Below the pieces are notes generated by a model, which worked only from the letters and a program-made list of their open reading frames with translations, was not told the DNA's origin and did not search any database. From positions 1-64,000 of the forward strand of contig CACHRI010000004.1 of NCBI GenBank assembly GCA_902582155.1: a stretch of 64,000 bases of DNA. Direction: 5' to 3'. Each line of letters starts with the position of its first letter. The first letter of the stretch is position 1. The translations under genes were made by a program, and so were the position numbers. This document shows, piece by piece, positions 1 to 64,000 of this stretch. This DNA comes from an uncultured Pelagibacteraceae bacterium (GTDB lineage: Bacteria > Pseudomonadota > Alphaproteobacteria > Pelagibacterales > Pelagibacteraceae).

Positions 1-1
1 G

Positions 2-412
2 CTTGAAATGTTAAAAGCTGCAAGAGAAGCAGTGAAAAAATATAATAAAAGTCTAAAAATTTTAGGCGTAACAGTGCTAACAAGTTTTTCTAATACTTCT
101 ATTAAGCAAGTAGGTCATACAAAATCTATAAAGGAAATAGTTAGAAGGCAAGTTTTACTCGCCAAAGATGCAAAACTTGACGGTATAGTTTGTTCAGCTC
201 ATGAGATTAAATACATTAAAAAAATCTGCAAAAAGATGGAAATTATCACTCCTGGAATAAGATTAAAAGGTGATAGAATTTATGATCAAACAAGAGTTAT
301 GTCTCCCAAGGAGGCATTTAAAAATGGAGCTACATCAATAGTTATGGGTAGAAGTTTAATTAAAGGTAACATAAAGAAAAACATTCAAAGATTAATTAAT
401 TCATTAAATTAG
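2..412 (+). CDS. pyrF: Orotidine 5'-phosphate decarboxylase, C-terminal part (cut by window start)
   Basis: The reading frame is open from base 2, so this is the 3' part of a gene that begins outside the window; the ATG at base 8 is internal. The family converts OMP to UMP in the cytosol, the last step of de novo pyrimidine synthesis. Visible motifs are GVTVLTS, LDGIVCSA, ITPGIR and the phosphate-binding DQTR followed by a GA..IVMGRSL strand, all normal for PyrF of the alphaproteobacterial type. The N-terminal Lys/Asp catalytic residues are off the window. It ends 3 bases before trpF and probably shares its transcript. Unlike the next five genes it shows no odd substitutions. Confidence 0.93.
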   Translation, partial: LEMLKAAREAVKKYNKSLKILGVTVLTSFSNTSIKQVGHTKSIKEIVRRQVLLAKDAKLDGIVCSAHEIKYIKKICKKMEIITPGIRLKGDRIYDQTRVMSPKEAFKNGATSIVMGRSLIKGNIKKNIQRLINSLN

Positions 413-415
413 TAT

Positions 416-1033
416 ATGAAATTAAAAGTTTGCGGTCTTTCTAATCCTATTGAAGTCGAAACTTGTATAAATATTAATGTTAGTTTCTGCGGGTTTATTC
501 TAAATTATCCTAAAAGTCATAGACATATATCGTACGAAAGAGCAGTAAATCTATTAAATATATCAAAGAAAAAAATTCAAAATGTCGGTGTATTAGTAAA
601 TCCAAGCTTAAGCGAATTAGAAAAATTTTCAAAACTTGATCTTGATTATTTTCAACTTTATGGTCAATACGATAACAATTCATTAACTAATATAAAGAAA
701 AAATTTCAAAAAAAAATTATTACAACTATACAAGTAAAACACAAAAGTGATGTGGATTTATACAAAATGGTTGAGGACCAGTCAGATATTATCTTATGGG
801 ATAGTACAGGATATGAAAAAAGTTTAGGCTGGAGTCATAATTGGATTAAAAATGTCAAAATAAAAGGTGAAAAAATGATAGCAGGCAACATAACAAAAGA
901 TAAACTTACCGATCTATCAAAATTGGCTGATATTGTTGATGTCTCTGGTGCTTTAGAAACAAATAAAGTAAAAGATATAAATAAAATTAAGGAATTCGCT
1001 ACACATATAAAGAAGATAAACAATGAGAATTAA
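416..1033 (+). CDS. trpF: Phosphoribosylanthranilate isomerase (divergent TrpF)
   Basis: TrpF isomerises phosphoribosylanthranilate in tryptophan synthesis. The 205 aa match the usual length of this TIM barrel. The catalytic Cys is in the N-terminal KVCG, the general acid Asp is in ILWDS near residue 129, and GFILNYPKS is the usual GF.FYPKS strand. Oddities are the loss of the glycine-rich phosphate loop after the Asp (normally GGTG, here TGYEKSLGW), QLHG changed to QLYG, and SGG/SGV changed to SGALE near the C-terminus. The stop overlaps the trpB start by 11 bases. The name rests on position and fold; full PRA isomerase activity is less certain than usual. Confidence 0.82.
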   Translation: MKLKVCGLSNPIEVETCININVSFCGFILNYPKSHRHISYERAVNLLNISKKKIQNVGVLVNPSLSELEKFSKLDLDYFQLYGQYDNNSLTNIKKKFQKKIITTIQVKHKSDVDLYKMVEDQSDIILWDSTGYEKSLGWSHNWIKNVKIKGEKMIAGNITKDKLTDLSKLADIVDVSGALETNKVKDINKIKEFATHIKKINNEN

Positions 1034-2249
1034 AAAAGGCATACCATTAATAGATCAGCATGACAAAAATTTTATGTACGGGGGTAAATTTGGAGGCAAT
1101 TTTATTCCAGAAACTTTAAAAAAACCGATTGATGATCTCACAAAATTATTTGCCAAGTTGAGAAAAGACGAGAAATTTATAAAAGAGCGAGATTATTATT
1201 TTAAATCATATATAGGGGCGCCAACTCCATTTATAAAACTAGAAAATTTAACAAATTATCTTGGAGGTGCACAAATATATGCAAAAGTGGTATCTGAAGC
1301 AAATGGTGGAGCACATAAGATTTATAATGCAACAGTCCACTGTTTAATTGCAAAGAGAGCTGGTAAGAAATTTATAGTAGGGGATACTGGGGCTGGTTAC
1401 GCTGGAAAAATGCTCTCAATGGCTGCAAAAAAATTTGGTCTTAAATGTAAAATATTTATGGGAGCAAAAGACATTAAGAGACAACGGCCTAACGTTGAGG
1501 CAATAAAGAAAAATGGTGCAACAATCGTTCCTGTCACTTCAGGTAGTCAGACATTAGTGGATGCTGTTAGTGAATGTATGCGTTATTGGGTTGCAAATAA
1601 CGACACAACAAATATGTGTGTAGGTTCAACTGTAGGACCAAACATATTTATAAAAATATGTGCATGGAGTACTGCTCAAATTTCAAGAGAGTTAATTGAA
1701 CAAATTAAAGATGAGTTTGGAAGAATTCCTAAGAAAATAAAACTATTAAATTGTGTTGGCGGAGGAAGTTCTGCCATGGGGTTTTGGAATGAATTTATGG
1801 ACAGCGATGCCGAATTTATAGGTATTGAAGCTGGTGGTCCAAAAAATAGCAATTTACATGCTGCACCGTTGACAAATGGTTCTAAAATTGGAATTTTACA
1901 TGGGGCTGCACAATATGTTATTCAAGACAAAGAGGGGCAAATAGGAACAACAGAATCTATTTCTGCAGGTTTAGATTATCCAGGAATATCACCTCTCCAT
2001 TGTTTTCTTAAAGATTCAAAAAGAGCAAAATATACCTCGGCTACTGATGAGGAAGCCTTAAAAGCTTATAGATTAGTTTCTAAGTTAGAAAAAATTTCTC
2101 CATCTTTAGAACCCTCTCATGCATTTGCGGAGGCTATTAAAATAGCTCCAAAATTAAAATCTTCAGATATAATTATAGTTAACTCTTGTGGCGATAGCTT
2201 AAAAGATAAGGACATTATAAAAAAAAAATTAGGATCATACATAAGATGA
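1023..2249 (+). CDS. trpB: Tryptophan synthase beta chain-like PLP enzyme (divergent TrpB)
   Basis: Fold-type II PLP enzyme of 408 aa, the length of TrpB, which condenses indole and serine. The Schiff-base lysine is K99 in GGAHKIYNA, the PLP phosphate loop GGGSS is at 246-250, and the Glu of the SLEPSHA motif is at 363. Several near-invariant positions differ. The catalytic Glu of ETGAGQHG (E109 in Salmonella) is Asp in DTGAGYAG (D121), GPHPYP is GPNIFI, GPEHA is SPLHC, and the C-terminal SGRGDKD is SCGDSLKDKD. The frame is intact, so this is not simple decay. It overlaps both trpF and trpA. It may be a working but remodelled TrpB or an enzyme with a changed substrate. Confidence 0.8.
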   Translation: MRIKKGIPLIDQHDKNFMYGGKFGGNFIPETLKKPIDDLTKLFAKLRKDEKFIKERDYYFKSYIGAPTPFIKLENLTNYLGGAQIYAKVVSEANGGAHKIYNATVHCLIAKRAGKKFIVGDTGAGYAGKMLSMAAKKFGLKCKIFMGAKDIKRQRPNVEAIKKNGATIVPVTSGSQTLVDAVSECMRYWVANNDTTNMCVGSTVGPNIFIKICAWSTAQISRELIEQIKDEFGRIPKKIKLLNCVGGGSSAMGFWNEFMDSDAEFIGIEAGGPKNSNLHAAPLTNGSKIGILHGAAQYVIQDKEGQIGTTESISAGLDYPGISPLHCFLKDSKRAKYTSATDEEALKAYRLVSKLEKISPSLEPSHAFAEAIKIAPKLKSSDIIIVNSCGDSLKDKDIIKKKLGSYIR

Positions 2250-3046
2250 AATCTAATATTGCAGTGACTTTTGAAAATTGTAAGAAAGAAAATCGAGCCG
2301 CCCTTATTACCTATACAGTCGCTGGTGATAATACAAAAAATATTTCTTTAAAAATTTTAAATTCAATTTCAAAACATGCTGATATTCTTGAGCTTGGCTT
2401 TCCTCATAATACTCCAATAGCTGATGGCGGCCAAATTCAGGGCAGCTCTTATCGAGCTCTTAAAAATGGGATAAAGCTTCAAAACGTTTTTCAAATAGTT
2501 AAAAAATTTAAAAGATATAATCCTAATAAACCTTTAATTTTAATGGGATATTTTAATTTAGTTTATCAGTGTGGAGAAAATAATTTCTTAAAAAAATGTA
2601 AATCTTCTGGTGTAGATGGGCTTATAATTGTTGATTTGCCTTTTCCAGAAAATAAAAATTTTGCTTATAAGTGTAAAAAAAATTCAATAAATTTTATTCA
2701 ATTATTATCACCTACCACGCCTATAAAAAGGGTAAAAAAAATAATCAATGTATCTCACGATATGCTTTATTATATTTCAATGTTATCTACTACGGGTGGA
2801 AAGCTTAAAGTTTCCCCGAAAAATATTCTTAAGAACTATAATAGGATTAAAAAAATCAATCGAAAAAAAAATATTGTAATAGGTTTTGGTATTACTAATA
2901 AAACGATAGCCTCACTCAAAAAAGCCGATGGGCTTGTTGTGGGTAGTCAATTGTGCAAAACTATTACAAATTCCTTAAAAAAACGCCTAAATACTGCCAA
3001 AGTGTTAGATAACATGGTATACAATCTTAAGAAAAAAATTATATGA
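2246..3046 (+). CDS. trpA: Tryptophan synthase alpha chain-like protein (divergent TrpA)
   Basis: TrpA releases indole from indole-3-glycerol phosphate and passes it to TrpB. This 266-aa TIM barrel keeps the two catalytic acids at their classical numbers, E49 in ILELGFP and D60 in PIADGG. The surrounding signature is altered: PFSDPLADGP reads PHNTPIADGG, and the active-site loop normally RSGVTG reads MLSTTGG near residues 179-184. The phosphate-binding GFGI is present near 213. The start overlaps the trpB stop by 4 bases, so translation is probably coupled. The paired drift of TrpA and TrpB suggests co-evolution of the two subunits. The name follows fold and synteny. Confidence 0.8.
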   Translation: MKSNIAVTFENCKKENRAALITYTVAGDNTKNISLKILNSISKHADILELGFPHNTPIADGGQIQGSSYRALKNGIKLQNVFQIVKKFKRYNPNKPLILMGYFNLVYQCGENNFLKKCKSSGVDGLIIVDLPFPENKNFAYKCKKNSINFIQLLSPTTPIKRVKKIINVSHDMLYYISMLSTTGGKLKVSPKNILKNYNRIKKINRKKNIVIGFGITNKTIASLKKADGLVVGSQLCKTITNSLKKRLNTAKVLDNMVYNLKKKII

Positions 3047-3963
3047 ATTGGATAACAAAATTTATTAAACCAAAAATAAAGTCTTTATTTAAAAAAAAGA
3101 CTTCTACTGCTGATGAAACTCTTTGGATTTCTTGTGAATGCAAAAACTTAATTTACAAAGAGGACTTTGAAAAAAATTTTTATTGTTGCCCTAAATGTGG
3201 AGTTCATCATAAACTTTCTTGCAAAGATAGATTTAAATTGTTTTTTGATAATGGCATATATGAATTAATAGATACTCCACTTCCAATTGACGATCCTTTA
3301 AATTTCGTAGACAACAAAAAATATAAAGATAGATTAAAAGTTGCAAGAAAAAAGACAGGTCAGGATGATGCAATTTTAGTTGCTAAGGGAAAAGTGAACA
3401 ATATTGATTTAACAGTAGGAGCTCAAGATTTTAGATTTATCGGAGGATCATTTGGGGCAGCTTCTGGAGAGGCTTTTATAACTGCTGTCCAACATTCAAT
3501 AAGCAATAACACTCCATTAGTTTTTTTTAGTTGTAGTGGTGGTCAAAGGATGATGGAGTCTTCTATAGCCTTAATGCAAATGACACGTACAAGTTTAGCG
3601 GTTAATGAATTAAAAAAAAACAATATTCCCTATATAGTAGTAATAACAAATCCAACTACAGGAGGGGTTACAGCATCTTGGGCAATGTTAGGTGACATAA
3701 TTTTAGCAGAAAAAGGAAGTGTTTGCGGGTTCGCTGGAAAAAGAGTCATCCAAGATACTGTCAGGGAAACTTTACCGGATGAATTTCAAACTGCAGAGTA
3801 CGTTAAAGAACATGGATTCTTAGACTTAGTAGTAGAGAGAAAATATCTAAATTCAACTGTAGGAACGTTACTAAGTGTAATGTTGAAAAAAACAGAGACT
3901 CAGGCTAAAAAAGAAAATACGGATGCCATCACAATCAATCAGTCTCTACAATCTGCTAGCTAA
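3043..3963 (+). CDS. accD: Acetyl-CoA carboxylase carboxyltransferase beta subunit-like (AccD)
   Basis: AccD with AccA transfers carboxyl from biotin to acetyl-CoA, giving malonyl-CoA for fatty acid synthesis. The 306 aa carry an N-terminal zinc ribbon and a crotonase-fold carboxyltransferase domain (GGSFGAASGE, TTGGVTASWAMLGD, GFAGKRVIQ). Two departures from family rules are visible: the first zinc knuckle is CEC (CxC) instead of CxxC, while the second is CPKC, and the oxyanion motif SGGARM is SGGQRM at 165-170. It overlaps trpA by 4 bases and folC by 41. The trpA-accD-folC order is common in alphaproteobacteria, which supports the assignment. No accA is in the window. Confidence 0.83.
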   Translation: MNWITKFIKPKIKSLFKKKTSTADETLWISCECKNLIYKEDFEKNFYCCPKCGVHHKLSCKDRFKLFFDNGIYELIDTPLPIDDPLNFVDNKKYKDRLKVARKKTGQDDAILVAKGKVNNIDLTVGAQDFRFIGGSFGAASGEAFITAVQHSISNNTPLVFFSCSGGQRMMESSIALMQMTRTSLAVNELKKNNIPYIVVITNPTTGGVTASWAMLGDIILAEKGSVCGFAGKRVIQDTVRETLPDEFQTAEYVKEHGFLDLVVERKYLNSTVGTLLSVMLKKTETQAKKENTDAITINQSLQSAS

Positions 3964-5188
3964 AAAAAAACAATTTAAGAAAACTGTAAATTTCGATCTT
4001 AAAAGAATCAAAAAAGCTTTAAATAAACTTGGAAACCCAGAGAGAAAACTAAGAAATGTAATAAATATTATTGGATCTGACGGCAAGTATTCAGTTTTAA
4101 ACTCATTAAAATATTTTATCGAGGGAAATAATCAAAAAACATCTGCATATATTTCTCCAAGTTTAAAAGATATAAGAGAAAGATTTTGGATGGGATCAAA
4201 ATATCTTTCATATCAGGAGATCAAAAAAACAATTAATAAAATTGAGAAATTAAAAATTCAGTTAACTATCTTTGAAGTGTTAACTTTAGTATACATCTTA
4301 AATGCTTCAAATCACAATAATGATTATAACCTAGTTGAAGCTGGCGCTCTATTTGCAAAAGATTCTACAAATGTATTTGATTTCCCATTGATTCAAGCTG
4401 TTGTAAATATAAATAAACAACATCTAAATTTTGTTAAAAAAAAAACTATTGATGAAATCATTTATCAAAAAGTTGGATTTTTAAGTAATTTTACTAAAAT
4501 TTATATTGGAAAACAAAATAGGGAAAATGAAAAAAAAATAAGATTAAGACTTAGAAAAAATCCAAGTGAAAAAGTATATTCGAACAATTGGAAGCTTGAG
4601 TGTAAAAATCAAAATTACTTCTTTAAAGATAAGAATAGTATTATTCCTATAAAAAATAAAAATATTAATTCTAAAGGACTATATGTAAATATTGCTATGG
4701 CAATAAAAATTGCATTAGATTTAGGAATTGATAAAAAAATTATTTTAAAAACTTTACCTAAATTGAAATTTGAAGGTAGAATTCAATATATAACTTCGGG
4801 TAAATTAAAAAAAAGACTTAAAGCCAAAGAGAGACTTTTAATAGATGGTTGTCACTCAACAGTTAGTGCAAAAAATTTATCAGACTATTTGAGAAAATTA
4901 AAAACACCAAAGTACGGTGTATGGAGTATGATGAAAAATAAAGAACCATCAGACTTTATAAAGCAATTTAAAGGAATATTTGAAAAAATTTATACTATTC
5001 CAATTCTTGGTGAAAAAGGTTCAATGTGTCCAAAGGTATTAGCTAAAATTGCAAAGAAAAATAATTTAGATGCTTTGCCGTTAAAAAACTTTGAATCAGT
5101 AATTAAAAATATATCTACAAAAGAAGAAAAAATTATTTGTATATTTGGTTCTCTTTATCAGTGCGGAAATATTTTAAATAGAAATTAA
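3923..5188 (+). CDS. folC: Folylpolyglutamate/dihydrofolate synthase-like Mur ligase (divergent FolC)
   Basis: FolC makes dihydrofolate and adds glutamates to folates using ATP. The 421 aa align end to end with the family. The start inside accD is kept because the residues after it (LKRIKKALNKLGNP) match the FolC N-terminus. Motifs are strongly altered: P-loop HVAGTNGKGS reads NIIGSDGKYS at 48-57, TSPHL reads ISPSL, the GGRLDATN strand reads ALFAKDSTN, and LDGAHN reads IDGCHS. The EKAGI lysine survives as QKVGF and the GR.Q motif as GRIQ. The gene converges on trxA and shares a TTAA stop overlap. Function as FolC is inferred mainly from fold and synteny. Confidence 0.75.
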   Translation: MPSQSISLYNLLAKKKQFKKTVNFDLKRIKKALNKLGNPERKLRNVINIIGSDGKYSVLNSLKYFIEGNNQKTSAYISPSLKDIRERFWMGSKYLSYQEIKKTINKIEKLKIQLTIFEVLTLVYILNASNHNNDYNLVEAGALFAKDSTNVFDFPLIQAVVNINKQHLNFVKKKTIDEIIYQKVGFLSNFTKIYIGKQNRENEKKIRLRLRKNPSEKVYSNNWKLECKNQNYFFKDKNSIIPIKNKNINSKGLYVNIAMAIKIALDLGIDKKIILKTLPKLKFEGRIQYITSGKLKKRLKAKERLLIDGCHSTVSAKNLSDYLRKLKTPKYGVWSMMKNKEPSDFIKQFKGIFEKIYTIPILGEKGSMCPKVLAKIAKKNNLDALPLKNFESVIKNISTKEEKIICIFGSLYQCGNILNRN

Positions 5189-5505
5189 ATATTTTCTTTA
5201 ATCCAATCTAAAATATTGTTTTTTGTGGTCGCGCCTACTTTAGTTGCTTTAAGCTCTCCACCCTTAAATAAAAGCATGGTAGGAATTCCTCTAATACCAT
5301 ACTTTGTTGGTGTGTTTGGCTCTTGGTCTATGTTGTGTTTTGCAATTATTATTTTGTCTTTCATTTCATCTGAAATTTCTTCCAGAGCAGGACCTATTTG
5401 TTTACAAGGACCGCACCACTCTGCCCAAAAATCAACCACTATGGGTTTATCAGATTTTATGACATCACTTTCAAAAGAATTATCTGTAACTGGTTTTGTA
5501 GGCAT
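5185..5505 (-). CDS. trxA: Thioredoxin
   Basis: Cytosolic dithiol-disulfide reductant of 106 aa, the classical length. The active site WAEWCGPCKQ, the cis-proline IPTML and the FKGGE turn are all canonical, and there is no signal peptide. It is transcribed toward folC and the two stop codons share a TTAA. In many alphaproteobacteria trxA follows addAB and folC; here folC adjacency is kept and addAB is absent, with an exonuclease I gene upstream instead. Confidence 0.97.
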   Translation of the reverse strand: MPTKPVTDNSFESDVIKSDKPIVVDFWAEWCGPCKQIGPALEEISDEMKDKIIIAKHNIDQEPNTPTKYGIRGIPTMLLFKGGELKATKVGATTKNNILDWIKENI

Positions 5506-5539
5506 ATATTCTAATTAATTATTTTTTTTTTAAAGTCAA

Positions 5540-6961
5540 CTAAACTTTTAAATATGTTTTTTCCAATTCTTCAACGTACGCGTTAATTTCATCTAAAATA
5601 ACTAATTTATCTTGATGATTTTCTTTCTCAAATTTTGCACGTAATGTGTCAATTTCAGCATAAGTTCGTGGGATTGTATTCCACTTTTCATTGTTTGTAC
5701 TGAGTAATTTCTTAGCTAAATCTTTGTGAATAAGATTGTAATCCTCCCTTGATAGTATTTCAGGTTTTTCCATATATAAAAGTTTTTTTCCGAAATACTT
5801 TAGTCTTTCATCCTTGAATTTAGATATTATTGACAATTTTTTATCCCAATCGACACTATGAAATTCTGGCATTATTTTATTATCATCTGCAGTTGTAAAT
5901 TTTGTATAAATACTCTCTTCTTCGTATAAATCTTCTTGTGATTTTGATTGATCTTTTTCTTCAGATTCTAAACGTTTTATTGTTGAAATTTTATCTGCAA
6001 ATTCATTATTTTCTCTTATTAGTTTTGCTCTTTCCTGAAGTTTAGAAGATCCAATAATCCTGTATTCATCAAATTTTTCTCCATACTGAGGATTCATAAT
6101 TACTGGGTGTTTATTATGTCTTATTGTCCTAATGAATTTAGGTTGTTTTTTCATAACAGTTGTTAGTTCCTGAATTGGCATTTTCAAATATATATTTGGG
6201 TCGTGTCTTAAATCAAAACATAATGGCCATTGATATTGGGGATGTTGGCAGACAAATGTTTGAACATAAGGTCTGCTTTTACCGTAAAAATATTCATTGG
6301 TACAAAAATAAGCTTCTTTTTTGATAAGCTCTAAAGTTTGATTTTTATCTAATGTCATTAAACTTGCTTTCCATACATTAGGGGCTTTCTTAGCTATCAG
6401 CTTAGCTATACCCAAAGTTGCGATAACATCGCCTATTGCACTGTGAGCGTCACCGTGATCAATTCCATTAAGAGGTGCCATTTGGTCCAATTTATAAACG
6501 TCATTTCCTTTTTCATTTTTAGAATTTTTTAGTGTATTCGGATAATAAAGATTAGCCGCTCTTGCCAAACTTAATATGTCTCCTCTTGTATTGCCGTTTG
6601 TACTTGTTATATAAGGATATTCAAGAGTTTGAAAAAGAGTGCTTCTTAAAAATTCCTCATCAAATTCAATACTATTAAATCCTATATAGGTTGCTTTTCC
6701 CCATTTTTTTAAAGTTTCTACAAATTGCCTTATCATTTCATAATGAGAAAGATTTGATTTTTTTAACATTGCGGGGGATGTTTTGTTAACAATAAGAGCC
6801 ATCGCCTCTGGAATTATTCCAGGACTTAGCCTGCACCTTGCATCAAAACGGTCAAGTTCGTCTAGATTATCATTAGTTAAAATGGCTCCAATTTGAATTA
6901 TTTGGCCCCAGTGTTTATTAGATGAGCTGGTCTCAAAATCATAAAAGACAAAGTTAGACAT
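5540..6961 (-). CDS. sbcB: Exodeoxyribonuclease I (SbcB/ExoI family)
   Basis: A 473-aa protein, the size of E. coli ExoI, which degrades single-stranded DNA 3' to 5' and acts in recombination and mismatch repair. The DEDDh exonuclease core is clear: FYDFETSSS supplies Asp and Glu of motif I, GFNSIEFDEEFLR is motif II, and HGDAHSAIGDVIAT is motif III with the His. The GNTRGDIL segment and the C-terminal helical part also fit ExoI. It is followed on the same strand by trxA and preceded by rmuC with a 9-base gap, so it probably forms a repair operon with rmuC. Confidence 0.9.
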   Translation of the reverse strand: MSNFVFYDFETSSSNKHWGQIIQIGAILTNDNLDELDRFDARCRLSPGIIPEAMALIVNKTSPAMLKKSNLSHYEMIRQFVETLKKWGKATYIGFNSIEFDEEFLRSTLFQTLEYPYITSTNGNTRGDILSLARAANLYYPNTLKNSKNEKGNDVYKLDQMAPLNGIDHGDAHSAIGDVIATLGIAKLIAKKAPNVWKASLMTLDKNQTLELIKKEAYFCTNEYFYGKSRPYVQTFVCQHPQYQWPLCFDLRHDPNIYLKMPIQELTTVMKKQPKFIRTIRHNKHPVIMNPQYGEKFDEYRIIGSSKLQERAKLIRENNEFADKISTIKRLESEEKDQSKSQEDLYEEESIYTKFTTADDNKIMPEFHSVDWDKKLSIISKFKDERLKYFGKKLLYMEKPEILSREDYNLIHKDLAKKLLSTNNEKWNTIPRTYAEIDTLRAKFEKENHQDKLVILDEINAYVEELEKTYLKV

Positions 6962-6970
6962 ATTTCTTAT

Positions 6971-7999
6971 TTACTTTAATACTTTTATCTTTTCTGGATT
7001 TTCTTTCAAGGAAGCTGTTACTTGTTGTGGATCTTTAATATTTCCAAGTGTATTCATGATAGATCTAGCGTCTCTACCAAAACCATCGGTTACAGTAAGT
7101 GCTTGTTCTAATTTTTTCCTAAGATCTTTAATTCCATCAAAGTGCTTTTCAAACCTAGAGCTTATATTTCTTAAATCAGTGTAGATTTGAGTAGCGTGTT
7201 GTTGAACTTTTAGTGTCTGAAATCCTAAATAGTAAGATTGTAGCAAAGCAGATAAAGTGTTTGGTCCAGAAATCGTAACTTTGTATTTTGTTCTAAGCTC
7301 TTGCAATAATAGTTCTTTTGTTTTTGGGTCTCTGTAGCTTGAGAGTTCAGAAAATAATCCTTCGGTCGGAACATAAATAATTGCAAAATCTGTACTTTTA
7401 GGTGGAGCTATATATTTTGCATTTACTGTTTTAGCTTTTAATCTAAAAGCTGCAGCTAAATCTTTCCTAGCCTCAGCCTGTGCCTCTTTATTGTTAGCAT
7501 TGTAGGCATCGTCGATTGCTTTATATTTTTCAACTGGCCAATGACTATCAATTGGTAATAATACATCTTTTAGTTTAATGGCAAATTCAACTGTCTCAGA
7601 TGTATCGTCTTTCATTTTTGCATTAGCTATAAATTGAGATGCTGGAAGCAAGTCTTTGAGAAGAGCTCCTAAACCAAATTCTGCTAGTGTTCCATATGTT
7701 TTTACACCACTTAAAATCCTGCTAAAATTGTCCTGGCTTTTATTGAGCTCACTAACCTGCTGATTAAAAACTGAAACTTTTTCATCAACTTTGGTTAAAG
7801 CTCCTGTCATGTCTTTTGCAATTTCTTTGCTCATGTTTCCAAAAGACTGGCCGAAACTCTCTTTAAAAGAATTGAATTCATCCTTAAAAGCTTGTTCTGA
7901 ATTTAAAGGTTTTTCAGACTTACTTTTTATTAAAAAAAGGACAACACCAAGATTAATAATTACTAAAAATACAATTAATATTATGATTAACGAATCCAT
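6971..7999 (-). CDS. rmuC: RmuC-family DNA recombination protein
   Basis: RmuC proteins limit rearrangements at inverted repeats and contain a predicted nuclease-like fold; the biochemical activity is poorly defined. This 342-aa protein begins with one membrane helix (residues about 4-24, LIIILIVFLVIINLGVVLFL), continues with a coiled coil, and has the RmuC core: KTYGTLAEFGLGALLKDLLP, KDVLLPIDSHWPVEKY and FAIIYVPTEGLFSELSS, ending with a second coiled segment. It is shorter than the E. coli protein, as is common in alphaproteobacteria. It lies 9 bases upstream of sbcB in the same direction. Confidence 0.9.
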   Translation of the reverse strand: MDSLIIILIVFLVIINLGVVLFLIKSKSEKPLNSEQAFKDEFNSFKESFGQSFGNMSKEIAKDMTGALTKVDEKVSVFNQQVSELNKSQDNFSRILSGVKTYGTLAEFGLGALLKDLLPASQFIANAKMKDDTSETVEFAIKLKDVLLPIDSHWPVEKYKAIDDAYNANNKEAQAEARKDLAAAFRLKAKTVNAKYIAPPKSTDFAIIYVPTEGLFSELSSYRDPKTKELLLQELRTKYKVTISGPNTLSALLQSYYLGFQTLKVQQHATQIYTDLRNISSRFEKHFDGIKDLRKKLEQALTVTDGFGRDARSIMNTLGNIKDPQQVTASLKENPEKIKVLK

Positions 8000-8059
8000 G
8001 TTTTAATATACATTACAATTTCATTTTCCTCTAATGAGAATGGAAATTAATATTGTTGA

Positions 8060-8083
8060 TAGGGGTAGCTATGACTACCCCTA
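8060..8083 (-). terminator. 9-bp perfect hairpin after the small basic-protein gene
   Basis: TAGGGGTAG and CTACCCCTA form a perfect 9-bp stem with a 6-base loop. It starts 7 bases after the stop of the minus-strand gene at 8090-8281. There is no good uridine run on either strand, so it may act as a 3' stabilising or weak terminator hairpin. The GC-rich stem stands out in this AT-rich sequence. Confidence 0.55.
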
Positions 8084-8089
8084 CAAGAG

Positions 8090-8281
8090 TTAAATATTTT
8101 CTGAAGTCTTTTTTAAATGTTTAATAACTTTCCCAGCATTGGTCCCTTCTTTAATTCTATAACCAAAGGTACCTGAGTCGCCAGTATTTACGGCTTTTCT
8201 GGATTTGTTAAATTTTTTTAAAAGTTCAGCCTGTGTTTTACTTCGGCTGAATTCTTTTAACAATTTTGTATGTCTGTCCAT
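8090..8281 (-). CDS. Small basic protein of unknown function (63 aa)
   Basis: I do not recognise this family. The 63 aa are rich in Lys and Arg and carry no signal peptide or membrane helix. A short charged N-terminal helix (RHTKLLKEFSRSKTQAELL) is followed by a Gly-containing stretch around TGDSGTFGYRIKEG. Support for a real gene is a strong ribosome-binding site (AAGGAG, 5 bases before the ATG, read on the minus strand) and the hairpin just after the stop. A nucleic-acid-binding role is possible from charge alone but is not shown. Confidence 0.65.
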   Translation of the reverse strand: MDRHTKLLKEFSRSKTQAELLKKFNKSRKAVNTGDSGTFGYRIKEGTNAGKVIKHLKKTSENI

Positions 8282-8370
8282 ACATTCTCCTTGTTAGTTT
8301 ATTCAACCTACTTTTAACTCATGTAGATGAGCCACTTTCTGACCATGTGGATGGTAAATTAATTCTATTG

Positions 8371-8394
8371 TATAATATTGATACATGTCAATAT
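8371..8394 (+). promoter_or_regulatory. Candidate promoter -10 with overlapping palindrome
   Basis: The 120-bp gap 8282-8401 contains a perfect TATAAT at 8371-8376. It overlaps the inverted repeat ATATTGATACATGTCAATAT (8375-8394; arms of 7, spacer of 6), which ends 7 bases before the start of the small membrane-protein gene at 8402. No convincing -35 is seen. Upstream, CATGTAGATG and CATGTGGATG recur about 25 bases apart (8319 and 8344). The palindrome could be an operator. No RNA gene is visible in the gap. Confidence 0.35.
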
Positions 8395-8401
8395 AAGATA
8401 A

Positions 8402-8563
8402 ATGATGAAAAATAGACATTTAGGTATTCTTTTGGTTTTGGCGGGTGTAATTACCATATTCGTAAAACACGAATCAGCTTGGATCATATCAGCTATTTTA
8501 ATAGGTGGGGGAACTGGAATATTTTTTTGGAAAGATAAAGTTGAAAGTGAAGAAGATAAATAA
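8402..8563 (+). CDS. Small membrane protein, 53 aa (too short for the ORF track)
   Basis: An open frame of 53 codons begins with two consecutive ATGs and encodes two hydrophobic stretches (LGILLVLAGVITIFV and AWIISAILIGGGTGIFFW) separated by a short polar turn, then a charged tail rich in Glu and Lys. This is a two-helix hairpin topology. It starts just after a TATAAT-palindrome element and overlaps the next small membrane gene, suggesting co-translation. I do not recognise a family. Confidence 0.55.
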   Translation: MMKNRHLGILLVLAGVITIFVKHESAWIISAILIGGGTGIFFWKDKVESEEDK

Positions 8564-8762
8564 ATTTTTTTTTATTAATGGATTAATTGGTTCTTTAATT
8601 TTCTATTATTTTGTTAGAAAAATTCAAACTTATTATGAAGTAGATATAAGCATTGACGGATATGGTTTAGCTGGAGCAGTTTGGTATGGAGCTGGTTTAG
8701 GATTTGTCTTTGGTGTAAAATTTATTAGAATACAGGAAATTATTGATTATTTTAGAAAATAA
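8547..8762 (+). CDS. Small membrane protein, 71 aa
   Basis: The ORF track starts this frame at a GTG at 8505, but the GTG at 8547 gives a better N-terminus (KKINKFFFINGLIGSLIFYYFV, a typical positive-then-hydrophobic start). The protein has one clear N-terminal helix and a second Gly/Ala-rich hydrophobic segment (YGLAGAVWYGAGLGFVFGV). With this start it overlaps the end of the preceding small membrane gene by 17 bases. Unknown family; the pair may form a small membrane complex. Start choice is uncertain. Confidence 0.55.
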   Translation: MKKINKFFFINGLIGSLIFYYFVRKIQTYYEVDISIDGYGLAGAVWYGAGLGFVFGVKFIRIQEIIDYFRK

Positions 8763-8774
8763 GAAAAGAATTAT

Positions 8775-9350
8775 ATGAGTAGGATATTTGTTGTTTATGG
8801 ACATCACAATGTAAATAAAAGTTTCAATCAAGAAATTCGAGACACTTTTTGTTCTGAAGCTAAGAAACTTGGTCATGAAATTGATTTGATAAATTTGCAT
8901 GAGGAAAAACCTATACCTTTTTATGATGGTTCTGAACCAAGTGAACAAATCTTAGATTATAGAAAAAGATTAGAACTAAGTGATGTACTCTTTATGATTT
9001 CTCCTTGTTATAATTTAAGAGCGACAGCAATATTAGAAAACTGGATTGATCTTGTGCTTGCTCCTAAGTGGTTTTTTTCATTTAAAAGATTGGTCGGTAA
9101 TTGGGGTTATCCAGTTGCAGGTGCAATGAAAAATAAAAGAGCGATAATGAGTATGAGTTATGGAGGAAATTGGTTTAGTATACAAACGTGGTTTCAAAAT
9201 ATTCCATTTAGAAGAATTAAAGCTGGAGTTTTAAAGCTTGGAGGAATGCGTACAAGCTATATTAGATTTTATGAAGTTCTACCTGGAATGTCGCAGGAAA
9301 AATTCAAAAAGCACATGAGCAGAGTAAGAAATTTGGCAAGAAAATTATGA
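8775..9350 (+). CDS. NAD(P)H-dependent oxidoreductase, flavodoxin-like fold
   Basis: The 191 aa resemble the NQO1/KefF/MdaB quinone-reductase superfamily, which reduces quinones or similar compounds with NAD(P)H through FMN or FAD. The N-terminal FVVYGHHNVNKSFNQ is the flavin-phosphate loop (normally GHP..S.N). SDVLFMISPCYNLRATAILENWIDLVL occupies the place of the usual PLWWF..PA.LK.W.D.V segment, and MSMSYGGNW follows. The SPCYN substitution at the flavin-contact strand is unusual. No signal peptide. It lies 12 bases after the small membrane gene, so it may be co-transcribed. Confidence 0.75.
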   Translation: MSRIFVVYGHHNVNKSFNQEIRDTFCSEAKKLGHEIDLINLHEEKPIPFYDGSEPSEQILDYRKRLELSDVLFMISPCYNLRATAILENWIDLVLAPKWFFSFKRLVGNWGYPVAGAMKNKRAIMSMSYGGNWFSIQTWFQNIPFRRIKAGVLKLGGMRTSYIRFYEVLPGMSQEKFKKHMSRVRNLARKL

Positions 9351-9386
9351 ATTTTATTTTCAATATAAAAAGTATATAAGTCAATT

Positions 9387-9833
9387 ATGGAAAATTTAAA
9401 AAATTGGATGGTCGAAACAGCAAATATAATGTTTGACGACAGTAAAAATGATTTAAGATCGCTTCCAAAAACCGTCAGACTTCAAATTTTAATCGTATTA
9501 TCTTTTGTATGGTCTACTGTTTTTAGCTTATACGTATTTAGCTTAACAAGTTTTATTTGGGGATGGGCTGGTGTTGTATTAGCGCACATTGGTTTAATAA
9601 TCGCTGTATACATAACTTTTAAATTTTTTCACAAAGCAAATATCGAAAAAAAAAGTGTTTTTGAAACAGGAAATTATAATCCTGCAAAGATATTCGTAGT
9701 TTTTTTTATAATATTTTTTATTTTTATATTTACAAAAGGTGTTGAAGTTTTAACCACTTCAAATTCATATTCAATTAAATATGATGGTCCAAAAAAAAGT
9801 ACGATAGAACGTATAAAAGAATTCGTAAAATAA
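9387..9833 (+). CDS. Hypothetical inner-membrane protein (148 aa, three helices)
   Basis: I do not recognise a family. Three hydrophobic segments are visible at about 34-53 (ILIVLSFVWSTVFSLYVF), 56-80 (GWAGVVLAHIGLIIAVYITF) and 101-121 (KIFVVFFIIFFIFIFTKG). A short charged N-terminal region of about 30 residues precedes them and a basic tail ends the protein. It ends 7 bases before the SRAP gene. Context does not reveal a role. Confidence 0.65.
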   Translation: MENLKNWMVETANIMFDDSKNDLRSLPKTVRLQILIVLSFVWSTVFSLYVFSLTSFIWGWAGVVLAHIGLIIAVYITFKFFHKANIEKKSVFETGNYNPAKIFVVFFIIFFIFIFTKGVEVLTTSNSYSIKYDGPKKSTIERIKEFVK

Positions 9834-9840
9834 ATTTTTA

Positions 9841-10476
9841 ATGTGTGGAAGATTTGCACAAACCAATATAATAAAAGCAACAGCGGATATAGTAAAAACC
9901 GTAATTGGAAAAGTAGATAGCATAGATAATTTCAATATAAGTCCAGGACAAGAGGCTTCTGTTATAAAAAAATACAGCAATGGAAGAGCTTTAGAGCTTG
10001 GTAGTTGGAGTATTTTTCCAAGTTGGGCAAAGGACAAAGAGGGTTTTAGACCTTTGCATAACACTAGATTGGAAAGTTTAGTCAAACCATATTTTAAAAG
10101 ATTAATTTCGACAAACAGATTATTGGTTCCTTGTAGCTATTTTTATGAGTGGTCAAAATCTGAGGAAAATAAAAAAGTTCCTTATTGTTTTAAATTAAAA
10201 GATGATAATGATTTAATGTATTTTGCTGGAATATTTGAAAATAATCAATTTAGCATAATTACAAGAGAGGCTGATGGTGAAAATTCTAAGATTCACCACC
10301 GCCAACCATTGATAATTAATAAATCAAAGATTAATGACTATTTAAATCTTAAAAATAATGCCCAAGAAATTTTACAATCTATTAAACCACCAGATCTCAA
10401 TTTTTATCAAATTGGGCTTGAAATTAATAACCCGAAAAATAATTTTAAAGAACTAATTAACCCATTGCCAAATTGA
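9841..10476 (+). CDS. SRAP-domain DNA-protein crosslink/AP-site shield (YedK/HMCES family)
   Basis: SRAP proteins bind abasic sites in single-stranded DNA through a thiazolidine link to Cys2 and protect the site. The mature N-terminus would be Cys2 of MCGRF. The other active-site residues are visible: the Asn of HNTRLES, the Glu of SYFYEW, and the His of IHHRQPLII, where family members read H.RMP. Length is 211 aa, typical. It is transcribed alone or with the TauD-like gene 23 bases downstream. Confidence 0.92.
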   Translation: MCGRFAQTNIIKATADIVKTVIGKVDSIDNFNISPGQEASVIKKYSNGRALELGSWSIFPSWAKDKEGFRPLHNTRLESLVKPYFKRLISTNRLLVPCSYFYEWSKSEENKKVPYCFKLKDDNDLMYFAGIFENNQFSIITREADGENSKIHHRQPLIINKSKINDYLNLKNNAQEILQSIKPPDLNFYQIGLEINNPKNNFKELINPLPN

Positions 10477-10499
10477 TATAATTTAGTTTACAATTTTAT

Positions 10500-11297
10500 A
10501 TGTCAAAAATAGAATTTGAATCAACGGACAATAAAGTAGGATGTTTTATTTACACTAATTTAAAAGAGGTAAAAAAAGACCAAATAGATGAAATAAAAAA
10601 ACTTCTTAATAAATACGGAGTGCTTTTTTTTAAAAATCAAAGCTTAAGTCCAGAGGAATATATGAATTTCTCATCAAATTTTGGAACACCAGCGGAATAT
10701 CCTATGCTCAAACCTCATAAAGATTTTAAAAATATCTATGTTATTGAAAGAAAAAAAACTGATACTGGAAAAAGTTTTGGTGAAGGCCCTCATACAGATT
10801 CTTCATACTTAGAAAACCCTCCTAGGTATACTTTTTTACAAGCTATTGATGTGCCTGAGGAAGGAAAAGGAAACACTATATTTTATAATCAATTTCTTGC
10901 TTATGAAGCATTGCAAGATGATATAAAAAAGAAGATTGAAAACTTAAAAGGTATTTTTTCCTCTCAAGGAAAAATAGCTCAAACACGAGAATTAAGGATG
11001 GCAGATCATGGAACTAGTGGGACAAAAGAAATAAAATCTGAGCATAAATTAGTGCAATCTGTTGATGGTAGAAAAACAATTTACTGTTCTCCAGGTCATG
11101 TTATTGGAATAGTCAATTTAGATTCAGAGCAAGAAGATTTAATAAGTTTTTTATCCTCTCATCAGATAAAAGAAAATTTTTCGTATAGTTTTGGATGGAA
11201 AAAGGGTGATATTGCTCTTTGGTCAAATCGTTCAATGCTACATGCTGCAACTGCTTTTAACGGTAACAGAAAAATGTTCAGAATAACTATTCAGTAA
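10500..11297 (+). CDS. TauD/TfdA-family Fe(II)/2-oxoglutarate dioxygenase
   Basis: Cytosolic non-haem iron oxygenase of 265 aa. The iron triad is visible as the HTDSS motif (His and Asp, near residue 97) and the distal His in RSMLHAATAF near 250, with RKMFRITI supplying the 2-oxoglutarate-binding Arg. Family members act on taurine, 2,4-D, alkyl sulfates, betaine-like compounds and others, so the substrate cannot be read from sequence. No transporter or sulfur gene is adjacent. It converges on purK end to end, with no base between the stops. Confidence 0.88.
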   Translation: MSKIEFESTDNKVGCFIYTNLKEVKKDQIDEIKKLLNKYGVLFFKNQSLSPEEYMNFSSNFGTPAEYPMLKPHKDFKNIYVIERKKTDTGKSFGEGPHTDSSYLENPPRYTFLQAIDVPEEGKGNTIFYNQFLAYEALQDDIKKKIENLKGIFSSQGKIAQTRELRMADHGTSGTKEIKSEHKLVQSVDGRKTIYCSPGHVIGIVNLDSEQEDLISFLSSHQIKENFSYSFGWKKGDIALWSNRSMLHAATAFNGNRKMFRITIQ

Positions 11298-12344
11298 TTA
11301 ATCTTTCAATATTGTAAGATGACCCATTTTTCTTCCCTCTTTAGGTTCTTTTTTTTGGTAATCATAAAAAAATTCATTTTTTTTAAAAGTTTTTTTTCTA
11401 TATTCTAAAATCTCAAATCCTAAAATGTTATGCATTTCCGAGTTTGATATCTTTTTATTGTTGATAAAATCTAATCCACACACAGCTCTTACATGTCCTT
11501 GAAATTGGCTGATATTATGTGAGTTCACAGAATTCCAATAAGAGTTATGCGGACGGCAACTCTGCTCGTTGTATAAAAGTTCATTTGAATTTGTTATTAA
11601 AAACTCTATACATAAAGTGCCAACATAGTCTAAATTTTCACAAATTAATTTTGTGATTTCTTGTGACTTTTTAAATAAATTTTGATCTATATTAGCGGGA
11701 ATTTTCGAATATCTTAAAATTCCATTTTCATGTTTATTTTCTGAAGGTTCATAAATTGAAATTTTTCCATCTTGATATCTAGTGGCAGCTACTGAAATTT
11801 CTTGTTTTAAATCTACAAATTTTTCAAGAATATATTCTTTGCTAAAATCTAAATTGTTATCAATTTCACTTAAAGAATTTATTCTATACTGTCCTTTACC
11901 ATCGTAGCCCATGGTACAAGTCTTTAGAACTCCTGGAAAAAGATTAGTATTTTTCTTTAATTCTCTCAATGATTTTATATGTTTCCATTCAGTTGATTTT
12001 ATTCCCAACTCATTTGCAAAAGATTTTTCTAATATTCTATTTTGGGCTATACGAAGACAGTTTGGATTGGGGTAAACCTTTTTGATTTTATTAATTCTAT
12101 TAATTGTTTCAAGAGGTATGTTTTCAAACTCATAGGTGCACACGTCTATTTTATTTGTAAATTTTTCTATGTTTGAAACATCATTATAATCTGAGTATAT
12201 ATACTCATCGCAAAACTTTTGAGCAGGACCATCCTTATCATCGGAAAAGACAATAGTGCTTAAACCCATTTTTTTGGCTGATTTTACTAATTCGGTTCCC
12301 AATTGACCGCTACCAAATATTCCCAGCGTAATATTTTTTGACAT
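11298..12344 (-). CDS. purK: N5-carboxyaminoimidazole ribonucleotide synthase-like (PurK)
   Basis: ATP-grasp enzyme of 348 aa that makes N5-CAIR from AIR, bicarbonate and ATP in purine synthesis. Motifs seen: GIFGSGQLG (usually GGGQLG), CTYEFENIP, LRIAQNRILEK, GVLKTCTMGYDGKGQ and HVRAVCG. The normally invariant NE.APR.HNSGH.T segment reads NEQSCRPHNSYWNSV, so the Glu/Asn metal ligands and one Arg are kept but the HNSGHW part is changed. It is immediately downstream of purE, stop to start without a gap. The purine assignment is the best one, with the caveat that both partners are modified. Confidence 0.82.
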   Translation of the reverse strand: MSKNITLGIFGSGQLGTELVKSAKKMGLSTIVFSDDKDGPAQKFCDEYIYSDYNDVSNIEKFTNKIDVCTYEFENIPLETINRINKIKKVYPNPNCLRIAQNRILEKSFANELGIKSTEWKHIKSLRELKKNTNLFPGVLKTCTMGYDGKGQYRINSLSEIDNNLDFSKEYILEKFVDLKQEISVAATRYQDGKISIYEPSENKHENGILRYSKIPANIDQNLFKKSQEITKLICENLDYVGTLCIEFLITNSNELLYNEQSCRPHNSYWNSVNSHNISQFQGHVRAVCGLDFINNKKISNSEMHNILGFEILEYRKKTFKKNEFFYDYQKKEPKEGRKMGHLTILKD

Positions 12345-12827
12345 CTACTTTGGTCTTTTTTTAACAGATTTAGTTTGTTTAATTCTATAACTTTCAAGTT
12401 TAAGTCTTACTTTTTTATCTTGCAAAGCTATAATTGAAATTGCTAATAGTCCGGCATTGAGAGCTCCATTTATAGCAGTTGTTGCAACGGGAATTCCATT
12501 TGGCATTTCTGCAACAGAAAACAAAGCGGAGATCCCGTCTGTTTTTTTATCTTTTATTGGAACTCCTATTACTGGAATTTTTGTTAATGAAGCACACATC
12601 CCTGCAAGATGAGCAGCTCGACCTGCACCTGCACAAATAACCGAGTAATTTTTATGAGCATTTCTTGCAAATTTAAATAGTCTGTCAGGAGTTCTGTGGG
12701 CACTTACTATTAATACATCGTTTTTAATATTAAATTTTCTTAAAATTAACTCACATTTTTTCATAACTGGATAGTCGTTTCTACTACCCATAATTATTGC
12801 TACTTTATTTGGAGAATTTGCTTTCAC
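12345..12827 (-). CDS. purE: N5-CAIR mutase-like (PurE)
   Basis: PurE moves carboxylate from N5-CAIR to CAIR. The 160 aa keep the catalytic His in SAHRTPDRL and the overall class I length. Substitutions fall in the nucleotide loops: GSxSD reads GSRND, AGGAAHLPGM reads AGRAAHLAGM, and the SIVQMP.GIPV..LAIG..GA.NAGLLA region reads SVAEMPNGIPVATTAINGALNAGLLA with a two-residue deletion. The C-terminus is very basic. It abuts purK. Either a fast-evolving PurE or a member with a modified substrate pocket. Confidence 0.82.
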   Translation of the reverse strand: MKANSPNKVAIIMGSRNDYPVMKKCELILRKFNIKNDVLIVSAHRTPDRLFKFARNAHKNYSVICAGAGRAAHLAGMCASLTKIPVIGVPIKDKKTDGISALFSVAEMPNGIPVATTAINGALNAGLLAISIIALQDKKVRLKLESYRIKQTKSVKKRPK

Positions 12828-12877
12828 AGAATATTTTTAACAATTTTTAAGAAAAATACAATAGAGCAATTCAAAAA

Positions 12878-13267
12878 TTAAAGTAAAGATAAAAGATCAT
12901 CTGGTAATTTGGTAATTTTGCCCTTTGAAGAAACAACTGCTAGTTCTATTGTAGACATAAAAATCAGTTTATTAGCCTTTTCAATATTTTGCTCAAGTAT
13001 AAGTCTAACGGGGCTTTTTTCTATTATTTTTGAAACGACTACTAAATCATCTTCGAATTTAGCAGGGGCGATATATTTAGATGATAATGACTTTACCACA
13101 AAAATAACATCAAATTTCACTTTTAAGTCAAGATGTTTAAGTTTTAATTTCTCATAAATAAGTTCCGTTCTTGCTCTCTCAGTAAACTTAAAATAATTAG
13201 CATAAAATACTACCCCACCAGCATCTGTATCCTCATAGTATATCCTTATTTTATATTTGTGATCCAT
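12878..13267 (-). CDS. ybgC: YbgC/4-hydroxybenzoyl-CoA-type acyl-CoA thioesterase
   Basis: Hotdog-fold thioesterase of 129 aa. The signature YYEDTDAGGVVFYANYFKFTERAR contains the catalytic Asp and the family motif unchanged. YbgC proteins hydrolyse short acyl-CoA or acyl-ACP thioesters and are usually linked to the Tol-Pal envelope system, where they precede tolQ. No tol genes follow here, so that association is broken or lies elsewhere. It is cytosolic, with no signal peptide. Confidence 0.93.
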   Translation of the reverse strand: MDHKYKIRIYYEDTDAGGVVFYANYFKFTERARTELIYEKLKLKHLDLKVKFDVIFVVKSLSSKYIAPAKFEDDLVVVSKIIEKSPVRLILEQNIEKANKLIFMSTIELAVVSSKGKITKLPDDLLSLL

Positions 13268-13378
13268 TAGACAAATATATGTTCTTATTTGTACAACTTC
13301 AACTTACTAAAATTTCTTTCTTATTTTGAACAATTTTATGACAACCAATTTGCTAAATTTGTAATTAAATAAGTTAAT

Positions 13379-13582
13379 ATGAAAATAATATCAATTGCAG
13401 CTTTACTTCTTATGTTGACAAACTGTGCCGGTGGTAACGTAGCAAAAATAAAATTAGGCAAAAAATGTACTGTTGCGAACTCTAAACAAATCCAAGAATC
13501 CTCATTTATTTGGTTTGTATCCAAAGAGGCCCTTAATGACTTTGAAGCTAGGGTCAACAAAAAGCACTGTTTAAATAGTTAA
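13379..13582 (+). CDS. Small lipoprotein (67 aa)
   Basis: The N-terminus is a lipoprotein signal: KIISIAALLLMLTNCAGG, with a lipobox LTNC and Cys at about residue 16. The mature part is about 50 aa, basic, with two further Cys residues (KKCTVAN and KKHCLNS) that could form a disulfide. It is not followed by Asp at +2, so outer-membrane sorting is expected. Family not recognised. A perfect 13-bp hairpin follows 29 bases after the stop and may end its transcript. Confidence 0.7.
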   Translation: MKIISIAALLLMLTNCAGGNVAKIKLGKKCTVANSKQIQESSFIWFVSKEALNDFEARVNKKHCLNS

Positions 13583-13611
13583 ATAATTTAAAAAAAAATA
13601 AAAAATATGTT

Positions 13612-13640
13612 AATAAGGGATAATGTCATTATCCCTTATT
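13612..13640 (+). terminator. Perfect 13-bp hairpin covering the next gene's start codon
   Basis: AATAAGGGATAAT and ATTATCCCTTATT form a perfect 13-bp stem with a 3-base loop (GTC), followed by TTAATTT. It has the form of an intrinsic terminator for the small lipoprotein. The left arm also holds an AAGGG ribosome-binding-like sequence and most of the ATG of the ORF at 13623, so the folded RNA would hide that start. Confidence 0.7.
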
Positions 13641-13793
13641 TTAATTTGCGTATTTATTTTTGTAATATTAATCATAGTACCGCTATTTTTTAGTAAAAAA
13701 GCTGAAGATAATTCTAAAATCAATAGTGAGTGGGATAAAATCAGAGAGTATGGAAAAAAATTGAATGAAAAATCAAGAAACAATAAAAATTAA
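13623..13793 (+). CDS. Small single-helix membrane protein, 56 aa (too short for the ORF track)
   Basis: The frame encodes one long hydrophobic helix at residues about 3-23 (LSLILICVFIFVILIIVPLFF) and a charged tail rich in Lys, Glu and Asn. Its stop shares an A with the ATG of the next gene (TAATG), which suggests translational coupling and argues that the ORF is real. The start lies inside a 13-bp hairpin, with AAGGG 4 bases upstream, so initiation may depend on unfolding. Family not recognised. Confidence 0.55.
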   Translation: MSLSLILICVFIFVILIIVPLFFSKKAEDNSKINSEWDKIREYGKKLNEKSRNNKN

Positions 13794-14842
13794 TGAAATT
13801 ATATTTATTATATTTTTTAACAATAAATATATTATTTTCATATAATGTTATGGCGGAAAAACCTTACCATCACTTAGCAGACGGAACTTTTAGAAATCCA
13901 GAAGGATCGCCAGAAAGAGATCCTAATATTAAATGGTCATATAAAATTTTCAATGAAGAGAGAAAAAAAATCAAAATTGATTTTCCTAAAGATCATGTTG
14001 TTCCAAAAGATAAAGTTTTAAAAGATCTTAATGATAATTTAAATAGTGATTATATTGCCTGGATAGGACATGCTACATTTATAATAAAACTTGGAAATAC
14101 AACAATCATTACTGATCCATTGTTTTCAAAGAATACTGGTCCATTAATTTTCGGACCAAAAAGATATGTTAATCCAGCAATAAATTTAAGTGAAGTGCCT
14201 AAAACAGATGTTTTTCTTCTCACGCATAATCATTATGACCATCTTGATTTAAATACTGTTAGAAATTTTCCACATAAAAATACCAAAGTAATTACTCCTC
14301 TAAAATTATCTAAGTATTTCACCCGTTACAAAGATGTAAATGAATTAGACTGGTATGAAAAAGTAGTAATTAATAAAGAATTACAAATCACCTTATTACC
14401 TGCTGTCCATTGGTCAAAAAGAAGTTTGTTTGACACTAATAAAACTTTATGGGGAAACTACTTAATTGAATATAAAGATAAAAAAATTCTTTTTGCTTGT
14501 GATACGGGAGTTGGAAATATTTATAAAGACCTAGGAAACAAGTATGGTCCGATTGATATTACTTTTATAAATATTGGTGCATATAATTTTTTTCCAATAA
14601 TGCCAAAAAAAGATAAGTCTGTTTATCATACAAATCCCGAGGAAGCTTTAGGTTTAGCAAGAGATCTGAAAAGTAAAAAAGTAATAGGAATGCACTGGGG
14701 TACGGTTATCCTTTCATTAGAACCAATCATGGAGCCACCTGAAAGATTTAAAAATAATGCAGAAAAATTTGGTTTTAAAAAAAAAGATGCAATTATTTTT
14801 AAAATTGGTCAAGTAACTAAGCTATCTGAAATACTTAATTAA
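13793..14842 (+). CDS. Secreted metallo-beta-lactamase-fold hydrolase (NAPE-PLD/UlaG-like)
   Basis: The 349 aa begin with a signal peptide (residues 1-21, cleavage near VMA-EK). The MBL fold follows: WIGHATFIIKLG, TDPLFS, the metal motif HNHYDHLD near 142-149, LPAVHWS, LFACDTGVG and MHWGT. This order is typical of the N-acylphosphatidylethanolamine phospholipase D-like branch, so a periplasmic or outer-membrane phosphodiesterase acting on lipids is plausible. Substrate is unknown. It is coupled to the preceding one-helix protein and converges on the coiled-coil gene with a TTAA stop overlap. Confidence 0.85.
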   Translation: MKLYLLYFLTINILFSYNVMAEKPYHHLADGTFRNPEGSPERDPNIKWSYKIFNEERKKIKIDFPKDHVVPKDKVLKDLNDNLNSDYIAWIGHATFIIKLGNTTIITDPLFSKNTGPLIFGPKRYVNPAINLSEVPKTDVFLLTHNHYDHLDLNTVRNFPHKNTKVITPLKLSKYFTRYKDVNELDWYEKVVINKELQITLLPAVHWSKRSLFDTNKTLWGNYLIEYKDKKILFACDTGVGNIYKDLGNKYGPIDITFINIGAYNFFPIMPKKDKSVYHTNPEEALGLARDLKSKKVIGMHWGTVILSLEPIMEPPERFKNNAEKFGFKKKDAIIFKIGQVTKLSEILN

Positions 14843-16014
14843 TTTAATTTTTTTTTGTACTCTCTGTCAATCATCGAAGTAAGTGAGTCAACAAGTGCGT
14901 CTGAAAACTTAAAAATTTCATTCGGCATATATTCGTTAGACTGATTATTTGTTGGATTAGTTTTATCTTCAACGATTATATTTGATGTTGGATCATTATC
15001 TTTCAAATATACTAACATAATCCAATTTTCATCTAACTCTTCATCTAATTTAATGAAAATTTCAGATGTTTCATATCGTCTATCAATAACTCTTAATAAT
15101 GACATTTTTTTTGGTAACCATCTTCTATTAAGTTGGAAAATACATGAAGCCATACTTCTATAAAAACTTTCAAGATTATTTTCGATTTTTTCCCTTGCTA
15201 TATTAAATTGTCTCTCTTTTTCTAATAAATCAGATCTAGTATCCTGATCTGATACTTCGATACCAAGTTGTTCAATTCTCTCTCTTATTTTTTGATCTCT
15301 GATTGCTTGATATTTAATTTTAATCTTCTCAATTCTTTCTTGGACTTCCTCGTAGTTTTCTCTTTCTTGCTTTAATACTACCCGCTCTAGATTTTTAATT
15401 TCTATGGCCTCTCTTTTTCTAAATTGTTCAATTTTCTTCTCTAGTCTAATTTTTTCATAAAACAGCCTTTGCTTTTCAGCTTGTTCTTTTCTTACCTGTG
15501 CTTGTTCTTCCCTAATAAACTTTCTTAGTTCAATTTTTCTTTCTTTAACTAATTTAATCTCTTCTTTTATCTCACTTTGTTTTGCTTTTAACTCTTCTTG
15601 CTTCATCATTTTATCTCTTCTAATAATTTCATCTTTTTCTTTTTTCATTTTTTTAAGCTTTTCTTTTCTTTTTCTATCTCGCTCTTCTTCAATCACTTCT
15701 TTGAAAGAGCTAATTTTGTCTGATATATTTTGAAAAAAACTTTGCAGTTTTTGATCTATATTAAAGTTAATTTTAAAATTAAAACTAAATTTATCAGTAA
15801 ATTTTATAATTTTTCTAAAAGTTTCTTTAGAGGAGCTTTTTTTCCTTTTAAATTTTATCTTTCTTTTTTTATAAATAAATTTTCGTCTTTTCTTAGAAAA
15901 ACGTTTTCTAATTTTTTTTGTCCTTTTTTTAAATTTTGTTCTTCTTCTTGATCTTCTTTTAATTTTCGGTTTTTTTTTAATTTTTGATTTTTTTCTTATT
16001 TTCTTTTTTTTCAT
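14839..16014 (-). CDS. Coiled-coil protein with extremely Lys/Arg-rich N-terminus (391 aa)
   Basis: Function unknown. Residues 1-64 are mostly Lys and Arg, with a few Phe, Ser and Ile, like a histone tail or ribosomal extension. About 100-275 is a long charged coiled coil rich in Glu, Lys, Arg and Gln (RKEKLKKMKKEKDEIIRR). From about 280 a small globular domain follows (FYRSMASCIFQLNRRWLPKK, EIFIKLDEELDENWIMLVYL). There is no signal peptide. The start codon is followed at once by the basic run. A nucleoid- or RNA-binding role is suggested by charge only. It could also be a cytoskeletal or ribosome-associated factor. Confidence 0.7.
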   Translation of the reverse strand: MKKKKIRKKSKIKKKPKIKRRSRRRTKFKKRTKKIRKRFSKKRRKFIYKKRKIKFKRKKSSSKETFRKIIKFTDKFSFNFKINFNIDQKLQSFFQNISDKISSFKEVIEEERDRKRKEKLKKMKKEKDEIIRRDKMMKQEELKAKQSEIKEEIKLVKERKIELRKFIREEQAQVRKEQAEKQRLFYEKIRLEKKIEQFRKREAIEIKNLERVVLKQERENYEEVQERIEKIKIKYQAIRDQKIRERIEQLGIEVSDQDTRSDLLEKERQFNIAREKIENNLESFYRSMASCIFQLNRRWLPKKMSLLRVIDRRYETSEIFIKLDEELDENWIMLVYLKDNDPTSNIIVEDKTNPTNNQSNEYMPNEIFKFSDALVDSLTSMIDREYKKKLN

Positions 16015-16040
16015 ACCTGATAATTATTAAATATCAGTTT

Positions 16041-17246
16041 TTATGAATATATATAGTCTCTTGTAGGTCGAGCTGCATCAAAGTTCTTCACAATTTGTAA
16101 TTGAAATACCGCTAGGTCTCTATATCTAAATGCTGCAGCACAACTTGCTAGATAAAAAGACCACATTTTTACAAATTTTTCATCAAACATGTCTTTTACT
16201 AGATCCCTTTTAGCCATAAATCTGTTCAACCAACTTAAAAGTGTTTTATCATAATGGCGGATAAGAGTTTCAGTGTCAGCAACTATTAGACCCGTTTTTT
16301 CTATAGGCTTAACTATTTGACTCAAAGTGGGACAAACTCCTCCAGGAAAAATATATTTATTTATAAATCTATTTGGTGGAGTGGGTTTGTCAACAACTCC
16401 AATAGTATGTAATAAAAATAATCCATCATTTTTAAGAAGTCTGTTTACTGATTTAAAAAACGCATTATAAAATTTTTTTCCCACATGTTCAAACATTCCA
16501 ACGGAGTAGATTCTATCATATTCTCCTTTGACTTCTCTGTAGTCAGCTAATTCAAATGAAACTTGATTATCTAGATTTAATTCTTTAGCTTTTTTCTTGC
16601 AGTAGTTAATTTGATTTTTGCTTAAAGAAATTCCCTTCACTTCACATCCCTTCTGTCTTGCTATTTCAAAAGCCATCCCTCCCCAACCGCAACCTATTTC
16701 GAGAATTTTTTGACCATTTTTAATATTTAATTTTTTAATGATATGGTCAATTTTATTTTGTTGTGCTTCTTCTAAAGAATTTGTTTCATCTTTCCAATAA
16801 GCACAAGAATACTGTCTATGCTTTGTATCTAGAAAAATATCATATAACTTTTCTCCCTTGTCACCTCCTATGTCATAATGATGCTCAACATTTTTTCTTG
16901 CTTTACCTGGTAAATTGAAATTTGATATGTATCTTATTGCTTGATAAATCTTTTTTGAAAAATAACTAGCTGTTGTAATTTCCTCCCGCCCAAGATTTTC
17001 AATTAGAGACATTAAAAATTCTTCTAAACTACCATTTTGAATTAAAATCTCGTTTCTCATATACGCCTCTGGAAATTCTAATTCTGGGTCAAGAATTAGT
17101 CTCCATTTTAAATTATCTTTTAGTAATTTGATAGTTATAGGATTATTTTTTTGAGGTGTCCCAATAATATATTTTTGACCTGAGGAGTCTTCTAAAATGA
17201 TTCCATTTTTTTTGTAAATTTTATTTAAAATTTTTGCTAAAATCAT
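16041..17246 (-). CDS. cfa: Cyclopropane-fatty-acyl-phospholipid synthase family methyltransferase
   Basis: SAM-dependent enzyme that methylenates unsaturated acyl chains of membrane phospholipids. The 401 aa contain the family motif ENVEHHYDIGGD-type segment (NVEHHYDIGG), the active-site Cys in QYSCAYW, the SAM-binding EIGCGWGGMAFEIA, GISLSKNQ, and YDRIYSVGMFEHVG. The C-terminal HYDKTLLSWLNRF and YLASCAAAFRYRD are also typical. The start is 2 bases from the DapA-family gene stop on the same strand. Some family members instead make other lipid modifications, so the exact product is open. Confidence 0.9.
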   Translation of the reverse strand: MILAKILNKIYKKNGIILEDSSGQKYIIGTPQKNNPITIKLLKDNLKWRLILDPELEFPEAYMRNEILIQNGSLEEFLMSLIENLGREEITTASYFSKKIYQAIRYISNFNLPGKARKNVEHHYDIGGDKGEKLYDIFLDTKHRQYSCAYWKDETNSLEEAQQNKIDHIIKKLNIKNGQKILEIGCGWGGMAFEIARQKGCEVKGISLSKNQINYCKKKAKELNLDNQVSFELADYREVKGEYDRIYSVGMFEHVGKKFYNAFFKSVNRLLKNDGLFLLHTIGVVDKPTPPNRFINKYIFPGGVCPTLSQIVKPIEKTGLIVADTETLIRHYDKTLLSWLNRFMAKRDLVKDMFDEKFVKMWSFYLASCAAAFRYRDLAVFQLQIVKNFDAARPTRDYIYS

Positions 17247-17248
17247 AT

Positions 17249-18133
17249 TTATGCAGCGATATTTTTTTTTAAACTAAACTTTAAATTTTCAAGTTTTTTT
17301 AATAATTCTTTACTATCCTTAGAGTTTAATAATGTTAAAGGAGGCAACAAATTTTTAAATTTTGAATTTTGAGTTGACATGTAGCTGTGTAGACCAGATA
17401 TTAAATTATAATTATCAAAGGCGTGCCTTACCATAACCAATTTTTCATTAGAAGTTTGAGGTTTATTTTTTTCAAAGTTATCAAAAACTTCTCTTGCTAA
17501 TTTATGGGTTACGTTCGCAATAGCAGATATACATCCTGAGCATCCAATTTCTAAACCTTTTAGTAATTTAGATTCATCTCCCGGAAAAATTAAAAAATCT
17601 TTAATCTTAAGATTTTCATACAAATTATAGGTGGAGTCTTTGCATCCAACAATATTTTTAGGGAATGTATCAACCAATTTTTTTACAAAATTTACTTCAA
17701 ACTTAAAACCACTTAATTTTTCAAAATTATACAAAATAATTTTTACTTTCGGTATATTTTTGATTATTTTATTATAAAATTCAAAAATTCCTGCTTCAGT
17801 ATTACCTTTATAATAAGCTGGGGGCATTATGAGAAAATTTTGAAAATCATATTCCATTGAGTACTTTATAAATTCAATGGTCTCTTTTAATGAATTGCAA
17901 CCAGTGCCTAAATGAAAACTTTTTTTAAATTTGCTTATTGGGAGTTTTGATACCAATTCCTTTTTTTCAGCCATTGAAATTAATTGACTTTGTCCAGTTG
18001 AGCCAAAAAAGAAAACTCCATGCAAACCATCTTTAATTATGTTTTCAGCATGAGCTATTGTTTCATCAATATCTAATGAACCATTTTCATCCAAAACGCT
18101 TAGTGTTGCTGCATAAACACCTTTTTTAATCAT
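17249..18133 (-). CDS. Dihydrodipicolinate synthase/N-acetylneuraminate lyase family aldolase
   Basis: Class I aldolase of the DapA superfamily, 294 aa. The Schiff-base Lys is in NIVGCKDST, the Tyr is in KIILYNF, and FFGSTGQSQLIS replaces the usual GTTGE substrate loop. That last change argues against true DapA, whose GTTGE is strict, and for an acid-sugar, hydroxyproline or neuraminate type activity. It is coupled to the cfa-like gene downstream. The product cannot be named. Confidence 0.83.
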   Translation of the reverse strand: MIKKGVYAATLSVLDENGSLDIDETIAHAENIIKDGLHGVFFFGSTGQSQLISMAEKKELVSKLPISKFKKSFHLGTGCNSLKETIEFIKYSMEYDFQNFLIMPPAYYKGNTEAGIFEFYNKIIKNIPKVKIILYNFEKLSGFKFEVNFVKKLVDTFPKNIVGCKDSTYNLYENLKIKDFLIFPGDESKLLKGLEIGCSGCISAIANVTHKLAREVFDNFEKNKPQTSNEKLVMVRHAFDNYNLISGLHSYMSTQNSKFKNLLPPLTLLNSKDSKELLKKLENLKFSLKKNIAA

Positions 18134-18180
18134 AATCTTACCTAAATTTATATGTCTAAGTTATAATAATATATTTCAAA

Positions 18181-19125
18181 ATGAAAGTTCTTGTTATACA
18201 GCAAAGATATGGGATAGGGGATATGATTATATTTTTACCCTATCTAAAGGCTTTAGCGGAAAAAAATAACGTAAAAATTTCTTTGCTAGCAAAAAAAACA
18301 TCAAGATCATCAGAGTTATTTAAAGCAGAGAATTTTTTGGATGAGATTATAGATTTAGATTCTACCAATGATGGAATTTCAGGATTTTTTAAATTATCAA
18401 AAGAAATTAAAGAGAGAAAATTTGATAAGATATATATTTTTAATGGATCTCTTAGATATAAGCTTTTAGCTATATTTGCTGGTATAAAAAACATCTATCA
18501 ATATCCGCTTTTTACTTCTAAAGATATTATATTTCAAACAGCAAAAATATTTACTGAATCGCTTGTTGGTAAAATTCTGTCTACAGAGCCTCATCTGTCA
18601 TTAAAGGTAGAAGATGTAAATGATGCAAGAAATATTTATAAAATAAATGAAAAAACCAAAAATATTGTTTTAGGTGTTTCTGCTTCTGGTCCCACAAAGA
18701 GGTGGGATATTGACCACTATATTAAATTAGCTACTCAATTAAGCCAGTATAAAGAATGTAGGTTTTTTATTGCAGTAGGTAAAGATGATTCAGAAATAAT
18801 AGATAAAATAAAAAAATCAAACATTAATAATATTTGTGTGACAATGGAAAAATTACCAATCTCAAATATTCTTCCTATAATTAAAAATTGTAACTTATAT
18901 ATTGGAAATGACACAGGGTTCATGCATATGAGTGCAGCCCTTGGAGTAAAGTCAATTGGTATTTTCACAGACTCACCAGCTTATTCGTACAGTGGTTACT
19001 CTAAAAATATAATTCCAATTGTCCCTGAAGGAGAAACAGTCGAAAGCACAACTCACGATACTTTAGGAAAAGATAGCATTTCATCGGAAAAGGTTTTTAA
19101 AACTGCGAAAAAACTTTTAAATTAA
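18181..19125 (+). CDS. Glycosyltransferase family 9 (heptosyltransferase-like)
   Basis: GT-B enzyme of 314 aa related to WaaC/WaaF/RfaQ, which add heptose to LPS core on the cytosolic face of the inner membrane. Visible: the N-terminal VLVIQQRYGIGDMIIFLPYLKAL, the acceptor-side Rossmann half, VLGVSASGPTKRWDIDHYIKLA at the start of the nucleotide-sugar half, and the conserved IGNDTGFMHMSAALGVKSIGIF. It overlaps the stop of a convergent DnaJ-domain gene by TTAA. The donor sugar is not determined. Confidence 0.88.
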   Translation: MKVLVIQQRYGIGDMIIFLPYLKALAEKNNVKISLLAKKTSRSSELFKAENFLDEIIDLDSTNDGISGFFKLSKEIKERKFDKIYIFNGSLRYKLLAIFAGIKNIYQYPLFTSKDIIFQTAKIFTESLVGKILSTEPHLSLKVEDVNDARNIYKINEKTKNIVLGVSASGPTKRWDIDHYIKLATQLSQYKECRFFIAVGKDDSEIIDKIKKSNINNICVTMEKLPISNILPIIKNCNLYIGNDTGFMHMSAALGVKSIGIFTDSPAYSYSGYSKNIIPIVPEGETVESTTHDTLGKDSISSEKVFKTAKKLLN

Positions 19126-19622
19126 CTGAAATCAGTTTTTATAATTTTTTCTTTTGCTTCATTTACTAACTGGCTTAACCTCTCTGAATTAACGTCTCGA
19201 TTCATATCTGGGTGAATTTTTTTTTGTAATTTCGCTGCAGTTTTTAATACATCTTCCTTTGAACATCCCTTTTTTAAACCTAAAATTTTATAACTTTCCT
19301 CAGTTGAAATACTAGTGGTCGCTTGAGAGCTTTTGCTGCCAAATCTTCCTGAATTTCTTAAAACCTGAATAAGTCTCCATAGTTGGAATAATTGTAAAGC
19401 TGTAAAACCTTTTATTTTTAGACCACTTAATAAAATTAGTAAAAATGGTAAAGAAAATATATACTTTCCTCCTATAGCTAATATCGCAGCTAAAAAAATT
19501 GATAATATTATAGCTAATCTTTTCAGGAATTGAGCGATTTTTTTAGTACTTGTTTTTGCAAACCAGTTTAAAAACAAGTAAACAATGACAAATATGATAA
19601 TTCCAATTAAAAACCAATTCAT
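19122..19622 (-). CDS. DnaJ-domain membrane protein (166 aa)
   Basis: The ORF track extends this to 226 aa, but the N-terminal 60 residues are the reverse shadow of the ptrB start. The ATG at 19622 gives MNWFLIGIIIFVIVYLF, a clear first helix. Two more hydrophobic segments follow, then a C-terminal J domain (about 110-165) with the HPD motif in KIHPDMNRD. The order membrane helices then J domain resembles the alphaproteobacterial DnaJ-like proteins related to mitochondrial Pam18, which stimulate DnaK at the membrane. Starts of this gene and ptrB are 14 bases apart. Confidence 0.83.
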   Translation of the reverse strand: MNWFLIGIIIFVIVYLFLNWFAKTSTKKIAQFLKRLAIILSIFLAAILAIGGKYIFSLPFLLILLSGLKIKGFTALQLFQLWRLIQVLRNSGRFGSKSSQATTSISTEESYKILGLKKGCSKEDVLKTAAKLQKKIHPDMNRDVNSERLSQLVNEAKEKIIKTDFS

Positions 19623-19636
19623 ATATTTTCTATTAA

Positions 19637-21715
19637 ATGAATATACCAGAATTAAAAAAAATACAGAGTGAGAAAAAATATCACGATACATCATTAAAAG
19701 ATGATTATTCTTGGGTAGATCAGCCTGATATTTTGGAGGTTTTAAAAAATCCAAAGAAAATACATCCTGAAGTAAAGAAATATATAGAGGAAAATAACTC
19801 ATTAACTGAAGAATATTTTAAAGATGTAAAAGATTTACAAAAAAAACTTTTTGAAGAAATAAAGTCTAAAATTAAATTAGATGACACCTCCCTGAAATAT
19901 AAAGATCGAAGATATTTTTATTGGAGCAAAACTGAAGCAAAAGGAAATTATGGAAAAAGGTTGAGACAATTAATTGATAAATCTAATCCTGAGGAAGTTT
20001 ACTTTGACGGTGATTTAGAAAAAAAAAATTCTGGTTCTGAATATTTTGGTTTAGGTAGTGTTTGTGTTTCTCATAGTGATAGATTGATGGCATATTCTTT
20101 AGATTTAAAAGGCTCTGAATATTACACAATATATTTGAGAGACTTATCTAATAATAAAAATTTGCCTGATTTAATCGAAAATACTAGCGGCAGCATCACT
20201 TGGTCACTGGATAGCAAAAGTTTTTATTATTCAAAATTAGATAAATTTCATAGACCAAGACAAATTTTTAAACACATTGTAGGAAAGTCAGTTGAAACCG
20301 ATCAGCTTATTTTTGAGGAAAAAGATGAAACTTTCACTTGCAGTATTAGTCTTACTTCTGATGAAAAGTACTATATTATTTCAACCTCAGATCACATTAC
20401 TACTGAAGAATATTTTTTTGATTCATCAAGCAGTGTAATTAAGCCAAAACTATTTAGAAAAAGACAGAAAGATATTCGTTACTCTTTGGACTCTTGGAAA
20501 GAGTATTTTTATATTCATACAAATGAAAACGCTAGAGATTATAAAATTTTGAGATGTAAAAAAGATGATATTAATAATTTAGAAGAATTTATTCCTTCAA
20601 AAAAAGAAACTGTCATCGGAGGTTTAGATTTTTTAGATGAATATATTATTAGAGCTGAAAAATCTGACGCAATACCAAAGCTTTATGTTCGAAATATCAA
20701 AACGAATAAGGAGGAAGAAATTAAAGTTTCAAATGAAGCTATTGGTGTTCCAGGGGCTAGCTTAATGCAAAAAGACACCAATACTTCTAAAATAAGAATA
20801 AGTTGGGAAAGTATGGCAACTCCTGGCAAGATATTTGAGTACGATATCAAGACAAAAGAAAAAAAACTAGTTAAGGAAGTTGAAATACCTTCGGGTCATG
20901 ATCCAGATAAATATATTGTTGAGAGGATTAAAGCTAAATCTCATGATGGGAGAATGATACCAATAAGTTTAGTAAAATTAAAAAATTCAAAACAAAATGG
21001 AAAATCTAAAGTCTTGCTTTATGCATACGGCGCTTATAAACACAGCGTATCTCCATCTTTTAGTGCTTCAAGATTTTGTTTGATTGATAGAGGTATTATT
21101 TTCGCAATTGCACATATTAGAGGAGGAGGAGATTTAGGAGAGAAGTGGCATCTAGAGGGCAAGAAAAAATTTAAAAAAAATACTTTTTTAGATTATATAG
21201 CTTGTTCTAAACATCTTATTGAACAAAGGTACACTCATACAGGTGGAATTTGTTTTTATGGTGGTTCTGCTGGTGGTCTTACTGGGGGTGCCGTAGCTAA
21301 TATGGCACCTGAATTATTTTTTGCAATGCTTCTATTAGTGCCATTTGTTGATACCATTACAACAATGTTGAACGAAAAACTTCCACTAACACCTGCAGAA
21401 TGGGAACTTTGGGGGAATCCAATTAAAAGTAAAGAATACTTTGACTATATTTTATCTTATTCTCCTTACAATAATTTAGGTAAAAAAAAATATCCGCCAA
21501 TGCTCATCACATCATCAATATTTGACAACAGAGTTTTATATTCTGAGCCAGTAAAATACATTGCTAAATTAAGAGATGTTAAAGAGGATAATAATGAGCA
21601 ACTGTTAAAATGCAAAATGGAAGCAGCTGGTCATGGAGGAATGAGTGGTAGAGACAATGCTATTAAAGAACTAGCTGAAGAATATAGTTTTATTTTAAAA
21701 AATGCTAAGATTTAA
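19637..21715 (+). CDS. ptrB: Oligopeptidase B (prolyl oligopeptidase family S9)
   Basis: Cytosolic serine peptidase that cleaves short peptides after basic residues. The 692 aa match the family. An N-terminal beta-propeller is followed by the alpha/beta-hydrolase domain with the nucleophile in YGGSAGGL, then LVPFVDTITTMLN and EWELWGNP (typical of OpB), the Asp near TSSIFDNRVLYSEP and the His in AAGHGGMSG. The HIRGGGDLGEKWHLEGK segment precedes the serine as usual. It starts 14 bases from the divergent DnaJ gene, so the promoter must lie partly in that gene. Confidence 0.93.
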   Translation: MNIPELKKIQSEKKYHDTSLKDDYSWVDQPDILEVLKNPKKIHPEVKKYIEENNSLTEEYFKDVKDLQKKLFEEIKSKIKLDDTSLKYKDRRYFYWSKTEAKGNYGKRLRQLIDKSNPEEVYFDGDLEKKNSGSEYFGLGSVCVSHSDRLMAYSLDLKGSEYYTIYLRDLSNNKNLPDLIENTSGSITWSLDSKSFYYSKLDKFHRPRQIFKHIVGKSVETDQLIFEEKDETFTCSISLTSDEKYYIISTSDHITTEEYFFDSSSSVIKPKLFRKRQKDIRYSLDSWKEYFYIHTNENARDYKILRCKKDDINNLEEFIPSKKETVIGGLDFLDEYIIRAEKSDAIPKLYVRNIKTNKEEEIKVSNEAIGVPGASLMQKDTNTSKIRISWESMATPGKIFEYDIKTKEKKLVKEVEIPSGHDPDKYIVERIKAKSHDGRMIPISLVKLKNSKQNGKSKVLLYAYGAYKHSVSPSFSASRFCLIDRGIIFAIAHIRGGGDLGEKWHLEGKKKFKKNTFLDYIACSKHLIEQRYTHTGGICFYGGSAGGLTGGAVANMAPELFFAMLLLVPFVDTITTMLNEKLPLTPAEWELWGNPIKSKEYFDYILSYSPYNNLGKKKYPPMLITSSIFDNRVLYSEPVKYIAKLRDVKEDNNEQLLKCKMEAAGHGGMSGRDNAIKELAEEYSFILKNAKI

Positions 21716-21717
21716 TT

Positions 21718-22158
21718 ATGGAAATAACAGAAAAATTTGATTGGTTTTGTAAAACTACTTGGTCAAAAAGTGCATATAATACATTATGGTGCCTCATTGG
21801 ATGTTCTATAGGTGACTTTGGAACTATTTACTATTTTCAGATAACACCTCACTCTTTGTCAGTTTTTTTTGTAATGTTAATTGCAATAATAAATGGAATA
21901 ATAACTTCTATAATTCTTGAAACTATAATTTTATTTAGACAAAAATTTAAATTAATAGAAGCGTTTAAAATCGCTTGCGGTATGTCACTTATCAGTATGA
22001 TTTCTATGGAGGTGGCAATGAACTTGACAGACTACTTAATTGTGGGTTCAGCAAAATTAGTATGGTGGGTCATACCTATAATGTTGTTGGTTGGCTTTTT
22101 AACACCATGGCCTTATAATTATTGGAGACTTAAAAAATTTAATAAAGCTTGTCATTAA
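21718..22158 (+). CDS. DUF4396-type membrane protein (146 aa)
   Basis: Four hydrophobic segments are visible, with the family-like features CSIGDFGTIYYF, a Glu in a helix (SIILETIILF), SMISMEVAMNLTDYL and a terminal GFLTPWPYNYWRLKKFNKACH. The conserved acidic residues and C-terminal Cys-His have been read as metal-ligand-like, but no function is established. It starts 2 bases after ptrB and ends with a TTAA overlap to a convergent lipoprotein gene. Family recognition is from memory of the PLPYNYWRLK ending. Confidence 0.72.
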   Translation: MEITEKFDWFCKTTWSKSAYNTLWCLIGCSIGDFGTIYYFQITPHSLSVFFVMLIAIINGIITSIILETIILFRQKFKLIEAFKIACGMSLISMISMEVAMNLTDYLIVGSAKLVWWVIPIMLLVGFLTPWPYNYWRLKKFNKACH

Positions 22159-22460
22159 AAACAATTTTTACTAGTAAACCCAACGACTCTATTTTTAGGG
22201 TTGATTTCAAATATTCTTTCACACTTAATCTTTAATTTTTCTTTAGTATAAACGTAATACTTGTTTTTAGAACCTTCTTTTAATTCAACTCTATCAGGAT
22301 CACCGAACTTAACTTTAAGTTCATCCTCTTTTTTTTCTAGCCACTTGCTTAGTTGTGTTTCTTCTTCTGATATTTTCTCGTTAATTTTTTTTGAAACTGA
22401 CTGACACGAAGACAAAAGTAATAAATAAAATATAACTAAAAAAACAAATTTCATTTTCAA
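22155..22460 (-). CDS. Small lipoprotein (101 aa)
   Basis: A lipoprotein signal MKMKFVFLVIFYLLLLSSCQS has its lipobox LSSC with Cys near residue 19. The mature part has a charged helix (KKINEKISEEETQLSKWLEKKEDEL), then a small domain with KFGDPDRVELKEGSKNKYYVYT that recalls SmpA/BamE-like or outer-membrane assembly lipoproteins, in which a helix is followed by a G.P..V strand. Two Cys near the C-terminus could pair. The BamE-like suggestion is an inference. Confidence 0.68.
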   Translation of the reverse strand: MKMKFVFLVIFYLLLLSSCQSVSKKINEKISEEETQLSKWLEKKEDELKVKFGDPDRVELKEGSKNKYYVYTKEKLKIKCERIFEINPKNRVVGFTSKNCF

Positions 22461-22577
22461 CTTATTGTAGAATATTTTTCAATTTTATAAACAGAAATAT
22501 TGATCTCAGGTTGTAATTGCTTAATAACGTTGTTTTTTCAAAGATTTAATTAAAGAATCATTGTATGCACAATCCAT

Positions 22578-22583
22578 AGGAGG
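22578..22583 (+). promoter_or_regulatory. Unusually strong ribosome-binding site of the purine permease
   Basis: AGGAGG, the full Shine-Dalgarno core, lies 5 bases before the ATG at 22589. Most genes in this window lack any such site, so high translation is likely. Just upstream, ATTGT-ATGC-ACAAT (22560-22573) can form a small hairpin. The 128-bp gap shows no recognisable purine riboswitch. Confidence 0.7.
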
Positions 22584-22588
22584 CTTTT

Positions 22589-23899
22589 ATGCTTGAAAAA
22601 TATTTTGAATATAAAAAACACAAAACAAATTTTAGAACTGAGGTAATAGCTGGTGTTACAACTTTTTTAACCATGGCTTACATTATGTTCTTAAATCCTT
22701 TCATCTTGTCTGGCGAATTTGCTGGTCCAGAAAAAGGTTTTTTTGATTTCGGAGCAGTGTTTACTGCAACAATAGTAGCAACAGCCATAGCTTGTTTTAT
22801 AATGGCGTTTTATGGAAAAACTTGGCCAATAGGTCTTGCCCCAGGAATGGGTATTAATGCTTTCGTAGCCTTCGGTGTAGTTGCGGGTATGGGTTATACT
22901 CCTCAGCAAGCACTAGGAGCTGTATTAGTAGCTGGAGTATTGTTCTTATTAATTTCTTTGACACCAATAAGAGCCTGGTTAATCAATTCAATACCAAGAA
23001 GTTTAAAGCTAGGTATAGGAGCGGGGATAGGTTTCTTTCTAGCTATAATTGGTTTAGAAATTATGGGCGTGGTTGGAGATCACCCTGTCACTTTAGTAAC
23101 TTTAGGAGATCTGAAGAATCCTTTAGTTTTACTTGGATGTCTTGCTTTTGTATCAATGATTGTAATGGAAAAAATGAAAATAAGAGGAAATATTATTATA
23201 GGTATTTTGTTGTTTAGTGTAATTGCATGGGTTACTGGATTAGCTAAATTTAATGGTGTTGTAAGTTCACCGCCTCCAATGACATATTTATTTGCTTTCG
23301 ATCTTGGAGCAGCTTTTACAGCTGGGATGTCGACTGTTATTTTTACTCTTTTATTTATAGACTTTTTTGATACAGCGGGAACATTAACTTCAGTAGCAAA
23401 TGTAGCTGGTAAGGTTGATAAAAGTGGAAAAGTGCAAGATATAAATAAAGCGATGATGTCAGATAGTGTTGGTACCGTTGCAGGTGCATTAATGGGTACA
23501 ACCACTGTAACAAGTTATGTAGAGTCCGGCGCTGGTGTAAAAGCTGGTGGAAGAACTGGTATGACATCGCTAGTAATTGGTGTTTTGTTTCTAGCTTGTC
23601 TATTTTTCTCTCCATTAGCAACTAGCTTACCGAAAGAAATAGATGGAGCAGCATTATTATATGTAGCGGTTTTATTTGTTAGAAATATAACTGATATAGA
23701 TTGGAATGATATAGCTGAGTCAGCTCCTGCAGTTTTAGCTATGGTTACTATGCCTTTAACTTACAGCATAAGTCATGGTATCGCTTTATCATTTATAGCC
23801 TACGCTTTAATAAAAATATTTACAGGGAAATTCAGTAAAACTTCTCCAGCAATTTGGTTAATCGCTGTGTTAAGTGTTGCAAGTTTTGCTGTAGCTTAA
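22589..23899 (+). CDS. NCS2/AzgA-type purine permease
   Basis: Inner-membrane proton symporter of 436 aa with 12-14 hydrophobic segments, related to AzgA/PbuG guanine-hypoxanthine permeases. N-terminal TNFRTEVIAGVTTFLTMAYIMFLNP, the APGMGINAFVAF substrate-site motif, and LLFIDFFDTAGTLTSVA with GTTTVTSYVESGAGV are all classical for this branch. The convergent neighbour is a purine phosphoribosyltransferase, which together point to uptake and salvage of hypoxanthine, guanine or xanthine. It has a full AGGAGG ribosome site and a good terminator. Exact base specificity is inferred. Confidence 0.92.
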   Translation: MLEKYFEYKKHKTNFRTEVIAGVTTFLTMAYIMFLNPFILSGEFAGPEKGFFDFGAVFTATIVATAIACFIMAFYGKTWPIGLAPGMGINAFVAFGVVAGMGYTPQQALGAVLVAGVLFLLISLTPIRAWLINSIPRSLKLGIGAGIGFFLAIIGLEIMGVVGDHPVTLVTLGDLKNPLVLLGCLAFVSMIVMEKMKIRGNIIIGILLFSVIAWVTGLAKFNGVVSSPPPMTYLFAFDLGAAFTAGMSTVIFTLLFIDFFDTAGTLTSVANVAGKVDKSGKVQDINKAMMSDSVGTVAGALMGTTTVTSYVESGAGVKAGGRTGMTSLVIGVLFLACLFFSPLATSLPKEIDGAALLYVAVLFVRNITDIDWNDIAESAPAVLAMVTMPLTYSISHGIALSFIAYALIKIFTGKFSKTSPAIWLIAVLSVASFAVA

Positions 23900-23905
23900 A
23901 AATTT

Positions 23906-23933
23906 AAAGGGCTGGGTAACTGGCCCTTTTTTT
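23906..23933 (+). terminator. Rho-independent terminator after the purine permease
   Basis: AAAGGGC and GCCCTTT form a 7-bp GC-containing stem with a 10-base loop, followed by a T run ending at 23933. It sits 6 bases after the permease stop and also ends at the 3' border of the convergent phosphoribosyltransferase gene, so it may work in both directions, though the T run favours the plus strand. It is the clearest intrinsic terminator in the window. Confidence 0.9.
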
Positions 23934-24453
23934 ACTTATGATTTTTTTTTAAATCTTCAATCCTAATTTCTTCGTATTTTTCAAAAGGTTGTACTATCCA
24001 AGGATTGTCTTTTAATTTTTGTGCACAAAAATCTGGTTCAAAAGTAGAGTCTGCTTTTTTCCAAAGTACTGCAGTTTTAATTGATTTTATTTTTCCCTTC
24101 AAAGGAGGATAATTTTTTAACCAATCAATACTTTTATTTAATGTGACCCCTGTGTCAGATAAGTCATCACAAAGCAATATATTGCCACTCATTTCTTGTA
24201 CTGTAGAACTAAGCTCTCTTGAAAAAATTAACTCTCCTTGTTGATCTTCTAAATTTTCTCCCGAATATGACTCTACAGCTAAATAAGCGCATTTAAGTTT
24301 AAAGACTCTGCTTAAAACATCTATTATTGGTGCTCCACCTCGCATAATCCCTATTAATAAACTAGGTTTAAATCCGCTGTCATGAATCTGTATTGCAAGT
24401 CTCTCAACGATTAGATTATACTCTTTCCAATCTATGATTAATTTCTTAGCCAT
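23932..24453 (-). CDS. gpt: Purine phosphoribosyltransferase (xanthine/guanine type)
   Basis: Type I PRTase of 173 aa joining a purine base to PRPP. The PRPP-binding motif ILLCDDLSDTGVTL is canonical, and LLIGIMRGGAPIIDVLSR is the PPi loop. The C-terminal PWIVQPFEKYEEIR resembles the aromatic hood of Gpt enzymes. Convergent to the NCS2 purine permease, from which it is separated by a terminator, so it is the likely intracellular salvage step. Choice of xanthine/guanine over hypoxanthine is uncertain. Confidence 0.82.
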   Translation of the reverse strand: MAKKLIIDWKEYNLIVERLAIQIHDSGFKPSLLIGIMRGGAPIIDVLSRVFKLKCAYLAVESYSGENLEDQQGELIFSRELSSTVQEMSGNILLCDDLSDTGVTLNKSIDWLKNYPPLKGKIKSIKTAVLWKKADSTFEPDFCAQKLKDNPWIVQPFEKYEEIRIEDLKKNHK

Positions 24454-24486
24454 AGAAAAAATTAATTTATTTTAAAGGAGTTGTAA

Positions 24487-24774
24487 ATGAAAGGTTATGT
24501 GGTTTGTGTATATAAAAGTATTAGTAATGATGAAAAGCTTAAAGAATATGCCGTTAAAGCTAGAGCAGCAGTTGAAAAGTATAAAGGTAAATTTTTAATA
24601 AGAGGTGGAAAATCTATAAATAATGAGGGAGAAAAATCACCTAGAACTGTTGTGATTGAATTTCCATCTTATGATGAAGCGAATTCTTTTTACAATTCAA
24701 AAGAATATCAAGATGCCCATTCGATTTTAAAAGGCTATGCTATGAGACAACATCAGACAATTGAAGGTGCTTAA
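24487..24774 (+). CDS. DUF1330 family protein (95 aa)
   Basis: Small ferredoxin-like dimeric alpha-beta barrel protein of unknown activity. The family pattern is clear: GYVVCVYKSISNDEKLKEYA, FLIRGGKS, RTVVIEFPSYDEANSFYNSKEYQDA. A good ribosome site AAAGGAG precedes the ATG. It converges on the DNA glycosylase gene with a TTAA stop overlap. Confidence 0.88.
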   Translation: MKGYVVCVYKSISNDEKLKEYAVKARAAVEKYKGKFLIRGGKSINNEGEKSPRTVVIEFPSYDEANSFYNSKEYQDAHSILKGYAMRQHQTIEGA

Positions 24775-25397
24775 TACTGTATTGGCTCATCATCTATTGA
24801 TCTCCAAAGGTACCAGGTAGCAACAGAACAGTAAGGGCTAAATTTTTTATAAAGTTTTTTTAAAAAAATTTTTGGTGGAAAATATTTTTTTTTGTAATTG
24901 TTTGATATTGCTCTAAGAAGGCCTATATCTTGTAATGGCCAAATATTTGACCTATTGAATGTAAATAATAATATCATTTCTGCTGACCATCTACCTATTT
25001 GTCTCAACTTTGATAAATACTCTATAGCCTCTTCATCATTCATGTTTTTGATTAATTTTGGGTTAAATTCTTTATTTAAAGTTTTTTTTGCTAGCTCCTT
25101 TATCCCTCTAATTTTTTGTCTGCTTAACCCACAACTTTTTAGACTTGATATAGATAACTTATTTACAATTTTAGGACTTATTTTCCCATTGCATTTTTTT
25201 TTAAATTTTAAAAAGACTGAATTAGCTGCTGCTACACTTATTTGTTGTCCAATTATGCTTTTGCATAGTGAAAAGAATACATCGTTTTTTGTAATCAACG
25301 ATCCATCTCTATAATTTAAGATTAGCCTTGCCATTACTTTATCTCTCTTAGATAATATTTTTTTTGCTCTTGTCCAATACCTTGGCTGTTTTCTCAT
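24771..25397 (-). CDS. alkA: DNA-3-methyladenine glycosylase II (AlkA-like, HhH-GPD)
   Basis: Base-excision repair glycosylase of 208 aa. The helix-hairpin-helix region LSKLRQIGRWSAEMILLFTF and the catalytic Asp in NIWPLQDIGLLRAI fit the HhH-GPD superfamily, and SIIGQQISVAAANSVFLKF is the usual N-terminal helix pair. It lacks the FeS Cys cluster of MutY/Nth, which supports the AlkA/Mag1 branch. It overlaps the EamA transporter gene by 4 bases; that gene lies upstream on the same strand. Confidence 0.88.
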   Translation of the reverse strand: MRKQPRYWTRAKKILSKRDKVMARLILNYRDGSLITKNDVFFSLCKSIIGQQISVAAANSVFLKFKKKCNGKISPKIVNKLSISSLKSCGLSRQKIRGIKELAKKTLNKEFNPKLIKNMNDEEAIEYLSKLRQIGRWSAEMILLFTFNRSNIWPLQDIGLLRAISNNYKKKYFPPKIFLKKLYKKFSPYCSVATWYLWRSIDDEPIQY

Positions 25398-26275
25398 GAT
25401 CTTGGATTTATAATTTGTTTTTTAAGTTTATTTTCTCTCATAAAAATTATTAAAGAACTAGTTATGACAAGTAACGCTCCAAATAATGTTAATAATTTTG
25501 GTATTTCACTCCAAATTAAAAATCCAAATACTATTGCAAAAACTAAACTTAAATATTTTATTGGAGTTACTAGGGATGCCTCTGCCAATCTGTAACTTTG
25601 TGTAAGTAATAAATTAGCAATACTGCCGCATAAACCCATTATAACGAAAATTGCTAAGTCTATTTTTGTTGGCAAAACCCAATCTCCTTTGAAGATAGTT
25701 GCTATCCCTAAGATTGAACAAAGAAGTGTAAAATAAAAAGCAATTCTGTAGTTTGGTTCAGTTTTAGATAAAGATCTTACGCTAATAGCAACACAAGCAA
25801 AGAAAATACAAAAGATTATTGGTGTAATGTAGTAAAAATTTAAATCTATGAAGGCTGGCTGAACTATTAGCAGCATTCCGATAAAACCTAAAAATACTGC
25901 TGACCACCTTTTTATACCAACCTTCTCAGATAAAAAGAAAATCGAAGCAACTGTAACAAATATTGGTCCCCCAAAAGTTAGGGACACCACATCAGCTAAA
26001 GGTAATTCTCTTAGCCCAATAAACAGTGCAATGATTGCTGCTGCTCCGGTTAAAGCACGAAATGCGTGAAGACCTGGTCTCGAGGTTTTATAAAAACTTA
26101 ATAATTTTTCTCTAGGTATAATGAAAAAAATTGGAATAAAGCCAATAAAAAATCTTAAAAATAAAACTTGCCCTACAGGATAATAATCTAGCCATTTTAC
26201 ACAGATATCCATTATAGAAAAGCAAATAACACTTCCTACCATGTACAATACGCCTATTTGATTTTTAGTAAGCAA
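25394..26275 (-). CDS. EamA/DMT-family transporter
   Basis: Ten hydrophobic helices in two EamA repeats make this a drug/metabolite transporter, 293 aa, in the inner membrane. Features include MLYMVGSVICFSIMDICVKW-like helix 1, LRELPLADVVSLTFGGPIFVT and the second repeat ending SLIIFMRENK. This RhaT/YdcZ-like branch exports metabolites or imports riboflavin, carnitine and others in different bacteria, so the substrate is unknown. Coupled to the alkA-like gene by a 4-base overlap. Confidence 0.88.
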   Translation of the reverse strand: MLTKNQIGVLYMVGSVICFSIMDICVKWLDYYPVGQVLFLRFFIGFIPIFFIIPREKLLSFYKTSRPGLHAFRALTGAAAIIALFIGLRELPLADVVSLTFGGPIFVTVASIFFLSEKVGIKRWSAVFLGFIGMLLIVQPAFIDLNFYYITPIIFCIFFACVAISVRSLSKTEPNYRIAFYFTLLCSILGIATIFKGDWVLPTKIDLAIFVIMGLCGSIANLLLTQSYRLAEASLVTPIKYLSLVFAIVFGFLIWSEIPKLLTLFGALLVITSSLIIFMRENKLKKQIINPRS

Positions 26276-26314
26276 TTTATTATCCTCATTACTTCATAAC
26301 ATATAAAATTACTT

Positions 26315-26764
26315 ATGCAAAAATGTTACTTAGCAATGGGATGTTTCTGGAAACCCGAGGAACAATTTAAAACTCAAAAAGGCATTATAAATACTGAGGT
26401 GGGGTACGCAGGAGGATATAAATCAAAAATAACCTATGAAGAAGTTTGTCAAGGTAACACAGGTCATGCAGAAATTGTTAAGCTTTCATTTGATGAAAAA
26501 GTAATAACTTTTGAAAAAATTTTAGAACTTTTTTTTAAACTACATGATCCAACTCAAAAAGATATGCAATTTCCAGATGTTGGAACTCAATATAGAAGTG
26601 AAATATTTTACGAAAATGATCAACAAAAAGAGATAGCAAAAAAGGTTAAAGAAAAATTTAATAGAATTTATAATAATAAAATTGAAACAAATATTTCTCC
26701 GATTAAAAATTATTGTAAAGCAGAGGAATATCATCAAAAATATATTGAAAAAAATCGAAGATGA
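26315..26764 (+). CDS. msrA: Peptide-methionine (S)-S-oxide reductase
   Basis: MsrA repairs methionine-S-sulfoxide with a catalytic Cys. The active site MGCFWKPEE (usually GCFWG or GCFWC) keeps the nucleophile Cys; GYAGG, GHAEIV, DPTQKD, DVGTQYRSEIFY and AEEYHQKY are the family blocks. The length of 149 aa is on the short side. A possible resolving Cys is in NYCKAEEYH. Its stop overlaps the start of the sulfurtransferase gene by 4 bases, so both sulfur-handling enzymes are probably made together. Confidence 0.93.
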   Translation: MQKCYLAMGCFWKPEEQFKTQKGIINTEVGYAGGYKSKITYEEVCQGNTGHAEIVKLSFDEKVITFEKILELFFKLHDPTQKDMQFPDVGTQYRSEIFYENDQQKEIAKKVKEKFNRIYNNKIETNISPIKNYCKAEEYHQKYIEKNRR

Positions 26765-27576
26765 ATCCTCTTAAATCTACAGAATGGCTTGAAAAAAATA
26801 TTGATAAAGTAAAAATTTTAGATGCAACTTGGCATATGCCAAGTTCAAATCGGCATGCATTTGAAGAATATCAAAAAAACCATATTAAAAATTCAATTTT
26901 TTTTGATTTAGATAAAAACTCTAATCAGAAAACTTCTTTGCCTCACATGCTACCTGAATTAAAAGAATGGGAAAAAATAGTTTCTAAATTAGGTATTGAA
27001 AATAATGATCATATAGTCGTTTATGATAATTCTGATGTGTTAAGTGCAAGTAGATGCTGGTTCACATTTTTATATTTTGGACATGATATAAACTTAGTAT
27101 CGGTCTTAGATGGAGGGTTAAAAAAATGGAAATTAGAAAACAGACCATTGTCAAAAGAAAATGTAAGTTCTGTAAAAACAAATTATAAAGCATCCTCAAA
27201 AAATAATTTGGTTATTAATATAGATCAAGTTGAAAAAAATATTGAAAAAAAAGAATTTTGTTTAATTGACGCAAGAGGTGAAGAAAGATTCAAAGGTTTA
27301 GTAGAAGAACCAAGAAAAAATTTGAGGAGAGGAAATGTAAAAGGATCAAAAAACCTTCCATTTTCAAAAATTATTAACCCTGAAAATAATACCTTCAAAA
27401 AAAAAGAAGAATTAGAGAATATATTCTTAAACAACGGTATAAACCTTAATGAAAAATTAGCTTTTAGCTGCGGAAGTGGTATAACAGCCTGTGTCTTAGG
27501 TCTAGCTAGTGCTGTTGTTAATAACAAATTACCGGTTATATATGATGGTTCTTGGGCAGAATATGGGCTCAAATAA
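26761..27576 (+). CDS. sseA: 3-mercaptopyruvate/thiosulfate sulfurtransferase
   Basis: Two-rhodanese-domain protein of 271 aa. The N-terminal inactive domain shows STEWLEKNIDKVKILDATWHMP and HIVVYDN; the C-terminal one has DARGEERFKG and the catalytic Cys loop SCGSGITACV. The CGSGITA pattern favours mercaptopyruvate over thiosulfate as donor. It follows msrA with a 4-base overlap and is 1 base before the RND adaptor gene. Confidence 0.92.
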   Translation: MNPLKSTEWLEKNIDKVKILDATWHMPSSNRHAFEEYQKNHIKNSIFFDLDKNSNQKTSLPHMLPELKEWEKIVSKLGIENNDHIVVYDNSDVLSASRCWFTFLYFGHDINLVSVLDGGLKKWKLENRPLSKENVSSVKTNYKASSKNNLVINIDQVEKNIEKKEFCLIDARGEERFKGLVEEPRKNLRRGNVKGSKNLPFSKIINPENNTFKKKEELENIFLNNGINLNEKLAFSCGSGITACVLGLASAVVNNKLPVIYDGSWAEYGLK

Positions 27577-27577
27577 A

Positions 27578-28450
27578 ATGAAAACATCAACTAAAATAAA
27601 AACTTTTGTAATATTATTTATTGTTGCTATCACAGTTACAATCACTGCAAGACATTTTATAGGATTGCACTTTAAGAAAAAATTTAGTGTTAGACCAGCG
27701 CCTGGTGTAATAGTTAAAGAGGTTGAGAAATCACAATTTTACAAAAGTATTGAAACATTTGGTACTGCAATAGCTCAAAATTCTAAAACTTATAGAATTA
27801 AAAAAGATGACATTATCGGGAACTTAAGAATTGAAAATAGATTTGTAAAAAAAGGGGAGATCATAGCTGCTTTAAAGAATAGTAACAATATTATAGCGGA
27901 TTTTGCAGGTAAACTTGGAAAAAGAGAAATTGCCCAAGGGGTCTTAGGATCTGATAGTTTAATTATAACTCTTGATGATTTAAAAAAGATTTTAATAGAT
28001 ATTAAAATACCTGAAAGTTATGTCGGAATATTAAAACCGGGTTTAAAAGCAGAAATAACAAGCTCGTCATTTACTGAAAAAAAATTTAAAGGTAAAGTAT
28101 CCTCTATTAGTTCTAGAATAGATCCTTCAACTAGATCTATTTTAGCAAGAGTTTCTGTGAATAATAAAAATTTTCAAATTATTCCAGGCCAATTAATGAC
28201 CGTTAAAATAATATATGATGAAATTAATCAGATTGGGGTCCCGGAGAGTGCGGTAACAATTCAAGGAAGTACTTCGTTCGTTTATATTGTAAAAAATGAT
28301 ACAGCTGAAAAAAGAATTATCAAAATCGGAAATAGAAATTTTGGTAAGATTTCTGTTATGTCAGGGATAGAAGAGGGAGATTTTGTGATTTCTGAAGGTG
28401 TTTCTAAAGTAAGAAATAAATCAAAAGTAAAAGTTATCAATACTAAATAA
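27578..28450 (+). CDS. RND efflux periplasmic adaptor lacking the alpha-hairpin
   Basis: Membrane-fusion protein of 290 aa; the ORF-track start at 27509 is rejected because it lies inside sseA and ATG 27578 begins a clean N-terminal anchor (IKTFVILFIVAITVTITA). Beta-barrel and membrane-proximal domains are present (IDIKIPESYVGILKPGLKAEI, SSRIDPSTRSILARVSV, VPESAVTIQG). The two lipoyl half-motifs run straight into each other (FVKKGEIIAALKNSN then IIADFAGKLG), with no room for the usual coiled hairpin that reaches TolC. It sits 4 bases before the pump gene; no outer-membrane channel is nearby. Confidence 0.88.
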   Translation: MKTSTKIKTFVILFIVAITVTITARHFIGLHFKKKFSVRPAPGVIVKEVEKSQFYKSIETFGTAIAQNSKTYRIKKDDIIGNLRIENRFVKKGEIIAALKNSNNIIADFAGKLGKREIAQGVLGSDSLIITLDDLKKILIDIKIPESYVGILKPGLKAEITSSSFTEKKFKGKVSSISSRIDPSTRSILARVSVNNKNFQIIPGQLMTVKIIYDEINQIGVPESAVTIQGSTSFVYIVKNDTAEKRIIKIGNRNFGKISVMSGIEEGDFVISEGVSKVRNKSKVKVINTK

Positions 28451-28454
28451 TAGA

Positions 28455-31400
28455 ATGTTTTTAACTGATTTATCAATAAAAAGACCTGTTGTTGCCTCTG
28501 TAATGAGTTTGGTTTTGGTCATTTTTGGTTTGTTTACTTTTAATGAAATACCTACAGATGAATTACCAGACGTTCAGGCTCCTGTTGTCACGATACAGAC
28601 TGAGTACAAAGGTGCGTCGGCAGAAATCATTGATACTCAGATAACTCAAAGGATAGAGGATTTTGTCGGAGGAACACCTGGATTAGAAACAATCGACTCT
28701 TTTAGCGAAGATGAAAGCTCTAGAATTACTCTTACTTTTGAAAACAATTTAGACTTAGACGATGTAGCTAATGACGTAAGAAGTTCTGTTGCTAGGGTAT
28801 TGGATAATCTTCCAGATGGAGCTGAGCAGCCTGAGATTTTTAAACAAAGTGCTGGTATGAGAACCACAATGTGGTTGTCTTTTAGTTCAAATACTATGAC
28901 AGATTTAGAATTAACTGATTATGCTGATAGATATCTTACAGATTTATTTTCAACTGTAGAAGGAGTTGGTAGAGTTCGATTAGGAGGAGAGAGAGAGCTT
29001 TCCTTAAGAGTTTGGCTTGATCCTCTGGCTCTTGCAGCAAGAGATTTGACTACACAAGAAGTTGAGACTGTCTTAAGGAAGGAAAATGTTGAGTTTCCTG
29101 CTGGAAGAATAGAGTCTAAGGATGTTGATTTAACCATTAAACTAGATAAAGCCTATAAAAATTTAGAAAGCTACAAAAAATTACCACTTAAAAGAGCAAG
29201 AGATGGTTCAATAATTACACTTTCAGATGTTGCTAGAGTTGAACTGGGAGCGGAGTCAACAAGAACTTTATTTAAAGGAAATGGAAAACAAGTTGTTGGT
29301 ATTGGTATTTATCAGCAATCAGATGCGAATACTATTAAAGTCGCAAATGGAATAAAGAGTAAAATTAAAGAAGTTAGGCCTGGATTACCCCCTGGAACAT
29401 CTTTAGAGGTTTCTTTCGATAGAAGCAATTACATAAAAGCTGCAATAAAAGAAGTTTATAAAACTTTATTTATCGCTTTAATATTAGTGACGATAATAAT
29501 CTATCTTTTTTTAGGTAATATCAGAGCATTAGTAGTGCCTCTTATTGCCTTGCCAGTTTCTTTAATATCTACTTTTTTATCAATTTACTTTTTTAATTTC
29601 TCAATAAATCTATTCACATTAATGGCTCTAGTTTTAGCAATAGGGATAGTTGTTGATGATGCAATAGTAATGCTTGAGAATATCGTAAGAAGAATAGAGC
29701 TAGGAGATACACCTCTAGTAGCCGCATATAAAGGTGCGAAACAAGTTTCTTTTGCAATTATAGCTACTACAGTTGTATTAGTTGCAGTATTTGTTCCACT
29801 CGTATTTATCAAAGGGATTACTGGTGTTTTATTTACTCAAACTGCAATTACTTTGGCTTCAGCAGTTGTTATTTCAAGTTTTGTTGCACTTTCTTTAAGT
29901 CCAATGATAGGCAGTAAAATTCTAAAGAAAAATATGAATAAGTCAAAGATTGTAATTAAATTTGAAAAATTTTTAAAAAATATAACATCCGTGTACAAAC
30001 AGTCTTTGGTAACTTGGGTAAGAAAAAGAAAAATTATAATTTCATTTTTAGGAATTGTATTATCTCTAACTATTTTTTTATTTAATTACACACCAAAAGA
30101 ACTAATTGCTCCGGAAGACAGGGGTGCTTTTTTTGTAATAGTAAAAGCCCCACAAGGATCAGGTTTCAATTTTACAAAATCTAAAGCTGAAGATATTGAA
30201 AATCTATTGTTACCTAATGTTGGCAACGGTGAATACAGGAAGTTAATTTTGCGGGTTCCTGGATTTGGAAAATCTGCAAAACAAGTGAACAGTGGTTTTA
30301 TAATAGTTCTTTTGGAGCCATGGGCTAAAAGAGATCGTCATGGTGTTAAGATTATGAGAGAGTCTTTTGGAAAAATTTCCCAAGTACCGGGTGTATTAGC
30401 GTTTCCAATAATGCCCCAAGGTATAAGAACAGGTGGTGTAGAAAGCCCTGTTCAATTTGTAATTTTAGGAAATACGTATGATCAATTAATAGAGTGGAAA
30501 AATATTATAAAAAAAGAAGCTAGAAAGAATCCAGGCTTAACATCAATACAGGATGACTTTGATTTAAACAAACCGCAACTTAATGTTCAGATAGATCAAA
30601 AAAAAGCTGCTGATCTAGGTGTTTCAACAGAAGATATAGGAAGAACAATTGAAACTATTTTCGGCTCTAAACGTGTTACAAATTTTACTAGAGATGGGAA
30701 AGAATACTCAATCATCCTTCAAGGAGACATTAAAGATAGACAGGAGCCTGACAGTATTAGTAAAGTTTTTGTAAGATCCAATAATAATGGTAAACTTGTA
30801 TCAATCTCAAATTTAATTCGATACGATGAGGAGGGTCAGTCACCTTTTTTAGCGAGATATAATAGGCAAAAAGCAGTAACGATTTCAGCAAGACTTGTTG
30901 GTGATTACTCTCTGGACGAAGCTTTAAATTTTTTAGTTAAAGTTGTTGAGGATAATACTCCAGAAGCAAAAATTGCTTACAAAGGAGAAAGTGAAGAGTA
31001 TAAAAAAACTAACACAGAATTATATATCATTTTTATATTAGCTTTAATTACGGCATATTTAGCAATGTGTGCGCAATTTGAAAGCTGGAGACATCCGCTA
31101 ACTATAATGTTAACAGTGCCACTAGCTATATTAGGAGGTTTATTAGGAATATTGGTAGTGGGATCATCTTTAAATATTTATAGTCAAATAGCTTTAATTA
31201 TATTAATTGGCTTGTCAGCCAAAAATGGAATCTTAATTGTCGAATTTGCAAATCAGCTGAGAAAAGAGGGAAAAAATTTAGAGACATCAATAATTGAGGC
31301 TGCATCCATTAGATTTAGACCTATTTTAATGACAAGTCTTTCGACTATTATTGGAGTACTTCCTCTCATACTTGGTTCTGGTCCAGGAGCTGCAAGTAGA

Positions 31401-31550
31401 CTTTCTGTAGGAATAACAATATTTGGTGGAATGCTTTTTTCAACTTTTTTTACTTTGTATGTGATTCCAACAATTTATTCTATTATTGGAAGGAATACTC
31501 AGAGAATCGACGCTGTTGAGATTGAATTAAACAAGCAGCTTAAAAAATAA
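28455..31550 (+). CDS. RND-family multidrug efflux permease (AcrB/MexB-like)
   Basis: Proton-driven trimeric inner-membrane pump of 1031 aa. The N-terminal LSIKRPVVASVMSLVLVIFGL, the TM4 proton-relay Asp pair in IGIVVDDAIVMLENIVRR, the TM10 Lys region (GLSAKNGILIVEFAN) and the porter loops are all in the expected order, in two homologous halves. The adaptor is encoded 4 bases upstream. Similarity to the HAE1 group suggests drugs, lipids or detergents as cargo, but not which. Its end overlaps a convergent transglycosylase gene by 11 bases. Confidence 0.94.
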   Translation: MFLTDLSIKRPVVASVMSLVLVIFGLFTFNEIPTDELPDVQAPVVTIQTEYKGASAEIIDTQITQRIEDFVGGTPGLETIDSFSEDESSRITLTFENNLDLDDVANDVRSSVARVLDNLPDGAEQPEIFKQSAGMRTTMWLSFSSNTMTDLELTDYADRYLTDLFSTVEGVGRVRLGGERELSLRVWLDPLALAARDLTTQEVETVLRKENVEFPAGRIESKDVDLTIKLDKAYKNLESYKKLPLKRARDGSIITLSDVARVELGAESTRTLFKGNGKQVVGIGIYQQSDANTIKVANGIKSKIKEVRPGLPPGTSLEVSFDRSNYIKAAIKEVYKTLFIALILVTIIIYLFLGNIRALVVPLIALPVSLISTFLSIYFFNFSINLFTLMALVLAIGIVVDDAIVMLENIVRRIELGDTPLVAAYKGAKQVSFAIIATTVVLVAVFVPLVFIKGITGVLFTQTAITLASAVVISSFVALSLSPMIGSKILKKNMNKSKIVIKFEKFLKNITSVYKQSLVTWVRKRKIIISFLGIVLSLTIFLFNYTPKELIAPEDRGAFFVIVKAPQGSGFNFTKSKAEDIENLLLPNVGNGEYRKLILRVPGFGKSAKQVNSGFIIVLLEPWAKRDRHGVKIMRESFGKISQVPGVLAFPIMPQGIRTGGVESPVQFVILGNTYDQLIEWKNIIKKEARKNPGLTSIQDDFDLNKPQLNVQIDQKKAADLGVSTEDIGRTIETIFGSKRVTNFTRDGKEYSIILQGDIKDRQEPDSISKVFVRSNNNGKLVSISNLIRYDEEGQSPFLARYNRQKAVTISARLVGDYSLDEALNFLVKVVEDNTPEAKIAYKGESEEYKKTNTELYIIFILALITAYLAMCAQFESWRHPLTIMLTVPLAILGGLLGILVVGSSLNIYSQIALIILIGLSAKNGILIVEFANQLRKEGKNLETSIIEAASIRFRPILMTSLSTIIGVLPLILGSGPGAASRLSVGITIFGGMLFSTFFTLYVIPTIYSIIGRNTQRIDAVEIELNKQLKK

Positions 31551-32136
31551 TATACTTATTTTTATCCAAGTTTTTTTTACAAGAAATTAATTGTTTCCTA
31601 TATTTTAAGGCCGTATCTTTTACTGACTTAGCGTAAATGATAGCTTTTTTATCTTTGGAATAATTTTTGTAATCACCCCAGCCTTTATAGTAAGCCAAGT
31701 ACTGTCTGTAAGCGTCCTTTTTTGAAATCTTTAATATTTTGTTAGTTTTATTTATATACCAACCAATAAAATCAACTGAGTCCTTAAATCTCGCTCTTGT
31801 CGCCAAAGGATTTTTTGTCTCTCTTTTATATTGTTCCCAAGTACCTTTTACAGCCTGTGAATATCCAAATGAAGAAGAAGGTCTTTTAAATGGGATAACC
31901 TTGAAAAGTTTTTTTCGGGGAGGCTTGGCTAACCAATTAAAATCACTTTCTTTTTTTACAAAAGCTAGTTGTAAATGTATTGGAGCACCCCATTTTTCAT
32001 AAGAGGCTTTAGCATGTTTATACCAAAGATATCTTTCTTCAAATATCGCACAACTATTCTGAGTGTTTTTTGGAATCGAAGAACATGCCGTTAAAATTAA
32101 AAAAAGAAATATAAATAGATTTTTATTATGAATCAC
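31540..32136 (-). CDS. Lytic transglycosylase-like (SLT) lipoprotein
   Basis: A lipoprotein signal ends in the lipobox ILTACSS (Cys near residue 18). The 198-aa protein has SLT-fold features: the catalytic Glu in LAFVKKESDFNW, SFGYSQAVKGTWEQYK (the usual G..Q....T), and YLAYYKGWGDY near the C-terminus. It would cleave the MurNAc-GlcNAc bond in the periplasm. Mature Cys is followed by Ser, so outer-membrane sorting is expected. It overlaps the RND gene by 11 bases in opposite orientation. Confidence 0.85.
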   Translation of the reverse strand: MIHNKNLFIFLFLILTACSSIPKNTQNSCAIFEERYLWYKHAKASYEKWGAPIHLQLAFVKKESDFNWLAKPPRKKLFKVIPFKRPSSSFGYSQAVKGTWEQYKRETKNPLATRARFKDSVDFIGWYINKTNKILKISKKDAYRQYLAYYKGWGDYKNYSKDKKAIIYAKSVKDTALKYRKQLISCKKNLDKNKYIIF

Positions 32137-32156
32137 TAATCAATTTATACTAAAAA

Positions 32157-32648
32157 TTAATTAAGCTTTCTCCATTTTTCTGGATTTAAAAATTTACCTT
32201 GCCACAAACCTAGCTTATTTTCCTTCGCAAATTCTTCATCAGGTATATATTCTCTTGAATATCGTCTATAAGCTACAGCGTGACCGTTTCTTACCATCCA
32301 TCGATTAAGATTTGTTTTTTCTTTAAAACACCTGGCTAGATATCTTTCATATCTATCTTTAGAAGAAGAAATGCATTTAATCTTTGATTTATTAATTTTT
32401 GCCTCTAGGTTTTCTTTTGAAACCTCACCACAATTATAATCTTTATAAAATGTAAATCCGACAATTGATGAAATTTTAAGTTTCTCTTTTTCGCATTTTT
32501 GTCTTATTTCTGGAGCATCTATTCCCTCAAGCCTAATTTTGTATTCTTTAATATGAACAGTGTCACCATCAACTATTCTTGGAACTCCAATTATTTCTTC
32601 AGCTAAAATATTAGAAGTGAGTATTAAAAATAAAATTACTATTCGCAT
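32157..32648 (-). CDS. Secreted staphylococcal-nuclease-like protein
   Basis: A short signal peptide (IVILFLILTSNILAEE, cleavage near LAEE) precedes an OB-fold SNase domain. Catalytic positions are visible as DGDTVHI, RLEGIDAPE and DRYERYLARC, with GHAVAYRRYS and ENKLGLWQGKF. It is 163 aa. Cys residues at about 52, 73, 92 and 107 could form disulfides, fitting export. Such periplasmic nucleases may supply phosphate or nucleosides, but this is an inference. Confidence 0.88.
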   Translation of the reverse strand: MRIVILFLILTSNILAEEIIGVPRIVDGDTVHIKEYKIRLEGIDAPEIRQKCEKEKLKISSIVGFTFYKDYNCGEVSKENLEAKINKSKIKCISSSKDRYERYLARCFKEKTNLNRWMVRNGHAVAYRRYSREYIPDEEFAKENKLGLWQGKFLNPEKWRKLN

Positions 32649-32651
32649 AGT

Positions 32652-33044
32652 CTAGTTTTTAAATTTTATAATTATATTAAATATAAAAAAGGCAAATATA
32701 ACCCCTATACCGTTGGCAAACAAATCATTTAGCTCAAAAGCTCTATTTGGAATTATTAAGTGCAACAATTCAAATATTATTGAAACACAAAATAAAAAAG
32801 TGAAACTAAAAATTATTTTTTTATACTTGTTGTGAGCAATAAAACCAAGAATGCTCAAATAAAAAAAGAACATTAAATGGTTGATTGAAGTACCAAGTGG
32901 ATTAGCAATTAGTTTGGGCTGTTTTCCAAGATCTCCATAAAAAAGAAAACCAATTAGACTACCTGGAAATAAATATAAAAGTAATAAGACTATTAATGAT
33001 AAATAGTATGTATATTTTATGACTTTATATATAGTATTTTTCAT
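32652..33044 (-). CDS. VanZ-like membrane protein
   Basis: The ORF track begins 16 codons earlier, but ATG 33044 gives a natural N-terminus (KNTIYKVIKYTYYLSLIVLLLLYLF). The 130 aa hold four hydrophobic segments and the VanZ-type pattern of a helix ending FELLHLIIPNRAFELNDLFANGIGV (usually E..Q...P.R..s..D...N..G). VanZ homologues affect glycopeptide tolerance, but most are of unknown function. It ends 4 bases from the nuclease gene, so the two may be co-transcribed. It diverges from gpmA across 40 bp. Confidence 0.72.
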   Translation of the reverse strand: MKNTIYKVIKYTYYLSLIVLLLLYLFPGSLIGFLFYGDLGKQPKLIANPLGTSINHLMFFFYLSILGFIAHNKYKKIIFSFTFLFCVSIIFELLHLIIPNRAFELNDLFANGIGVIFAFFIFNIIIKFKN

Positions 33045-33084
33045 TTTGATATTATTATAGTACAAAATAATTGAATTAACTATT

Positions 33085-33804
33085 ATGAGCAAATTAATCC
33101 TTACAAGACATGGTCAAAGTATTTGGAATGCAGAAAATAGATTTACAGGATGGGTGGATGTAGATCTTTCAGAAAAAGGTGTTGAGGAAGCAGAAAAATC
33201 AGGCGAGTTATTAAAAAAACTTAATATTAAAATAGATATTTATTATACTTCTTTTTTAAAAAGGGCGATAAGAACCTTAACTACTATACTTAAAAAAAAT
33301 AATCTTGAGCTTAAATTTAACACTGCTTGGCAACTAAATGAAAGACATTATGGATCGCTAACTGGACTTAATAAAGATGAAACTAAAAAAAAAATTGGTG
33401 AGGAGCAGTTTAAAAAGTATAGAAGATCATGGGATATACCTCCACCTCCTATGCCAGAAGATAGTAAATATCTTTCAAATTTCAGTCCATTAAATGGAAG
33501 TATTCCAATTGGAATGATACCATTTACTGAGTCTTTAAAAAATACTTATCAAAGAGTTATCCCATTCTATGAAAATGAAATTAAAAAAAATCTCTCTGAG
33601 GGAAAAAATATTCTAATCTCGGCACATGGAAATTCATTAAGAGCACTGTGCAAATTTTTGTTTAAAATTTCAGATAATAAAATTAACGAATTAGAAATTC
33701 CAACTGGCAATCCATTAGTAATTGAATTTGAAAAAGATTTAAAGGTTAAAAAATATTTTTATTTAGATAAGACTAGGGCTAAAAATATAATTTTTAATCA
33801 GTAA
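33085..33804 (+). CDS. gpmA: 2,3-bisphosphoglycerate-dependent phosphoglycerate mutase
   Basis: Glycolytic/gluconeogenic enzyme of 239 aa. The phospho-histidine is in ILTRHGQSIWN, followed by FTGWVDVDLSEKG, TSFLKRAIRT, LNERHYGSLTGLNKDE and the second His in ISAHGNSLRALCKFL. All blocks are canonical, with a somewhat shortened middle segment. It is cytosolic. It overlaps the convergent murU-like gene by 11 bases. Confidence 0.96.
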   Translation: MSKLILTRHGQSIWNAENRFTGWVDVDLSEKGVEEAEKSGELLKKLNIKIDIYYTSFLKRAIRTLTTILKKNNLELKFNTAWQLNERHYGSLTGLNKDETKKKIGEEQFKKYRRSWDIPPPPMPEDSKYLSNFSPLNGSIPIGMIPFTESLKNTYQRVIPFYENEIKKNLSEGKNILISAHGNSLRALCKFLFKISDNKINELEIPTGNPLVIEFEKDLKVKKYFYLDKTRAKNIIFNQ

Positions 33805-34492
33805 TATTTAAATTTGATATTTTGTTATGCATATTTTTAGTATTAAGATGATAAAATTTTTGGCTACTTTCACAACCATAAAGCTTATTCTCACTTATTA
33901 ATTTATCCCAAACTTCATTCATTGAAAAAACTTTTTTAGTAATCGGATCTAAATAATTTCTGTCTAGCAACTGAAGGCCTGTAAAAATAAAATTTTTCTC
34001 ATTATCTCTAGAGATAATATTATTTTTTAAATTAAAATCTCCTTTAAAAGAAGTATCGAATGATAGTCTCTTATTAACCAAAAGCAGACATGGTTTTTTA
34101 TTCTCATGGTAGATTTTTTCTAGAGATTGCATTTCAACTAAATAATTACTTAACCATAGCGTATCTGGGTTCACAACAAAAAAAGGATTTTTACCAAATA
34201 TTTTTGTACCTTCTTTTACCCCGCCACCGGTATCTAGTAACAAATCTTTTTCATTGGAAATAGTTATTTTTACTTTTGACTTGAAATTTAATATAAATTT
34301 TTCAATTTGATCTGCTAGATGATGAACATTTATAATTATTTTTTCCACTCCATGATTTTCTAAAAGATTTAAAGATCTCTCTAATAAATTTTTACTTCCT
34401 ACCTTAATTAATGGTTTAGGTGTTTCTAAGGTTAACGGTTTCATTCTTGTGCCAAGTCCAGCAGCTAATATCATCGCATGTTTAACGCTCAT
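33794..34492 (-). CDS. murU: MurNAc-1-P uridylyltransferase-like nucleotidyltransferase
   Basis: Sugar nucleotidyltransferase of 232 aa with the pyrophosphorylase signature MILAAGLGTRMKPLTLETPKPLIKV. In Pseudomonas and other bacteria a neighbour of AmgK, MurU makes UDP-MurNAc from MurNAc-1-phosphate, a cell-wall recycling route bypassing fosfomycin-sensitive MurA. Here the amgK-like gene lies directly upstream, 6 bases away, which is the main support for MurU over a mannose-1-P guanylyltransferase. Catalytic metal-binding Asp is in VVNPDTLW. The gene ends in overlap with gpmA. Confidence 0.82.
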   Translation of the reverse strand: MSVKHAMILAAGLGTRMKPLTLETPKPLIKVGSKNLLERSLNLLENHGVEKIIINVHHLADQIEKFILNFKSKVKITISNEKDLLLDTGGGVKEGTKIFGKNPFFVVNPDTLWLSNYLVEMQSLEKIYHENKKPCLLLVNKRLSFDTSFKGDFNLKNNIISRDNEKNFIFTGLQLLDRNYLDPITKKVFSMNEVWDKLISENKLYGCESSQKFYHLNTKNMHNKISNLNITD

Positions 34493-34498
34493 AAAATT

Positions 34499-35449
34499 TT
34501 AATTTTTTAATTTTTTTATCTTAATGTGTTTGTTTAGTAGTAGTTGAAAATTTTTAAAAATAGGATTTTTAAGCCGTCTATTTATTAAATTCCAAGTATG
34601 TGGTAAATACTTTAAATAAGTTGACTTATTATCTCTTTTGCTCAATCTAACAAATATTCCTAAAATTTTAAGGTTTCTTTGAACTGATAAAATATCGTAG
34701 TCGTTTTTTAAGTTTAAAAATTTTTCATTTTTTAACTTTGATTTTAAATGGTAAAATTTAAGTAGTTTATTTTGCAAATTAATAGGTAATTTTATTCTGA
34801 CATCGTCAATTAATGAAACTACATCATAAAGTGGGTTACCAATTATTGCATCTTGACTATCAACTAAACCAAAAACTTTTTTATTAATCATGATATTAGA
34901 TGCATGAAAATCCCTGTGTACGAAAGTATTATTCTTAAAATAAAGCTTTTTAAAAATCTTATTTAATTCTTTTTTTAAAACTCTTTTAGTCTTGCTAATT
35001 TTTAATCTTTTAAAATTAAACTTGAGATACCAATCAAAAAATAAGTCAGATTCCTTATGGAGATTTGATAAAGAATATTTTTGAAGTTTAATATTGTATT
35101 TTTTGAAATTGTATTTTTTTTTAATTTTTATTTTTTGTAACTTTAAAATGATTTTTATTAAATCTTTATAGTAATTTAATTTATTTTTTTTTTTTATTAT
35201 TACATCATAAAAAGATTTTTCACCTAAGTCTGAAATTTCAATCATATTGTTTTGATAGTGATTGCTTATAAGTTTAGGGGCATTAATCTTATTCTCTCTA
35301 AGAATCTTGTTTATTATCACGTAGGTAATTAAATTTTTAAACTTTTCTTTGTTGGCTTGAACTATAATTGAAGTTTTATTGCCTTTTTTTAATCTATAAA
35401 ATTCTCTAAATGATGCATCTCCTGAAATCTTTTTTAGTCTGTAATTCAT
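34499..35449 (-). CDS. amgK: AmgK-like sugar/aminoglycoside phosphotransferase
   Basis: Kinase-fold enzyme of 316 aa. The catalytic HRDFHASN and the metal-binding VDSQDA stand out; the N-terminal KISGDASFREFYRL is the AmgK-type nucleotide loop. AmgK phosphorylates MurNAc and GlcNAc at the anomeric position in cell-wall recycling. It overlaps tsaE by 4 bases at its start and is followed by murU, an order common in alphaproteobacteria. The middle is very rich in Lys and Asn. Confidence 0.85.
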   Translation of the reverse strand: MNYRLKKISGDASFREFYRLKKGNKTSIIVQANKEKFKNLITYVIINKILRENKINAPKLISNHYQNNMIEISDLGEKSFYDVIIKKKNKLNYYKDLIKIILKLQKIKIKKKYNFKKYNIKLQKYSLSNLHKESDLFFDWYLKFNFKRLKISKTKRVLKKELNKIFKKLYFKNNTFVHRDFHASNIMINKKVFGLVDSQDAIIGNPLYDVVSLIDDVRIKLPINLQNKLLKFYHLKSKLKNEKFLNLKNDYDILSVQRNLKILGIFVRLSKRDNKSTYLKYLPHTWNLINRRLKNPIFKNFQLLLNKHIKIKKLKN

Positions 35450-35889
35450 TTAAAATTTTTCCACTTACCTGTTCCTAACAATCTTAGTTTTCTTTCGTTA
35501 TCGTGTTTAGCATAGTCTAAATGAATTTCTAGTTTATCAGATTTTGGAATTTTTATTAGACTTGGCCACTCTATAATTTTTATTGCATTTTCATTTTCTT
35601 GAAATATGCCTAAAGTATCGAGTTCCTTTTCATTTTTAAGTCTGTAAAGATCATAATGCATAATTTTAAATTTTTTCAAATCATACTCATATAATAAGTT
35701 AAAAGTGGGGCTCAAAACCTCCGTGGTATTTGAACCTTCTTTTTTTTGTAAATAATTAATTAAATACCTAGTAAATGTAGTTTTTCCTACACCAATTTCT
35801 CCAGTCAAACATATACAATCTTTTTCTTTTAATTGATCTGCTATTTTTTCAGAAAAAGAATTGAGTTGCTCTAAAGATTTTATAATCAT
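35446..35889 (-). CDS. tsaE: tRNA threonylcarbamoyladenosine ATPase subunit
   Basis: TsaE works with TsaB and TsaD to make t6A37 on ANN-decoding tRNAs. The 147 aa contain the P-loop LTGEIGVGKTTFTRYLI, the switch SPTFNLLYEY and HYDLYRL with its metal-binding Asp, and IIEWP near the C-terminus. It starts the tsaE-amgK-murU operon and overlaps amgK by 4 bases. ahcY is upstream, 11 bases away. Confidence 0.94.
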   Translation of the reverse strand: MIIKSLEQLNSFSEKIADQLKEKDCICLTGEIGVGKTTFTRYLINYLQKKEGSNTTEVLSPTFNLLYEYDLKKFKIMHYDLYRLKNEKELDTLGIFQENENAIKIIEWPSLIKIPKSDKLEIHLDYAKHDNERKLRLLGTGKWKNFK

Positions 35890-35900
35890 TTGCTACTAGT

Positions 35901-37193
<1,293 letters not shown>

Positions 37194-37242
37194 TTATCGG
37201 GTTTTAACAATATAACTTAAGCTAATCAAGAGTGAACTAAGA

Positions 37243-38757
37243 TTAAATTTTTGGCAACAAAACTTCTACTTGTGCTCCTTTCTGATTTAACCTATTTGAA
37301 GCTGCAATTGCGCCTTTATGTAGCTCTACAATATTTTTGGCAATATTTAAGCCTAAACCTGAATGCTCACCAAAATTCGAAGGTCTATTGCTATAAAACC
37401 TTTTAAAAATTTTTTGGGGAGAAGCCTCGGTAAAACCAGGACCTTGATCTTTAATTGTCATTACAAAATTACTGGATGTTTCGGTTAAGTCAATTTCTAC
37501 TTTTTGATTATTACCGCTGAAGGAAATAGCGTTATCAAGCAGATTGGCGATTACTTGCTCTAATCTATTTTCTATACCAATAATGAAATAGTTATTTTCA
37601 TTACTATTCGAAAAATGAGTTTTTATTTCAATATTTTTATTCTGGTTCTCAAGATCTTGTTTGAAATCCTCAACTACGTTTAAAATAATTTTCATAAGAT
37701 TTACTTTATGCATTTTTTCTCTAGATAGTGATGCCTCATCTTTTAACATTTGCGAGTAATCTGTAATAAGTCTCTCAATTCTTTCAACATCATGATTTAT
37801 AATTTTCATTAATTTGTTTTTATCACTAGGGTTTCCAGTTTTATCTAATAATTCCGATGCTCCCTTTAAAGAGGCTAAAGGATTTCTAATTTCATGCGCC
37901 AAGTCAGTAGAAAAAGTTTCAGCTCTATTAGTTCTTTTTTGAAGTTCTTTGGTCATTTCGTCTATCGATTTTGTAAGTTTTCCAACTTCATCCTCTCTTA
38001 CAAAAAATTTTTTAATATCAATATTTTGGTCAGATTTATTTTTTATAGCTTCAGTAAATGACACCAAAAACCCAATTGGCTTTAGTATATACTTATTTAA
38101 AAAAAGTGAAAAAATTAAAATTACTAATGCGACTGCTAAAACAGTTCTAATTATAAAGTTTTTTCTTTCTTCAACCGCTAAAAGAATATCATTTGCCTCA
38201 TTCGTAACCATAATAAAACCAACTCTGTTATCATCTACATTTAGTTCGCTAATGGTACTTACAAAAAAAGAATTGTTAACTTTGTTTTCTAAAGTAATTG
38301 GTTGATCTTTGTATTTTTTGTCTATTAAATTTTTAATTAAGTTAGAATTGCCCTTTTTTTTTGTTATAACACTATTAATTTCCTTTTTTATTTCTGCGCC
38401 TTCCTCTATTACTTCGTCAGATTTTTCAAATACACTTGAGTCTAAGTCGAGAATATTGGTATCTCCTATCAATTCTCCATCTATAGAAAAAAATTGTACT
38501 CTGTCTAAGCTTTGGAATAAAAATCTAGTAGAAAGTAAAAACTTTTTTATTCCCTCTTTATTAAACTCTACTCCCAGTCTTTGTATATGATCTGAAGTAT
38601 TATTAATTATTGTAAATTGATTTGCCGAAGTTTTTTTTACGAGATTGGGTTGTATTGCGTTAAGATAAATTAATGTAAACAATCCTAAAATTGAAAATAC
38701 CGATAAGTTAAATAGTAAAAATTTTCTTAAAATTGACGATGTTTTTTTCTTCTTCAT
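37243..38757 (-). CDS. chvG: ChvG-like membrane sensor histidine kinase
   Basis: The 504-aa protein has TM1 at about 12-30, a periplasmic sensor region, TM2 near 200-222, HAMP, the dimerisation box AHEIRNPLASLKGASELL with the phospho-His, and the ATPase motifs NLLDNAISFS, DQGPGF and GLGLNIAKN. Adjacent to the response regulator gene and upstream of ahcY, it matches the envelope/acid-responding ChvG/ExoS class of alphaproteobacteria. In many relatives hprK and PTS genes lie between this gene and ahcY; here nothing does. Start and the regulator stop are adjacent. Confidence 0.85.
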   Translation of the reverse strand: MKKKKTSSILRKFLLFNLSVFSILGLFTLIYLNAIQPNLVKKTSANQFTIINNTSDHIQRLGVEFNKEGIKKFLLSTRFLFQSLDRVQFFSIDGELIGDTNILDLDSSVFEKSDEVIEEGAEIKKEINSVITKKKGNSNLIKNLIDKKYKDQPITLENKVNNSFFVSTISELNVDDNRVGFIMVTNEANDILLAVEERKNFIIRTVLAVALVILIFSLFLNKYILKPIGFLVSFTEAIKNKSDQNIDIKKFFVREDEVGKLTKSIDEMTKELQKRTNRAETFSTDLAHEIRNPLASLKGASELLDKTGNPSDKNKLMKIINHDVERIERLITDYSQMLKDEASLSREKMHKVNLMKIILNVVEDFKQDLENQNKNIEIKTHFSNSNENNYFIIGIENRLEQVIANLLDNAISFSGNNQKVEIDLTETSSNFVMTIKDQGPGFTEASPQKIFKRFYSNRPSNFGEHSGLGLNIAKNIVELHKGAIAASNRLNQKGAQVEVLLPKI

Positions 38758-39455
38758 TAACTAACATTCCATCTATATCCACTTCCGTACCTAGTTTCAA
38801 TTGCTGAAAATTTTTCATCAACTTTTTTAAATTTCTTCCTAATTCTTTTTACATGACTGTCGATAGTCCTGTCCTCAATTTCGGTATTTTCCTTATAAGC
38901 AATATCCATTAAATGCGCTCTTTCTTTAATTACCCCTGGTCTTTTAGCTAATTCCTTAACAATTAAAAATTCAGTAGTTGTGAGTTTGTCAGGTAGAGCC
39001 TTGCCATTCCATTCGCACTCTAACTGAGAAGGATCAAGTTTAAGTTTCCCATGTGAAATAATGTTCTTACCATCTTCGGATTTTTCAATTTTTTTTCTAA
39101 GTTGAACTCTTATTCTTTCAACTAGAACTTTCATAGAAAATCCTCCAGATTTTTTTACAAAATCGTCTGCTCCCAGCTTTAAGCCAAGAAGTTCATCAAC
39201 TTCTTCATCTTTTGAAGTTAGAAATATTATAGGTATAGACATTTTTTTTCTAATTTTTTTCAGCAGTTCTTCACCATCCATTCTAGGCATCTTTATATCT
39301 AAAATTGCAAGATCTGGAGGATTTCTTGTTAAGCCTATTAAAGCAGACTCACCGTCAATATATGTTTGAACTTTAAATCCCTCTCTTTCAAGGGCTATGC
39401 TTATACTGGTAAGAAGATTTCTATCATCATCTACTAATGCTATTGTGTTACTCAT
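38757..39455 (-). CDS. chvI: ChvI-like OmpR-family response regulator
   Basis: A receiver domain with DDDRN-type acidic pocket ([10 protein letters not shown]), phospho-acceptor Asp in [15 protein letters not shown], and the switch Lys region DFVKKSGG, then a winged-helix DNA-binding domain ([35 protein letters not shown]). It is 232 aa and overlaps its kinase by 1 base, so it is translated with it. ChvI controls envelope, exopolysaccharide and acid genes in relatives; targets here are unknown. Confidence 0.9.
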
Positions 39456-39505
39456 AGTTTAATTTTCATAATTAAATTGTCAAAATTTAGGCCACATAAT
39501 ATTAA

Positions 39506-42277
39506 TTAGTGGGCTTCTCCCCAATTATAACCTGAATTTACACTCACTTCCAATGGAATTGAAAACATGTGATGTTCGGATGATGAAACAGAAGTCATCG
39601 CTTTTTTTATCAATTTCTCATTATTTTTTTGATCATTCACAGTACTTTCAAATACAAGCTCATCATGAATCTGTAATAGCATTTTTGCATTAATCTTTTT
39701 ATCTAAGTCTGTTAATTTATCAATTTCTATCATTGCTAGTCTGATAATGTCTGCAGCTGATCCTTGTATTGGAGCATTTATTGCAGCACGCTCTTGAAAT
39801 GATCTTATACTAAAATTCTTATCATTTATGCCTCTTAAGTGTATCCTTCTTCCAAAAATATTTGTAACGTATCCTTTTTGCCTGCAAGATTTTATAGTTG
39901 AATTCATATAATCTTTAATTTCAGGAAACTTCTTAAAATACTTATCAATAAATTCTTGAGCTTCTTGATTTGAAACTGAAATCTGCTTTGCCAAACCATA
40001 TTGTGTTATACCGTATATAATGCCAAAGTTTATTGCCTTAGCTTTTCTTCTTAGGTCATCATTAACTTTATTTAAAGATACGTTAAACACCTGACTTGCG
40101 GTGAGTGAGTGAATATCTTGATTGCTCTTAAATGCTTTTTTCAACTCTTTGACGTCCGCCATATCTGCAAGAATTCTCATTTCGATTTGATTATAGTCAG
40201 CAGAAATCAAAATATTGTTTTTTTCAGCTATAAAAGCTTTTCTAATATCCTTGCCATCAGATGTTTTGATAGGAATATTCTGTAAATTTGGATCACTTGA
40301 GGCTAATCGACCAGTATTAGTAGCCGCTAATAAAAAGGAAGTGTGAACCCTTTTTGTTTTTAAATTAATATGTTCTTGTAAAGCGTCGGTATAAGTACTT
40401 TTTAATTTTGAGTCTTGACGCCATTCTAGAACTAATTTAGGAAATTTATTTCCTGCTAATGCAAGTTCTTCTAAAATTTTTGCACTAGTTGCCAGACTTC
40501 CTTTTTTTGTCTTTTTTAATTTTGCAATCTTTAATTCATTATATATAATTTCACCAAGTTGTTTAGGTGAACCAATGTTAAATTCTTTTCCCGATATTTT
40601 GTAAATTTCTTTTTCTTTACTTTTAAGTCTTTTTTCAAATTTTTTAGATAAATTTTTCAAATATAAGTCATCGACTTTTACACCATTTAATTCTAACTTT
40701 GATAACAATTTAATCATTGGTTTTTCAAAAACTTCATAAATTTTATTGAGATTTTGGCTGTCGACACGTTCTTTCAAAACATTATATAATCGCAAAGTTA
40801 TATCAGCGTCTTCAGCTGCATATTTGGTTGCATCCTTCAAATTAACCTGTGAAAAATTTAGCTGTTTTTTTCCTGTTCCAACTAATTCTTTATAAGTTAT
40901 TGTTTTATGTCCAAGATGTAACTCAGATAAAACATCCATATTATGACGATTATTACCAGCATCTAGAGTATACGACAGAAGCATAGTATCTTCGATTGAG
41001 TTAATGTTAATTTTATATTTTTTTAGCACCATTAAATCATATTTTATATTTTGACCTACTTTTTTTATACTTGGATCTTCAAGAATAACTTTCATTTTCT
41101 CTAGAACTAAATTTTTATTTAAATTTTTATCCCCCTTATGTGAAACTGGAATATAATATGCTTCATTTTCGTCGCAGCCAAAAGATACACCAACTATTTC
41201 AGCATCTATTGGATTTAACGAAGTGGTCTCTATATCAAATGAAATAATCTCTTTTTCGTTTAATTTTTGTATTAGTTTTTCAAAATCTTTTTCATTTTGA
41301 ATGCATTTGTAAAAACTGGTATTTACTTTCGATGAACCAGTATTTTTCATTTCTTTCGTAAAAGATGACTTATCGCCTTCCCCATAAAAACTGATAGCTT
41401 GACTTAGCAGCCTATTAAATTCCATATCTCTCAAAAAATTAAAAAGATTTTCTTTATTCACATCTTTTAAAATAAAACTACTCAATTCATCCTTAACTGG
41501 GACATCATCCTTAAGTGTAACCAATTTTTTACTCAACAACGCTTTATCGCTATTTTCTAATAAAGTTTCCCTTCTTTTATTCTGTTTAATGTTTTTTACA
41601 TTTTTTAATAAATTATCTAAATTTTTATATTTATTAATTAATTCAGCAGCAGTTTTAATTCCAATGCCAGGAACTCCGGGAATATTGTCTGATGAGTCGC
41701 CTGCTAATGATTGAACGTCTACTACTTGGTTTGGTTTAACACCAAATTTTTCTATAACTTCTTTTTCACCAATGACCTTACTTTTCATTGGATCAAACAA
41801 TCGAATATCTTTTGATACAAGCTGCATTAAATCTTTATCTGAAGATATAACAGTTACTTTTGCTCCTCTCTCAGTAATTTGTTTAGCATATGTAGCTATT
41901 AAATCGTCAGCCTCATAATTTAAAAGTTCTATTGAAGGTAAATTAAAAGCCTTAACTGACTTCCTTATATACTCAAATTGTGGAGCAAGATCTTCTGGCG
42001 CTTCACTACGATTTGCCTTGTATTCACTAAAAATTTCATTTCTAAAATTTTTTCTTGCAGAGTCAAAGATTACTGCAAAGTGAGATGGCTTTTCCTTGCT
42101 ATTATCTGCTCTCGCATCTTCAAGTAATTTGAATAACATTGAACAAAATCCACTCACAGCTCCAGTTGGCAGACCATCGCTTTTTCTTGAAAGTGGAGGG
42201 AGAGCATAATAAGCTCTAAAAATATACCCAGAGCCATCTATTAAATAAAAATGATCAGTTTTTTTAATTTTGCTCAT
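39506..42277 (-). CDS. polA: DNA polymerase I
   Basis: Full-length 923-aa repair and Okazaki-maturation polymerase. The 5' nuclease domain is seen in LIDGSGYIFRAYYALPPLS and AGDSSDNIPGVPGIG, the 3'-5' exonuclease in SFDIETTSLNPIDAEIVG and KNLKYDL-like ININIKYDLMVL, and the polymerase in SADYNQIEMRILAD, RRKAKAINFGIIYGI and LQIHDELVFE. All three activities seem intact, since catalytic acids are present. It diverges from the ABC ATPase gene across 38 bp. Confidence 0.96.
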   Translation of the reverse strand: MSKIKKTDHFYLIDGSGYIFRAYYALPPLSRKSDGLPTGAVSGFCSMLFKLLEDARADNSKEKPSHFAVIFDSARKNFRNEIFSEYKANRSEAPEDLAPQFEYIRKSVKAFNLPSIELLNYEADDLIATYAKQITERGAKVTVISSDKDLMQLVSKDIRLFDPMKSKVIGEKEVIEKFGVKPNQVVDVQSLAGDSSDNIPGVPGIGIKTAAELINKYKNLDNLLKNVKNIKQNKRRETLLENSDKALLSKKLVTLKDDVPVKDELSSFILKDVNKENLFNFLRDMEFNRLLSQAISFYGEGDKSSFTKEMKNTGSSKVNTSFYKCIQNEKDFEKLIQKLNEKEIISFDIETTSLNPIDAEIVGVSFGCDENEAYYIPVSHKGDKNLNKNLVLEKMKVILEDPSIKKVGQNIKYDLMVLKKYKININSIEDTMLLSYTLDAGNNRHNMDVLSELHLGHKTITYKELVGTGKKQLNFSQVNLKDATKYAAEDADITLRLYNVLKERVDSQNLNKIYEVFEKPMIKLLSKLELNGVKVDDLYLKNLSKKFEKRLKSKEKEIYKISGKEFNIGSPKQLGEIIYNELKIAKLKKTKKGSLATSAKILEELALAGNKFPKLVLEWRQDSKLKSTYTDALQEHINLKTKRVHTSFLLAATNTGRLASSDPNLQNIPIKTSDGKDIRKAFIAEKNNILISADYNQIEMRILADMADVKELKKAFKSNQDIHSLTASQVFNVSLNKVNDDLRRKAKAINFGIIYGITQYGLAKQISVSNQEAQEFIDKYFKKFPEIKDYMNSTIKSCRQKGYVTNIFGRRIHLRGINDKNFSIRSFQERAAINAPIQGSAADIIRLAMIEIDKLTDLDKKINAKMLLQIHDELVFESTVNDQKNNEKLIKKAMTSVSSSEHHMFSIPLEVSVNSGYNWGEAH

Positions 42278-42315
42278 AATTTATATTACCTAATTATATG
42301 TTATATTAAAAATTT

Positions 42316-43248
42316 ATGATTAAAACTGCATTATCTGTTGAAAACCTTTCAAAAGTATATTCTGGTGATAAAAAAAATTCTCCAAAAATAAACGCATTAA
42401 ATAATATTTCTTTTGAGGTAAAGCAGGGGGAAATATTTGGTTTACTAGGTCCAAATGGTGCAGGCAAAACAACGTTTTTAAGTATATTAGCTGGAACAGT
42501 TATAAAAACTAGTGGTAAAATAAATGTGTGGGGCTTTGACCTGGACAAAAATCCCAGACAAGTTAGAGCTTCAATAGGTATCGTTCCTCAAGAAGTTAAT
42601 TTAGACGCTTTTTTTAGTCCAAAAAAATTATTAGATTTACAAGCTGGTCTCTACGGAATCAAAAATAGTGAAAAAATTACTGAAACAATTCTAAAGTTAG
42701 TTTCTCTAGATAAAGAGGCTGAAAGTTACTCTAGAAATTTATCTGGAGGTATGAAAAGAAGACTATTGATAGCAAAAGCCATGGTTCATCAACCTCCAAT
42801 TCTAGTGCTAGATGAACCGACAGCGGGTGTTGATGTAGAACTAAGAAAAAATCTATGGAGCAACGTTAAAGAATTAAATAAAATAGGTGTTACTATCATT
42901 TTAACTACTCATTATTTATTTGAAGCTCAAGAAATGTGTGAGCGAATAGCTATCCTTAACAAAGGAAACTTAGTGGCTTTGGATACTACAAAAAAGCTAC
43001 TAGACAGAATAAAGACTAAAAAAATTTTATTTAAACTTAAAAAATTTAATACTGAAATAAAGCTTTTTTTACCTAATATAAATTTTTATATAATCTCAGA
43101 TAGTGAGATTTCCGTTCATTATGAAAAAGAAAATGTTGATTTTGAAAAATTAATAAATTATTTGAAAGAAAATGGCCTTAAAATCTTAGATATTTCAATA
43201 CATGAAGGAGATCTTGAGGACGTGTTTCTTAAATTAACAAAAAACTAG
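42316..43248 (+). CDS. ABC transporter ATP-binding protein (ABC-2/DRA-type), without a partner permease here
   Basis: ATPase of 310 aa with Walker A GPNGAGKTT, signature LSGGMKRRL, Walker B ILVLDEPTAGVD and the H-loop TTHYLFEAQEMC. The C-terminal extension (LKKILFKLKKFN...) is typical of the YadG/NodI/DrrA exporters that pair with an ABC-2 permease. The next gene, 31 bases downstream, is bioY rather than a permease. So either the permease is elsewhere, or this ATPase has been re-paired. It does not look like an ECF BioM. Confidence 0.86.
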   Translation: MIKTALSVENLSKVYSGDKKNSPKINALNNISFEVKQGEIFGLLGPNGAGKTTFLSILAGTVIKTSGKINVWGFDLDKNPRQVRASIGIVPQEVNLDAFFSPKKLLDLQAGLYGIKNSEKITETILKLVSLDKEAESYSRNLSGGMKRRLLIAKAMVHQPPILVLDEPTAGVDVELRKNLWSNVKELNKIGVTIILTTHYLFEAQEMCERIAILNKGNLVALDTTKKLLDRIKTKKILFKLKKFNTEIKLFLPNINFYIISDSEISVHYEKENVDFEKLINYLKENGLKILDISIHEGDLEDVFLKLTKN

Positions 43249-43279
43249 ATTATTAACAAAAATAAAGGTAAGTTTAAAT

Positions 43280-43843
43280 ATGGAACTCGTAAAAAATTTT
43301 AAATATTCAGAAATATTTAAATACTCTTTAATTATTTTATTTACCACTATATTATTGGCTATATCTTCAAAATTTAAAATTCCATTTTATCCAGTGCCAA
43401 TGACTATGCAAACTTTTATGGTGCTTCTTATTGGAGTTTGTTTTGGATGGAAATTGGGAGCTACTATAGTTTTATTTTATCTTATTGAAGGTTTAATTGG
43501 CTTACCGGTTTTTTCAGGAACTCCTGAGAAAGGCTCTGGTTTAGTTTATTTTACTGGGCCAACAATGGGATATTTAATAGGATTTATCTTTGCAGTAATC
43601 TTAAGTGGTTTATTTAAATATAATAATAATATACTTTTCAATTTTGTTAAATTGTCTTTGAGTGTAAGTATCATTTATATACTTGGTTTATTTTGGCTTG
43701 GAATTTTAATTGGTTGGGATAAGCCCTTATTTGCTCTAGGTGCAAAACCTTTCTTATTAGCTGAAATTTTTAAGATATTTATTCTTACTGCGGTTATTTC
43801 ATTATTTAGAAATAACATAAAAAATTTTAAAAATTGGTTGTAA
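43280..43843 (+). CDS. bioY: Biotin transporter BioY (ECF S component)
   Basis: Membrane protein of 187 aa with about six helices. The BioY signature IPFYPVPMTMQTFMVLLIGVCFGWKLG, and GLIGLPVFSG then YFTGPTMGYLIGF, are clear. BioY can bind and take up biotin alone, or with BioM/BioN or a shared ECF module. No bioM or bioN is seen beside it. Its presence suggests reliance on external biotin, which fits vitamin dependence in streamlined marine cells, though this window alone cannot show auxotrophy. Confidence 0.93.
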   Translation: MELVKNFKYSEIFKYSLIILFTTILLAISSKFKIPFYPVPMTMQTFMVLLIGVCFGWKLGATIVLFYLIEGLIGLPVFSGTPEKGSGLVYFTGPTMGYLIGFIFAVILSGLFKYNNNILFNFVKLSLSVSIIYILGLFWLGILIGWDKPLFALGAKPFLLAEIFKIFILTAVISLFRNNIKNFKNWL

Positions 43844-43845
43844 TA

Positions 43846-44418
43846 CTACTTCGGAGATCTCTTAGATAAAATTCTTTGAAGTGTTCTTCGGTGCATTTTT
43901 AACCTTCTAGCGGTTTCAGACACATTCCTGTTACACAGCTCAAAAACACGATGTATATGCTCCCATTTTACTCGATCGGCAGACATTGGGTTTTCTGGTG
44001 GTTTAGCCTTAGACTCGGGAGAGGCTAACAAAGCCGACTCAACGTCATCAGCATCTACGGGCTTTGCGATATAATCTATTGCTCCAGCCTTGACCGCGGC
44101 AACAGCTGTTGGCAAGTTGCCGTAACCTGTTAACATGACAATTCTACATTCTGACCTGTTTTTTGACAGCTCTTTAACCACATCTAATCCATTGCCATCC
44201 TCTAATCTAAGATCAATTACTGCAAAATTAGGGGGTATTTTCCTCGCAATATCGAGGCCTTCGACTATTGTTTTAGCTTCCTTTACTTTAAAGCCTTTTT
44301 TCTCCATTGCTCTAGAGAGTCTTCCTCTTAATGGATCATCATCATCCAAAATAAGCAGTGATTTATCCTCAAAATCAGCCAAATTCAGTTGTGGAGTTTG
44401 TAGATTATTCTTTCTCAT
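43846..44418 (-). CDS. regA: RegA/PrrA/ActR redox response regulator
   Basis: Two-domain regulator of 190 aa: a receiver with acceptor Asp in FAVIDLRLEDGNGLDVV and the MLTGYGNLPTAVAAVKAGAIDYIAKP block, a Pro-containing linker (KAKPPENPMSADRVKWEHI), and the Fis-type HTH SETARRLKMHRRTLQRILSKR, nearly invariant in this family. RegA controls respiratory, photosynthetic or carbon/nitrogen genes by redox state. The partner kinase RegB is 3.3 kb away behind the polyamine genes. Its ATG overlaps the ATG of an upstream ORF on the other strand (shared CATG). Confidence 0.95.
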   Translation of the reverse strand: MRKNNLQTPQLNLADFEDKSLLILDDDDPLRGRLSRAMEKKGFKVKEAKTIVEGLDIARKIPPNFAVIDLRLEDGNGLDVVKELSKNRSECRIVMLTGYGNLPTAVAAVKAGAIDYIAKPVDADDVESALLASPESKAKPPENPMSADRVKWEHIHRVFELCNRNVSETARRLKMHRRTLQRILSKRSPK

Positions 44419-44512
44419 GGAGACCTATATAGGGTCTCTTAGAGTAATTTCAACCTCCTTCGAAGAAGATTTAAACATATCGGCAATGCATTTTTTTCTT
44501 TACATAAGGTGA
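44417..44512 (+). CDS. Candidate regulatory leader peptide of the polyamine operon (31 aa)
   Basis: This is the 3' end of the ORF-track frame 44135-44512; the upstream part is a shadow of regA, but the ATG at 44417 (or internal ATG 44486, giving MHFFLYIR) opens a short frame ending 83 bases before the decarboxylase start. The peptide ends HFFLYIR-stop. From memory, the E. coli SpeFL arrest peptide that senses ornithine upstream of speF ends HFFNAR-stop, so the similarity is suggestive. The stop codon lies exactly where two alternative hairpins begin. No ribosome site is obvious. The function is inferred. Confidence 0.5.
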   Translation: METYIGSLRVISTSFEEDLNISAMHFFLYIR

Positions 44513-44546
44513 AAAAACCTTAAAAGCCGTCAAATAAGGGTTTTTT
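44505..44546 (+). promoter_or_regulatory. Alternative hairpins: candidate attenuator before the ornithine decarboxylase gene
   Basis: ACCTTA at 44517-44522 can pair with TAAGGT at 44505-44510 (loop GAAAAA) or with TAAGGGT at 44535-44541. The second pairing extends by AAAAA/TTTTT with one bulged G and runs into a T tract to 44546, giving a terminator-like fold. The two are mutually exclusive. The leader ORF stop (44510-44512) lies in the first hairpin, so a ribosome stalled there would cover ACCTTA and block the terminator. This is the classical geometry of attenuation. Whether it matches the known alphaproteobacterial speF leader RNA family was not tested. Confidence 0.5.
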
Positions 44547-44595
44547 ATAAATTTTTTGAAAACTCTTTTGTGTTAATAAACGGGGTACACATGAA

Positions 44596-45774
44596 ATGGA
44601 AAAATTTAGTGACGTTAACGAACTAGTTAACACTCTTAAACCAGTAAATCCAGTATACTGTATACGCCCAGATACCATAAAAAATTCTATAAAATTATTT
44701 AAAGATAAGTTTCCTGGAAAAATCTTATATGCAGTAAAAACAAATCCGAATGAATTTGTTCTAAAAAATATTATTAAAAATGGTGTAGATAGATTCGATG
44801 TTGCATCAATTAATGAAGTCAAACTAATTAGAAAATTAAGTACTAAATCAAGATTGTACTTTATGCATCCAATAAAATCACGAGAAGATATTTCGTCAGC
44901 ATATTTTAATTATAACGTAAAAGATTTTTCTTTAGATACTAAAGAAGAATTAATGAAAATTTTAGATTCTACAAAAAATGCAAAGGACCTGAATCTTTTT
45001 GTAAGAATAGCAGTTTCAAATGAACATGCAGAATTAGATTTATCAAGAAAGTTTGGTGCATTACCTGCTGAGGCCTTAGGATTAATTAGATTGTGCAAAC
45101 ATCATGCAAAAAGACTTGGGATTAGTTTTCATGTTGGCTCTCAATGTATGCACAAGATTTCCTTTTCTAAAGGTTTAAAAGAAATATCGAGTCTTATTAA
45201 AAAGACAAAAATAATTCCTGACATAATAAATGTAGGAGGTGGTTTTCCATCTATATATCCAGATTTAAGACCGGAGCCAATCGAAAATTATTTCAACGAA
45301 ATAAAATCGGGATTAAAACATTTAAAACTAGAAAAACTTCCTGAAATTATTTGTGAACCTGGTAGAGCTCTTGTTGCTGAAAGCGGCTCTACTATTGTCA
45401 GAGTAAATCTGAAGAAAAAAAATAAACTTTATATTAATGATGGTACATATGGCTCTCTTTTTGATGCGGGTGTACCAAACTTTATATTACCTTCAAGATT
45501 AATAACAAGTGGTAGAATACAATCAAAAAAAATTACTGCATTCCAGTTTTACGGCCCAACTTGTGACAGCTTGGATTTTATGAAAGGTCCATTCTTGTTA
45601 CCAAACAATGTAAAAGAAGGAGACTACATAGAATTAGGTCAATTAGGTGCCTATGGAATAACTTTTAGAACAAAATTTAATGGTTTTTTCTCAGATAAAA
45701 TCGTTGAATTAAATGACAAACCAATTATGTCGCTATATGATGACTCAAGTAAAATTAATTACTTGGTTGCATAA
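44596..45774 (+). CDS. Type III PLP decarboxylase (ornithine/lysine decarboxylase)
   Basis: Alanine-racemase-fold decarboxylase of 392 aa that makes putrescine (or cadaverine). The PLP Lys is K48 in LYAVKTNPN, HVGSQC and NVGGGFPS bind PLP, EPGRALVAESG is the phosphate-side loop, and the catalytic Cys is in GPTCDSLD. The Asp of CDSLD and the short N-terminus point to eukaryote-like ODC rather than LysA. It is followed without a gap by a deoxyhypusine-synthase-like gene and an agmatinase-like gene, making a polyamine operon. The 177-bp leader before it has an upstream ORF and alternative hairpins. Confidence 0.9.
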   Translation: MEKFSDVNELVNTLKPVNPVYCIRPDTIKNSIKLFKDKFPGKILYAVKTNPNEFVLKNIIKNGVDRFDVASINEVKLIRKLSTKSRLYFMHPIKSREDISSAYFNYNVKDFSLDTKEELMKILDSTKNAKDLNLFVRIAVSNEHAELDLSRKFGALPAEALGLIRLCKHHAKRLGISFHVGSQCMHKISFSKGLKEISSLIKKTKIIPDIINVGGGFPSIYPDLRPEPIENYFNEIKSGLKHLKLEKLPEIICEPGRALVAESGSTIVRVNLKKKNKLYINDGTYGSLFDAGVPNFILPSRLITSGRIQSKKITAFQFYGPTCDSLDFMKGPFLLPNNVKEGDYIELGQLGAYGITFRTKFNGFFSDKIVELNDKPIMSLYDDSSKINYLVA

Positions 45775-46820
45775 TGAATAAAAAAAAGAGTCCAGGCGCA
45801 GGGCATAACAAAAAATCATTTTTAAATAAACCTATCGAGCACATTGATATCACGAAATTTGATGCTCGAAGCATAATTAGCTCTATGAGCAAAATGTCTT
45901 TTACCTCTAGAGACACTGCTAATGCATCAAAAATTTTTAATGAAATGATAGAAGATAAGTCTTGTTCAATATTTTTAACCTTAGCAGGATCAACTTCTGC
46001 TGGCGGCTGTATGAAACTGTATTCAGATCTAGTTAAATATAACATGGTAGACGCAATTGTTGCGACTGGGGCTTCTATAGTTGATATGGATTTTTTTGAA
46101 GCTTTGGGTTTTAAGCATTACCAAGGTTCTCAATTTGAAAATGATACTAAGCTTAGGGAGAATTATATTGATAGAATATATGATACCTACATTGATGAAG
46201 ACGAACTCCAAGCATGCGACCAAAAAATTTGTGATATAGCAAATTCTTTAAAACCTAAAAGCTATACATCACGAGAATTTATATTTGAAATGGGTAAATA
46301 TCTTAAAAAAAATTCAAAGAAAAAGGACTCATTAATTGAAACAGCTTTTGACAATAATGTTCCAATTTTTTGTCCTGCTTTCACTGATAGTTCTGCAGGG
46401 TTTGGGCTTGTAATGCATCAGGAGCAAAATCCAAAAAATCATTTGACAATTGACTCGATAAGAGAATTTAGGGAATTAACCGAGATAAAACTGAAATCTA
46501 AACAATCAGGATTGTTAATGATAGGTGGAGGCGTACCAAAAAATTTTATACAAGATACTGTTGTTTGTGCAGAATTATTAGGGAAAAAAGTTGACATGCA
46601 TAAGTATGCAGTTCAAATAACAGTTGCTGATACAAGAGATGGTGCGTGTAGCAGTTCAACTTTAAAAGAAGCAAGTTCTTGGGGTAAAGTAGACATTTCA
46701 AAAGAGCAAATGGTTTTTGCAGAGGCAACTAGTGTATTGCCACTTATTGCGAGCGATGCTTTTCATAGACAAAATTGGAAAAAAAGAGACAGAAGAGAAT
46801 TTTCAAAAATTTTCAAATAA
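45774..46820 (+). CDS. Deoxyhypusine synthase-like enzyme (probable homospermidine synthase-type)
   Basis: The 348 aa belong to the deoxyhypusine synthase superfamily: NAD-site segments TLAGSTSAGG and ATGASIVDMDFFEALG, PAFTDSSAGFG, and the active-site Lys in MIGGGVPKNFI (K256). Bacteria lack eIF5A, so bacterial members are thought to use putrescine or spermidine as acceptor, as in homospermidine synthesis. Its start overlaps the decarboxylase stop by 1 base, and putrescine from that enzyme would be its substrate. The exact product is inferred. Confidence 0.87.
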   Translation: MNKKKSPGAGHNKKSFLNKPIEHIDITKFDARSIISSMSKMSFTSRDTANASKIFNEMIEDKSCSIFLTLAGSTSAGGCMKLYSDLVKYNMVDAIVATGASIVDMDFFEALGFKHYQGSQFENDTKLRENYIDRIYDTYIDEDELQACDQKICDIANSLKPKSYTSREFIFEMGKYLKKNSKKKDSLIETAFDNNVPIFCPAFTDSSAGFGLVMHQEQNPKNHLTIDSIREFRELTEIKLKSKQSGLLMIGGGVPKNFIQDTVVCAELLGKKVDMHKYAVQITVADTRDGACSSSTLKEASSWGKVDISKEQMVFAEATSVLPLIASDAFHRQNWKKRDRREFSKIFK

Positions 46821-46821
46821 G

Positions 46822-47718
46822 ATGAAATTTCTAAAACAAAAAGATGGTTTTTTGGGATATGATGCTAATACAAAAACTAAAAGTAAAGTTGTGGTGGTGC
46901 CATTTGGGCTAGAAAAAACAGTTTCATATGGAGGTGGCACAAAGAATGCACCAAAAGAGATTATTAAAGCTTCTCATCAAGTTGAATTATTTGATGAAGA
47001 ATTAAATAAAGAGACTTTCAGACATATAGGTATTAAAACTTTAAAACCTTTTAAAATTAAAAATCAAATCAAATCTGCTTTAACTCAAATAGCTAATATA
47101 AATGAACAAATTCTATATAAAAAATTATTTCCATTAGTTTTAGGTGGTGAACATTCTATTACAAGTGGCTCGATAAGACCTTTTGTAAAAAAATATAAAA
47201 ATCTTTATATTCTTCATTTCGATGCTCATGCAGATTTAAGAGAAAAGTACAACGGAGAAAGATATTCTCACGCAACAGCCATTAAAAGATGCTTAGATTT
47301 TAAAAATGTGAAAGTAATATCATTTGGTATAAGAAACTTATCAAAGGAGGAAATGAACTTTTACAATAATAATAGAAAAAAAATTAAAATTTTTTGGGGA
47401 AGCAAGAAAAATAAATGGAAAATATCTGAAATTCGCAAAATATTTAAAAATAAGAATGTTTATATCACATTTGACGTTGATGGTTTCGACTCTAGTTTAA
47501 TGCCAGCTACCGGCACACCTGAACCTGGTGGAATGTTTTGGGATGATGTTATGCCTATACTTAAAAATGTTTGCTCAGTTTCTAATGTAGTGGGTGCAGA
47601 TATTAATGAACTTTCACCAATTAAAAACTTTAATTCATGTAATTTTTTGACAGCAAAACTAGCCTACAAAATCATATCCTACGTATTTGAGTTTAAGTCA
47701 AAATACTTAAATCGCTAA
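46822..47718 (+). CDS. speB: Agmatinase/arginase-family ureohydrolase
   Basis: The ORF-track start at 46717 is in the preceding gene; ATG 46822, 1 base after its stop, gives a 298-aa protein. The dinuclear manganese site is visible as GGEHSIT, HFDAHADLR and TFDVDGFDSSLMPATGTPEPGG. The GTPEPGG ending fits SpeB-type agmatinases and related enzymes better than arginase. It would supply putrescine from agmatine, or act on arginine or guanidino compounds; substrate remains open. Its 3' end overlaps the convergent regB gene by 26 bases. Confidence 0.86.
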   Translation: MKFLKQKDGFLGYDANTKTKSKVVVVPFGLEKTVSYGGGTKNAPKEIIKASHQVELFDEELNKETFRHIGIKTLKPFKIKNQIKSALTQIANINEQILYKKLFPLVLGGEHSITSGSIRPFVKKYKNLYILHFDAHADLREKYNGERYSHATAIKRCLDFKNVKVISFGIRNLSKEEMNFYNNNRKKIKIFWGSKKNKWKISEIRKIFKNKNVYITFDVDGFDSSLMPATGTPEPGGMFWDDVMPILKNVCSVSNVVGADINELSPIKNFNSCNFLTAKLAYKIISYVFEFKSKYLNR

Positions 47719-48982
47719 CACTCCATTTTATTTTTACTTTAGCTCCTTTTAAGGAACTGCCATTTTCAAATGATATAACAGCTGATTGCCTTTCTAGTAA
47801 AGTTTTGCCTAAAAAAGTTCCTAATCCTAATCCCTTATTCTCTTTCGATAGTTTTGATCTAGATTTGATATAAGGCTCTCCAAGGGCTTTAATAATATCT
47901 TCTGGAAAACCTGGGCCATCGTCTTCTATTAGAATATATATATTTATATTGTCGCTAATAATTGAGATGAGTATATTCTGATTTGCAAATTTGACTGCAT
48001 TACCTAAAAAGTTTCTCAATCCATATACAAGTTCAGGATTTCTTTTAATATCTATCTTATTTATATCTTTATCTGTATTTAATTTAATATTTTTTTCCGA
48101 TGACTCTTTAAAAGATTTTATTATTTCTTCTAATAAATCTTCAAAGGTCATGGAGCTTAAAAACTCATCGTTAATAATTTTTTTTTGTGATATTTTTTTT
48201 AGAATTTCACTACATCTTTTTGTCTGACTTAATAATAAGTCTAAATCTTTAGTGAGTTTTGAATTGTCTCCTACTTCTTTCCTCATCTCCTTAGCAACAA
48301 CTGATATTGTGGCTAAAGGGGTGCCTAAAGAGTGAGCTGCTGCTGCAGCTTGTCCTCCTAAAGATTCTAATTCATATTCTTTTGCTAATATTTGCTGAAG
48401 TTTGTTTAAGGCATCAGATCTTTTTTTTGTTTCTCCAGCAAAACGGATGCCGAAGTAACTTAGAAACAAAAGACCGATTATTAGAGAAATTAAAATTCCT
48501 GTTACATAATAATTTGGGAATGAAAGCACATATTCCTCCATTCCAGGTAATGGCAAGTTAAAAAATGTTAGAACAAAAAGTAATAGTATTGTCGACGAAC
48601 CAAGTATAATTGTACTACCCATACTTAAAAAAGTTGAAGAGACAATCGTTGGAACTATTAAAAGAATTGCAAAAGGATTAAATATTCCCCCTGTTAAAAA
48701 TAAAAGAATACTTAATTGAATGATGTCATACATTAAAAATGTAGTAGAATATAAATCTTTTAGTAAAGTTGCTTTAACTCCAAATTGCAAATAAATGTTC
48801 GTAAAAAAACCTACAAAAATAACTATATGACAAAGTAAAACTGGAAAGTTTAGGTCTAAATAAAAGTAAACTAAATTTATTGAAAAAAGTTGGCCAGAAA
48901 TTGCTATCCACCTTAATATAACTAGTGTTTTTTTATCTAAATTTAGGTTTTCTCCTAACCTGAAAATAGTAGCAAAATCCAT
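47693..48982 (-). CDS. regB: RegB/PrrB/ActS redox sensor kinase
   Basis: Membrane histidine kinase of 429 aa with six predicted N-terminal helices. The quinone-site motif GGIFNPF is at 98-104, the phospho-His box AAAAHSLGTPLATISVV has His 217, the redox Cys lies in TKRCSEIL near 257, and DDGPGFP and GLGLGTFLG are the ATP lid. The residue after the His is Ser where most RegB proteins have Glu. It reports quinone or redox state to RegA, whose gene lies across the polyamine operon. It starts 5 bases after gyrB and probably shares its transcript. Confidence 0.93.
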   Translation of the reverse strand: MDFATIFRLGENLNLDKKTLVILRWIAISGQLFSINLVYFYLDLNFPVLLCHIVIFVGFFTNIYLQFGVKATLLKDLYSTTFLMYDIIQLSILLFLTGGIFNPFAILLIVPTIVSSTFLSMGSTIILGSSTILLLFVLTFFNLPLPGMEEYVLSFPNYYVTGILISLIIGLLFLSYFGIRFAGETKKRSDALNKLQQILAKEYELESLGGQAAAAAHSLGTPLATISVVAKEMRKEVGDNSKLTKDLDLLLSQTKRCSEILKKISQKKIINDEFLSSMTFEDLLEEIIKSFKESSEKNIKLNTDKDINKIDIKRNPELVYGLRNFLGNAVKFANQNILISIISDNINIYILIEDDGPGFPEDIIKALGEPYIKSRSKLSKENKGLGLGTFLGKTLLERQSAVISFENGSSLKGAKVKIKWSVSDLSILT

Positions 48983-48987
48983 GAGAT

Positions 48988-51063
<2,076 letters not shown>

Positions 51064-51192
51064 TTAATTAATCAAATTTTATATCATTTTTTGTTGTCAA
51101 TATACAATCGACAAACTTGAAGGCCTTCTATTTGTATTTAATATCAACAGTTTTAGATGATTTTTTAAAAAAAAAAACTAAAAGAGTTTTTT
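51064..51192 (-). promoter_or_regulatory. dnaN-gyrB spacer with an A/T hairpin and an inverted repeat
   Basis: recF normally sits here in many bacteria, but the 129-bp gap holds no gene. AAAAAAACT and AGTTTTTTT (51171-51193) form a 9-bp A/T stem just after the dnaN stop, followed by a T run on the minus strand, so a weak terminator is likely. TTGTC and GACAA (51093-51113 region) form an inverted repeat in front of gyrB. A gyrB promoter is expected but no confident -35/-10 pair was found. Confidence 0.4.
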
Positions 51193-52308
51193 TTAAATTT
51201 TCATCGGCATTATTACATAAAAACTGTTTTTATCTGAATTATCTAAAACTAAAACTGGAGAGGTTGAATTTTTTAAACTAAAAGTAAGTTCTTTGTCTTC
51301 AACTTCAGAAGCTATATCTATTAAATATTTTGAATTAAACCCAATTACCAAATCATCGCCATCATATTTAGCCGGAACAATCTCGTTTCCATCTCCCGAG
51401 TTTGTGCTATTTACAGATAGTTTTAGTTTATCTTTGCTTAATTCTAATTTTACGCCTTCTTTTCTATCTATAGAAACAGAGGCAACTCTCTCAACAGAGC
51501 TAATAAAGTCAAGAGAAGAAACTATCAACGTCTTAGAGTTGTCTTTTGGAACTACTTTTTGATAATCTGGAAACTTTCCATCTATTACTTTTGAAATTAA
51601 ATTTATTTTTCCAATAGAAAACTTTATTTTATTCTCACTTGTTTTTATAAATAATTTCTCATTTGTCTCATCAATTAAAGAACATAGCTGAAATACTGTT
51701 TTTCTTGGAATTATCATTGAGGAAAAATTATTGATATCTTTTACATTTATGCTGCTTGAAGATAGCCTGTGACTATCAGTTGCAACACCAGTTAAAAATG
51801 TATTCTTATTAGACTCTGTGGCATGAAGATATATGCCATTTAAATAATGCCTCGTATCATCATTTGATATTGAAATCTTGGTTTTATTCAAAAGTGATAA
51901 AAAACTTTTCCTATCTAATTCTATCTCCTTGCTGACAAAGTCATCATCAAAGGTAGGAAAATTACTTGGAGGCAAACAAAGGAGGTTAAAATCAGAATTT
52001 TCAGTTTTTAAACTCAATTTATTCTCACTTTTTAATGTAAAATTTAATTCAGAATTGGAGGGGATCTTTCTCAAAATATCAAATAGAACGTTTGCTGAGG
52101 TCGTTGTACTACCTTCCTCTATTAGTTTTAAGTCCGAAATTTCATCGTTGAAAACAATATCTAAATCTGTTGCAACTATCTCTAGTTTATTATCTTTTAA
52201 ATTTAAGAGAACATTAGAGAGAATAGGTAGAGTATTTTTTTTTTCAACTACTCCCTGCACAAAATTTAGCGATTTTAATAAAAGATCTCTTTTTATATTA
52301 AACTGCAT
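51193..52308 (-). CDS. dnaN: DNA polymerase III beta sliding clamp
   Basis: Ring-shaped dimer clamp that tethers polymerase III. The 371 aa show three repeated clamp domains and the normal start MQFNIKRDLLLKSLNFVQGVVEKKNTLPILSNVLL and end FYVIMPMKI. The FLTGVATDSHRLS and hydrophobic-pocket segments are standard. It follows dnaA with 5 bases between, so the two form an operon. Confidence 0.95.
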   Translation of the reverse strand: MQFNIKRDLLLKSLNFVQGVVEKKNTLPILSNVLLNLKDNKLEIVATDLDIVFNDEISDLKLIEEGSTTTSANVLFDILRKIPSNSELNFTLKSENKLSLKTENSDFNLLCLPPSNFPTFDDDFVSKEIELDRKSFLSLLNKTKISISNDDTRHYLNGIYLHATESNKNTFLTGVATDSHRLSSSSINVKDINNFSSMIIPRKTVFQLCSLIDETNEKLFIKTSENKIKFSIGKINLISKVIDGKFPDYQKVVPKDNSKTLIVSSLDFISSVERVASVSIDRKEGVKLELSKDKLKLSVNSTNSGDGNEIVPAKYDGDDLVIGFNSKYLIDIASEVEDKELTFSLKNSTSPVLVLDNSDKNSFYVIMPMKI

Positions 52309-52313
52309 TAATT

Positions 52314-53705
52314 TTAATTTTCCAATAAAAGACTTTTAATTTGAATTAAATTTTTTTTCATTTCATCATCTTTTTCGGAAAGTTTAGTGATTGTTTTAAC
52401 TGCGTGTATTACTGTCGTGTGATCTCTATTAGCAAATCTTCTTCCTATTTCTGGAAGGGACCTAGTAGTCATTTTTTTTGCTAGGAACATTGCTATCTGC
52501 CTGGGTCGCGCTAAAGGTCTTGATCTTCTTTGAGATAACATGTCATTAAGAGAAATATTAAAAAAGTTAGAAACAGTATTTTGAATTTTATCTACGGTGA
52601 CAATTTTTGCCTGATTAAAGACATCTTTTAAGATATTTTTACAGTCATTTATCGTCAATATTCTTTTATGAACTCTGCTAAAAGCAATAACTCTATTTAA
52701 TACTCCAATTAATTCTCTGATATTTGTTTTTGCCTCTACAGAAATAAAATCAACAACCTCGTCTGTTATATTTATATGTTCCTTAAATTGGTTTTGTAAA
52801 TTATTTATTTTATCTTTAATAATATTTTTTTTAAGATCTAAATCCGGAACATCAATGTCTATTATTAGTCCGCCAGACAGCCTAGATTTAATTCTCTCTT
52901 GAACTCGATCTAATTTCATTGGTGGCCTATCTGCTGATATAACTATTTGAGATCCTTTATCTAAAAGACTATTAAAGGTATGAAAAAATTCTTCTTGTAG
53001 GCTTTCTTTCCCTCTAATGAACTGTATATCATCAATTATAAATACTGAGGATTTTCGAAAGAAATCTTTAAAATTTACCATATCGTTTTTTTTAATTGAT
53101 TTTATAAAGTGATACATGAATCTCTCTGCAGAGATAAACATGACCTCCTTGATAGACTGAAGCTCGAGACCTATAGCATTTAAAAGGTGCGTTTTTCCAA
53201 GACCAACGCCTCCATAAATGTATAAAGGATTATATCGTGAAGCTTGTTCACAAACTTTTTTGGAATAAGAGAGAGCGACTTCGTTGCTAGTCCCTTTTAT
53301 AAAATTACTAAAATTTAGGTTTGGATTCAATCTATTATAATTTAATATTGAATCTTTTATCTCTGTTACTTTATTAAATTCATCAAGTCTAAACTCGTCT
53401 TTAACACTTTTTTGATCTTCAATAATTTTAAATTCTACTCTGGTTAAGCTTAATTTAAAGGTTTTGATTAATTCAAGGATTTTGTCGAGATATCGAGAAA
53501 CAATCCAATCTCTGAAAAATCTCGTCGGTACGCCCAAAACAAGATAGTCATTATACTCTTTAATTAAAGTTATATTTTTTAACCAACTAGAATAGATTTC
53601 TTCACCGAAATTTTTTTTTAATTCTGATTGGAAATCAGTCCAATTTATTACTTTTTCTTCCTCTGAAACAAAAAAGTTCTGTTGATTTGATGACTTATTT
53701 TTCAT
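52314..53705 (-). CDS. dnaA: Chromosomal replication initiator DnaA
   Basis: AAA+ protein of 463 aa that opens the origin. Domain I is at the N-terminus, domain III has Walker A YGGVGLGKTHLLNAIG and Walker B VFIIDDIQFIRG, the arginine finger region is near VQERIKSRLSGGL, and domain IV ends with RRSRPLARPRQIAMFLAKKMT and the signature GRRFANRDHTTVIHAV. All essential positions are conserved. The 206-bp gap before it, facing rpsT, is a candidate origin or dnaA promoter region. Confidence 0.96.
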   Translation of the reverse strand: MKNKSSNQQNFFVSEEEKVINWTDFQSELKKNFGEEIYSSWLKNITLIKEYNDYLVLGVPTRFFRDWIVSRYLDKILELIKTFKLSLTRVEFKIIEDQKSVKDEFRLDEFNKVTEIKDSILNYNRLNPNLNFSNFIKGTSNEVALSYSKKVCEQASRYNPLYIYGGVGLGKTHLLNAIGLELQSIKEVMFISAERFMYHFIKSIKKNDMVNFKDFFRKSSVFIIDDIQFIRGKESLQEEFFHTFNSLLDKGSQIVISADRPPMKLDRVQERIKSRLSGGLIIDIDVPDLDLKKNIIKDKINNLQNQFKEHINITDEVVDFISVEAKTNIRELIGVLNRVIAFSRVHKRILTINDCKNILKDVFNQAKIVTVDKIQNTVSNFFNISLNDMLSQRRSRPLARPRQIAMFLAKKMTTRSLPEIGRRFANRDHTTVIHAVKTITKLSEKDDEMKKNLIQIKSLLLEN

Positions 53706-53911
53706 GAGTTAAAATTTACTAGAAACTTAAAAAACCTTATTATCAATTGACTTGCAACAAATATTTTTTAATTTAGAAAAAAAAAACAAAGTTGGTTGTA
53801 TACTTAGCGTGTTGATAGAAAAATTTATTTTACAACCCTTAACAGAAAAAAAACTATATGTTGTCCTGTAAATATACGAACTTGAAATTTTAACAACTGA
53901 TGATTGTCGGA
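53706..53911 (-). other. rpsT-dnaA intergenic region, possible origin/promoter area
   Basis: This is the longest gap in the window. It is very AT-rich and lies between dnaA and rpsT, next to dnaN and gyrB, a common setting for oriC. Some sequences resemble weak DnaA boxes (TTATCAATT near 53736, TTGTCCTGT near 53860), but no clear cluster of TTATCCACA boxes is present. No RNA gene or ORF is seen. In several alphaproteobacteria the origin lies elsewhere, so this is only a candidate. Confidence 0.3.
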
Positions 53912-54190
53912 TTAAGAAATCTTTTTTGAAATTCTTGAAATTTTTCTTGAAGCAGTTTTCTTATTTACAATACCTTTTTTAGCAACCTGCGTTAGAATTG
54001 ATTGAAATAATGGAAAGTATTTCTTTATGGCTTTTTTATCACCTTTAACAAGTAAATTTTCCATCTGTTTTACAGCAGATTTATATTTACTTTTCCTAAT
54101 TCTGTTAACAGATGTCTGTTTTTTTACTCTACGAACTCTTCTTATGGCAGATTTTGTATTTGGCATTGTTAAATTTTTATATATGTCCAA
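53912..54190 (-). CDS. rpsT: 30S ribosomal protein S20
   Basis: Small basic primary-binding protein of the 30S body, 92 aa. The start MDIYKNLTMPNTKSAIRR contains a second ATG; MPNTKSAIRRVRR matches the family N-terminus (usually MANxxSAxKR), so the real start is probably Met9 at 54166. The helical Lys/Arg-rich pattern and KKGIVNKKTASRKISRISKKI ending are typical. rpsT beside dnaA is a common alphaproteobacterial arrangement. Confidence 0.93.
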   Translation of the reverse strand: MDIYKNLTMPNTKSAIRRVRRVKKQTSVNRIRKSKYKSAVKQMENLLVKGDKKAIKKYFPLFQSILTQVAKKGIVNKKTASRKISRISKKIS

Positions 54191-54205
54191 TATATCTGGG
54201 TCAAC

Positions 54206-55072
54206 TTAATATTTTTGACATTTAGGACAAAAAAAAGTTGATCTGTTAGAGATTTTCAAAGCTCTAATTATACCCATACAATTTGGGTGCTTGCATCTCT
54301 CTCCTTTTCTTCCATAAACATTAAAATATTGCTGATAATTGCCGTCTTCACCCTCAACGCTGCTAAAATCCTTAATAGATGATCCACCCTCTTTAATTGC
54401 TTTTTTTAACACTTTTTTTATGTTTGCTATTAATCCTATAACCTTTTTTTTAGATATTTTGTTTACCTTAATTTTTGGGTTTATTTTAGATAGATATATC
54501 GCTTCATTAACGTATATATTCCCAAGACCAGATACAAATTTTTGATTCATTAATAAATCTTTTAAGTAAATTTCTTTCTTCTTAGTATTATTTATAAAAT
54601 AATTTATATTAAATTTATTTGAAAGTGGTTCTGGACCAAGTTTTTTTAAATGAAAACTATTATCTAAATTGGTTGTTTTTTCAATCTTAATAAATCCAAA
54701 TTTCCTCACATCGTTATAAATTAACTCAATGCCTTTGTTAAATTTAAATATGACATGGTTATGTTTGTTACTGCTACCCTTTAAATCAAAATAAAAACTT
54801 GAATTAAAATTATTTTTTTTGACGCGTATTATTATCTTACCTGTCATACCTAAATGAATAAGGATTGTGTGGTCGTTACTTAAGTTTATTAGGATATATT
54901 TAGATCTCCTATCAATTGATAAAATTTTCGAAGAAATCATTTTTTTCATCAAATTTTGATTAATTTCATATCTTAAATATTTGTTATGTATTTGAATCTG
55001 TTTTAAAGTTAAATGATTTATTGTCTTTTTAAGAGACTTTTTAACAACTTCAACTTCAGGTAATTCTGGCAT
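54206..55072 (-). CDS. mutM: Formamidopyrimidine-DNA glycosylase
   Basis: The ORF track runs 55 codons too far upstream; the catalytic N-terminus MPELPEVEVVKKSL starts at 55072, where Pro2 and Glu3 are essential. The protein excises 8-oxoguanine and FaPy. The 288 aa include the Lys-containing LGMTGK strand, GLGNIYVNEAIY and a C-terminal zinc finger whose first pair is CKHPNC (Cx4C) rather than Cx2C, with FCPKC as the second. Its start is only 10 bp from the divergent ubiE start. Confidence 0.93.
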   Translation of the reverse strand: MPELPEVEVVKKSLKKTINHLTLKQIQIHNKYLRYEINQNLMKKMISSKILSIDRRSKYILINLSNDHTILIHLGMTGKIIIRVKKNNFNSSFYFDLKGSSNKHNHVIFKFNKGIELIYNDVRKFGFIKIEKTTNLDNSFHLKKLGPEPLSNKFNINYFINNTKKKEIYLKDLLMNQKFVSGLGNIYVNEAIYLSKINPKIKVNKISKKKVIGLIANIKKVLKKAIKEGGSSIKDFSSVEGEDGNYQQYFNVYGRKGERCKHPNCMGIIRALKISNRSTFFCPKCQKY

Positions 55073-55082
55073 ATAATTAATT

Positions 55083-55784
55083 ATGTATTTACGTAACAAT
55101 AAATCTAAACTAGTAGAAAAAGTTTTCAACAACGTATATGACAAATATGATTTAATGAATGATATTTTATCATTCGGAACACATAGAATTTGGAAAAAAA
55201 AATTAATTTCTTGGGTAAATCCTTTAAAAAATAACAAAATAATTGATGTCGCTGCAGGTACGGGTGATATTGCAAGGCTATGTTCTCAAGCAACAAACAA
55301 TGAAAGCTTGATAACATGTGTAGAACCCAATGAAAAAATGATATTAGAGGGGGAAAAAAAATTAAAAAATTTCAATAATATAAATTGGGTAAAATCCTCA
55401 GCTGAAGTTTTGCCGTTTAAAGATAACATTTTTGACTATTATGTAATAAGTTTTGGAATTAGAAATGTTAGCAATTTAGACAAATCTTTAAAAGAAGCTT
55501 TTCGCGTACTTAAAAAGGGTGGAAGATTTTTTTGTCTCGAATTTTCAAAAGTTGAAAATGAAATATTAAAAAACATATACAAAAGTTATTCAAAATTATT
55601 ACCATCGATAGGTAAGCTTGTTGTAGGTGATAATATGCCGTATGATTATCTAGTCAAAAGTATTGAGCAATTTTACAATCAAGAAGAATTTGTAAAAAAA
55701 ATAGAAGACAACGGTTTTTATAATGTGAAATTTAGAAATCTGACGAATGGTATCGCTTCAATACATACCGGTTGGAAAATTTAA
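55083..55784 (+). CDS. ubiE: Ubiquinone/menaquinone C-methyltransferase
   Basis: SAM-dependent methyltransferase of 233 aa, in ubiquinone synthesis. Motifs: VFNNVYDKYDLMNDILSFGTHRIWKK, the SAM-binding DVAAGTGDIARL, YYVISFGIRNVSNLDKSLKEAFRVLKKGG and CLEFSK. The N-terminus is about a dozen residues shorter than in many orthologues. It lies 10 bp from mutM on the other strand, so its promoter must overlap the mutM coding sequence. ubiB follows directly. Confidence 0.95.
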   Translation: MYLRNNKSKLVEKVFNNVYDKYDLMNDILSFGTHRIWKKKLISWVNPLKNNKIIDVAAGTGDIARLCSQATNNESLITCVEPNEKMILEGEKKLKNFNNINWVKSSAEVLPFKDNIFDYYVISFGIRNVSNLDKSLKEAFRVLKKGGRFFCLEFSKVENEILKNIYKSYSKLLPSIGKLVVGDNMPYDYLVKSIEQFYNQEEFVKKIEDNGFYNVKFRNLTNGIASIHTGWKI

Positions 55785-55786
55785 CA

Positions 55787-57352
55787 ATGATAAAAAGACT
55801 AATACAATTATTTAAGATTGCTAGAAAGCTTTCATCATCTGGTGCATTAGAAACTATAGACCAGATATATAAAATTCCTTTAATTCTAAAAATATTTTTT
55901 GATGTGATTTCTATTGGTGCCCCAAAAAAAATATTAATTAGCTCTAAGTCATCGGGAGAGAAATTATGTGATGCATTAGAGGGTATGGGCACTACTTTTA
56001 TAAAATTAGGTCAATTTCTTGCAACGAGGCCAGATATTATAGGAAAAGAGCTAGCGAACGATCTTGAAAAATTACAAGATAAATTACCTCCTTTCAGCTT
56101 TGAGGAGGCAAAATTAATTTTGAAAAAAGAGGTGGGCTTTAAACAATTTAACAATATCATTGACTTATCAAAACCCATTGCTGCCGCATCTATAGCACAA
56201 GTTCATCTTGCAAAAATAAAAATTGAGGATAAAGAGCAAGATGTTGCGATTAAAATACTAAGACCAAATATTGAGAAAGTTTTCAACGAAGAGTTAGATG
56301 CGTTGATGTTATTTGCGTATGTTGTTGAAAATACAATACAAAAAACAAAAAGACTAAAGTTAGTAGAAGTGGTTCACCTTCTCAGAGAAATAACAAATAT
56401 TGAGATGGATCTAAGGTTTGAAGCTGCTGCAGCAAATGAATTGTTTGAAAATACAAAAAATGACAATGGTTTTAAAGTTCCTAAAATATATTGGCAATAT
56501 ACATCCAAAAAAGTTCTTACTTTAGACAAAGTAGAAGGTGTTTCAATCAGAAGTCATGAAGCATTGAAGGAAAAAAAAATTGAGTTAAAAAAAATTGCTG
56601 AAAATTTAATTCAACATTTTTTAAGGCAGGCAGTTAGAGATGGTTTTTTTCATGCTGATATGCATGAAGGAAATTTATTTGTTGATAATGAAGGAAACAT
56701 AGTGCCGGTTGACTTTGGTATTATGGGTAGACTAGATAAATATAATAAAAAATATCTAGCTGAAATTCTCTATGGATTTATTAAAAGAGACTATGTAAAA
56801 GTTGCTGAGGTACATTTTCAAGCTGGGTTAGTTCCAGACACTGCATCTAAGGAGGAGTTTGCACAAGCTTTAAGGTCAGTAGGCGAACCAATATTTGGAC
56901 AAAACATTAAAGATATATCAGGCGGCAATCTGCTTTCGCAATTATTTGAAATTACAGAAAAATTTAATATGGCGACACAAACTCAACTTTTGCTCTTACA
57001 GAAAACGATGGTTGTGGTTGAGGGTGTAGCAAGAAAACTATATCCTGAGACAAATATCTGGAGTGTTTCAAGACCGATTCTGGAAAATTGGCTAGAAAGC
57101 TTGAAAGGACCCAAAGCTACAATATCTAGTGCAATTGATACATCAGGTGAAATATTGAAAAGAATTCCAGATCTACCTGAATTTATGGATAAAGCTAATT
57201 ACGCCTTACAACTGATAGCGGAAGGCAAATTAAACCTTATTAATAGCAATAATAATTCAATTGAAATGGAAAAGTTAAAAATAAAAAGTTTTAGAAATAA
57301 TATTTTAATTTCTATATTAGGTATTGTAATTGTATCATTAGTGGTATTTTAA
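55787..57352 (+). CDS. ubiB: UbiB/ABC1-family ATPase/kinase for ubiquinone biosynthesis
   Basis: Atypical protein-kinase-like ATPase of 521 aa required for ubiquinone synthesis and bound to the inner membrane. The family KxGQ motif is FIKLGQFLATRPDI, the Ala-rich loop is PIAAASIAQVHLAKI, and the catalytic HADMHEGNLFVDNEG and VDFGIMGRL follow (the usual HADPHPGN is altered to HADMHEGN). A C-terminal helix (NNILISILGIVIVSLVVF) anchors it. ATG 55787 is chosen over 55772 because it falls 2 bases after the ubiE stop. Confidence 0.94.
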   Translation: MIKRLIQLFKIARKLSSSGALETIDQIYKIPLILKIFFDVISIGAPKKILISSKSSGEKLCDALEGMGTTFIKLGQFLATRPDIIGKELANDLEKLQDKLPPFSFEEAKLILKKEVGFKQFNNIIDLSKPIAAASIAQVHLAKIKIEDKEQDVAIKILRPNIEKVFNEELDALMLFAYVVENTIQKTKRLKLVEVVHLLREITNIEMDLRFEAAAANELFENTKNDNGFKVPKIYWQYTSKKVLTLDKVEGVSIRSHEALKEKKIELKKIAENLIQHFLRQAVRDGFFHADMHEGNLFVDNEGNIVPVDFGIMGRLDKYNKKYLAEILYGFIKRDYVKVAEVHFQAGLVPDTASKEEFAQALRSVGEPIFGQNIKDISGGNLLSQLFEITEKFNMATQTQLLLLQKTMVVVEGVARKLYPETNIWSVSRPILENWLESLKGPKATISSAIDTSGEILKRIPDLPEFMDKANYALQLIAEGKLNLINSNNNSIEMEKLKIKSFRNNILISILGIVIVSLVVF

Positions 57353-57359
57353 TTAATAA

Positions 57360-58586
57360 ATGAAAATTAAAATGAAAAAAATTCTGTTAATAATTGGCGG
57401 TGGTGTATCCGCATATAAATCTCTTGACCTTATAAGACTGTTAAAAAAGAATGGATTCGAATTAAGAACCATACTTACTAAAAGTGGCAAACAATTTGTT
57501 ACACCCTTATCTTTGATTTCTTTATCAGGAAGTAAAGTTTATGAAAAATTATTTGATAAACAAAATGAAACTGAAATTGATCATATTTCACTTTCAAGGT
57601 GGGCAGATTTAATAATAGTAATTCCAGCAACAGCGAACATGATAAGTAAATTAAGTCATGGGAAAGCAGAAGACCTTGCAACTACCTTAATGCTTGCTTC
57701 GAATAAAGACATAATATTAGTACCTGCAATGAATGTGAGAATGTGGAATCACAAAGCCACTCAGGAAAATTCAAAAAAATTAGTATCTTATGGCTATAAA
57801 TTTCTTGGTCCTACTGAAGGATCAATGGCGTGTGGAGAATTTGGAAAAGGTAAAATGCTTAGTCCTAAAAAGATTTTTAGTGAAATTAAAAAATATTTTA
57901 ATGAAAAAGACCTCGTAAAAAGTAAAAGATTAAGAGCTTTAGTGACTACAGGGCCTACAAGGGAGTATCTAGATCCAGTTCGATATATTTCAAATGAGTC
58001 AAGCGGTAAACAAGGATATGAAATAGCTTTAGCCTTAAAACGAAGGGGATTTAATACTGTTTTGATCGCGGGACCATCAAATATTCAAAAAGAAAAAGGT
58101 TTAAAAATAATTAAGGTGAAAACTTCAGAGGAAATGTTTAAAGCTGTAAAAAAATATTTACCAGTTGATGTGGCGGTTTGCACTGCTGCGGTATCAGATT
58201 TTAAACCAATAAATTATAAAAAAAGTAAAATAAAAAAAATTAATAAAAGAGAAAACATTATTTTAGATAAAACTGTTGATATATTGGATTATATTGGAAA
58301 AAATAACCGGTACCGTCCAAAGCTTGTAATAGGCTTTTCAGCAGAAACCGAAAACTTGCTTGAAAATTCAAAAATAAAATTAAAAAATAAAAATGCTGAT
58401 TGGATAATAGCTAATGATGTTTCTAAAAATGATATTGGATTTAATAAAGAATATAACGAGGTAACAATAATAGAATCAAATGGTAAAATATCTCAAATTA
58501 AAAAAAATAAAAAAAGTTTTATAGCTTCAGTATTATCAGGAAAAATAATAAATAAATTGTTAATTAATGGTAAAAGTATTAATTAA
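57360..58586 (+). CDS. coaBC: Bifunctional phosphopantothenoylcysteine decarboxylase/synthetase
   Basis: Two-domain coenzyme A enzyme of 408 aa. The N-terminal flavoprotein CoaC part has GGGVSAYKSLDLIRLLKK, the catalytic His region TEIDHISLSRWADL, PAMNVRMWNHKATQ and the Cys loop SMACGEFGKGKM. The CoaB part starts at TTGPTREYLDPVRYISNESSGKQGYEIA and has KKNADWIIANDVSK. It lies 7 bases after ubiB and overlaps dut by 20 bases. ATG 57372 is an alternative start. Confidence 0.95.
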   Translation: MKIKMKKILLIIGGGVSAYKSLDLIRLLKKNGFELRTILTKSGKQFVTPLSLISLSGSKVYEKLFDKQNETEIDHISLSRWADLIIVIPATANMISKLSHGKAEDLATTLMLASNKDIILVPAMNVRMWNHKATQENSKKLVSYGYKFLGPTEGSMACGEFGKGKMLSPKKIFSEIKKYFNEKDLVKSKRLRALVTTGPTREYLDPVRYISNESSGKQGYEIALALKRRGFNTVLIAGPSNIQKEKGLKIIKVKTSEEMFKAVKKYLPVDVAVCTAAVSDFKPINYKKSKIKKINKRENIILDKTVDILDYIGKNNRYRPKLVIGFSAETENLLENSKIKLKNKNADWIIANDVSKNDIGFNKEYNEVTIIESNGKISQIKKNKKSFIASVLSGKIINKLLINGKSIN

Positions 58587-59004
58587 GAAACTAGATAAGC
58601 AGGCTATAATACCAAAATATGAAACATTTGGCTCTTCCGGTTTAGATTTATCTGCAAACATAAATTCAAGTTTAATAATTAAACCAGGAGAAAAATGTTT
58701 AATACCAACCGGTTTAGCTGTTTCAATACCAAAAGGATATGAGCTACAGATAAGGCCAAGATCTGGTTTAGCTATAAAAAATTCTATAACTGTCTTAAAT
58801 ACCCCCGGAACAATTGACTCTGATTATAGAGGGGAAATAAAAATAGTATTAATAAATTTAGGTAATGAAGATTTTAAAGTAACAAGTGGCTCGAGAATAG
58901 CTCAAATGATTTTGTGCCCAGTATCAATTGCAGAAATAGAAGAAATAGAAGATTTAGATAAAACAGATAGAGGTAGCGGTGGTTTTGGGTCAACAGGAAA
59001 ATAA
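58567..59004 (+). CDS. dut: dUTP pyrophosphatase
   Basis: Trimeric enzyme of 145 aa that hydrolyses dUTP to dUMP, preventing uracil in DNA and feeding thymidylate synthesis. All five family motifs are visible: SSGLDLSA, RPRSGLAIK, GTIDSDYRGEIKIVLIN, RIAQMILCP and RGSGGFGSTG. It begins inside the coaBC 3' end, as in many alphaproteobacteria, and a ThiF-family gene follows 3 bases later. Confidence 0.96.
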   Translation: MVKVLIKKLDKQAIIPKYETFGSSGLDLSANINSSLIIKPGEKCLIPTGLAVSIPKGYELQIRPRSGLAIKNSITVLNTPGTIDSDYRGEIKIVLINLGNEDFKVTSGSRIAQMILCPVSIAEIEEIEDLDKTDRGSGGFGSTGK

Positions 59005-59007
59005 ATC

Positions 59008-59751
59008 ATGAAGATTTCTGCAAATGAATACAAAAAATTTTCAAAACAAATCATTTTAAAAAAATTTGGTTTAGCCGGTCAAAAAAAAATATTTTCTTCT
59101 AAAGTTCTTGTTATTGGTATTGGTGGTTTAGGTTGTCCTTTATCAATTTATTTAGCTAGTTTAGGAATTGGTAAGATTGGCATCGCCGACAACGATAAGG
59201 TAGAATTATCTAATTTAAATAGACAAATAATTTATAGCAATAAAGACATAGGAAAATATAAAGTTGAGTTAGCAAAAAAAAGAATAAATTTGATAAACAA
59301 AAAAACAAAGGTAACTACTTATAAAACAAGGGTAAATAAAGATAATATTAAAAACCTAATTAAGGATTATGACATTATTTGCGATGGCACTGATAATTTT
59401 GAAACCCGATTTTTAATAAATGATTACTGTTTGAAATATAAAAAAATATTAATTTCTGGCGCAGTTAATGGGTTCGATGGGCAAATTTTAAAGTTTGATT
59501 TTAGAAAAAAAACACCTTGCTTTAGATGCTTTATGCCGCACTTACCAGACGAGACGAATAATTGTGAAACTGATGGAGTTACGCCTACTATAACTGGTAT
59601 AGTTGGTACATTGCAAGCCAATGAGGTTCTCAATACTATTCTTAATTTAAAATCAAATTTAGAAAAAAAAATACTAATTTTTAATTCTATAGATATGAAT
59701 TTTAGAAAAGTAAAGCTATCTATAAATAAAGAGTGTAAAAACAAATGCTAA
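59008..59751 (+). CDS. ThiF/MoeB/HesA-family adenylyltransferase
   Basis: E1-like enzyme of 247 aa activating the C-terminus of a sulfur-carrier protein such as ThiS or MoaD. The nucleotide loop VIGIGGLGCPLSIYLASLGIG, the Arg of LNRQIIY, the Asp in CDGTDNFETRF, and zinc-ligand candidates CFRCF and the C-terminal KECKNKC fit. No rhodanese domain is attached. No thiS or moa gene is near, so whether it serves thiamin, molybdopterin or another sulfur route is open. Confidence 0.9.
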   Translation: MKISANEYKKFSKQIILKKFGLAGQKKIFSSKVLVIGIGGLGCPLSIYLASLGIGKIGIADNDKVELSNLNRQIIYSNKDIGKYKVELAKKRINLINKKTKVTTYKTRVNKDNIKNLIKDYDIICDGTDNFETRFLINDYCLKYKKILISGAVNGFDGQILKFDFRKKTPCFRCFMPHLPDETNNCETDGVTPTITGIVGTLQANEVLNTILNLKSNLEKKILIFNSIDMNFRKVKLSINKECKNKC

Positions 59752-60182
59752 GAATATTTTTTTTGTTGTCTTTGTTTTTTCAATCAATTGCGTTATCGGA
59801 AGAAAGTTATTTTTTAACATTAAGAAATAATGAAGTAAATTTAAGATTAGGACCTTCATTTGATTATCCAATCAAAATTATCTACAAAAAAAAATATTTA
59901 CCAGTATTAATAACTGAGCGGTCTGAAAACTTTAGGAAGATACGCGATCATGAAAAAAACTCTGGATGGATACATATTTCTCAACTTTCAAAAAAAAAGG
60001 CTGGAATTTTATTAGATGATAAAATTTTATACCGTAAACCAACTATCTATTCAAAACCTATTGCAAAGATTAAAAGAGGACGATTAACGATTATTGCAAA
60101 GTGCAAAAAAGAATGGTGTAAGATTAAAACTGAAAATTATTCAGGTTGGATAGAAAAAAAGGATATTTGGGGAAAATTGTAA
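59745..60182 (+). CDS. Secreted SH3-like domain protein
   Basis: Signal peptide at residues 1-19 (LRIFFLLSLFFQSIALSEE). Two bacterial SH3-type repeats follow: NNEVNLRLGPSFDYPIKIIYKKKYLPV with SGWIHISQLSKK, then RKPTIYSKPIAKIKRGRLTI with CKIKTENYSGWIEKKDIWG. Such domains bind peptidoglycan or periplasmic partners. The protein is 145 aa and basic. Its start overlaps the ThiF gene by 7 bases. No enzyme domain is present. Confidence 0.88.
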   Translation: MLRIFFLLSLFFQSIALSEESYFLTLRNNEVNLRLGPSFDYPIKIIYKKKYLPVLITERSENFRKIRDHEKNSGWIHISQLSKKKAGILLDDKILYRKPTIYSKPIAKIKRGRLTIIAKCKKEWCKIKTENYSGWIEKKDIWGKL

Positions 60183-60185
60183 TAC

Positions 60186-60431
60186 TTATTTATTTTTAAC
60201 TTTTGAAGCCCAAAACTTGTCTAACAAAAAGTACCAAACAGTATTTGCCAGTGGTTCGACTATAGCGTCCGTTAACGCAATAGAGAAAGAAACGTCTGCA
60301 ATTAACATAAGTACTGTTATTGCAATCACAAAGTGACCAATTGTATAAACTAAAGTACGTAAAAGAGAGCCTTTATTATTTTCGTATATTCTCCTAGCTG
60401 CTCCATGTATGCCATGAGTAAGTTCAGTCAT
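60186..60431 (-). CDS. DUF2061 membrane protein (81 aa)
   Basis: Small protein with two membrane helices (LVYTIGHFVIAITVLMLIA and FSIALTDAIVEPLANTVWYFLL) and a C-terminal basic tail. The family pattern EP..NTV.Y...DKFW is clear. Function is unknown. It lies 1 base downstream of katG on the same strand and is likely co-transcribed with it, which links it to peroxide or iron stress only by context. Confidence 0.82.
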   Translation of the reverse strand: MTELTHGIHGAARRIYENNKGSLLRTLVYTIGHFVIAITVLMLIADVSFSIALTDAIVEPLANTVWYFLLDKFWASKVKNK

Positions 60432-60432
60432 A

Positions 60433-62613
<2,181 letters not shown>

Positions 62614-62628
62614 TTAAGTTAATATGTA

Positions 62629-62658
62629 GTTTATAATAATTCTAAACTAGAAAGTCAA
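62629..62658 (-). promoter_or_regulatory. katG promoter with overlapping Irr-type operator
   Basis: On the minus strand -35 TTGACT (62653-62658), a 17-bp spacer and -10 TATAAA (62630-62635) form a strong promoter 22 bases before the katG start. The inverted repeat GTTTATAATAATTCTAAAC (62629-62647) overlaps spacer and -10, with arms matching at 7 of 8 positions. It resembles the iron control element bound by Irr (TTTAGAA-3-TTCTAAA type). A bound repressor would block RNA polymerase. The regulator gene irr lies just upstream. Confidence 0.72.
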
Positions 62659-62668
62659 TAAAAGATAA

Positions 62669-63088
62669 CTATTTTTGAATTCTGATTACAACTTCGAGAT
62701 TTTTTATTTTTTTACCTTTTGGAGGGACAGGAACTTTGCTTAGTTTTATTTGGCTATAATGAATATCAGTAAGTTCTTTACTACCTTCATCATAAAAGTG
62801 GTGATGCGACTTAATGTTCGTATCATAATAACTTTTATTTTTACTAGTTAGAATTTCTTTTAGGTATCCAGCGCTAGTGAATGCCTCAACTGTATTATAG
62901 ATTGTTGCTAAAGAAACTTTCATAGTTCTGTTATTATTTATTTTTTTATTTAATGTCTCAACAGTAAAATGAAAGGTTTTTTTTCTATCAAATAAAAACT
63001 GACAAATCTTTAACCGCTGTTTTGTGGGTCTAAGGTTTGACGATCTTAGTTTTTGAACGTACATTTTTGAATTATTACTGATAATCAT
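62669..63088 (-). CDS. irr: Fur-family regulator, Irr type
   Basis: The 139 aa have the Fur winged helix (LRPTKQRLKICQFLFDRKKTFHFTVETL, VSLATIYNTVEAFTSAGYL) and the Irr-type YYDTNIKSHHHFYDEGSKEL with the HHH metal/haem site. Irr is the alphaproteobacterial iron regulator responding to haem status. The cysteine haem-regulatory motif of Bradyrhizobium Irr is not seen. Its gene sits between katG and the divergent fabA-fabB, the usual irr-fabA neighbourhood. A shared operator-like element suggests control of itself and katG. Confidence 0.9.
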   Translation of the reverse strand: MIISNNSKMYVQKLRSSNLRPTKQRLKICQFLFDRKKTFHFTVETLNKKINNNRTMKVSLATIYNTVEAFTSAGYLKEILTSKNKSYYDTNIKSHHHFYDEGSKELTDIHYSQIKLSKVPVPPKGKKIKNLEVVIRIQK

Positions 63089-63101
63089 TGATTTTGCTTT
63101 C

Positions 63102-63146
63102 TTTATAATTCTAAACTATTTATATATAATTACTTAATTTTATCAA
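63102..63146 (-). promoter_or_regulatory. irr promoter and Irr-like element in the irr-fabA gap
   Basis: On the minus strand -35 TTGATA (63141-63146), a 16-bp spacer and -10 TATAAA (63119-63124) precede irr. Between the -10 and the irr start lies TTTATAATTCTAAA (63102-63115). The 14-mer ATAATTCTAAACTA (63105-63118) is identical to one in the katG promoter (62636-62649). The element could serve autoregulation of irr or control of fabA in the other direction. Confidence 0.55.
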
Positions 63147-63164
63147 GTAAAACCATAATTTAAA

Positions 63165-63671
63165 ATGAAACAAAAGAATAGTTATAATTATCAAGATTTA
63201 ATTGATTGTGGAAATGGTATTCTTTTTGGAGAAGGAAATGCAAAACTACCACTACCTCCAATGCTAATGTTTGACAGAATTACTAAAATTGAAAATAATA
63301 CTGGATCTTTCAAACGAGGTTATTTAGAAGCGGAATTAGACATTAAAGATGATTTGTGGTTTTTTAAATGTCATTTTCAAAATGACCCGGTAATGCCTGG
63401 GTGTCTTGGACTAGATGCTATGTGGCAATTGGTTGGTTTTTATCTTGGTTGGACTGGAGAACCTGGAAAAGGAAGGGCTTTAGGAGTAAGCACTGTTAAG
63501 TTTACTGGCGAAGTACTAAAAAAGATTAAAAAAGCAACATATAAAATCAATGTAAAAAGAATTTTAAAAAAAGAGGGTGCTGTAGTAGGATTAGCGAATG
63601 GCACACTAGATGCTGATGGTAAAATAATTTATGTGGCAGAAAATTTGAAAGTAGGATTATTTAAATCATGA
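63165..63671 (+). CDS. fabA: 3-hydroxydecanoyl-ACP dehydratase/isomerase
   Basis: Makes the cis double bond for unsaturated fatty acids. The 168 aa keep the catalytic H70 in [23 protein letters not shown] and D84 in the same block, and the fold is complete to the end VGLFKS. It is transcribed divergently from irr and overlaps fabB by 4 bases, so FabA and FabB are co-translated. Unsaturated chains made here are substrates of the cyclopropane synthase family enzyme at 16-17 kb. Confidence 0.97.
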
Positions 63672-64000
63672 GAAGAGTGGTGATTACAGGTCTTGGAATA
63701 GTATCTTGTCTTGGGAACAATCAAGAAGAAGTTTACAAATCTTTGTTAAATTCAAAATCAGGCATTTCATTTGCTGAAGAGTACAAAGAACATAATCTCA
63801 AAAGTCACGTACATGGAAAACCAAATATAAAACTTTCAGATTTTGTAGACAGAAAAACAATAAGATTTATGGGATCTGGTTCAGCATATAATTATATTGC
63901 TATGAAAGAAGCAATTTCTGACTCAGGTCTGGAAGAAAATGAAGTAAGCAACTTTAAAACTGGAATTATTATGGGCTCTGGCGGACCATCAATAGAAAAT
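63668..64000 (+). CDS. fabB: 3-oxoacyl-ACP synthase I, N-terminal part (cut by window end)
   Basis: The frame opens at ATG 63668 inside the fabA stop and stays open to the end of the window, 111 codons. The start [25 protein letters not shown] and [24 protein letters not shown] with [13 protein letters not shown] are typical of FabB-type ketosynthases. The catalytic Cys and His residues lie beyond the window. It pairs with FabA for unsaturated fatty acid synthesis. Confidence 0.93.

Follow-up and report, generated by a model that had tools for sequence, protein, structure and literature searches.

The 64,000-nucleotide window, which is the whole stretch of DNA analysed here, comes from an uncultured SAR11 bacterium of the family Pelagibacteraceae. 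Positions 26315–31550 form a tight cluster of an MsrA-like gene, a sulfurtransferase-like gene, an adaptor gene, and a pump gene, and this order is common to most genera of the family. The features of the cluster, and the channel gene located elsewhere in the genome, are:

26315..26764, + strand: MsrA-like gene, function from sequence recognition; overlaps the sulfurtransferase gene
26761..27576, + strand: rhodanese/sulfurtransferase-like gene, function from sequence recognition; 1-bp gap to the adaptor ATG
27578..28450, + strand: RND periplasmic adaptor lacking the hairpin, 290 aa from ATG (ORF, TIGR01730, Pfam, BesA as the top structural match)
27590..27682, + strand: N-terminal membrane helix of the adaptor, residues 5–35 (AlphaFold2 helix and sequence)
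27743..27874, + strand: first half-lipoyl stretch, approximately residues 56–99 (alignment to hairpinned relatives)
27875..27889, + strand: junction KNSNN, residues 100–104, where relatives have a hairpin of about 61 residues (HMM-based insertion measurement and breakpoints)
27890..27985, + strand: second half-lipoyl stretch, approximately residues 105–136, IIADFAGKLGKREIAQGVLGSDS..TLDDL (alignments; relatives align from here)
28455..31550, + strand: HAE-1 RND pump, 1031 aa (ACR_tran, 962.8 bits)
contig C3, ~50504–51799: TolC-family gene between a kinase-like gene and recA, upstream of recA

Of 15 loci sampled in the family, 14 have the sulfurtransferase-like gene, adaptor, and pump in succession, with MsrA upstream in most genera, and the adaptor adjoins the pump in nearly all sampled family loci. 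The MsrA and sulfurtransferase neighbours are a possible clue to the substrate of the pump, pointing to oxidative or sulfur stress.

Judged by its sequence, the product of 27578–28450 is the RND periplasmic adaptor of the HAE-1 pump. It scores 137.7 bits against TIGR01730 (RND_mfp; cut-off 94.9) and exceeds the gathering scores of both Pfam HlyD_D23 and HlyD_3, and the RND pump gene (ACR_tran) lies 4 bp downstream. The TIGR01730 match starts only at profile position 135. The half-lipoyl sequence ..VKKGEIIAALK is joined directly to IIADFAGKLGKREI.. via NSNN, forming a junction of about five residues, in agreement with the preliminary description, which had read the lipoyl half-motifs as joined without a coiled hairpin. 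A profile of the family adaptors aligns to the protein from the window as one continuous domain and splits on other Pseudomonadota adaptors, with the breakpoints exactly between ..VKKGEIIAALK and IIADFAGKLGKREI... The insertion at the split measures 59–62 residues in 73 of 76 hairpinned Pseudomonadota records, some of which are duplicates, and 75 residues in the other three. The hairpinned status of record L208 is based on domain coordinates and inspection (60-residue insertion), and that of L239, L266, and L277 on length and on duplicate or similar alignments. For comparison, the hairpin has 61 residues in MexA and 75 in AcrA, and 9 residues occupy its place in BesA (Bunikis et al., PMC2279261).

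The AlphaFold2 model of the adaptor (mean pLDDT 79.7, pTM 0.60, 44 sequences) contains the N-terminal helix of residues 5–35, and the rest is beta structure except for turns. The approximately 61 residues of the canonical hairpin of the AcrA/MexA type are absent, and the model has no such helices. A Foldseek search of the PDB with this model returned eight BesA chains at ranks 1–8 (E-values 8e-16 to 1.5e-14, TM-scores 0.62–0.72), with AcrA and MexA below them, so BesA, offered earlier as an example, is the right comparison. Because the N-terminus has no cysteine, it is not a lipobox anchor as in BesA and AcrA. A frameshift or sequencing error as the cause of the missing segment is excluded, because nothing interrupts the reading frame and all inspected adaptors from Pelagibacteraceae share this architecture.

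The adaptor has a match in 270 of 297 Pelagibacteraceae genomes and in 125 of the 127 near-complete ones, and most of the listed family matches cover the entire length, in frames of about 290 aa. In a second draw of 58 family genomes, at least 95% complete except for the genome of the window, a match above the cut-off is present in all 58. The hairpin is absent from every adaptor sequence inspected, from about a dozen genera, and the named relatives belong to Pelagibacteraceae or Candidatus Pelagibacter. Some family adaptors reach 332–339 aa, the extra length being a C-terminal extension and not a hairpin. One subgroup (L158:4034-5050, L159:4103-5101, L160:4305-5306, L161:3992-4987) carries a charged C-terminal extension of 40–50 residues, which ends in the possibly amphipathic stretch FDWLKKLNIFKK. 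In the near set, alignment columns are on average 85% identical for the adaptor and 94% identical for the pump. The preliminary description had counted few such adaptors, and BesA is indeed a known case, but the SAR11 adaptor is no isolated oddity, being fixed across Pelagibacteraceae. The hairpinless kind was already known, because Greene et al. (PMC3807786) noted such sequences in Treponema and Spirochaeta and, rarely, in proteobacteria, for example Legionella. Our literature search found no paper on SAR11 RND/TolC systems. What is new here is the fixation across the SAR11 family, the derived origin, and the matching change in TolC, which are described below.

In a tree of 86 adaptors, the SAR11 sequences form one clade (SH-aLRT 100) with a single change of state, located between hairpinned groups (support 85–86). 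The tree is a quick one without bootstrap, calculated without BesA and with the hairpin cut out, with the hairpinned sister family as the outgroup; the AcrA branch is very long. When 386 genomes of the class and 398 of the phylum were sampled, the frames of the non-SAR11 matches are at least 334 aa long among the matches listed, which are the best ~150, so that distant hairpinless adaptors could be missed. Nearly all of the listed non-SAR11 matches begin past the first half-lipoyl, and the shortest, 330–333 aa as ORFs, contain a separate hairpin insertion, of 59 residues where measured. The sister family from the same order likewise has an RND adaptor and pump and a channel of the TolC family, in tolC-padR-adaptor-pump loci. 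However, its adaptors are 352–357 aa long and contain a hairpin of 60–61 residues, its TolC keeps the VG tip motif, and its channel gene is near the adaptor. From these comparisons, the loss of the hairpin in SAR11 looks derived. The nesting of the SAR11 adaptors within hairpinned adaptors of proteobacteria makes it probable that SAR11 and BesA lost the hairpin independently. According to a proposal by Bunikis et al. (PMC2279261), adaptors without a hairpin are the primitive form; the SAR11 case does not fit this proposal and argues against it.

The proton-relay residues of the pump, D407, D408, K940, R971, and T978 in AcrB numbering, are intact, and the pump is predicted to be competent for proton-driven transport. 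Its NF033617 score of 1055 bits is below the cut-off of 1250. The docking domain has no insertion relative to pumps paired with hairpinned adaptors, so compensation by a longer docking domain was not seen. The AlphaFold2 model of the pump was too poor for docking (mean pLDDT 42). In genome G100 (L146:5566-8666), the pump is split into two ORFs of 517 and 416 aa beside an intact adaptor, as a result of pseudogene formation or an assembly error.

The absence of an adjacent channel gene, pointed out in the preliminary description, is true of the window. However, a search of the genome (977 kb, 88% complete) identified a single protein of the TolC family (431 aa), encoded on a different contig, C3, and in one related genus (genome G066, locus L149) a gene of this family adjoins the adaptor in divergent orientation. 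Because the channel is encoded elsewhere in the genome, its absence concerns gene order only, and the possibility that the genome has no channel was rejected. Of 66 near-complete genomes from the family, 63 encode an OEP protein, usually in a single copy. Compensation by a longer TolC was not seen, as full-length SAR11 channels have 429–448 aa compared to 428–429 aa in the sister family. Across the 58 family genomes, the hairpinless adaptor is usually the sole HlyD_D23 match above the cut-off, and no type I HlyD exceeds the cut-off in any of 58 family genomes. The genome of the window has a single HlyD_3 match, and the idea of a second, hairpinned adaptor there was rejected. Given the usual single adaptor and the lack of type I HlyD above the cut-off, the pump is, by elimination, the likeliest partner of TolC. 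Genome G188 (L312:1887-15473; similar in G103) encodes a 2230-aa protein starting KKKIFIEALEQRIMLDG; next to it lie ORFs that resemble adaptors of the lipoyl type and a long, divergent lipoprotein similar to TolC, in what looks like a separate secretion locus. A few genomes encode extra outer membrane factors (OMFs), which were considered as an internal control for the tip motif but belong to a divergent lipoprotein subfamily and were unusable.

In AcrAB-TolC, a Val-Gly-Leu/Thr element of the TolC tips touches the tip of the AcrA hairpin (PMC5404916). The valine of the first tip is replaced in all 30 SAR11 TolCs, by Arg (18), Lys (9), or Asn (3), and that of the second tip likewise in all 30, by Ser (24), Thr (4), Ala (1), or Gly (1); these 30 sequences are not all independent. 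One or two extra residues are present in the second tip in 26 of the 30, and in none of 28 other alphaproteobacterial OMFs, which were taken as the top OEP scorers from a sample of the class, not at random. Val, Ile, or Leu occupies the site in 24 of these 28 channels at tip 1 and in 27 at tip 2, and both sister-family channels keep valine at the tip sites. The loss of the adaptor hairpin and the change of the TolC tips coincide in one lineage and count as a single event with no independent repeats. In windows of 16 residues, the SAR11 tips are at the 92nd and 96th percentiles of conservation, and therefore probably still touch something. The gate residues are also kept (D153 in 30/30, Y362 in 30/30, and R367 in 29/30), so a loss of the primary gate like that in BesC was not seen; since these residues are retained, unlike in BesC, something must open SAR11 TolC. 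The tyrosine at the Y362 position (L005:4505-5800 and relatives) is invariant in the 30 SAR11 TolCs and present in one of the 28 other alphaproteobacterial OMFs.

With the hairpin lost and TolC changed at the spot that contacts it, the SAR11 pumps probably connect to their channel in an unusual manner. We consider it probable that the system is a tripartite, proton-driven pump with TolC docked directly on the pump and lipoyl ring, which arose through one ancestral deletion of the hairpin. The HAE-1 pump would export without the adaptor hairpin, and the adaptors would ring it through their lipoyl, barrel, and membrane-proximal domains. The TolC encoded elsewhere would set its altered tips directly on top of the pump and lipoyl ring, forming a conduit shorter than in AcrAB-TolC, and the substrate would be handed to TolC for export across the outer membrane. 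The tree supports a scenario in which a hairpinned adaptor resembling MexJ would have lost its hairpin by a single deletion in the ancestor of Pelagibacteraceae, and the Val-Gly tip motif of TolC, whose change is observed, would have been altered in the same lineage. Of the two suggestions made at the outset, a different contact with the channel and release into the periplasm, both now judged by the TolC tips, the first is favoured because the tips are conserved yet lack the hairpin-contact motif. Points against this reading are the lack of a compensating insertion in the docking domain of the pump, the retained primary gate of TolC, and the restriction of the co-change to one lineage.

The strongest rival, weaker than the tripartite reading, is a bipartite pump independent of TolC, which would take substrates out of the cytoplasm or inner membrane and release them in the periplasm, or have an envelope-related or lipid-related function, while TolC serves otherwise. 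It would account for the operon lacking a channel gene, the vanished tip motif for adaptor hairpins, and the docking domain without an insertion; nevertheless, we regard it as unlikely, because in most near-complete genomes TolC would then lack any other recognised adaptor to work with, the tips are still highly conserved, and TolC adjoins the adaptor in the genus represented by L149. Still less likely is a separate, unrecognised helical protein that supplies the hairpin and bridges the pump and TolC: Greene et al. raised the same idea for BesA (PMC3807786), but we noticed no conserved small ORF beside the operon among ORFs of at least 90 aa in the sampled loci, and the motif that hairpins use has been lost from the TolC tips. 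A decaying, non-functional relic, which lost its hairpin through the streamlining that made this genome small, is very improbable given the column identities of adaptor and pump, the intact proton relay, and the retention of the adaptor in nearly all near-complete genomes.

Tip-to-tip models of tripartite pumps depend on the adaptor hairpin, and BesA (Borrelia burgdorferi BesABC; PDB: 4KKS, 4KKT, 4KKU) is so far the solved exception, from a hairpinless tripartite pump that works (PMC2279261, PMC3807786). A second case, which appears to be independent and derived, is fixed across SAR11, the ocean's most abundant bacteria and dominant heterotrophs, and comes with loss of the motif by which the channel contacts the hairpin; it suggests that the hairpin is dispensable, and the natural co-change of adaptor and channel could show which surfaces replace it. 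AcrA and MexA, from AcrAB-TolC and MexAB-OprM, have the hairpin, whereas the SAR11 adaptor is without it, so tip-to-tip docking through the RLS motif does not take place. The best sequence match among solved structures is MexJ of the MexJK-type systems (P. aeruginosa, PDB: 20yy; E-value 6.7e-12), but the alignment does not start until residue 117, past the site of the missing hairpin. The SAR11 adaptor shares with BesA the fold, the partnership of a single such adaptor with an RND pump, and a short loop that links the lipoyl halves in place of the whole alpha-hairpin and is 9 residues long in BesA and about 5 in SAR11. In contrast, BesA is a lipoprotein and the SAR11 adaptor has an N-terminal membrane helix with no cysteine; besC lies in the operon, whereas tolC is on another contig and adjoins the adaptor only in L149; and BesC has lost the gate network (PMC2279261) that SAR11 TolC keeps in D153, Y362, and R367. 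The full claim, of a hairpin-free tripartite pump throughout the family with rebuilt TolC tips docked directly on the pump and lipoyl ring, arising from a single deletion with matching Val-Gly loss and independently of the spirochetes, has in our estimate about an even chance of being correct. The SAR11 system is best explained as a variant of the BesABC kind that arose by convergence and extends throughout the family.
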